Source of the DNA: a virus
Direction: 5' to 3' (one strand)
IMG/VR virus record: IMGVR_UViG_3300044766_000021
Span: 1 to 24,318 of that record
Length of the DNA: 24,318 nucleotides
Below, piece after piece: positions 1 to 24,318 of this stretch. The notes under the pieces were generated by a model. The model was given only the letters and a program-made list of their open reading frames with translations, ran no database searches and was not told the origin of the DNA. The position numbers were made by a program, and so were the translations under genes. Position 1 is the stretch's first letter. Each line of letters starts with the position of its first letter.

Positions 1-1
1 G

Positions 2-124
2 CTTGCTCCTAACAACTTCGTCGGCTGTCATACGGAATCTTCATTCGAAGACGACGAGATCGACAGAGCAGTCGCGTTCGCAAACAAGATCTTGTCACTG
101 ACAGAAACGGAGGTCTCATTCTAA
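2..124 (+). CDS. 3' end of an unidentified gene (partial)
   Basis: An open frame enters from the left edge and runs 40 codons to TAA at 122-124. The visible tail ends in SLTETEVSF and has an acidic stretch (SSFEDDEID). The stop shares its last base with the ATG of the next gene (TAATG), so the two genes are probably translationally coupled. No family can be recognised from so short a tail, and no start is visible. Confidence 0.6.
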   Translation, partial: LAPNNFVGCHTESSFEDDEIDRAVAFANKILSLTETEVSF

Positions 125-489
125 TGTCCTATTCACTTGCAGAACTGAGCCACTTCGACATCTACGACTACAAGGACGACGACCAGTACAAGGACGACAG
201 GCGGCTACCAGTGCCGTGCAGCGTATGCCACGGCACGGATAAGATCAGGTTCGACTTCATCAACAGACACTCGAAGATCATCAACGGCTACGTCTTCAAG
301 CCGGGAGTCAACGTAACGTACAAGCCATGCCCTGCATGTCAAGACCCAGACGCAGTGCAGGTCAGGTACGTAGAGCCAGTGCAGATCACAACTGATCCTG
401 AACCAGAAGACGCAGCCCGAGGCGAATGCAAGGGCTGCAAAGCAGATGACGTGCTGATCGACAGCAATGGCTACTGCTTCAACTGCTAG
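124..489 (+). CDS. Small protein with two Cys4 zinc-ribbon pairs
   Basis: 121 residues, starting at the ATG that overlaps the preceding stop. Two pairs of CxxC motifs are visible: C32/C35 with C69/C72, and C102/C105 with C118/C121 at the very C-terminus. Each pair looks like a four-cysteine zinc ribbon. The N-terminal third is rich in Asp, Tyr and Lys. Such ribbons usually bind nucleic acid or protein, but no specific family is recognised and no function is assigned. The ribosome site is the ACGGAGG just upstream, inside the previous gene. It is the first of several cysteine-pair proteins in this early region, with others at 887 and 2619. Confidence 0.75.
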   Translation: MSYSLAELSHFDIYDYKDDDQYKDDRRLPVPCSVCHGTDKIRFDFINRHSKIINGYVFKPGVNVTYKPCPACQDPDAVQVRYVEPVQITTDPEPEDAARGECKGCKADDVLIDSNGYCFNC

Positions 490-498
490 TCACCAGCT
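487..498 (+). repeat. Direct repeat TAGTCACCAGCT, copy 1
   Basis: The 12-mer TAGTCACCAGCT includes the stop codon of the zinc-ribbon gene and the nine bases after it. The same 12-mer recurs at 727-738, again containing a stop codon. No function is assigned. It could be a recombination scar or part of a processing or promoter site. Confidence 0.6.
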
Positions 499-609
499 AG
501 ACCAAAGGCCATAGGCGCAAGCCGAAGGCCAGAGGTCTACTGCTTTAAGACAAGATCAACGTCCAAGCAACACCCGAGCAGACACCCAAGGCACACAAAG
601 GAGGAGACG

Positions 610-729
610 GTGACAATGATAATCGTATTCGGAACCTTTGCTCTATCGCTCTATCTGGGTCCGTACTGGTTCGCACTTTGGTTTGCTTGCGAAGTTGCTC
701 GTGAGATCTACGAATCCTACTTCGCTTAG
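610..729 (+). CDS. Tiny hydrophobic membrane peptide
   Basis: A 39-codon frame beginning GTG (610) or ATG (616) and ending TAG at 727. An AGGAGG at 599-604 lies 5 bases before the GTG and 11 before the ATG, which slightly favours the GTG. From the ATG the peptide begins MIIVFGTFALSLYLG and continues through a Trp/Phe-rich stretch, giving one likely transmembrane helix followed by a short charged tail (CEVAREIYESYFA). No homology is recognised. Its size, strong ribosome site and position among other tiny membrane ORFs suggest a genuine phage early peptide. Confidence 0.55.
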   Translation: MTMIIVFGTFALSLYLGPYWFALWFACEVAREIYESYFA

Positions 730-738
730 TCACCAGCT
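727..738 (+). repeat. Direct repeat TAGTCACCAGCT, copy 2
   Basis: Second exact copy of the 12-mer at 487-498, again starting with the stop codon of the upstream gene. The distance between copies is 240 bases, so the intervening small gene is bracketed by the pair. Confidence 0.6.
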
Positions 739-741
739 CCC

Positions 742-766
742 GTTCAAATCCCCATCTCCGCTACCG
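742..766 (+). other. Possible 3'-end remnant of a tRNA
   Basis: GTTCAAATCCCC followed by ATCTCCGCTACC reads like the T-loop and acceptor end of a tRNA. It aligns closely, allowing mismatches, with the 3' end of the tRNA-Met at 7447-7469. The five bases 5' of the T-loop do not pair with those after it, and no matching 5' acceptor strand is visible upstream, so it is not a working tRNA. It may be a decayed gene, a recombination scar or chance. The rest of 730-886 holds no convincing gene. Confidence 0.25.
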
Positions 767-886
767 CAGGGGGTGGCCTTCGCTCAAACATGATGCTATC
801 GCTTGGCGAGGCGTCACCGCCCTGCAGTCGCTCCGACCCTTCGGGTGAGGGGATTTTCACTCTTTTCAGACTTAAAGGAGGACAAG

Positions 887-1039
887 ATGGAACTCACCAA
901 CAAGTGCCCGAAGTGCGGAAAGCAGCTCACTGCGGTGCGGATCAACCTGATGATCGTAGGCATCGGCTGTGCGAATCCTGACTGCCTTTTTCATGCAGTC
1001 GTCACAGACCAACCTCCGAAGAACATGAGGATCGAGTGA
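887..1039 (+). CDS. 50-residue zinc-ribbon protein
   Basis: Starts at ATG 887 behind a good AAAGGAGG (875-882). The longer upstream frame lacks a comparable site. The protein begins MELTNKCPKCGKQ and carries a second pair in GCANPDC, so it is a single Cys4 ribbon with a short tail. Its stop shares one base with the ATG of the next small gene (TGATG at 1037-1041), indicating coupling. No family is named with confidence. Small ribbons of this kind are common in phage early regions. Confidence 0.75.
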   Translation: MELTNKCPKCGKQLTAVRINLMIVGIGCANPDCLFHAVVTDQPPKNMRIE

Positions 1040-1131
1040 TGACACACACCGGCTTTGTTCTCGTCTATGCACTGGTGCTGCTCGGACTGCTGTTCTATGC
1101 GCTCCACAGCACCGGACTTCTGTACCGGTAG
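1039..1131 (+). CDS. 30-residue membrane peptide
   Basis: ATG at 1039 overlaps the stop of the zinc-ribbon gene by one base. The product begins MTHTGFVLVYALVLLGLLFY and ends HSTGLLYR. It is almost entirely one hydrophobic helix with a short polar tail, so it probably spans the inner membrane once. Coupling to the previous gene supports translation. No homology is recognised. Confidence 0.55.
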   Translation: MTHTGFVLVYALVLLGLLFYALHSTGLLYR

Positions 1132-1163
1132 CCAACCAGCACCCACAAGAAGAGGAGACGGTC

Positions 1164-1391
1164 ATGATGAGATTGAGCCCGAACGAGACGTACAAGGCGA
1201 GCGTGAAGTCCCTGAAGACCAACGAGTCGAAGGAGATGGTCACCAGCGGCGCACGGCTGGACTTCTACATGAAGCACAGCGACTTCCTCGTCACGATCAC
1301 CAGCACCTACCAGAAGCCCGTCTACCAGCCCATCGACCGGCTGGCCGGATCGAAGGCGGCTGCGGCCAAGGCCGAGATCAGCGTGTCGTAG
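1164..1391 (+). CDS. Small unidentified protein
   Basis: 75 residues beginning MMRLSPNETYKASVKS. GAGGAG at 1152-1157 sits 6 bases before ATG 1164, and a second ATG at 1167 would remove one residue. The middle (ARLDFYMKHSDFLVTITSTY) alternates polar and hydrophobic residues like beta strands, and the tail is Ala/Lys rich. No cysteine pairs, membrane helix or known family are seen. It is followed by a repeat-bearing spacer and a terminator, so it is the last gene of the first transcription unit in the window. Confidence 0.6.
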   Translation: MMRLSPNETYKASVKSLKTNESKEMVTSGARLDFYMKHSDFLVTITSTYQKPVYQPIDRLAGSKAAAAKAEISVS

Positions 1392-1404
1392 GCTGAGAGG
1401 CTCG

Positions 1405-1427
1405 TCCTCGAAGCTGCGCTTCTGCGG
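1405..1427 (+). repeat. Hairpin-bearing repeat shared with the RNA polymerase start
   Basis: This 23-base stretch matches 7604-7627, inside the first codons of the RNA polymerase gene, with a single inserted G as the only difference. Its core GAAGC-TGC-GCTTC forms a small hairpin. Here it is noncoding, between the gene ending at 1391 and the terminator. The match is too long to expect by chance in a window this size. Confidence 0.6.
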
Positions 1428-1438
1428 TGCGTTATCAA

Positions 1439-1472
1439 GAGAGCCCGCTGGCGAGAGTCAGTGGGCTTTCTT
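1439..1472 (+). terminator. Rho-independent terminator
   Basis: GAGAGCCCGCTG (1439-1450) pairs with CAGTGGGCTTTC (1459-1470), allowing two G-T pairs, around an 8-base loop. A weak T-rich tract (TTTCTT) follows. It lies between the gene ending at 1391 and the promoter at 1491, where a transcription unit would be expected to end. Confidence 0.7.
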
Positions 1473-1490
1473 GCTGCTATGCTTTTGTGC

Positions 1491-1519
1491 TTGACATTGC
1501 ATTTGGGGCTTGGTACTCT
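1491..1519 (+). promoter_or_regulatory. Sigma70-type promoter
   Basis: A perfect -35 TTGACA (1491-1496), a 17-base spacer and a -10 TACTCT (1514-1519). It lies directly after the terminator and upstream of the GTG gene at 1543. Transcription would begin near 1526, leaving only a few bases before the AAGGAGGAG ribosome site, so the leader is very short. Confidence 0.7.
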
Positions 1520-1542
1520 CAAGATCATAGAAGGAGGAGAGC

Positions 1543-1737
1543 GTGAAACCGATACAACCGCTGGGCGGGATGAAGTACGTAGTTCTGTCGTGGAATCCGG
1601 GCTGGTTGCCCCAAGTATGCCTGTGCATTGATGAATCTGGGGTCGTGTTGATCTTCGACACCTTTCTCGATGCTTCGGATTGGGTTGGTCTGCACCTAAA
1701 TGGTTCATCTCAGGTTGTGGGCATCCATCGACCGTAA
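1543..1737 (+). CDS. Small unidentified protein, first gene after promoter
   Basis: 64 residues from GTG 1543, with AAGGAGGAG at 1531-1539 immediately upstream. It begins MKPIQPLGGMKYVVLSWNPG and continues with mixed hydrophobic and polar residues (VCLCIDESGVVLIFDTFLD). No clear membrane helix or zinc site is seen. It starts the transcript made from the promoter at 1491. Function unknown. Confidence 0.6.
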   Translation: MKPIQPLGGMKYVVLSWNPGWLPQVCLCIDESGVVLIFDTFLDASDWVGLHLNGSSQVVGIHRP

Positions 1738-1750
1738 GAAGGAGGAGACC

Positions 1751-1894
1751 ATGAAAACAGTTTTTCTGCTCATCTACACTCTGTTCATGCTCTGTATCTT
1801 CGCCGTCAAGACACACGATCCTGTGGCCGAAGCGTGGCAGTGCAGGTGTGACACCTGCTGTGAATATCTGGAACAGATAGGAGCCGGAAGATGA
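1751..1894 (+). CDS. Membrane-anchored or exported Cys-rich peptide
   Basis: 47 residues from ATG 1751, preceded by AAGGAGGAG at 1739-1747. The N-terminus MKTVFLLIYTLFMLCIFAV is a hydrophobic helix of signal-anchor type. The tail carries CRCDTCC and would be periplasmic if the helix acts as a signal. There is no clear lipobox. The last codons overlap the ATG of a still smaller hydrophobic ORF at 1891 (ATGA). Longer in-frame starts upstream have no comparable ribosome site. Function unknown. Confidence 0.6.
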   Translation: MKTVFLLIYTLFMLCIFAVKTHDPVAEAWQCRCDTCCEYLEQIGAGR

Positions 1895-1944
1895 TCGAGC
1901 TGGTACTTGCTGGTGCGCTGATCTGGTTCGCGTTGTTCAGTTGA
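1891..1944 (+). CDS. Possible 17-residue hydrophobic peptide
   Basis: ATG 1891 overlaps the previous stop as ATGA and reads MIELVLAGALIWFALFS before TGA. It is a single short membrane helix. The overlap and an upstream GGAGCCGGA suggest translation, but a frame this short could occur by chance. Confidence 0.35.
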   Translation: MIELVLAGALIWFALFS

Positions 1945-2254
1945 GTCTTGGGGGTCAGGAAAGTAAACGGAGCATGGGAACCTATGATAAAGCAGGGAGT
2001 ATTTCGCGAATGCTCCCGCCATTGCTTTTAGGAGATACCGCACCCGCCCCCTTTAAGAAGGAAGACTGGATCTGGTCCGGGGCCGCGGCCCGTCGTGGGC
2101 TTATGCCGGTCTTCCTCACCCTGTTCGTTTCGTCTAAGCAGGACGCCCGACTTCAATCGGGAGATGTCGGTATCAAATCCGGCCACGAACGCCAATTTCA
2201 TCGCAGCCAAAGGCGAGAATGCCTGCTCCTTCGTTGCTGCGCAAGGAGGAGATC
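1945..2254 (+). other. 310-base spacer with no confident gene
   Basis: Several frames are open here on both strands but none is convincing. The best + frame starts at ATG 1974 and ends at TGA 2256-2258, overlapping the GTG of the lipoprotein gene. It has a poor ribosome site and its C-terminus is an unnatural run of Arg and Cys. A short frame from ATG 2164 (MSVSNPATNANF...) also looks protein-like. The region contains a small hairpin (CCCGA-CTTCAA-TCGGG near 2148-2163) and one copy of the CTCCTTCGT repeat at 2226, which favours a noncoding, regulatory or scarred stretch. Confidence 0.45.
2226..2242 (+). repeat. Dispersed repeat CTCCTTCGTTGCTGCGC, copy 1
   Basis: This 17-mer recurs at 21868-21884 with one change, and in reverse complement at 10048-10064 with two changes. 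All three copies are outside confident genes. It resembles bacterial REP-like extragenic elements. This copy ends just before the ribosome site of the lipoprotein gene. Confidence 0.6.
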
Positions 2255-2380
2255 GTGAGTAGGTTTTGTCTGGTGCTGTTGGTTCTCATTCTGTTGGTGT
2301 CTGGTTGCGCGCCATGCAAGCAGTTCGGATTCCATAATGACGGAGATGGCAGACGTCTGTGTACCCACAGACAGAACTGA
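2255..2380 (+). CDS. 41-residue lipoprotein
   Basis: GTG 2255 lies 3 bases after an AAGGAGGAG ribosome site. The product has a textbook lipoprotein signal: a short basic start (MSRF), a hydrophobic core (CLVLLVLILL) and the lipobox VSGC, so Cys18 would be lipid-modified and the mature protein is only 24 residues (CAPCKQFGFHNDG... ending CTHRQN). It should sit in the periplasm, tethered to a membrane. Rz1-type spanins are also tiny lipoproteins, but they are proline-rich and lie beside lysis genes, which are absent here. A role in superinfection exclusion or envelope modification is possible but unproven. Confidence 0.7.
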   Translation: MSRFCLVLLVLILLVSGCAPCKQFGFHNDGDGRRLCTHRQN

Positions 2381-2400
2381 CGAAGGAGGAGGCCGCGAGA

Positions 2401-2622
2401 ATGTGTCAGTGCGACAGGCGTGAATACGATTGTCATTGCGCGGATGCTGAGCTGAAGATTGCTCGGCTGGAGAAACAGCTCACCAACGCGGAGGAGATCA
2501 TCTGGGCACTCCGCAGCCAAGTACGTCTTCAGGAACTTAGGCTCAGGATCAAGTTTCAACCAGATGAACTTGAGGCATATCTGGAGGAGATGGTGAGACT
2601 GGAGAGGAGGTCACGGGAATGA
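2401..2622 (+). CDS. 73-residue coiled-coil protein with Cys-rich N-terminus
   Basis: ATG 2401 is chosen because AAGGAGGAGG ends at 2392. An in-frame GTG at 2359 has no such site. The protein begins MCQCDRREYDCHC, a cluster of four cysteines and a histidine that could bind metal. It continues as a charged heptad-like helix (AELKIARLEKQLTNAEEIIW...) predicted to be a coiled coil. The stop overlaps the next ATG as ATGA (2619-2622), coupling it to the large zinc-ribbon gene. No known family is recognised. Confidence 0.65.
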   Translation: MCQCDRREYDCHCADAELKIARLEKQLTNAEEIIWALRSQVRLQELRLRIKFQPDELEAYLEEMVRLERRSRE

Positions 2623-3845
2623 AGGACCGCAAAGCCGACTTAATCATTGAGAACGGCGGTGGGAACCAGAATGCAATCTATGAAATCATTCATGGGATGT
2701 TCGTAGTGGGACAAACCAAGGAGTATCCAGAGAATATATCGAAAATCATCTGGAAATCTTTGCTGGAGCTAGAGTGTGACCACTTCTACACCTCGACCAA
2801 CTCGAAGATCACACGCCCGCTCAAAAAGTTGTTGGAAACCACATTCGGCAAAGAAGTAGTAGCAGTGTATTTTGCTGAGTTCTGCAAGCGAGTGGGGAAT
2901 ATCTATGCTCAGGTGCACGCTACAACTTCACTACGAAATACCTACTTCAGCGATGCCGATGCTGGGAACTGGGGTGACGGCGGGTCGTGTTTCCTGCAGG
3001 GTGGCTGCAATCGTATTCATGGGAGATTCATCAATGCTTCACCTTGCACCGGAGTCATCACCATCAACCCGATAGACGATAGATACGCCAAAGGCAGGAT
3101 GATCGTGTGGTTCAAGGATTCGCACACGGCCCATCTTATCAACAAGTATAGCCAATCAAGGGGCCGTGAGTTGCCGCATAACGTGTTTGTGCGGGCGTTG
3201 GAAGCCTTGACAGATACACAGCTGTCATATCATCGCCCCGACCGCTACACCACTCTTCCGGTCTACATCAACAATTCTCCAGTGATTTGTACCACCACAA
3301 ACGATACGGATTTCGATCATATCATCAAGAGCTACAAATTCAAGTGTCACGAATGCAGTGAGCTTTATATTTCCGGGCCAAACGCAGAATACCTCTGCAA
3401 TGATTGCCTTGAAGAAAATGATGATCGTGCTATCTGCGATAATTGCGGCGAGCGAATAGGCCCAGACGACACTTTCGGTTTCAATGATTATGTCTACTGT
3501 GAAACTTGCTATTCGGATATTGTCTTTTACTGCGAATGCTGTTCCGAAGACTGCAGCAGAGATGATGCAGTGGCAGTCGTGGATTCTCGTGGTCGAGATG
3601 ACGGAATCGTGTGCTCTGCTTGCGCTGAGGATAATTATTACGAGTGCAACCAGTGCAACTGCTTTGCGCGTGCAAATGACACAATCTCAACAGACGACGG
3701 CACATCCTACTGCAATCACTGTGCTGCTGAACAGACGCAGACGTGTGGGAAGTGCGGGATTTGCTCTGATGACTTGGATGATTTCGATGACGATGGAAAC
3801 TGCGGCGAGTGCCACGAAGAGGAGGAGGAAGAGGAGGCATCATGA
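2619..3845 (+). CDS. Large protein with five tandem zinc ribbons and acidic tail
   Basis: 408 residues, ATG coupled to the preceding gene. The N-terminal ~235 residues form a globular domain of unrecognised family (MKDRKADLIIENGGG..., with GNWGDGGSCFLQGGC near the middle). From C243 onward there are ten CxxC pairs (CHEC, CNDC, CDNC, CETC, CECC, CSAC, CNQC, CNHC, CGKC, CGEC), enough for five Cys4 ribbons. The protein ends in an acidic tract of Glu. Tandem ribbons suggest binding of nucleic acid or of a multi-subunit host protein. Its stop overlaps the start of the metallopeptidase-like gene (ATGA at 3842-3845), so the two are probably made together. Function is unknown. Confidence 0.75.
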   Translation: MKDRKADLIIENGGGNQNAIYEIIHGMFVVGQTKEYPENISKIIWKSLLELECDHFYTSTNSKITRPLKKLLETTFGKEVVAVYFAEFCKRVGNIYAQVHATTSLRNTYFSDADAGNWGDGGSCFLQGGCNRIHGRFINASPCTGVITINPIDDRYAKGRMIVWFKDSHTAHLINKYSQSRGRELPHNVFVRALEALTDTQLSYHRPDRYTTLPVYINNSPVICTTTNDTDFDHIIKSYKFKCHECSELYISGPNAEYLCNDCLEENDDRAICDNCGERIGPDDTFGFNDYVYCETCYSDIVFYCECCSEDCSRDDAVAVVDSRGRDDGIVCSACAEDNYYECNQCNCFARANDTISTDDGTSYCNHCAAEQTQTCGKCGICSDDLDDFDDDGNCGECHEEEEEEEAS

Positions 3846-4837
3846 AGAAACACAAGCTGAATCTCATTCAGATCCATAAAGCTTCAACCAAGGTATTGCT
3901 CAATCACTTCGCCACTCTGCACCCTAAAGCGATCAAAGGCGAAGATTTCGTATATGTGCCGGGATCGACGCGGATGCCTCTGCTTGTGGCACATGCCGAT
4001 ATTATCCACCCAGATATTCCTCAGCTGATTCTTATCGACGAGATCAAAGGCATCCTGAGCTCACCCACCGGTCTTGGTGCTGATGATCGTGCAGGAGTCT
4101 ACGCGATCCTGACCCTCTGGGAAAACCTCGATCCAAAACCGGGGATGCTCTTGTGCGACAAAGAGGAGACCGGGGGAATCGGCGCGTGGAACGCCTCCTA
4201 CGACATCTACGATCAACTGCAGGAGTATCCCTTCTATGTCGAGATCGACCGCAAAGGTAGCGGTGAGTGTGTCTTCTACAACTATGAGCACCAAGAGTTC
4301 ATCGACTACATCGAATCCTTCGGGTTCAAGGAGGAGTACGGAATCTTCTCAGACATCACCACGCTGGGCACAGAGACCAAGAAGTGTTCGGTCAATCTGT
4401 CGGCGGGCTATGAGTTGGCCCACACCAAGGGTGAGTACCTCAAGTTGGATGCTCTGAACTACACAATCAAGCACGGGCGGAAACTCATGCTCAGCATGCT
4501 CCACAACCCGCCCAAGGATTTGCGCTTCAGGCTCCCGAAACCGCCGAAGAAAGAAAAGCTGTACGGATATTCCTCATTCAATCATGGCTATGACAGCTAC
4601 AACGGCTACAGCGAAAACGGAAGGTTCATGGATGATGATCTTCCTGATGTGGATGCATATATGAAACACCCGGAGAAATATGACTGGCACGGGCGCAGCG
4701 GTAGATACAAATGTTGCGATCAGTGCGGGAGTGACGCTGAAGTTAAGTACGCCAATCTGAACTATGGTCACCTGTGCATCGAGTGCTACCGGGATTGGAT
4801 GGACTTTGAAGACGATCTGGCGAGCGGCAAACAATAA
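3842..4837 (+). CDS. M28/M20/M42-like metallopeptidase with C-terminal zinc ribbon
   Basis: 331 residues from ATG 3842, coupled to the gene before it. An upstream in-frame extension would lie inside the Glu-coding tract and is unlikely. The motifs match the di-zinc exopeptidase fold (M20, M28 and M42 clans): H51-A-D53 (HxD), GLGADD with D81, the catalytic pair E108-E109 in DKEETGGIGA, D136 in EIDRKG, and H194 in GYELAHTKGEYL. All five expected metal ligands or catalytic positions are present, so it is probably active as an aminopeptidase, carboxypeptidase or deacylase. Residues 292-315 add a Cys4 ribbon (CDQC...CIEC), not usual for these families. Substrate unknown. A host or capsid-unrelated regulatory target is a guess. 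Confidence 0.8.
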   Translation: MKKHKLNLIQIHKASTKVLLNHFATLHPKAIKGEDFVYVPGSTRMPLLVAHADIIHPDIPQLILIDEIKGILSSPTGLGADDRAGVYAILTLWENLDPKPGMLLCDKEETGGIGAWNASYDIYDQLQEYPFYVEIDRKGSGECVFYNYEHQEFIDYIESFGFKEEYGIFSDITTLGTETKKCSVNLSAGYELAHTKGEYLKLDALNYTIKHGRKLMLSMLHNPPKDLRFRLPKPPKKEKLYGYSSFNHGYDSYNGYSENGRFMDDDLPDVDAYMKHPEKYDWHGRSGRYKCCDQCGSDAEVKYANLNYGHLCIECYRDWMDFEDDLASGKQ

Positions 4838-4867
4838 CCAATCTACCGACAGCACAAGGAGGGTACT

Positions 4868-5191
4868 ATGCGAGTGCACTACGTTTTGAACCACGGCAGC
4901 ACACCAGCGTCAAAGCTGGCTGATGTCGAGATCTTCTTCGAGGATGGGCTGCTGGCTGGCATGAAGTTGGTCGGATGCAGTGTCTGGAAGGCCAAGAAGG
5001 GAGACCAGCCAACGGTTCTGGTGCCCTCTCGTTCCTACGCTACCGTTGGAGGAGTCCGCTACTATGAACTCCTGCGGGCTGCGGCTCCCGATGCGGATGC
5101 ACAGAAGACAACCGTGCGGACCTTCAAAGACTACATCAGGGAGGAGTACCTGAAAATCGCTGAGCTCCCCGATGGGCAAGCGGCGCACTAA
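4868..5191 (+). CDS. 107-residue protein, possibly SpoVG-like
   Basis: ATG 4868 follows CAAGGAGGG. The sequence starts MRVHYVLNHGST and contains GLLAGMKLVGCSVWKAKKG followed by a VPSRSY motif and GGVRYYELLR. That order (hydrophobic strand, small loop, PSR, glycine turn, aromatic strand) recalls the SpoVG fold of small nucleic-acid-binding proteins. The similarity is by eye and weak. The C-terminal 30 residues (TFKDYIREEYLKIAELPDG) are helical. Its stop shares a base with the next ATG (TAATG). Alternative: an unrelated phage early protein. Confidence 0.6.
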   Translation: MRVHYVLNHGSTPASKLADVEIFFEDGLLAGMKLVGCSVWKAKKGDQPTVLVPSRSYATVGGVRYYELLRAAAPDADAQKTTVRTFKDYIREEYLKIAELPDGQAAH

Positions 5192-5457
5192 TGTCCAACG
5201 CTGGGTCAGCCTTCGATGCGTTGACCACAGATGAACGGGTTGCGCTCTTGGTGACGCTGGGGTTCGATGAGCCTCAGCGTTACCTCGGTTGGGAACCTAA
5301 CGATCTCAGATATGGGTGCATGTTCTATGAGGTCCAAGATGAGCTTGATCGGTGTTATGTCAAGGGGCAGTGGTCTGCTGCTCCGCGGCGGGAGCCTCCG
5401 GTCAGGAACGCCCCCAAGAAGCGGAAGAAGCGTGCCCCACGCCGAAAGGCGGCTTAA
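5191..5457 (+). CDS. 88-residue protein with strongly basic tail
   Basis: ATG 5191 overlaps the preceding TAA. The first 65 residues are mixed and mildly acidic (LTTDERVALLVTLGFDEP...). The last 20 are almost wholly Lys/Arg/Pro (PKKRKKRAPRRKAA), suggesting nucleic-acid contact. No family is recognised. It closes the early cluster before the promoter at 5479. Confidence 0.6.
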   Translation: MSNAGSAFDALTTDERVALLVTLGFDEPQRYLGWEPNDLRYGCMFYEVQDELDRCYVKGQWSAAPRREPPVRNAPKKRKKRAPRRKAA

Positions 5458-5478
5458 TTCTGCCCTTGGTAATAATGC

Positions 5479-5507
5479 TTGACAGCATTGAAATCCTGAA
5501 TTATCTT
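5479..5507 (+). promoter_or_regulatory. Sigma70-type promoter of the regulator-integrase unit
   Basis: Perfect -35 TTGACA (5479-5484), a 17-base spacer and -10 TATCTT (5502-5507). Transcription would begin near 5513-5515 and read the small ORF at 5554, the MarR-like gene and the integrase. No terminator separates it from the integrase. Confidence 0.75.
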
Positions 5508-5512
5508 TCCAG

Positions 5513-5535
5513 ATAGGGCACCCATCAGTGCCTAT
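5513..5535 (+). promoter_or_regulatory. Stem-loop at the predicted mRNA 5' end
   Basis: ATAGGGCAC (5513-5521) pairs with GTGCCTAT (5528-5535) with one bulged G, around the loop CCATCA. There is no T tract, so it is not a terminator. It starts within a base or two of the predicted transcription start, so the transcript would begin with this hairpin, which could protect its 5' end or act as a binding site. Confidence 0.5.
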
Positions 5536-5553
5536 TCTAAAGGGGGTGGTACC

Positions 5554-5781
5554 GTGGTCAGTTGCATAACAGACAATGGGACCAGAATCACGATTTGCAA
5601 GGGCGCGTGGTTTTCAGTGGAACATTCCGATCACGTTGGTGACAAGTTCTATGACTACTCCGAATTGTCATCTGACCAGAAAGGAGAAATTGATTCATGG
5701 ATCGCAAAGTTCATAGGTTGCGCCGAATCGTGTCCGTTGTTAGGGAACTCATTGATCCCGAGCTTCCACTGCAGCAGTTAG
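5554..5781 (+). CDS. Small unidentified protein upstream of the regulator
   Basis: 75 residues from GTG 5554, a few bases after AAAGGGGGTGG. It begins MVSCITDNGTRITICKGAWF and has four cysteines but no clear CxxC ribbon. Its last 85 bases overlap the MarR-like gene in another frame, an unusually long overlap for this genome. Either the C-terminal part is tolerated out-of-frame coding or the true product is shorter. No homology is recognised. Confidence 0.5.
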   Translation: MVSCITDNGTRITICKGAWFSVEHSDHVGDKFYDYSELSSDQKGEIDSWIAKFIGCAESCPLLGNSLIPSFHCSS

Positions 5782-6047
5782 CTCTGTTGCTGCTGATCGC
5801 GGAGGCCGGAGACGAAGGGATTACCATGCCCGAGGCCTGCACGAAACTGGGAATGGGGCAGACTTCTGTGTCAAAGAATGCGAAGATGCTGAGCCGGTAC
5901 GCGGAGGACCGAGGAGGGAACATTGTCATCAAGGGGTATGAACTGATCGACGCTCGCCCGGACCTGATGGAACGCAGAAGGCTGCGGATGACCATCACTC
6001 CGAAGGGAGACAAAGTGATTGCGGAGATTGCGAAGGAGGTCGCCTGA
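5697..6047 (+). CDS. MarR-like winged-helix regulator
   Basis: 116 residues from ATG 5697, with AAGGAG at 5680-5685. The order fits a MarR-type winged helix: a hydrophobic helix (LPLQQLALLLLIAEAG), the turn EGITMPEACTKLGMGQTSVSKN with a recognition helix typical of SVSKNAKML, then a wing and RLRMTITPKGDKVIAEIAKE, which matches the MarR signature of beta wing followed by TxKG and a C-terminal helix. It lies directly upstream of the integrase, with TGATG overlap, and is probably a DNA-binding regulator of the lysogeny or polymerase promoters. The inverted repeat at 7514-7538 is a candidate operator (inference). Confidence 0.8.
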   Translation: MDRKVHRLRRIVSVVRELIDPELPLQQLALLLLIAEAGDEGITMPEACTKLGMGQTSVSKNAKMLSRYAEDRGGNIVIKGYELIDARPDLMERRRLRMTITPKGDKVIAEIAKEVA

Positions 6048-7018
6048 TGGCGGTCTACAAGCGAGGAGTGATCTGGTACTATGATATACAGGTCGCTGGA
6101 AGGCGGATTAAGCGGGCTACAGGGGCGGCGGACAAGCGCGCTGCTCAAGTCGAAGCTGAACTGGCAAAGCGCAAAGCCGCTGCCCCGCCCGCAGATGGAG
6201 CTGGACTCCTCCTGCAGGATGCAATCATGCGGTGCTACAAAGAGGAGTGGAAGGACAAGAAGTCAGGATTGAAGATGGTCAATCGTGTCTTGAAAGTTGT
6301 AGATATCTTGGGTGACATCCCGATTCAGCGGGTGAACGAGGAGGCCATCGCCAAAATGGTCGCGGAGCTGGAGAAACGCAAGCTCGCACCGGCCTCCATC
6401 AACCGCTACCGTGCTTACTTGCGCCGCATCCTGAACCTTGCCAACAAGAAGTGGCAGGTGCTCGACCGTGTTCCGTACATCAGGAACACTCCTGAAGTAG
6501 CCCAGAGGTTCAAGGTGTACACACAAGAGGAGGAGCGGCGCATTCTCTCCTGCTCCAACCACGAGTTCGTTGGTCTGGCGACTATCCTATTCGACACCGG
6601 GATGCGGGTCAGCGAAGCGCTGCGGCTGGAGAAAGCTGAGGTTGACTTCGATACCAACAGCATCACCGTTTGGGGAGATGCCACGAAGAGCGGCAAATCC
6701 CGCGGTGTCCCAATGACACGCCGGGTGCGCCAGTTGCTTGAGAATCGAACGCTCCCCTTCCAATTCAAGAATCTGGATGAGGTTGAGCGTGTCTGGGAGC
6801 GGATGAGGAAGGAGCTTGGTGGTAAACCCGACTGGCTCCTCCACTCCATGCGCCACACCTTTGCATCCCGTTTGGTTCGCCGGGGGGTCGATTTGTACAC
6901 TGTGGGCTCCTTGTTGGGACACTCCACGGTCACGGTGACAGAGCGATATGCTCACCTCAACCCCGCGAAGCTGGCTCAGGCCGTGTCTCTTCTGGAAGGA
7001 GAACAATGTGCGTATTAA
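6047..7018 (+). CDS. int: Tyrosine recombinase / integrase
   Basis: 323 residues, ATG coupled to the regulator. All catalytic positions are visible: R187 in DTGMRVSEA, K214 in the ATKSG hairpin, H266-x-x-R269 in LHSMRH, H292 in LLGHS and the nucleophile Y301 in TERYAHL. The N-terminus (VYKRGVIWYYDIQVAGRRIK) is the arm-binding three-strand domain of phage integrases, followed by a SAM-like core-binding domain around residues 52-150. It would catalyse site-specific integration of the phage into the host. The candidate attachment site lies about 230 bases downstream. Integrases are uncommon in T7-like phages but known in some. Confidence 0.95.
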   Translation: MAVYKRGVIWYYDIQVAGRRIKRATGAADKRAAQVEAELAKRKAAAPPADGAGLLLQDAIMRCYKEEWKDKKSGLKMVNRVLKVVDILGDIPIQRVNEEAIAKMVAELEKRKLAPASINRYRAYLRRILNLANKKWQVLDRVPYIRNTPEVAQRFKVYTQEEERRILSCSNHEFVGLATILFDTGMRVSEALRLEKAEVDFDTNSITVWGDATKSGKSRGVPMTRRVRQLLENRTLPFQFKNLDEVERVWERMRKELGGKPDWLLHSMRHTFASRLVRRGVDLYTVGSLLGHSTVTVTERYAHLNPAKLAQAVSLLEGEQCAY

Positions 7019-7175
7019 AATTAGGCGTAACGACGGCAAAGCGTTCACAGCTGCCCAAATTAAATGGGCAGAAGCTTACAGCGCTGGATATGTTGTGGGC
7101 TATCAAAACGCGAGTCGCAAAAAAGATGCTGAGATATACCTCCTACGGGAATTAATAGTGAAAATACTGGTGTGA
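7008..7175 (+). CDS. 55-residue basic protein after integrase
   Basis: GTG 7008 sits 6 bases after AAGGAG and overlaps the last 11 bases of the integrase. The product begins MRIKIRRNDGKAFTAAQIKW and is rich in Lys and Arg with two likely helices. Its position beside int would suit an excisionase, but no excisionase motif is recognisable. A perfect inverted repeat, CTGCCC and GGGCAG separated by 9 bases (7051-7071), lies inside the coding region. The stop at 7173-7175 falls within a pair of direct repeats. Confidence 0.6.
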   Translation: MRIKIRRNDGKAFTAAQIKWAEAYSAGYVVGYQNASRKKDAEIYLLRELIVKILV

Positions 7176-7187
7176 AATCTGGTGTGA
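7167..7187 (+). repeat. Tandem CTGGTGTGA direct repeat
   Basis: CTGGTGTGA occurs at 7167-7175 and again at 7179-7187, a 12-base period (slightly more than one helix turn). Two nearby sites facing the same side of the helix are typical of integrase arm sites. Here they lie between int and the tRNA-Cys piece. Confidence 0.5.
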
Positions 7188-7230
7188 TTCTGCTGCACAG
7201 TTGGACCAGTAATGAGCCTAATTCACCTGT

Positions 7231-7249
7231 AAACACTTGATATTGCTGG
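7231..7249 (+). repeat. Direct repeat flanking the tRNA-Cys piece, left copy
   Basis: AAACACTTGATATTGCTGG matches the copy at 7313-7332 (AAACACTTAACTATCGTTGG), with one gap and four substitutions. The pair brackets the 39-base tRNA-Cys fragment and is a candidate set of integrase or accessory-factor binding sites. Confidence 0.6.
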
Positions 7250-7252
7250 CAC

Positions 7253-7291
7253 GGCGGCATAGCCAAGCGGTAAGGCAGAGGACTGCAAATC
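7253..7291 (+). pseudogene. 5' half of a tRNA-Cys gene; candidate attP core
   Basis: The sequence starts GGCGGCATAGCCAAGCGGT and continues through an intact D-arm and anticodon loop. The loop CTGCAAA contains the GCA anticodon of cysteine. Similarity stops two bases into the 3' side of the anticodon stem. No 3' half follows, so it cannot be an RNA gene by itself. A partial tRNA beside an integrase is the classic appearance of an attachment site. Integration within the anticodon region of a host tRNA-Cys would leave this phage-borne half joined to the host 3' half. The alternative is a decayed phage tRNA next to the intact tRNA-Met. Confidence 0.65.
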
Positions 7292-7312
7292 GGCAATGCT
7301 CCCTGTCTTTCC

Positions 7313-7332
7313 AAACACTTAACTATCGTTGG
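7313..7332 (+). repeat. Direct repeat flanking the tRNA-Cys piece, right copy
   Basis: Right partner of the repeat at 7231-7249, in the same orientation and 82 bases downstream. The spacing and symmetry around the tRNA fragment suggest a designed attP region. Confidence 0.6.
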
Positions 7333-7394
7333 TGTAGAATTGGGACATAAAACACCCTGATTTAGCACCCATTATTAGCGGTGGAAGCCGGAAT

Positions 7395-7470
7395 AGCGGG
7401 ATCGCCAAGTGGCAAGGCACGAGCCTCATAAGCTCGTAATGCGCAGGTTCGAATCCTGCTCCCGCTACCA
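7395..7470 (+). tRNA. tRNA-Met (CAT anticodon)
   Basis: A complete cloverleaf: acceptor AGCGGGA (7395-7401) pairs with TCCCGCT (7460-7466), the anticodon stem CGAGC/GCTCG encloses the loop CTCATAA (anticodon CAT), and the T-stem GCAGG/CCTGC encloses TTCGAAT. The 3' CCA is encoded (7468-7470). Position 1 pairs with 72, so it is not an initiator tRNA. A CAT anticodon could also be tRNA-Ile with a lysidine at position 34, and base sequence alone does not settle this. It lies between the att region and the polymerase promoter. Confidence 0.95.
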
Positions 7471-7513
7471 ATCTATAGGGGAAATCTACTGCCCTCAACT
7501 ATTCCCTCCTGCA

Positions 7514-7538
7514 TTGCAATGTGTTAACATGATTGCAA
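7514..7538 (+). promoter_or_regulatory. Operator-like inverted repeat
   Basis: TTGCAAT (7514-7520) and ATTGCAA (7532-7538) are perfect inverted 7-mers around a GTTAAC centre. The palindrome covers the -35 region of the predicted RNA polymerase promoter, so a dimeric repressor bound here would block that promoter. The MarR-like protein encoded at 5697 is the obvious candidate binder, but this is inference. Confidence 0.55.
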
Positions 7539-7553
7539 CGCAGAAAGTAATAG
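7524..7553 (+). promoter_or_regulatory. Probable sigma70-type promoter of the RNA polymerase gene
   Basis: -35 TTAACA (7524-7529), an 18-base spacer and -10 TAATAG (7548-7553). The start would fall near 7560, giving a leader of about 25 bases with AAAGGAG before ATG 7585. Both boxes deviate from consensus, so the call rests partly on position and on the overlapping palindrome. Confidence 0.5.
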
Positions 7554-7584
7554 TTTCGGGCTACTCTACTTTGAAAGGAGAACC

Positions 7585-10020
7585 ATGACGGCTGAGAAGA
7601 TCCTCCTCGAAGCTGGCGCTTCTGCGGGCGACATCAAGCGACAGCTGCAGTTGGAACACGAAAGCGTGGAGCTTGGGATCAAGAAGTATCGTGACAATGT
7701 GGTAAAGCGATCCCTCACTGATCTTCCTCCCGGTCAAAGGCTCCTGAAGATGGCAATAGAGCCATTCATGGTTACCATGAAAAACTGGTTGGAGACTCCC
7801 CTGTCTGGCCGGTGCTTTGTCTACAAGAATTTCTTCAGACAGTTCCGACTGGAGATCATCGCATTCTTGACCGTAAAGAGAATTGTCAACAATCTTGGAA
7901 CTGGTGGACGAGGGTTCTCTTTTCAAAGCACGGCAATCAGCATCGCTGATATGCTTATTGACCATCTTGAATATCTAGCTTTCAAGAAAGAAGCTCCCGG
8001 CTACGTCTACACCATCGAGAAAGACAACAAGTGGGCCTCTGAGTCTCACAGGAGAGCAACCCTTCTAAGAGCTAAGACTAAACTCTTGGGTAGGGCTGAG
8101 TTTACTTCTGTGCAGAAAGTTCAGATTGGATCTAGGTGTATTGAGACGTTGATTGAGGCCACAGGTTTAGTCGAGAAAATTTTAACGAAGAATCCTAAGA
8201 CAAGAAAATCTAATTATCAGCTGTGTGCTACTCAAGTTTTGCAGGAGTGGCTGGAAAAAGCTCACAACCAGTGTGAACTCCTGCAACCTATGAATTTCCC
8301 GATGGTCGTGTTTCCTGTGGACTGGAACGATCCTGTGTCTGGTGGATTCCTCACCAACCAGAACACGCACCAGATCCAGCTGATGAAGACACGAGACATC
8401 GAGGAACTTATGGCTCTGGCTGAGAAGGATCTCAGTCGTGTCTACTCCGCGGTCAACTCTGTGCAACGCACCGCGTGGAGGATCAACCAGAAAATATATC
8501 GGGCGATGGAGGAGGTCTGGGCGGTCGGTGATCGAGCTGGGCTCCCAGCGAAGGAACTACCTGAGCTCCCACGCAAAACTTGGGAGAAGGGCGTGGAACC
8601 ACCCAAGCGTGAGCTGCTTGCTTGGAAAAAGATTGCTACCAAGATTCATGAACAGCATGCACGGGAGAGGAGCAAGCGGGTTGCCATTCAGATCAAACTC
8701 TACATCGCAGGAAAGATGTTGCATGAATCCAAACTGTACTTTGTATGGACGTTGGACTGGCGGGGTCGTATGTATCCAGTGCAGCAATTCGTTAACCCAC
8801 AGGCAGACGATTCTGGCAGGGCACTCCTTGAGTTCTCGATGGGTAAACCCCTCGGGGCGGATGGAGCATTCTGGCTCGCGGTACACGGAGCCAACACCTT
8901 CGGCTACGACAAGGCGAGTTTCGAAGAAAGGGTTGCGTGGGTCGTAGAGAACGAACCCGCGATCCTCGGTTCAGCGGATGACCCAATGAGCATGATCGCT
9001 TGGTGGGAACAAGCAGACGATCCCTTCCAATTCCTCGCTTTCTGCATGGAGTGGCGGGGGTACCGCGAGGAGGGCGAGTCGTATGTTTCGCATTTACCTG
9101 TATCACTGGATGGAAGCTGCAATGGCCTCCAAAACTTTTCAGCGATGCTTCGGGATGAAGTTGGCGGTAAAGCTACAAATCTGGTGCCTCTTCAAGCTCC
9201 TAGTGATATCTACCAAGAAGTCGCGGATGTCCTCAGCGCAAAGGTCAGACGTGACGCTCCGACTGAACCGCTGGCTGCCCCGTGGTTAGGAAGAATAACC
9301 CGCAAGATGACAAAGCGCGGCGTCATGACTACACCCTACGGCGTGACGCGCTACGGTCTCCGAAAACAACTTCAGTTCGAGGTGGAGAAGATCGACAGGC
9401 ATTTCCTAGGGGAACTCACGGAACCGGGAAAGTATTATGCCTACCTAAGCAACCACCTGTTCGATGCTATTGGGGAAGTTGTTGTGGCTGCACGGACAGC
9501 GATGGCGTGGCTACAGGAAGTCGCAGTTATTGCAGCGAAGAGTGACAAGGTGATCCGGTGGACCTCACCTGTGGGGTTTCCTCCGTGCCAAGACTACAGA
9601 CGGCAGAAGATGATCCGTGTGGATACCCTGTATGGCGGGATCAGAGTGCGGTATGGGCTCTGGCAGGACACGGTGCACATCGACAAACGCAAGATGTCCA
9701 GTGGGATCTCGCCTAACTTCGTTCACTCACTCGACGCCTCGCACCTGATGCTCACAGTAAATCGGTGCCAAGATTTTGGTATACAAAATTTCAGCTGTGT
9801 TCATGACAGCTTCGGTACTCTGGCCGCGGATGCGGGGAGACTCGCCTATTACCTGCGGGAATCATTCATTGAACAGTACAACGAGGATGTGCTTCAGAAG
9901 TTCCGAGATGAGGTCGTGGCTCAGCTCCCAGCTGAGTTGATCGACCAGATCCCACCGCTACCACCGAAAGGAGGGCTTGATCTGCAGAAGATCAGAGAGT
10001 CGCGCTATTTCTTTGCGTGA
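7585..10020 (+). CDS. T7-type single-subunit RNA polymerase
   Basis: 811 residues (T7 gp1 has 883). ATG 7585 follows GAAAGGAG. Catalytic landmarks are clear: DWRGRMYP at 391-398, D509 in SLDGSCNGLQ (T7 D537), K577 and Y585 in the KRGVMTTPYG O-helix (T7 K631 and Y639), and H740-D741 in CVHDSFGT (T7 D812). The C-terminus RYFFA corresponds to the essential FAFA foot. It would transcribe the middle and late phage genes from phage-specific promoters, which I could not identify by eye in this window. It is placed behind an operator-like palindrome, which would let a regulator hold the lytic programme off. Codons 7-15 include the repeat shared with 1405-1427. Confidence 0.98.
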   Translation: MTAEKILLEAGASAGDIKRQLQLEHESVELGIKKYRDNVVKRSLTDLPPGQRLLKMAIEPFMVTMKNWLETPLSGRCFVYKNFFRQFRLEIIAFLTVKRIVNNLGTGGRGFSFQSTAISIADMLIDHLEYLAFKKEAPGYVYTIEKDNKWASESHRRATLLRAKTKLLGRAEFTSVQKVQIGSRCIETLIEATGLVEKILTKNPKTRKSNYQLCATQVLQEWLEKAHNQCELLQPMNFPMVVFPVDWNDPVSGGFLTNQNTHQIQLMKTRDIEELMALAEKDLSRVYSAVNSVQRTAWRINQKIYRAMEEVWAVGDRAGLPAKELPELPRKTWEKGVEPPKRELLAWKKIATKIHEQHARERSKRVAIQIKLYIAGKMLHESKLYFVWTLDWRGRMYPVQQFVNPQADDSGRALLEFSMGKPLGADGAFWLAVHGANTFGYDKASFEERVAWVVENEPAILGSADDPMSMIAWWEQADDPFQFLAFCMEWRGYREEGESYVSHLPVSLDGSCNGLQNFSAMLRDEVGGKATNLVPLQAPSDIYQEVADVLSAKVRRDAPTEPLAAPWLGRITRKMTKRGVMTTPYGVTRYGLRKQLQFEVEKIDRHFLGELTEPGKYYAYLSNHLFDAIGEVVVAARTAMAWLQEVAVIAAKSDKVIRWTSPVGFPPCQDYRRQKMIRVDTLYGGIRVRYGLWQDTVHIDKRKMSSGISPNFVHSLDASHLMLTVNRCQDFGIQNFSCVHDSFGTLAADAGRLAYYLRESFIEQYNEDVLQKFRDEVVAQLPAELIDQIPPLPPKGGLDLQKIRESRYFFA
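7604..7627 (+). repeat. Coding copy of the 1405-1427 repeat
   Basis: These 24 bases encode LLEAGASAG near the start of the RNA polymerase and match the noncoding 1405-1427 with one extra G here. The core GAAGC and GCTTC can form a short hairpin about 25 bases into the coding region. Confidence 0.6.
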
Positions 10021-10047
10021 TGGTATGCACAACGGCATGACAACCCC

Positions 10048-10089
10048 GCGCAGTGACGAAGGAGCGAGCATGCTCGCCTTCGGCTGCGC
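10048..10089 (+). repeat. Long imperfect inverted repeat with dispersed-repeat arm
   Basis: The left arm (10048-10069) begins GCGCAGTGACGAAGGAG, the reverse complement of the repeat at 2226 and 21868. The right arm (10072-10089) reads GCTCGCCTTCGGCTGCGC. The centre GCGAGCATGCTCGC is a perfect 14-base palindrome. The resulting RNA hairpin would be very stable, but no T tract follows, so it is not a simple terminator. It lies between the RNA polymerase and the next gene, where T7 carries processing sites, and an RNase III-type or REP-like role is possible. Confidence 0.6.
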
Positions 10090-10112
10090 CCAACCGGAAA
10101 GGAGAAAACAGA

Positions 10113-10283
10113 ATGACGAACAAAAAGACCAGCACGATGGGTGACGAGAAATCCAAGATCGTCAAGAAGCTTCGGGCAACGATCAAGGAGTTGTCCGCGG
10201 ATGATTTCGATGATTTTGAAACCGAAATGCCCGCACTCGTCCGCAAAGCAAACAGGCTGGTGCAGAAGTTGGCGGCTGCGTAA
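10113..10283 (+). CDS. 56-residue charged protein
   Basis: ATG 10113 is preceded by AAAGGAG (10098-10104). The longer in-frame start runs through the hairpin and is rejected. The sequence begins MTNKKTSTMGDEKSKIVKKL and then has an acidic patch (SADDFDDFETE) and a basic helix. No known family is recognised. It follows the RNA polymerase directly, in the place of the small T7 genes 1.1-1.8. Confidence 0.6.
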   Translation: MTNKKTSTMGDEKSKIVKKLRATIKELSADDFDDFETEMPALVRKANRLVQKLAAA

Positions 10284-10478
10284 GTGTACCAGTCCTACGC
10301 TCTGTACCTGAGCTACAACCGCTGGCTGCATGAGCTCCCACTCGCCGTCGATGAGTGTATCGCTGTGAGTGAGGCGACCACCACTGACCCCAGCGATCTG
10401 GAAGAACAGTGGAACGAGGGGTGTTATCCGCAAGACGGAGAGATCTACACCCCCGACGACGACGATGAGGACGATTAG
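10284..10478 (+). CDS. 64-residue acidic protein
   Basis: GTG 10284 immediately follows the previous stop. The ribosome site is weak. The product begins MYQSYALYLSYNRWLHELP and ends in a run of Asp/Glu (PDDDDEDD). The acidic tail resembles small phage inhibitors that mimic DNA, but no family is assigned. Its end overlaps the next gene in a different frame. Confidence 0.5.
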   Translation: MYQSYALYLSYNRWLHELPLAVDECIAVSEATTTDPSDLEEQWNEGCYPQDGEIYTPDDDDEDD

Positions 10479-10668
10479 GTTCCTGCTAGTTCTCCTCGCT
10501 CTTGCGCTCGCTACCGACAACAACGCACCCACGGCACCTGATACCCCTCCCCCAACGTCATGGCGGGAGTACCTGCAGCACACCGATCCCTACCAGTGGG
10601 ACAACAATGCAGAGTCAGGTCTCAAGGGTTACAAAGGGTGGTCTCCCGGCCCCCAATGGAGGATTTAA
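10465..10668 (+). CDS. Exported small proline-rich protein
   Basis: 67 residues from ATG 10465, inside the acidic gene's last codons. The N-terminus MRTIRFLLVLLALALA is a clear signal peptide with an AxA-type cleavage site (ALA, then TDNN). The mature part is Pro/Thr rich, then aromatic (SWREYLQHTDPYQWDNN and GYKGWSPGPQWRI). It should be secreted to the periplasm or stay membrane-bound if uncleaved. Its stop overlaps the SSB start (TAATG). An exported product between RNA polymerase and replication genes is unusual. Function unknown. Confidence 0.6.
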   Translation: MRTIRFLLVLLALALATDNNAPTAPDTPPPTSWREYLQHTDPYQWDNNAESGLKGYKGWSPGPQWRI

Positions 10669-11306
10669 TGGCAGAAAAGAAAGCGAAGCTCCCGCGGTTC
10701 ACAACCCCAAAGGGCATCGCCAAATATCCGTGGTTGTCTCGACCGGATACGCAGTTCAACGCTGATGGAGTCTTCAAGGTCAACCTTCTGATTCCAGCGG
10801 CAGAAGCAAGTGAGCTCTGTGCTGCACTCGACAGTGCTGCTGACGAAGCGGTCGTGCTTGCACGCGCCGCGGCCAAGTCACCCGCAATCGCCAAGACGAT
10901 CAAACGTGCGGAGCCCTATGGTCCCGCTCTGGACGATCAAGGGGAGGATACGGGGAACATCGAGTTCAAGTTCAAGATGAACGCGAAGGTCACGTTCAAG
11001 GACGGCACAGTCAAGCCGATGAAACCGCTTTTCTATGACGCCAAGCAGAAGCAACTTCTGATCTGCCCCAACGTCTACGGGGGGTCGGTTCTCAAGGTCA
11101 ACTTCACAGCAGCCCCGTACTATGCTGCGGTATCCAAAACCGCTGGTATCTCGCTGCGTATCAATGCAATCCAGATCGTTGAGCTCGTGACGGGCGGCGG
11201 CGGGAGTGCAACAGGCTTCGGCTTCGCTGAAGAGGCTGATGGATTCGACGGCTCTACTCTCGATGCACCGGCTGAGGCGGGCGCGGAAGGATCGTCTGAT
11301 TTCTAA
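10668..11306 (+). CDS. T7 gp2.5-like single-stranded DNA-binding protein
   Basis: 212 residues from ATG 10668, coupled to the exported protein. The upstream in-frame extension reads into that gene and is rejected. The landmarks of gp2.5 are present: GVFKVNLLIPA, FKFKMNAKVTF, a GGSVLKVNFTAAPYY strand, and RINAIQIVELVTGGGG. The tail is acidic and ends in an aromatic (GSSDF), the conserved contact to the replication proteins. It coats single-stranded DNA and organises polymerase and helicase. The overlap with endonuclease I is about 44 bases if that gene starts at 11263. Confidence 0.9.
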   Translation: MAEKKAKLPRFTTPKGIAKYPWLSRPDTQFNADGVFKVNLLIPAAEASELCAALDSAADEAVVLARAAAKSPAIAKTIKRAEPYGPALDDQGEDTGNIEFKFKMNAKVTFKDGTVKPMKPLFYDAKQKQLLICPNVYGGSVLKVNFTAAPYYAAVSKTAGISLRINAIQIVELVTGGGGSATGFGFAEEADGFDGSTLDAPAEAGAEGSSDF

Positions 11307-11688
11307 ATCAGATGTAGGTCTCAAGTATGGTTTTAGGAGCGGGCTGGAGGAACGGGTTGCCGGTGAGTTAAAAGCTCTCGGCATCCCCGTTCTCTTTGAG
11401 GAAGTGAAGATTAAGTTTGAACAGCCTTCCAAATTGCGAACCTACACCGCAGATTTCCTATTGCCGAATGGGATTTACATAGAAACTAAAGGGCGCCTGA
11501 CTAGTGAAGACAGAAAAAAACATCTGTGGATTAAGGCACAACATCCAGAGATTGATCTTCGATTTGTCTTCAGTAACCCACAGAGCCGCATAGCGAAAGG
11601 ATCTAATACTCGCTACTGCGATTGGTGCACCAAGAACAATTTTAAATTCAGTAGAGGAAGCATTCCTCTGTCGTGGATAAAAGAGTAG
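11263..11688 (+). CDS. Endonuclease I (Holliday-junction resolvase, T7 gp3-like)
   Basis: About 141 residues (T7 gp3 has 149). The signature of the family is intact: GFRSGLEERVAGEL (the catalytic Glu), TADFLLPNGIYIETKG (Asp, then ExK), KKHLWIKAQHPEIDLRFVFS and IPLSWIKE at the C-terminus. It cuts branched DNA during replication and packaging and helps break down host DNA. The start is uncertain: ATG 11263 has no ribosome site, while a GGAAGG at about 11285 could serve a rare start just after it. Base composition becomes AT-richer here than in the SSB gene. Confidence 0.9.
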   Translation: MHRLRRARKDRLISKSDVGLKYGFRSGLEERVAGELKALGIPVLFEEVKIKFEQPSKLRTYTADFLLPNGIYIETKGRLTSEDRKKHLWIKAQHPEIDLRFVFSNPQSRIAKGSNTRYCDWCTKNNFKFSRGSIPLSWIKE

Positions 11689-12197
11689 AAAAAAGGTGTT
11701 CGAAATGTGGGAAAACTAAACCTTTAATTGAATATCACAAACACAGCAAGAGATATGATGGTGTTCAGGCTTATTGTATCTCTTGTGCTAAAGTAGTACG
11801 ATTGGATTACGATGGAGCTAAGTATACTCGTGCTGCAAGACATAGAATAAAGAAAAAAGTGGTCGAGTATCTTGGTGGTTGTTGTTTAATGTGCGAGGAA
11901 TCTCGTCCTTGGGTATTAGCCTGTCATCATCGCAATCCCTCAGAAAAAGAATTTACAATAGACACAATGAGATCTACAGATTGGGAAAGTATCAAAAAGG
12001 AATTAGATAAATGTGATCTTCTGTGCCTAAACTGCCACAGCAACACACACCACTACCAAAATGAAACAAGGAGAATCAATGAAAAGATTATCGCCTCAAA
12101 ACCAGATCGTCCTCAAGCACCTCCGCGAGATCGGACCTCTCACCCCAATGAGCGCGCGGGTCAACTACCGTATCGACCGTCTTGCGGCACGCATTGA
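11673..12197 (+). CDS. HNH endonuclease with zinc ribbons
   Basis: 174 residues from GTG 11673, overlapping endonuclease I by 16 bases. It starts MDKRVEKRCSKCGK, an N-terminal ribbon (CSKC...CISC). The HNH core is VLACHHRNPSEKEF and CDLLCLNCHSNTHH, framed by CLMC and CLNC. Such free-standing HNH nucleases are often homing endonucleases. The gene is distinctly A-rich compared with its neighbours, and its last ~119 bases overlap the HTH gene, so its tail (from about residue 136) is out-of-frame reading of that gene. Both signs point to a recent insertion between endonuclease I and primase-helicase. Confidence 0.85.
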   Translation: MDKRVEKRCSKCGKTKPLIEYHKHSKRYDGVQAYCISCAKVVRLDYDGAKYTRAARHRIKKKVVEYLGGCCLMCEESRPWVLACHHRNPSEKEFTIDTMRSTDWESIKKELDKCDLLCLNCHSNTHHYQNETRRINEKIIASKPDRPQAPPRDRTSHPNERAGQLPYRPSCGTH

Positions 12198-12288
12198 GGA
12201 GTTGAGGTGGGATTTCTACCACCCCATCGTTACCACGATGCACACCATCAATCACCGGCGATATGCCAGCTACTCCATCGGATTCTGA
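12079..12288 (+). CDS. Small helix-turn-helix protein
   Basis: 69 residues from ATG 12079, exactly 5 bases after AAGGAG. It begins MKRLSPQNQIVLKHLREIGP and contains SARVNYRIDRLAARIEELR followed by a beta hairpin, matching the pattern of small phage winged helix-turn-helix proteins (HTH_39-like). It would bind DNA as a local regulator or modify another protein's activity. It overlaps the HNH gene at its 5' end and the primase-helicase at its 3' end. An in-frame ATG at 12061 lacks the ribosome site. Confidence 0.75.
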   Translation: MKRLSPQNQIVLKHLREIGPLTPMSARVNYRIDRLAARIEELRWDFYHPIVTTMHTINHRRYASYSIGF

Positions 12289-13918
12289 GCTCGTTTCTCA
12301 GGGACCGTGTGGCAGCTGCGGCAGTAGTGATGCCAATAGTCTGTATGACGACGGGCACAGCTACTGCTACAGCTGCCGTAGCTACACACCTTCAGATGGA
12401 GGTACTCCTCAGAAACGAGAGGTCAGCAAAGTGTCAGGACTCATCGAGGGTGGAGATTACGGCCCGCTCCCGAAACGAGGAATTAGGGAAGAGACCTGCA
12501 GAAAGTTCGGCTATCAGGTGGGAGTCTACGCGGGGAAGGCAGTTCACATTGCCCCGTACTACTGCGACGGGGAGCTCGTCGCCCAGAAACTTCGGTTTGC
12601 GGGCAAAGAGTTTCGCTTCGTGGGTGAGCCCTCCAGTGCTGAACTCTTCGGGCAAAATCTTTGGCGCAACAAAGGTAAACGCGTAGTCGTTACCGAGGGA
12701 GAGATTGACGCGATGAGTGTCGCGCAAGCATTCAACCTCAAGTGGCAAACTGTCTCCGTACCTAACGGCGCAGCAGGGGCAAAGAAATCAATCGCAAAAT
12801 CTTTGGAGTGGCTAGAGGGATTCGATGAGGTTGTGTTGGCTTTTGACAACGACGAACCCGGCAGACACGCGGCCAAGGAGTGCGCTCAGCTCTTTACACC
12901 GGGCCGAGCTAAGATTCTCACCTTCCCCAACGGGATCAAAGACGCCAACGATATGGTGCAGCAAGGAAGAGAAGGCGACATCGCCACGTTGGTCTTTGAA
13001 GCAAAGTCTTACCGACCAGACGGCATTCTGGCGGGTACTGAACTCAAGCAGAAACTTGACGAGTTCCGGTTGGGTGGTGGAACGTACTTTAGCTACGACA
13101 CCCTCCGTCCGAAGCTTGACCTGATGACCCACGGTATCCGCAAGGGCGAGCTGGTAATGCTCACAGCGGGCACCGGCATTGGCAAGAGTACCGAAGCAGC
13201 AGAACTCGGCTTTGATCTACTGACCAGACACAAGCTCACCATCGGGTATGTTGCATTGGAGGAGAACCCTCTCCGCACATCACTCAGGATGATGAGTATT
13301 TCGTTGGGGCGTCCACTCCATCTCGGTTTGGGAGCCGTCACACCAGAGGAGTACGAAGCAGCCTATGTTGAAACTGTCGGCTCGGGTCGCTTTTATCTCT
13401 ACGACCACTTTGGTTCTCTTGAATCTGACAACCTCCTATCCAAGCTTAAGTTTCTGGCTAACGGTTGTGGTTGTGACTTCATTGTGCTCGACCATATTTC
13501 TATTGCTGTGTCGGGTCGTGAAGATGGAGACGAAAGACGGATCATAGACAACCTTATGACCCACCTTCGGTCCCTCGTGGAACAGACCGGGGTTGGTGTG
13601 CTCGCAATCTGTCACCTCAAGAAACCACAGGGTAATGCGGTATCCCATGAGGAGGGCGGGAGAGTCACACTCGATGACCTCCGCGGCTCAGGTTCCATCA
13701 AGCAGCTGAGCGACACCGTGATTGGGATCGAGCGCAACCAACAGGACAAGGATGAGTCCGACTATTGCCAGCTCAGGGTGCTCAAGTGCCGCTTCACTGG
13801 CGAGACGGGCCTTGCCGACACACTCCACTACAACAGAAAGACCGGGCGGCTGATCGCTGTAGAGCGAGAGGCTGTCGCTGAGTTCGAAAACGAAACCGAA
13901 GGCAAACCAGCCTTCTAA
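12263..13918 (+). CDS. Primase-helicase (T7 gp4-like)
   Basis: 551 residues (T7 gp4A has 566), ATG 12263 inside the HTH gene. Domains in order: zinc-binding domain with C16, C19, C35 and C38; TOPRIM primase with E145-GEID149 and DND at 195-197; RecA-like helicase with Walker A GTGIGKST (303-310), the Walker B FIVLDH with D410, and the DDLRGSGSIKQLSD motif of hexameric helicases. It unwinds the fork and makes primers for the polymerase at the replisome. All key residues are present, so it should be fully functional. Confidence 0.97.
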   Translation: MPATPSDSELVSQGPCGSCGSSDANSLYDDGHSYCYSCRSYTPSDGGTPQKREVSKVSGLIEGGDYGPLPKRGIREETCRKFGYQVGVYAGKAVHIAPYYCDGELVAQKLRFAGKEFRFVGEPSSAELFGQNLWRNKGKRVVVTEGEIDAMSVAQAFNLKWQTVSVPNGAAGAKKSIAKSLEWLEGFDEVVLAFDNDEPGRHAAKECAQLFTPGRAKILTFPNGIKDANDMVQQGREGDIATLVFEAKSYRPDGILAGTELKQKLDEFRLGGGTYFSYDTLRPKLDLMTHGIRKGELVMLTAGTGIGKSTEAAELGFDLLTRHKLTIGYVALEENPLRTSLRMMSISLGRPLHLGLGAVTPEEYEAAYVETVGSGRFYLYDHFGSLESDNLLSKLKFLANGCGCDFIVLDHISIAVSGREDGDERRIIDNLMTHLRSLVEQTGVGVLAICHLKKPQGNAVSHEEGGRVTLDDLRGSGSIKQLSDTVIGIERNQQDKDESDYCQLRVLKCRFTGETGLADTLHYNRKTGRLIAVEREAVAEFENETEGKPAF

Positions 13919-13928
13919 GGAGAACTGA

Positions 13929-14174
13929 ATGGGAAGTTTCACCAAGAACTTTCGCAAGCGAGTTGTTAAGACTCAGCTGAAGCAGAGCAAACAGATCAAC
14001 CTCTATCTAATGCAGCGTGTGTCCACCTTGATGGATGAGGTGGCGTTAGCGAAAGCTAAATCACCAGCTGCGGATCTGCTTCACAGAATGGAACTGATGC
14101 CGGGGATCACTTCGTGTGCCCCAGTAAAACGGGAGGAGTCGCTTGAGAGATACGATAACCCAGAAGTTCGTTGA
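13929..14174 (+). CDS. Small basic protein between helicase and polymerase
   Basis: 81 residues from ATG 13929, 6 bases after AAGGAG. It begins MGSFTKNFRKRVVKTQLKQS and is rich in Lys, Arg and Gln with a long predicted helix, then a mixed C-terminus. No family is recognised. Position between gp4 and gp5 homologues corresponds to the variable small genes (4.x) of T7 relatives. It overlaps the next TTG gene by 32 bases. Confidence 0.6.
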   Translation: MGSFTKNFRKRVVKTQLKQSKQINLYLMQRVSTLMDEVALAKAKSPAADLLHRMELMPGITSCAPVKREESLERYDNPEVR

Positions 14175-14307
14175 AACGCACGGGTTCTCTAGGGGGCGTG
14201 TCTACTCAATCTACCGGGGGATGCTCACACGTTGTACTAACCCAAACACTCAACACTGGGACAACTATGGCAGAGAACCTGTGCATGGGAGGAATCCATC
14301 GTGCTAA
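14143..14307 (+). CDS. Truncated HNH-like small protein
   Basis: TTG 14143 lies 4 bases after GGGAGGAG, an excellent ribosome site. The 54-residue product reads MRDTITQKFVETHGF, then YSIYRGMLTRCTNPNTQHWD and NYGREPVHGRNPSC. The ML-x-RC-x-NP...W-x-NYG block is a recurring phage motif in small HNH-type or DNA-associated proteins, where it is normally followed by GGRGI and more residues. Here the frame stops just after NYG, so the gene looks truncated. It overlaps the DNA polymerase start by 7 bases. Confidence 0.55.
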   Translation: MRDTITQKFVETHGFSRGRVYSIYRGMLTRCTNPNTQHWDNYGREPVHGRNPSC

Positions 14308-16070
14308 TCCTAGACCTAGAGACCGATGGGCTTCTCCCAGAAGTGACCAAGGTTCACACCCTGACCACCTACAACACCGAAACCAACATCTTCAACACCT
14401 ACGATCAAGGACAAGTACCTGCAGGGCTCACATCTATACGTGAGGCCCCCTCAATCTGCGGGCACAACATCATCGCCTACGATCTTCCAGTCATTAAGAA
14501 GTTGTACGGTTGGGAACCAAAGGGAAAGATTCGCGACACCATCATTCTTGCTCGGCTCGCCTACCCCGAAATCAAAGAGGTGGACTACGGCCTCAACCGA
14601 GAAGGCAAACTCCCCGGGAATCTGATCGGTCGTCACTCGCTGGAAGCGTGGGGCTACCGCATGGGTGAAGCGAAGGGCGTGAAGATGACGGACTGGAGCG
14701 AGTGGACGCAGGACATGAGTGACTACTGCAAACAGGACGTGAAGGTAACAACGATGCTTCTTCAGCGGGTCATGGCAAAGGGGTTGCCAGAGGAAGCCAT
14801 CGAGTTGGAGCATCAGGTACAGACCATCATCTACCGTCAGCATGTATACGGATTCCTGTTCGACAAGGAAAAGGCTGAGAAGCTGTACTCGTCTCTGCTC
14901 AAGCGACAGAAAGAACTCGGACTAAAGCTGGCTGAGTTCTTTCCACCGTGGACAACAGAAGAGATCTTCATCCCCAAGCGGGGGAACAAGACCAAAGGGT
15001 ATGTCACTGGTGTTCCGTTCACTAAGGTGAAGATCATTGAGTTCAATCCAGCATCCCGAGCGCACATCCACAACCGGCTGAGCACTCTGTATGGCTGGAA
15101 GCCAACGGAGTTCACAGAAGAAGGTACGCCGTGTCTGGATGAAGAGAACCTCAAGGCTCTCCCCTACCCAGAAGCACCGTACCTTGCTGAATACTTTCTA
15201 CTTCTGAAACGTATCGGGCAACTCGCAGAGGGCAAGGAGTCGTGGCTCAAAGCAGTTGAGAAGGACGGACGAATACACGGATCGGTAAACACCATCGGTG
15301 CCGTGACAAGGAGAATGACACATGCCCATCCCAACATGGCGCAAGTTCCTCGAGTTACTTCACCTTATGGGGCTGAATGCAGAGGACTATTCGGTTCACC
15401 TGACGGCAGGGTTCTCGTCGGAGCTGACGCTTCTGGCCTTGAACTGCGCTGTCTCGCACATTACATGGCAGCCTACGATGGAGGAGCTTATGTCAAAGAG
15501 TTACTCAAGGGAGATATCCATACATCCAATCAAAAGGCTGCTGGCCTTCCTGACCGGGATACTGCTAAGACGTTTATCTACGCCTTCCTTTACGGAGCTG
15601 GTGACTTCAAGATCGGAAGCATCCTTAATGCAGGAGCTTCGAAGGGCAAAAAGATTAAGGCGCAATTCCTCGAAAGCCTTCCTGCACTGGCTCAACTTAA
15701 GTCTGTGGTTGAGTCAGTGGCAAAGGATAAAGGTACTCTACGATCTCTCGACGGAGCCCCTATGAAAGTCCGGTCCCAGCATGCGGCTCTCAACACGCTG
15801 CTGCAGGGGGCCGGTGCGATTGTCATGAAGAAGGCGTTGGTAATTCTGGATGCCAATCTTCTAGGCGTCTACAACTTCATGCCCGGTAAAGAATACGAGT
15901 TCGTAGCTAACATCCACGATGAGTGGCAGATTGAGTGCGACGAGCGGTATGCCACAACCATCGGGGAAACCGCCAAGCTTGCTTTCGAATTGGCGGGGAA
16001 GGCGCTGAACCTTCGCTGTCCTCTGGCGGGTGAGTACAAGATCGGCAAGACATGGGCCGACACACATTAA
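14301..16070 (+). CDS. T7-type DNA polymerase (family A, gp5-like)
   Basis: 589 residues (T7 gp5 has 704), GTG 14301 after GGGAGGA. The 3'-5' exonuclease is intact: D5 and E7, D61 in GHNIIAYD, and YCKQD. Polymerase motifs: A at D376-ASGLELR383, B in DTAKTFIYAFLYGAG, C at H539-D540-E541. The region between W217 and FNPASR at 248 is only about 30 residues, where T7 has the thioredoxin-binding loop about 40 longer by my recollection, so the loop is much reduced. This suggests different or no use of host thioredoxin as processivity factor. It is the replicative polymerase of the phage. Confidence 0.97.
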   Translation: MLILDLETDGLLPEVTKVHTLTTYNTETNIFNTYDQGQVPAGLTSIREAPSICGHNIIAYDLPVIKKLYGWEPKGKIRDTIILARLAYPEIKEVDYGLNREGKLPGNLIGRHSLEAWGYRMGEAKGVKMTDWSEWTQDMSDYCKQDVKVTTMLLQRVMAKGLPEEAIELEHQVQTIIYRQHVYGFLFDKEKAEKLYSSLLKRQKELGLKLAEFFPPWTTEEIFIPKRGNKTKGYVTGVPFTKVKIIEFNPASRAHIHNRLSTLYGWKPTEFTEEGTPCLDEENLKALPYPEAPYLAEYFLLLKRIGQLAEGKESWLKAVEKDGRIHGSVNTIGAVTRRMTHAHPNMAQVPRVTSPYGAECRGLFGSPDGRVLVGADASGLELRCLAHYMAAYDGGAYVKELLKGDIHTSNQKAAGLPDRDTAKTFIYAFLYGAGDFKIGSILNAGASKGKKIKAQFLESLPALAQLKSVVESVAKDKGTLRSLDGAPMKVRSQHAALNTLLQGAGAIVMKKALVILDANLLGVYNFMPGKEYEFVANIHDEWQIECDERYATTIGETAKLAFELAGKALNLRCPLAGEYKIGKTWADTH

Positions 16071-16140
16071 CCTATTGGCAACAGCACTACACAACACGAA
16101 ACCCATTGATCTTTAATCCCCACACAGAAAGGTGGATAGT

Positions 16141-16560
16141 ATGCCAGACCACATCGACCATCCGATCCATTACACTCAAGGTATCGAGTGCATTGACTAC
16201 ATTGCTTCTCACAACATGGACTACCTTGAAGGAAATATCATCAAGTACGTGACGCGCTACAGGTTCAAGGGTGGCGTGGATGACCTGAGGAAAGCCGAGT
16301 GGTACCTCAAGCGTTTGCTCAAGCGTGAAGCTCTCGGCCCCGCGGTAGCTCCCGACAACCTGTGGCCCTCTCCTGCAGAGTGTGCGAAGCCACTGTACCT
16401 CTACGACTCAACCACAGCCAACGCCATCGCCGTCGCCCGCGACTGGCAGGAAGAGTACAAACAAGAGGTTATCAAGGAAACCGCACAGGCCATGTGCGAA
16501 AACTCGAAGGAGTTCTGTTCCAACTACATAAAGCCCCATAAGTGGTGTGCAGGTGGCTAA
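16141..16560 (+). CDS. DUF3310-family protein
   Basis: 139 residues from ATG 16141, 5 bases after AAAGGTGG. A GTG nine bases upstream lies inside the ribosome site and is rejected. The family signature is strong: HPIHYTQGIECIDYI, then DYLEGNIIKYVTRYRFKGG and DLRKAEWYLKRLL. DUF3310 proteins occur in many phages, often with nucleotide-metabolism neighbours. In T7 the related domain is in gp1.7, a nucleotide kinase. The C-terminal half (NLWPSPAECAKPLYLYD...) is variable. Its end overlaps the exonuclease start by 14 bases. Confidence 0.85.
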   Translation: MPDHIDHPIHYTQGIECIDYIASHNMDYLEGNIIKYVTRYRFKGGVDDLRKAEWYLKRLLKREALGPAVAPDNLWPSPAECAKPLYLYDSTTANAIAVARDWQEEYKQEVIKETAQAMCENSKEFCSNYIKPHKWCAGG

Positions 16561-17302
16561 GCGCACTGATCTTCTAATCGACGGAGACATCATTCTCCAC
16601 AGGTTCGGGCACTCCAATCAAGTTGCGGTGGATTGGGATGGCGATGGAAAGTCAGCTATCGCTTGCAACGATGAGATGACAGCGATGCTTGATGTCGAAC
16701 AGTTCATGCAGGAGCTCAGCAATAGGTTCAAGGGACCAGAGATGACCATCTGTTTCTCTGGCCCCAAGAACTTTCGGTATTCTGTGCTTCCCAGTTATAA
16801 GTGGAACCGAAAGAATCTTGCCAAGCCGCTCCTCTTCAACACCATCAAGGAATATCTCAAGGATCACTACCTGTGGATGCAGCAGGATGAGCTTGAGGGC
16901 GATGATCTCATGGGAATCCTAAGTACACAGGAGCCGGGGAAGTTTACCATCTGCTCCATCGACAAGGACATGCTCCAGATCCCGGGGAGACATTTCAACT
17001 GGACCAAGAGCAAGCGCACCGTGGTCACCAAGAAGGACGGAGACCATATGTTCTACATGCAGGTGCTGACCGGCGACCCCGGCGATGGATACACTGGCAT
17101 CCCCGGTGTCGGCAAGGTGAAGGCTGAGAAGATATTAGAAGCAGCGATGCACCCCGAGGATATCTGGTTCACCATCAAACTGGCTTACGAAGCCGCGGGT
17201 CTCTCAGAGGTTCACGCCATTCAGCAAGCACAAGTAGCACGCATTCTCCGTTCAGGAGAGTACGATTTCGCATCAGGAAAGGTAACACTATGGACCCCTT
17301 AG
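16547..17302 (+). CDS. 5'-3' exonuclease (T7 gp6-like)
   Basis: 251 residues from GTG 16547; a second GTG at 16553 (MAKRTD...) is equally possible. The FEN/PIN-type nuclease signature is visible: LLIDGDIILHRF, ELEGDDLMGIL, CSIDKDMLQIP and LTGDPGDGYTGIPGVGKVKAEKIL (the helix-hairpin-helix). The C-terminus RILRSGEYDFASGKVTLW matches the T7 gp6 ending. It removes RNA primers and helps degrade host DNA into nucleotides. The last codons overlap the next small gene. Confidence 0.95.
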   Translation: MQVAKRTDLLIDGDIILHRFGHSNQVAVDWDGDGKSAIACNDEMTAMLDVEQFMQELSNRFKGPEMTICFSGPKNFRYSVLPSYKWNRKNLAKPLLFNTIKEYLKDHYLWMQQDELEGDDLMGILSTQEPGKFTICSIDKDMLQIPGRHFNWTKSKRTVVTKKDGDHMFYMQVLTGDPGDGYTGIPGVGKVKAEKILEAAMHPEDIWFTIKLAYEAAGLSEVHAIQQAQVARILRSGEYDFASGKVTLWTP

Positions 17303-17430
17303 TCGAAGCATTCATCCGCCTCAAGATCGCCTACGCTTACTTCAAGACAAGTGGCTACGTTGACTACTATGCCCTCAGGGATCGCTATGCGTTCCTGAAG
17401 GGGCAAAGGAAGTTTGGGGAGAAGGGGTGA
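17290..17430 (+). CDS. 46-residue small protein
   Basis: ATG 17290 lies 7 bases after GGAAAGG, overlapping the end of the exonuclease. It begins MDPLVEAFIRLKIAYAYFKT and is aromatic and basic (VDYYALRDRYAFLKGQRKFG). Its stop overlaps the next GTG as GTGA (17427-17430), which supports coupling. No family is known to me. Confidence 0.6.
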   Translation: MDPLVEAFIRLKIAYAYFKTSGYVDYYALRDRYAFLKGQRKFGEKG

Positions 17431-17783
17431 CTGAGCTCAGGGAACGACCTGAGGAAGTCTTCGGGATCACTCGCCGGGTTACCACTGGATGCGGGAAGCT
17501 CTTTGTCACCATGAACTCCAAGGAGGGCAGGCTCTTCGAGGTGTTTCTCGTGCTGGGCAAGTCTGGGGGATGCGCTGCTTGTGGCTGTGAGGCCATCGGA
17601 CGGCTCGTTTCCCTATCCCTCAGGACCGGTGCTGAAATTGACAGCATTATCAAGCACTTAATAGGGCTCAGCTGCTCCGCACCTGCGGGATTCGGGCAAA
17701 CAAAGATTCTCTCCTGTGCCGATGCTGTAGCAAAATCGTTGCAATGGTTTGTTGCACAACAAAAGGAGGGCGCAACAAAATGA
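17427..17783 (+). CDS. Free-standing TSCPD domain (NrdJ C-terminal module)
   Basis: 118 residues from GTG 17427. The sequence closely follows the TSCPD domain found at the C-terminus of B12-dependent (class II, NrdJ) ribonucleotide reductases: VTTGCGKLFVTMNSKEG, FEVFLVLGKSGGC, EAIGRLVSLSLRTG, HLIGLSC and ILSCADAVAKSL. C22, C49, C83 and C97 are the likely metal or structural cysteines. The catalytic barrel is absent, and no other reductase gene is in the window. The protein may assist a host or phage reductase or have an independent role. It sits among DNA metabolism genes. Confidence 0.85.
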   Translation: MTELRERPEEVFGITRRVTTGCGKLFVTMNSKEGRLFEVFLVLGKSGGCAACGCEAIGRLVSLSLRTGAEIDSIIKHLIGLSCSAPAGFGQTKILSCADAVAKSLQWFVAQQKEGATK

Positions 17784-17819
17784 TGCATTCTAGCCCCGTT
17801 CTTAGGGGAATCTAACAAT

Positions 17820-17999
17820 ATGGTAAGAACAGAAGACATGCTCAAGTATCTAGAAGGAGCTTTTCCTGATAGGTGCCCTAATCTTACAAAAGTGTCAGAA
17901 AAGGATGCACTGATTTATTACGGAAAGCTTCAAATCATTCAACTAATTCGTTTCAAACTCGAAGAAGCTCAGGAGACCACACCGGAGGTTCTTACATGA
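17820..17999 (+). CDS. 59-residue small protein
   Basis: ATG 17820, with a weak purine-rich AGGGGAA upstream. It starts MVRTEDMLKYLEGAFPDRC and continues with a helical, charged region (EKDALIYYGKLQIIQLIRFK). No recognisable domain. It occupies the position of T7 genes 6.5-6.7, between the exonuclease and the first virion gene, and is AT-richer than its neighbours. Confidence 0.5.
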   Translation: MVRTEDMLKYLEGAFPDRCPNLTKVSEKDALIYYGKLQIIQLIRFKLEEAQETTPEVLT

Positions 18000-18015
18000 A
18001 AAGGAGATGACACCC

Positions 18016-18207
18016 ATGTGTTTCGGACCGAAGCCCCAAGCACCACCGCCGCCTCCTCCCCCGGCCCCTCCGATCAATCCTATTGAGATTGCGCCGACTG
18101 AGGATGCCGCAGGCGCACGAAAGAGAAAGAAACTGGGAGCATCCATGCTACAGATTCCTCTGGTTGGTTCGCCCACAGCTGGACTTGGGATTCCCACGTT
18201 CAGGTAG
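18016..18207 (+). CDS. T7 gp7.3-like virion protein
   Basis: 63 residues. The ribosome site AAAAGGAG ends at 18006, so ATG 18016 (9 bases on) is preferred to ATG 18007, which directly abuts it. It begins MCFGPKPQ, runs through a long proline tract, and ends with the pattern seen in T7 gp7.3: a small acidic segment (EDAAGARKRKK), then a Gly/Ser-rich hydrophobic tail. In T7 gp7.3 is a small protein of the virion needed for tail function. The proline tract replaces the Ala/Lys-rich N-terminus of T7. Position directly before the portal supports the call. Confidence 0.65.
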   Translation: MCFGPKPQAPPPPPPPAPPINPIEIAPTEDAAGARKRKKLGASMLQIPLVGSPTAGLGIPTFR

Positions 18208-18211
18208 ATAA

Positions 18212-19843
18212 GTGGCAGACCCTCAGGCAGTTGTAAACATTAAGGGGAGATGGTCAAAGCTGGACGGTGATCGAAACATGATTCTGGATCGAGCGAGAGC
18301 TTGCGCCAAGATCACGATCCCACAGCTCCTTCCCCCGCAGGGTTCCAGTGCAAACACCAAGTTCAACACTCCGTGGCAATCACTGGGTGCGCGTGGTGTC
18401 AACAACCTAGCGTCGAAGCTGATCCTCGCTCTCTTCCCACCCAACCAAGCCTTCTTCCGTCTCAAGTTGGATGATCTGGTAGTGGCAAACCTCTCGAAAG
18501 AGGCTAATGCCAAGACCATTGCTGAAGCTGGGATGGCGAGGATGGAGCAGCTGATCCTCGATGAAGTTGAGGAGCGCTCGTGTCGTGTCGGTGCCTTCGA
18601 AGCATTCAAGCACCTGATCGTCACAGGCAACACCCTCGTGTACGTGGATGAGAAACAAGGGTTGCGTGTGTTTCGCTTGGATCAGTATTGCGTCAAGCGC
18701 GACCCACTCGGCAACGTGTTGGAGATCGTCACCAAAGAAGAGATTCATTACATGGCTCTTTCTGCGGATATTCAATCGCAGCTGCAGGTGGAGGAGTCTG
18801 AGAAAGCAAATGTCGATTCCAAACCACTCGACCTCTACACGCGTGTCGTGCGTTCTGGCGAACAGTGGGAGATCTCACAGGAAATCAAAGAGACCGTCAT
18901 CACAAGTTCCATCGGGACATATCCCATTGACAAGTGTCCGTACATCCCACTGAGGTGGAGTGCTCTGGCAGGAGAAGACTATGGGCGTGGGTTGGTTGAG
19001 GAGTACCTCGGCTACCTCCAGTCCCTTGAGGTTCTGACTCAGGCCATTGTTGAGGGTTCCGCTGCGGCGGCTAAAGTCCTCGTCATGGTCAACCCGAACA
19101 GCACTACCCGTATCAAGAAAGTGAACGATGCTGCCAACCTCGATGTGATCGAGGGGGTAGCAACGGATGTCACCTTCCTCCACATGGAGAAGTACGCCGA
19201 CTTCCGTGTAGCGTTGGAAACTCTGCAGTCCATCAAGACAGAGTTGTCTGCATGCTTCCTTCTGAACTCCAGCGTTCAACGCCAAGGAGAACGAGTCACC
19301 GCCGAAGAGATTCGGTACATGGCGAAGGAACTTGAGGATGCATTGGGCGGCGTGTATTCCGTTCAGAGCAAAGAGTTCCAGCTCCCCCTCATTCAAGTCA
19401 TCAAGCTCCAAATGGAGAAGGGTAAACGCCTTCCGGTTCTCCCTGAGAACAAGGTGCGGCTCATTATCACCACAGGGCTTGAGGCGCTGGGGCGCTCGCA
19501 CGACCTCGTGAAGCTGAATGCTTTCACGCAGGAGATCCAGATTCTTGGTCCTGACATTATCAAAGAGTACATGAACGTAAGCGATTACATCACTCGAGTT
19601 GCCAACGGGACCGGGGTTGATCCCAAGGGTCTTGTCAAAACCGAGGCAGAAGTAATGGCGAATAGACAGGCACAAGCGCAGCAAGCACAGCAGTCACAGT
19701 TGGGATCGGATGTCATCAAGTCCGGTGCCGCTTCACAAATCGCGAAAGGTTACGTTGACAATGCCAATAAAGAAGGAGGCCCCGGTATGTCCGCTCTCCC
19801 CGGAGCTCCGGGTGGAGCCGGATCTGTCGCTCCCGGTAGTTAA
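18212..19843 (+). CDS. Portal (head-tail connector, T7 gp8-like)
   Basis: 543 residues from GTG 18212, with a weak CAGGTAG upstream. T7 gp8 has 536. Family features: RWSKLDGDRNMILDRARACA at the start, PWQSLGARGVNNLASKLILALFP, the RLDQYCVKRDPLGNVLEIVT strand, QRQGERVTAEEIRYMAKELE and a Gln/Ala/Gly-rich C-terminus. It forms the dodecameric ring at one capsid vertex through which DNA enters and leaves. Followed after 24 bases by the scaffold gene. Confidence 0.95.
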   Translation: MADPQAVVNIKGRWSKLDGDRNMILDRARACAKITIPQLLPPQGSSANTKFNTPWQSLGARGVNNLASKLILALFPPNQAFFRLKLDDLVVANLSKEANAKTIAEAGMARMEQLILDEVEERSCRVGAFEAFKHLIVTGNTLVYVDEKQGLRVFRLDQYCVKRDPLGNVLEIVTKEEIHYMALSADIQSQLQVEESEKANVDSKPLDLYTRVVRSGEQWEISQEIKETVITSSIGTYPIDKCPYIPLRWSALAGEDYGRGLVEEYLGYLQSLEVLTQAIVEGSAAAAKVLVMVNPNSTTRIKKVNDAANLDVIEGVATDVTFLHMEKYADFRVALETLQSIKTELSACFLLNSSVQRQGERVTAEEIRYMAKELEDALGGVYSVQSKEFQLPLIQVIKLQMEKGKRLPVLPENKVRLIITTGLEALGRSHDLVKLNAFTQEIQILGPDIIKEYMNVSDYITRVANGTGVDPKGLVKTEAEVMANRQAQAQQAQQSQLGSDVIKSGAASQIAKGYVDNANKEGGPGMSALPGAPGGAGSVAPGS

Positions 19844-19867
19844 TATCCCAGAAAGAACAGGTGAATC

Positions 19868-20629
19868 ATGTCCCAAGACGCCATTGATGCGGGTACCGTT
19901 ATCGTCTCTGCAGGAGAAGTCAAACCTGAAGGAGACGCAGCGTCCGTAGTTCTTCCGTCCGAAACCACACCCGAGACTACTCTCCTCGCTGGCAAGTACA
20001 AGACTCCAGCAGACCTCGAGAAAGCCTACAAGGAGTTGGAGAAGAAACTCGGTGTTCCAAAACCCGACGCCGCAAAGCCTGATGCAGCAAAGCCAGCAAC
20101 CACACCGGAGGGAATCGCTGAGGGTGTCGTGGCTGATGCTGGTCTTGACATGGCAACTCTCTCCACGGAATTTGCGGAGAAAGGTGAGTTGTCAGCAGAC
20201 AGCCTCGCCAAGCTCGCCAAGGTGGGCATCCCGAAAGAGATGGTGGATGACTACATTGCGGGGCAGGAAGCGCGGGCTGTTGCTCAGGTCAGCAAGGTTC
20301 ATGCTCTGGTTGGTGGTGAGGATGAGTACAAAACGATCCTCACTTGGGCGGCTGCGAATGTGTCCGAAGAGGACAAGGCCGTGTTCAACAAGCACATCAA
20401 TGGAGACTTCGACTCACAGCGTTTGGTGGTCGAGGCACTCCACGGGAAGTATATCAAAGCAGTAGGCAGCGCACCGAAGGTGATCTCGGGCGAAGGGGCT
20501 CCCCCGTCAACATCGGGATACGAGTCTCGCGCCCAGATGACGGCGGATATGGGTGATCCCCGATACGCCAAAGACTCAGCCTTCCGTGCGAAGGTAGAGC
20601 GGAAGGTCATGCAGACCACCGCGTTCTAA
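19868..20629 (+). CDS. Capsid assembly scaffold (T7 gp9-like)
   Basis: 253 residues from ATG 19868 after ACAGGTGA. The protein is acidic, with the run KPEGDAASVVLPSETTPETT, a LAGKYKTPADLEKAYKELEKKLG motif typical of phage scaffolds, PDAAKPDAAKPATT repeats, and a C-terminal YESRAQMTADMGDPRYAKD helix that contacts the capsid shell in this family. It directs shell assembly and leaves before DNA packaging. Located between portal and capsid, as in T7. Confidence 0.9.
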   Translation: MSQDAIDAGTVIVSAGEVKPEGDAASVVLPSETTPETTLLAGKYKTPADLEKAYKELEKKLGVPKPDAAKPDAAKPATTPEGIAEGVVADAGLDMATLSTEFAEKGELSADSLAKLAKVGIPKEMVDDYIAGQEARAVAQVSKVHALVGGEDEYKTILTWAAANVSEEDKAVFNKHINGDFDSQRLVVEALHGKYIKAVGSAPKVISGEGAPPSTSGYESRAQMTADMGDPRYAKDSAFRAKVERKVMQTTAF

Positions 20630-20766
20630 GCACCATCCCCAAAGCATAAAGTTAGCCCAACCCACGAGCATCCCGAGGGACGCTGCGGCGAGGACACCTT
20701 TCTTTTGTGCGCAGGAGACGGTCGTTCCAAAACCGTTCCACACAAAATTAAAGGAGATACAAAACA

Positions 20767-21786
20767 ATGGCTTCTGCTGCAACTGTAGCGTTGTTCGGAG
20801 AGTTGGCGGGTACTGGTAGCGCTGCTCCCACGATGGCTCAGCGCACGGCGGTCTTCCTCAAGGTGTTCGGTGGGGAAGTCATCACTGCGTTTGAGAAGAT
20901 GTCCCTCATGCTCGACAAGCATCAGATCCGCACGATTCAGAGCGGCAAGTCCGTTCAGTTCCCCACCCTCGGGCGGGTGACCTCGGCGTACCACGTTCCC
21001 GGCACGGAGTTGGTTGGTCAGGCGACCGTTACCAACGAGATCGTCATCACCATCGACGCGCTGCTTACCTCCAGTGTCTTCCTCGACACGCTGGACGAGG
21101 CGATCAGCCACTTCGATGTGCGTTCGGTGTACTCGACGGAGATGGGTCGTCAGCTGGCCCGCAACTTCGATGAGTCCGTCATGATGGAAGTGTTCCGCGG
21201 TGCGAAGGCGGGGGCGCTCATGTCCCACAACCTCGCGGCTGCGTCCAAGGTCCAGTACCTTGGCTCGTCCTACGATGGGTTCTCTGTGGCAAACAAGGCG
21301 GCTGCGCTTGCAACCGCGATCTTCACTCAGGCTGCGGTCTGGGACAACCAGTTCGTTCCCGGTGATCGCTATCTGGCCCTGAAGCCTGTGGACTACAACG
21401 CACTCGTCCAGAATACTGCTGCCATCAACTCCGACTGGGGTGGGCAAGGTGCGTATTCGGACGGTACGGTGCTCCGCATTGGTGGGGTCAACATCATCAA
21501 GGCTCCTGCGCTTACCGGCGTGGTTGAGGTCGATACCTCCGGGCTGACCACCGGTGTTGCGGCTGGCGCGGCTGTTCAGGTTGCGCACGGCGCGGCTGGT
21601 GACACGGACGTTCGGGCGATCATGTTCACGAAGGACGCGGTGGGAACCGTGAAGCTCATGGACATCAGCACTGAGGCCGGGTACGACATCCGGCGTCAGG
21701 GCACGCTGCTCGTCGCCAAGTATGCGATGGGCCACGGCGTTATCAATGCCGATGGTTGCGCGTACTTCGCCAACGATGCGAGCTAA
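20767..21786 (+). CDS. Major capsid protein (T7 gp10A-like)
   Basis: 339 residues from ATG 20767, behind AAAGGAGAT. T7 gp10A has 345. It has the HK97-fold pattern of this family: GEVITAFEKMSLMLDKHQIR, SGKSVQFPTLGRV, YHVPGTELVG, YSTEMGRQLARNFDESVMME, VPGDRYLALKPVDYNALVQN. The leader of 137 bases before it (20630-20766) holds a small hairpin (AGC-ATCCC-GA-GGGAC-GCT) but no gene. The codons are strongly GC-rich and uniform, as expected of a highly expressed gene. A terminator follows directly. Confidence 0.97.
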   Translation: MASAATVALFGELAGTGSAAPTMAQRTAVFLKVFGGEVITAFEKMSLMLDKHQIRTIQSGKSVQFPTLGRVTSAYHVPGTELVGQATVTNEIVITIDALLTSSVFLDTLDEAISHFDVRSVYSTEMGRQLARNFDESVMMEVFRGAKAGALMSHNLAAASKVQYLGSSYDGFSVANKAAALATAIFTQAAVWDNQFVPGDRYLALKPVDYNALVQNTAAINSDWGGQGAYSDGTVLRIGGVNIIKAPALTGVVEVDTSGLTTGVAAGAAVQVAHGAAGDTDVRAIMFTKDAVGTVKLMDISTEAGYDIRRQGTLLVAKYAMGHGVINADGCAYFANDAS

Positions 21787-21806
21787 GTAACACAGCATCA
21801 AACCAA

Positions 21807-21839
21807 GGGGAGTCCCTTACCGGGGGCTCCCCTTTTTTT
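21807..21839 (+). terminator. Strong rho-independent terminator after capsid
   Basis: GGGGAG-T-CCC pairs with GGG-G-CTCCCC around TTACCG, followed by seven T. It sits 20 bases after the capsid stop, the position of Tphi in T7, and would limit read-through into the genes beyond. Confidence 0.95.
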
Positions 21840-21867
21840 GCTACGGAGGCAAAGCTGAGTACGCTCA

Positions 21868-21884
21868 CTCCTTCGTCGCTGCGC
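21868..21884 (+). repeat. Dispersed repeat CTCCTTCGTCGCTGCGC, copy 3
   Basis: Third copy of the 17-mer family, with one base different from the copy at 2226. It lies in the spacer between the capsid terminator and the next gene. Confidence 0.6.
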
Positions 21885-21950
21885 ACGGGAGAGGCTTCGG
21901 CCATCGTAGATGGCGCTGCCATCATCCAAAAATAAATCAAGGAGGCACAC

Positions 21951-23516
21951 ATGGCGTTTCCTGCGGACTGGCAGTATCGCAAAAGCATAACACTGAGTAG
22001 AGCGTCAGGTGCTGTCACCAACTATCAAAAGAAAATTTTAGTAAGTGAAGCGGCGTCGTCCCATATAACTGATAATTTCAATCGCAGCAACTCGAGTCCA
22101 GTGGATGGGAACTGGGCAACGCTTCAAGGGTCTGGAATCAAACTTGTATCTAATGGGGTGCGGGGGATTGCTTCTAATGCCTACGGTGTCTCTGTTCGTA
22201 GTGAAACATTTTCTCCTGACCAATATGCCACAATTACTTTCGGTAACGTAGTAAGCCTTGGAGATTATCACGCGCTTGTTGTCCGCGGCCATTTAGATGG
22301 GGGCCTAAATTATTATGTGTGGCAGAAAGACGCGACCTCAGCAACCACATATTATATGCAAAAGGTTCTCAATGGAACGGACACAGCGATTGCCACAATT
22401 ACAGGTGGACCAAGCTCCATTACTTACCCCCGCCAAAGGCTCGCCGTTATTGGTTCGAAAATCACAGTGGCATATTGGACTGGGTCGGAGTGGATAAACT
22501 TCTACTCGGTACAGGATACAAGTATTACGCACGGCGCTCCGGGTTTACGAGATTATAACGTCCGTGTCGATGACAACTATCGAATGGATGATTTCGAATG
22601 CGGAGACGTCACAGATGTTGGTTGTGGTGGCCACTGCAAAACAGACTTCTCAGACCTTAGATTCACGGCCGCAGACGGGATAACACTTCTGGACTACTAT
22701 ATTGAAGATGTTACAGGCACCACACCGAACCAGATTGCTACGGTTTGGGTAGAATTTGATTCCATCGGCACCGGAGCAACCACCTTCTATATGTATTATG
22801 GGAACGCAGCCGCTACTGCTGTGAGCAGCGGACCAAATACCTTCATCCTGTTCGAAGATTTCAACGCCCTGTCAGACGGCAATCTCAACGGGCAAAACGG
22901 ATGGTCCGGCCACACAGACTGGCAAGTCGCAACGACCACAAAGTACGAAGGCGCCAAGGCTGTACAATCGGCTGGCGGGGGAGCAACCTGCCAGATATCG
23001 AAGGCAATCTCTTCGGGAGCGGAAACCCTTTATCACCTGTTTGCACAAATGAGGATGAGGCATTCTCAGGTATCTACCGGGAACTGCCTCGACATCTATC
23101 TCTCGGAAGGAACAAGTCAGATCACAGCAATCGCTATTTCTATGGGTCAGTTCGTCGACTTAGTGTACCCTCCCTCTTGGCCAAACATCGGATTAGCGCC
23201 GTCGAACGACACTTGGTACAAGGTGGTTTTGGGAATCGACTCCGCAGGCACTCATAAAACTTTGGTGGATGATGTGGAATACTCTGCAGGAGCCGCAGCC
23301 AACATGATTAATGTATCCTCAACAATCAACAAGATTGTTCTGGAACAGTACGTGGCGGGTGGCGCGGCTCTCGTGGATCAGATTATGATCGGATATTACT
23401 TGCCCACCGGACCTATCTGGGGTACATGGGGTTCCGAAGAGTCTCTTGGCGGTGGTGGTGGTGCAGTAATGAACTCTCATTTCTTCGTCATGTTATTGGC
23501 GGGAGGAGGCAGATAG
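21951..23516 (+). CDS. DUF2341 surface protein with inserted lectin-like domain
   Basis: 521 residues from ATG 21951, after CAAGGAGG. DUF2341 begins at WQYRKSITLSRASGAVTNYQ and resumes at residues 229-284 with CKTDFSDLRFTAADGITL, a WVEF strand and YMYYGNAAA, the usual domain end. Between them, about residues 38-220 form a separate beta-rich unit starting HITDNFNRSN, so the domain is split by an insertion. A second such unit follows (FEDFNALSDGNLNGQNGWSG to about 500), then a Gly-rich tail. These units look like LamG/concanavalin-type sugar-binding folds. Position after the capsid suggests capsid decoration or a tail adhesin. The insertion region is AT-richer than the capsid gene. Confidence 0.8.
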   Translation: MAFPADWQYRKSITLSRASGAVTNYQKKILVSEAASSHITDNFNRSNSSPVDGNWATLQGSGIKLVSNGVRGIASNAYGVSVRSETFSPDQYATITFGNVVSLGDYHALVVRGHLDGGLNYYVWQKDATSATTYYMQKVLNGTDTAIATITGGPSSITYPRQRLAVIGSKITVAYWTGSEWINFYSVQDTSITHGAPGLRDYNVRVDDNYRMDDFECGDVTDVGCGGHCKTDFSDLRFTAADGITLLDYYIEDVTGTTPNQIATVWVEFDSIGTGATTFYMYYGNAAATAVSSGPNTFILFEDFNALSDGNLNGQNGWSGHTDWQVATTTKYEGAKAVQSAGGGATCQISKAISSGAETLYHLFAQMRMRHSQVSTGNCLDIYLSEGTSQITAIAISMGQFVDLVYPPSWPNIGLAPSNDTWYKVVLGIDSAGTHKTLVDDVEYSAGAAANMINVSSTINKIVLEQYVAGGAALVDQIMIGYYLPTGPIWGTWGSEESLGGGGGAVMNSHFFVMLLAGGGR

Positions 23517-24318
23517 TTGAAAAAGAATACCGCTACAAAATGGATTGTCTTCGCCTTCGACCGAACGGACAACACGCCGAAGACCGGAGATTCTGCGCAA
23601 ATCACCGCCAATGTCTACATTGATGGCGGCGGAACAAATGCTGTTGATGATACCAACCCAGCTGAGTTGGGGGCCGGGTACTACATCTTCGATATCACAG
23701 CCGCAGAGTGCAACGGGGATCTTGTTGTGATCGCTCCTGCGAGTTCAACGGCCGATATACAAGTCATTGGCGTGCCGGGGGCCGCGTGGACGGATACATT
23801 ATCCGCCGAGATCGCCGTGGTTGACGGGATCGTTGATGCCATTGTAGTTGACACAGGTACAGACATCCCAGCACTGATTGCTGATGTTCCGACCGTCACT
23901 GAATTTGAAGCGCGGTCTCTCCCCTCAGCCGACTACACGGTAGTCACTGATCTTCCTGTAGCCCCCGACAATGCGGGTATCACTGCTATTAAAAACAAGA
24001 CGGACAGCCTTCCGACTGACCCCGCTGATGAGAGCCTCATCATCGCAGCCACGGATGCACTCGTCGCCAAGATTGATGTGATTGATGGCATCGTTGACAG
24101 CATCCTCGTGGACACCGGAGCAACCCTCGACGCTAAGATCGACTTGATCCTTGCGGACACGGGTGAACTGCAGACTGACCTTGCTGATGGCGGGCGTTTG
24201 GATCTGCTCGTTGATGCAATCCTGCTCGACACCGGCACCACCCTCGATGGCAAGATTACTGTTGTCGATGGCAAAGCCGACACGATCAGTACCGCTGTTG
24301 TCACTACCATCCCCGCCG
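23517..24318 (+). CDS. Repeat-containing appendage protein (3' truncated)
   Basis: TTG 23517 lies 7 bases after GGGAGGAGG and directly follows the previous stop. The frame is open to the window end (267 codons seen). The first ~90 residues look like a beta-sandwich (TKWIVFAFDRTDNTPKTGDS, GAGYYIFDITAAE). From residue 105 a short unit recurs: VDAIVVDTGTDIP (106), VDSILVDTGATL (193), DLILADTGELQ (209), VDAILLDTGTTL (232). Such repeats occur in phage surface proteins and probably form an elongated helix or coiled coil. It is a likely fibre or decoration protein. The end is beyond the window. Confidence 0.75.
   Translation, partial: MKKNTATKWIVFAFDRTDNTPKTGDSAQITANVYIDGGGTNAVDDTNPAELGAGYYIFDITAAECNGDLVVIAPASSTADIQVIGVPGAAWTDTLSAEIAVVDGIVDAIVVDTGTDIPALIADVPTVTEFEARSLPSADYTVVTDLPVAPDNAGITAIKNKTDSLPTDPADESLIIAATDALVAKIDVIDGIVDSILVDTGATLDAKIDLILADTGELQTDLADGGRLDLLVDAILLDTGTTLDGKITVVDGKADTISTAVVTTIPA

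Follow-up and report, generated by a model that had tools for sequence, protein, structure and literature searches.

What does a T7-like phage do with two overlapping genes, one for a multi-zinc-ribbon protein and the other for a metallopeptidase-like enzyme? These genes lie in a 24,318-nucleotide stretch of viral DNA (IMG/VR record IMGVR_UViG_3300044766_000021; hereafter the window). The window is part of a T7-like phage genome and also encodes a phage RNA polymerase (7585-10020), an integrase (6047-7018) and a tRNA-Met. A preliminary description made from the letters alone had claimed that the ribbon protein (gene A) and the enzyme (gene B) are functionally coupled. In the window, as in two related loci (L015 and L016), the pair precedes the gene for the phage RNA polymerase, and this location, together with the T7-like layout, would fit early expression of A and B. 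The features of the locus are collected in Table 1.

Table 1. Features of the A/B locus in the window.
Feature	Position	Strand	Description	Basis
Upstream ORF, 87 aa	2359..2622	+	4-nt overlap with the start of A	sequence
Gene A	2619..3845	+	408-aa partner protein: likely remote SC-domain family member with zinc-ribbon array	ORF; relatives L015, L016
N-terminal domain of A	2619..3338	+	residues 1-240, likely remote SC-domain homologue	profile-profile comparison, predicted secondary structure
Zinc-ribbon array of A	3345..3809	+	residues 243 to about 397, ten CxxC pairs	sequence
Gene B	3842..4837	+	331-aa predicted metallo-exopeptidase, ATGA overlap with A	PHROGs and PDB profile matches
Catalytic core of B	3842..4516	+	residues 1-225	metal-ligand positions invariant, 91/91
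C-terminal Cys4 ribbon of B	4715..4786	+	residues 292-315 (C292/C295...C312/C315)	sequence

We took the conserved ATG at 3842 as the start of B, since it fits both the ligand numbering of the preliminary description and the start position in relatives; a mechanical ORF call gives a GTG at 3809. The stop codon of A and the start codon of B thus share the letters ATGA, and the same 4-nt overlap recurs in both intact relatives (6001/6004 in L015, 5983/5986 in L016), so that the claimed stop/start overlap holds outside the window as well. Because ~40-55% identity is kept in the closest relatives, neither A nor B is a chance ORF. The 87-aa ORF upstream of A is, from its sequence, a possible third member of the translated cluster; a Pfam and PHROGs search with it gave no convincing family match. 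Several other genes of the surroundings were recorded. A MarR-like regulator, the integrase gene and the tRNA-Met (5697-7470) lie just before the RNA polymerase gene, an arrangement that points to a temperate lifestyle for this T7-like phage, and L016 has a regulator and an integrase in the same order. The early region of the window also encodes a small Cys-rich protein (124-489; 121 aa, several CxxC) for which we found no convincing family match, and a protein of 102-128 aa is encoded 3' of the peptidase in the window (4868-5191), L015 (7325-7633) and L016 (7078-7464).

B has the H-x-D, D, E-E, D/E, H order of the di-zinc exopeptidase fold (M20/M28/M42 clan). All 91 aligned sequences keep its metal ligands and general base (H51, D53, D81, E108, E109, D136 and H194) unchanged and also share a family signature beside the ligands (D136-R137, G167, D171, N185-x-S187). 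We searched the PDB with a profile of ten diverse phage members of the B family. The top match was the M20B peptidase T, PepT (3gb0, 2.9e-26), and the M42 enzyme TET1 (2cf4) matched at 4.5e-19. M42 aminopeptidases (TET, FrvX) share the ligand order, and their match takes in the two halves of the catalytic domain, the chains aligning to the profile as about 2-67 and then from about 154. They differ from B in the dimerisation domain that separates their first and second ligands, where B has just 27 residues (D53 to D81), and B for its part carries a Tyr/Gly-rich linker and a ribbon tail. Peptidase T has a lid domain, for which B has no room, with 57 residues between D136 and H194; the M20 lid domain is ~100 residues long. 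With so few residues where the M42 dimerisation and M20 lid domains sit, B is a minimal catalytic core. Comparison with the M20, M28 and M42 families therefore bore out the proposed exopeptidase for the PepT and M42 structures but gave no Pfam M28 match above cut-off: B has no Pfam peptidase match, and its relatives reach 19 bits against the Peptidase_M28 cut-off of 21.3, which is still compatible with kinship of fold. We conclude that B, judged by its sequence, is a di-zinc exopeptidase core of M42/M20B type that has a complete catalytic site and consists of the catalytic domain alone, and that it is most likely an aminopeptidase. The Cys4 ribbon reported at its C-terminus is real, but as a general trait of the peptidase it did not stand, since one or two tail ribbons are found in 32 of 90 B homologues (about a third) and none in the other 58.

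The ten CxxC pairs claimed for A are present and make up five Cys4 ribbons, from C243 to about C397; a regular-expression count gives 11 because one overlaps. Relatives with ~40% identity are found in L015 (4781-6004) and L016, and in both of them eight pairs, making up four ribbons, are invariant; the fifth ribbon is absent from L015. The preliminary description overlooked the N-terminal domain of A, which, by sequence comparison within the partner family, is better conserved than the ribbons. Searching with A directly (tblastn, Pfam, PHROGs and a pattern scan) found no phage relative, and its family was reached only via the alignment of B.

We scanned IMG/VR with the peptidase alignment and examined the gene neighbourhood in 80 viral loci, those of 539 relatives that resemble B most closely; the peptidase set forms 82 clusters at 70% identity and 31 at 50%. 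In most of these loci, a gene of a recurrent partner family lies beside the peptidase; the conserved core of this family we call the SC domain and describe by a profile of 100 members cut before the ribbons. This SC-core profile replaced an iterative profile built from whole partners, which was contaminated by ribbon-to-ribbon matches. An SC gene immediately adjoins the peptidase gene in 68 of the 80 loci, lying upstream in 48, downstream in 14 and on both sides in 6, and is nearby, not immediately adjacent, in four more. Among the eight loci that have none are L015 and L016, with an A-type neighbour; L014, which starts inside the peptidase at a contig end; and L090 and L093, where the adjacent gene matches the Cellulophaga-type profile discussed below. 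The closest of the 80 loci are T7-like phages, with L015 and L016 keeping both the A homologue and the overlap. With a stricter gene caller, 62 of 70 loci have the SC gene directly beside the peptidase in gene order, and the next most recurrent gene family near the peptidase reaches only 16 of them, which argues that the pairing is not simple synteny of related phages. Since the loci were picked by similarity to B, these rates hold for its subclade and not for all phage M20/M42-type enzymes. The reverse survey took the partner as its starting point and covered 72 viral and 3 genome loci; 55 of these 75 have an adjacent peptidase, and 10 more have one elsewhere in the fetched DNA. The distance matrices of the two partners correlate with r = 0.63-0.74, none of 2000 permutations being as high, and with r = 0.70 for divergent pairs only, both values without control for shared phage ancestry. 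Adjacency in such diverse loci, the lack of any other recurrent neighbour and co-divergence all support the functional coupling; genes that are never adjacent and ligands that are not conserved, which would have spoken against it, are the opposite of what we observed.

Three further arrangements were seen in these surveys. A conserved protein of ~266 aa with a C-terminal Cys cluster is encoded directly upstream of the peptidase in 12 loci (L019, 3208-4008, and related ones) of the clade that has its SC partner downstream. The cultured gut bacterium Clostridium citroniae WAL-17108 (NZ_JH376420.1) carries an SC-peptidase pair with a gap of 13 nt, presumably within a prophage. Lactococcus phage P087 encodes an SC-like ribbon protein ~10 kb from its peptidase.

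Many members of the SC family end in ribbon arrays, with a variable number of ribbons. The core has invariant or near-invariant positions (S, P, D, S, S-C, G, K..R and Y); overall identity is low, and the richness of the core in invariant polar residues (S, S, C, R, Y) is what one would expect of a functional site. SC partners match two PHROGs families that include proteins of Enterococcus phages EF1, EF5, VRE9 and H1 (phrog_18912, 35 of 52 partners; phrog_29713, 15 of 52), although A itself has no match to them by direct search. In Enterococcus phage VRE9_2, three SC proteins are clustered with the peptidase, and two phrog_18912 genes flank it. The version in Enterococcus phage EF1 is ASZ76699-ASZ76701. 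The SC domain found no convincing match in Pfam, NCBIfam or PADLOC, and a PADLOC scan of the 52 partners gave two marginal matches only, each in one member. The family carries no curated name, and PHROGs lists its function as unknown. We also considered gp037 of Cellulophaga phage phi38:1 as a third version of the partner. It lies beside a peptidase in that phage and resembles SC proteins (SCM...GRA...Y, with 17 residues from R to Y), but profile comparison to the SC core was not significant, and we therefore keep the link as a motif only. This protein has many relatives in phages of 635-735 kb: four such genomes (LR756504, LR756502, LR745206 and LR756501) each hold 7-15 Cellulophaga-type SCM matches, three of them in tandem in LR756501.

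Does A belong to the SC family? With hmmsearch, A and its relatives in L015 and L016 do not match the SC profile significantly (L016, iE about 1). Profile-profile comparison of their N-terminal domains with the SC core scored 35.0 (P 7.6e-5), against a maximum of 26.9 in 200 column shuffles, 13.4 for the reversed profile and a maximum of 20.2 for 33 real control families. The landmarks of the domain are the K63-I64-T65-R66 helix, S123-C124, G159-R160 and Y177. In this alignment K-I-T-R faces K-x-S-R, the S-C motif faces S-C and K-G-R faces K-x-x-R; the spacing from R to Y is 16-17 residues (R160-Y177 in A, R237-Y253 in the SC family). An AlphaFold model of A, built from three sequences only and of low confidence (pLDDT 52), has helices at 65-76 and 78-96, a strand at 98-108, a helix at 112-118 and the S-C loop, followed by strands at 144-151, 159-167 and 170-178, a helix at 187-195 and a strand at 201-205. 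This order of elements is, at that confidence, the same as in the SC model (pLDDT 92.8) apart from one short helix, and in both models R opens the second and Y closes the third strand of a sheet segment. From the profile-profile score, the predicted order of secondary structure and the motif spacing, A is likely, though not proven, to be a remote SC homologue.

The best explanation of these findings, to which we assign a probability of roughly 55%, is that the two genes form a conserved phage module whose products, the partner and a minimal peptidase, act jointly on a single target. In the partner, a conserved N-terminal domain, weakly predicted to have a GNAT-like arrangement, is joined to a variable array of Cys4 ribbons. 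A host protein, peptide or nucleoprotein would be bound or prepared by the ribbons and SC domain and then trimmed by B; the partner would either direct the peptidase to the target or modify the same substrate. A and B may form a physical complex in which the partner directs the substrate, and may act early in infection.

The predicted fold of the partner raises a second reading, in which it is a GNAT-fold transferase without CoA binding (ATE1- or Fem-like, aminoacyl-tRNA-dependent) and B removes or exposes the added group, so that the pair writes and erases, or tags and trims, N-terminal residues. The AlphaFold model of the well-covered partner from locus L063 (pLDDT 92.8) has the element order b-a-a-b-b-b-a-b-a-b, which is that of GNATs, and a second look for similar PDB structures, covering the families in its structural list, gave, LIM domains aside, mostly GNATs, including yeast ATE1. 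The invariant S, C, R and Y of the SC core would suit such an enzyme. However, the Z scores of these matches are 3.3-4.2 (best GNAT, 4.2), which the tool calls a common arrangement and which is too low for membership of the GNAT acetyltransferases or ATE1, and Foldseek found no PDB match at E < 0.001. The CoA pyrophosphate loop ([QR]xxGx[GA] after strand 4) is likewise absent, occurring in 6 of 94 SC members against a 3% background, and the link to aminoacyl transfer is speculation. Hence, the model points weakly to a GNAT-like arrangement lacking the CoA loop, and we regard a transferase as unlikely. A bolder form, in which a CoA-independent GNAT-fold transferase with LIM-like ribbons and a minimal aminopeptidase rewrite protein N-termini or peptide tags during infection, seems to us rather improbable. 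The likeness to LIM domains concerns the ribbons: LIM structures are among the Foldseek and VIA matches of the L063 ribbon array, and there are sequence matches to LIM proteins; A itself scores 14.8 bits against the Pfam LIM cut-off of 22.9. Structure matches to phage 'amidoligase' proteins were set aside, the best covering 113-137 columns, probably the ribbons; Amidoligase_2 was matched in the same genome in 0 of 33 records, and control genomes were silent as well.

B could instead be a housekeeping or metabolic enzyme, for peptide recycling or amino-acid supply, with the ribbon protein separate and merely sharing its operon. Cellular M20B and M42 enzymes are often peptide-recycling aminopeptidases, and no SC gene adjoins the more distant peptidases of phages P23-45, Jenst and vB_BcoS-136, which indicates that B-type enzymes can work without the partner; pairing of the two genes is thus usual in the subclade of B and not, as had been asked, constant. 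Yet across very diverse phages no other gene context is conserved, the pairing holds from both sides, and the partners co-diverge, so that we consider a housekeeping role quite doubtful. A strict counter-defence or host-takeover function, in which directed proteolysis by the pair disables an immune or core protein of the host, would fit the position before the RNA polymerase gene in the window, L015 and L016 as well as the strong sequence divergence and variable ribbon number, both as in arms-race proteins, but it appears improbable given that PADLOC offers no defence family match and that an exopeptidase core is an odd choice for cutting folded proteins.

Among known phage families, the closest to B are phrog_34186 (1.3e-27), phrog_4191 (1.5e-18) and phrog_21791 (3.5e-10), which are labelled peptidase or unknown and share its ligand pattern; a C-terminal ribbon or SC neighbour is seen in some of their members only, and none of the three has an assigned role in infection. 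A literature search of partial coverage found no description of a peptidase/ribbon pair, and the A/B unit appears to be undescribed so far. The pair is kept across T7-like podophages, phages of 100-400 kb and Enterococcus phages. Pairing over such a range, together with the invariant ligands and a partner that has no name, is a good sign of an important, unstudied function in infection. Since the pair also occurs in cultured Enterococcus phages (EF1, EF5, VRE9 and H1) and in the genome of a cultured gut Clostridium, this function is directly testable.

Follow-up and report, generated by a model that had tools for sequence, protein, structure and literature searches.

In T7-like cyanophages, four 39-bp attP motifs have been described, all of which are the first half of a tRNA-Leu gene, and an attP was found in 11 of the 13 integrase-carrying cyanophage genomes covered by that report (PMC8776855). 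According to the same account, integration was shown by PCR and was abolished without the integrase or without attP; it occurred at low frequency, and stable lysogens did not form in the experiments described (PMC8776855). An earlier note on the DNA analyzed here had mentioned a partial tRNA-Leu beside the integrase of cyanophage P-SSP7, and the parallel is apt, as the cyanophage motifs reported there are 39 bp long and equal the tRNA-Leu first half (PMC8776855). Retention of a tRNA 5′ half, which the earlier note had regarded as unusual, is therefore not strange in this group. For the T7-like pelagiphage HTVC022P, integration at tRNA-Cys is stated with a 2019 citation (PMC12753301). An integrase in combination with partial tRNA matches has also been used for host assignment, as reported in PMC3861242.

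We analyzed a 24,318-base virus record, IMGVR_UViG_3300044766_000021, the whole of which is called the window here. Its Pfam matches include RNA_pol, the T7 helicase-primase, DNA_pol_A, a 5′-3′ exonuclease, Head-tail_con and a Gp10A-like capsid protein. The window is thus a T7-like phage that has its own T7-type RNA polymerase together with T7-like replication and head genes, the gene set of the Autographiviridae, an assignment made from gene content and not a formal taxonomic placement. The genes are ordered MarR-like gene, integrase, tRNA-Cys 5′ half, tRNA-Met, dyad and phage RNA polymerase gene (Table 1).

Table 1. Features around the tRNA-Cys 5′ half in the window, followed by two features of the distant prophage on contig G535:C121
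Feature	Position	Strand	Basis or remark
Predicted sigma-70-like promoter, ahead of the MarR-integrase pair	5479..5507	+	TTGACA, 17 nt, TATCTT
MarR-like regulator, directly upstream of the integrase	5697..6047	+	Pfam MarR_2, 24.2 bits against a curated cut-off of 27, E 3.7e-05
Tyrosine integrase, complete, 323 aa	6047..7018	+	Pfam PF00589 Phage_integrase, E 3.1e-26
Imperfect flanking repeat, left copy	7231..7249	+	not significant
Very probable attP core, 39 nt, tRNA-Cys(GCA) 5′ half, GGCGGCATAGCCAAGCGGTAAGGCAGAGGACTGCAAATC	7253..7291	+	exact 39-mer in bacterial genomes
Imperfect flanking repeat, right copy	7313..7332	+	not significant
Complete tRNA-Met(CAT), between attP and the RNA polymerase gene	7395..7470	+	ARAGORN; Rfam 63.4 bits
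71-nt dyad (long hairpin), precedes the RNA polymerase gene	7491..7561	+	fold z -3.9
T7-type phage RNA polymerase, 811 aa	7585..10020	+	Pfam RNA_pol, E 7e-120
G535:C121 polymerase ORF	7330-9936		one prophage end
G535:C121 integrase	49340-50350		other prophage end, adjoining a complete tRNA-Leu(CAA)

The tRNA-Cys half starts 234 nt downstream of the integrase end. It comprises the acceptor 5′ strand, the D arm, the 5′ strand of the anticodon stem and the whole anticodon loop (7283-7289), and it stops two bases beyond the loop, at 7291. Since the sequence is only half a tRNA, ARAGORN reported no tRNA at 7253-7291, and the Rfam tRNA model gave 16.7 bits against a gathering score of 29. The identical 39-mer was found in 30 stretches of genome_contigs (84,980 species genomes), 29 of which continue into a complete tRNA-Cys gene, while the remaining one (L007) stops at a contig end. 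The phage thus carries DNA identical to part of a bacterial tRNA gene beside a tyrosine integrase, the arrangement typical of an attP in a tRNA gene. The earlier note had described a tRNA-Cys 5′ half through the anticodon loop about 230 bases downstream of a complete tyrosine integrase, and had proposed a search for bacterial tRNA-Cys genes with the same bases; the half proved exact (39/39 nt), the integrase ORF is complete, and the search found the genes. Our half-tRNA scanner was weak on its own, as the window half scored 20.5 against a best shuffle of 20.5, and P-SSP7 and HTVC109P each scored 19.0 against shuffle maxima of 19.5. The identification therefore rests on the bacterial-gene matches for the window and its relative L046, on the published cyanophage cases and on identity between phages.

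In the window integrase, residues R187, H266, R269, H292 and Y301, which we take to be the catalytic ones, are invariant in an alignment of four integrases. A MarR-type gene is annotated ahead of the integrase in LUZ100, P-SSP7 and the pelagiphages as well. The predicted promoter upstream of the pair matches the consensus at 10 of 12 positions (3 such sites found, 1.7 expected), and TTGACA also occurs at the same place in L046, ahead of its MarR-like gene. Overlapping the integrase end is a 55-codon ORF (7008-7175) with a GTG start and a ribosome-binding-like site; it has no match in L046 and is, by its position, a candidate excisionase. The tRNA-Met is the sole complete tRNA detected by ARAGORN in the 24-kb window, and it has no counterpart at the L046 locus. 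After integration, it would sit behind the host tRNA-Cys promoter. The 71-nt dyad is kept in L046 (5892-5962, fold z -5.7); both folds are better than all of 200 shuffles, and one compensated pair between the two phages was seen by eye in the inner arm. The dyad is a candidate MarR operator or RNase III site. A DNA search with window positions 6900-7700 against the phages collection matched 398 records, none covering more than 80% of the query, and the best 20 of the 398 all matched in or about the tRNA-Met.

The exact 39-mer occurs in one other IMG/VR contig, IMGVR_UViG_3300037484_000186 (L046), which was also reached independently as the closest of two relatives found with the window RNA polymerase (69% identity). 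The L046 integrase is 61% identical to that of the window by alignment (57% by tblastn), its MarR-like protein, in the same place, is 72% identical, and both genes adjoin the core as in the window. Including the C at 7252, the two phages agree at 40 of 40 nt in the core, while the flanks are identical in 37 of 78 columns on the left (47%) and 53 of 129 on the right (41%), gaps counted. Agreement with the host gene breaks off at the same base in both phages, where the 29 hosts have C, the window has G and L046 has A. As in the window, ARAGORN called no tRNA at the L046 half. A loose tRNA-Cys-like pattern hit 77 IMG/VR stretches; among its 79 matches (L046 contig counted twice), 73 were complete tRNA-Cys genes and 6 were not, two of the 6 being L046. 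In the phage contigs L160 (6585-6650), L108 (2053) and L106 (minus strand), a tRNA-Cys 5′ half is joined almost directly to a GCTGCCTCCA end, and the T arm is missing. These three pieces gave no match to a T7-type RNA polymerase and weak integrase matches only; in L160, an integrase-like ORF lies beside the half on the other strand. Another contig, L157 (a 1.9-kb piece), gave no match to any query protein.

Taken together, the host match, the adjacent integrase, the same core in a diverged relative and the junction test described below support the attP proposed in the earlier note: 7253-7291 is very probably the attP of a T7-like phage in which a MarR-like gene is followed by the integrase, attP and the phage RNA polymerase gene. 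We infer that the integrase would act on the anticodon-loop region, recombining attP and a host tRNA-Cys gene there, with the crossover expected within the loop at 7283-7289. As the phage 5′ half lies on the integrase side and points to the polymerase gene, the rebuilt tRNA would adjoin the integrase and the broken half would adjoin the polymerase gene. On the integrase side, the phage 5′ half and the host 3′ half would form a complete tRNA-Cys whose upstream region is phage DNA, and its transcription would depend on read-through from the MarR-integrase operon or on a local promoter. At the other junction, next to the polymerase gene, the promoter and 5′ half of the host gene would run into phage DNA, leaving a broken tRNA. 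Short flanks were joined in silico for the 29 host genes that are not cut by a contig end (as L007 is), and the predicted junctions were analyzed with ARAGORN. The integrase-side junction gave a tRNA-Cys in all 29 cases and the polymerase-side junction in none, with window and L046 flanks alike; one polymerase-side junction of the window, with L012, yielded a spurious tRNA-Gly. In these predicted junctions, recombination thus leaves one complete tRNA gene (29/29). The core also has the form of the cyanophage-type attP, a 39-bp 5′ half that ends at the anticodon arm and lies directly downstream of int on the int strand. This kind of attP, the first half of a tRNA gene, is already known, and the window adds a tRNA-Cys case in a T7-like phage.

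The rebuilt tRNA would need a promoter in phage DNA, and no convincing one was found directly before the half in the window, which counts against the attP reading. Upstream of the half, at a spacing of exactly 19 nt, the window, L046, P-SSP7 and HTVC109P each have a hexamer that agrees with TATAAT at 4 to 6 of 6 positions. Among 10 further half-bearing phages, a match of at least 4/6 at offsets of 17-21 was found only in P-SSP2 and P-SSP3 (S-TIP28 was left out of this test); their hexamer lies 20 nt before the half, in flanks that are near-identical between the two. The five Synechococcus-titled phages tested, S-CBP1, S-CBP2, S-CBP3, S-TIP37 and S-SRP01, had at most 3/6 matches there. Hexamers as good were found in 15 of 2000 shuffles for P-SSP7, 3 for P-SSP2 and 8 for P-SSP3, and in 443 for the window and 306 for L046. 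A phage-supplied promoter at a fixed distance was therefore dropped as a general rule, as the shuffles single out only P-SSP7, P-SSP2 and P-SSP3. In P-SSP7, TTGTTA-16-TATAAT ends 19 nt before the tRNA-Leu half, and a promoter supplied by this phage is plausible from its sequence. P-SSP7 also has a terminator-like stem between its tRNA-Leu half and the RNA polymerase gene; promoter-like element and stem both lie in L061 5813-5963.

The two direct repeats of 19-20 bases that the earlier note saw flanking the half did not hold up. The copies are imperfect, agreeing in 16 of 20 columns with one gap, and an equally good local alignment arose in 169 of 2000 shuffles of the 100-nt flanks (about 8%). 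No comparable flanking repeat was found in L046, where 515 of 1000 shuffles were as good. The repeats were accordingly dropped as integrase arm sites. The motif AAACACTT occurs on the window + strand at the two repeat places only, and these copies may be a weak integrase arm site.

Could the half be something other than an attP? It might be a decayed phage tRNA-Cys, stripped of its 3′ half and irrelevant to integration, and the phage does have another tRNA, the tRNA-Met, about 100 nt downstream. Such a relic should drift, yet the 39 nt are exact in the 30 bacterial stretches, and L046 keeps 40/40 of them with the same end point between flanks that are 41-47% identical, at a locus where ARAGORN gives no tRNA; we regard a pseudo-tRNA as very improbable. 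Still less credence can be given to the proposal that a transcript of the half serves as an RNA decoy against tRNA-cutting defenses or in tRNA processing, with the link to the integrase being secondary. The half does run in the direction of the presumed early operon and so could be transcribed, but its adjacency to the integrase and its end point within the anticodon arm are what an attP would show, and the published cyanophage experiments point the same way.

A narrower form of the attP reading, and not exclusive of it, is that the site serves transient, low-frequency integration without stable lysogeny. The T7-like cyanophages, which integrate yet form no stable lysogens in the published account, set a precedent (PMC8776855), and our prophage searches agree with it. 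A profile search for the phage RNA polymerase in 28 genomes bearing the 39-mer (L026 left out) gave no match. Over sets of 28, 395, 185, 26 and 97 genomes, which partly overlap, the polymerase profile found no close prophage and three matches, all distant. That no integrated copy of this lineage was found in those genomes also counts against the attP reading as such. On the other hand, the MarR-like gene, together with the conserved dyad upstream of the polymerase gene, has the look of a regulated switch, and one distant T7-like phage exists as a prophage in a genome from the phylum to which the Synergistales-titled record L028 belongs. Purely transient integration is thus a possibility of some weight, though not the one we favor.

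This distant prophage lies on contig G535:C121 of that genome, and its polymerase is 36% identical to that of the window over residues 203-811. It is bounded by repeats at 6851-7060 and 50276-50485 (206/210 identical), and the integrated region spans 6851-50513 (L063-L065). The core is the 3′ half of tRNA-Leu(CAA) on the other strand, inside the 210-bp repeats, and therefore this prophage is not an example of the 5′-half type. No MarR-like ORF was seen by eye next to its integrase. Its layout shows polymerase gene and integrase region set apart by integration.

Regarding the host, the 30 titles with the 39-mer comprise 12 Synergistaceae, Synergistes or Synergistales, 6 Firmicutes bacterium, 5 Deltaproteobacteria, 2 Syntrophomonadaceae, 2 Aerophobetes, and one each of Gelria, Sporosalibacterium and Oscillatoriaceae. 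The base before the core is C in the window and L046; it is also C in 5/5 Deltaproteobacteria-titled loci, in 2/25 of the other 39-mer loci and in 1/14 loci in the phylum of L028, where 14 of 185 genomes have the 39-mer. The five Deltaproteobacteria-titled genomes fall in one class, and the 40-mer is present in 6 of the 26 genomes of that class. The sequence thus suggests a weak lean toward this class as host. The lean is weak because the G+C content differs, with the five Deltaproteobacteria loci at 64-68% versus 53% for the phage, and because no prophage of the window lineage was found in the 26 genomes.

The gap that follows the integrase was surveyed in 30 T7-like records that carry one (12 plus 18); these were hand-picked from match lists and are not a random sample, and Eistla was left out because its stretch lacks an annotated integrase. 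A tRNA 5′ half on the integrase strand was present in 15 of the 30, namely the window, L046, P-SSP7, HTVC109P, P-SSP2, P-SSP3, S-CBP1, S-CBP2, S-CBP3, S-TIP37, S-TIP28, S-SRP01, SS120-1, HTVC120P and HTVC309P. A tRNA-Cys 5′ half on the other strand was seen in HTVC121P and HTVC201P (2/30), the opposite strand having been scanned only in the first 12 records. HTVC019P has an anticodon arm only, and ProddE has an apparent 3′ half on the other strand, such halves having been sought by eye only. A complete tRNA-Leu lies before the integrase in LUZ100, HTVC200P and HTVC119P (3/30). The remaining eight records, CRP-171, CRP-361, S2B, jiawei, L047, S-CBP42, Pasto and BB8, had no recognized tRNA piece after the integrase. 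The records lacking a 5′ half (these eight, the three with a complete tRNA-Leu, ProddE and HTVC019P) count against the attP reading. Of the 17 phages with a 5′ half, 15 have the polymerase gene downstream of attP within the stretches read, separated from it by small ORFs at most, as judged from annotation or, for P-SSP3 and S-CBP3, by tblastn; the cyanophages S-TIP28 and SS120-1 have this gene ahead of the integrase instead.

With attP located between integrase and polymerase gene, integration should separate the latter from the early promoters, and in the same 15 of 17 phages it would part this gene from the integrase side. This raises the idea, which we consider rather unlikely at present, that integration itself is a transcription switch for the phage RNA polymerase gene. 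Integration would move the gene to the far prophage end, at a distance from the early promoters. In phages whose half shares the strand of the integrase, the gene would also come to lie downstream of the host tRNA promoter and a broken tRNA 5′ half, and lysogeny or reactivation would hinge on transcription from this promoter reading through past the dyad at 7491-7561. The parting of polymerase gene and integrase in G535:C121 is a supporting layout, and S-TIP28 and SS120-1 are misfits. One published proposal combines a MarR repressor that acts upstream of the polymerase gene with transcription running on from the integrase operon (PMC10134795), and integration would cut such read-through. The switch idea was not met in the literature searched, and the likely relevant Boeckman 2022 and Zhao 2019 (references in PMC10134795) were outside that scope, so its novelty is unproven. 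The position of attP offers a simple test of why T7-like cyanophages integrate without stable lysogeny.

Compared with the described systems, the locus is closest in form to P-SSP7 and S-TIP37, which likewise carry a 39-bp host tRNA 5′ half directly downstream of the integrase and before the RNA polymerase gene; they differ in using tRNA-Leu, in their cyanobacterial hosts and in integration having been tested by experiment, whereas the window has tRNA-Cys and is known from its sequence. HTVC022P shares tRNA-Cys as the target by published statement (PMC12753301). HTVC121P and HTVC201P share an apparent tRNA-Cys 5′ half after the integrase but have it on the strand opposite to the integrase, and HTVC109P has a tRNA-Leu half. 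In the phages collection, the top-ranked match to the window integrase, at 36% over 79% of the query, was that of Pseudomonas phage LUZ100, and this phage shares the reported order of MarR-like gene, integrase and RNA polymerase (PMC10134795); in contrast to the window, a complete tRNA-Leu precedes its integrase, on the other strand, and no half was recognized between integrase and RNA polymerase. The tRNA-dependent lysogeny of actinobacteriophages likewise combines an integrase that targets the interior of a host tRNA gene with a tRNA gene on the phage, but the core reported there measures about 10 bp, and an entire tRNA of matching isotype comes from the phage (PMC10865867). The window core, in contrast, rebuilds tRNA-Cys in the predicted junctions, and the complete tRNA of the phage is a tRNA-Met. 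The window would thus extend the first-half tRNA attP of marine T7-like phages to a lineage whose 39-mer occurs in other bacteria.
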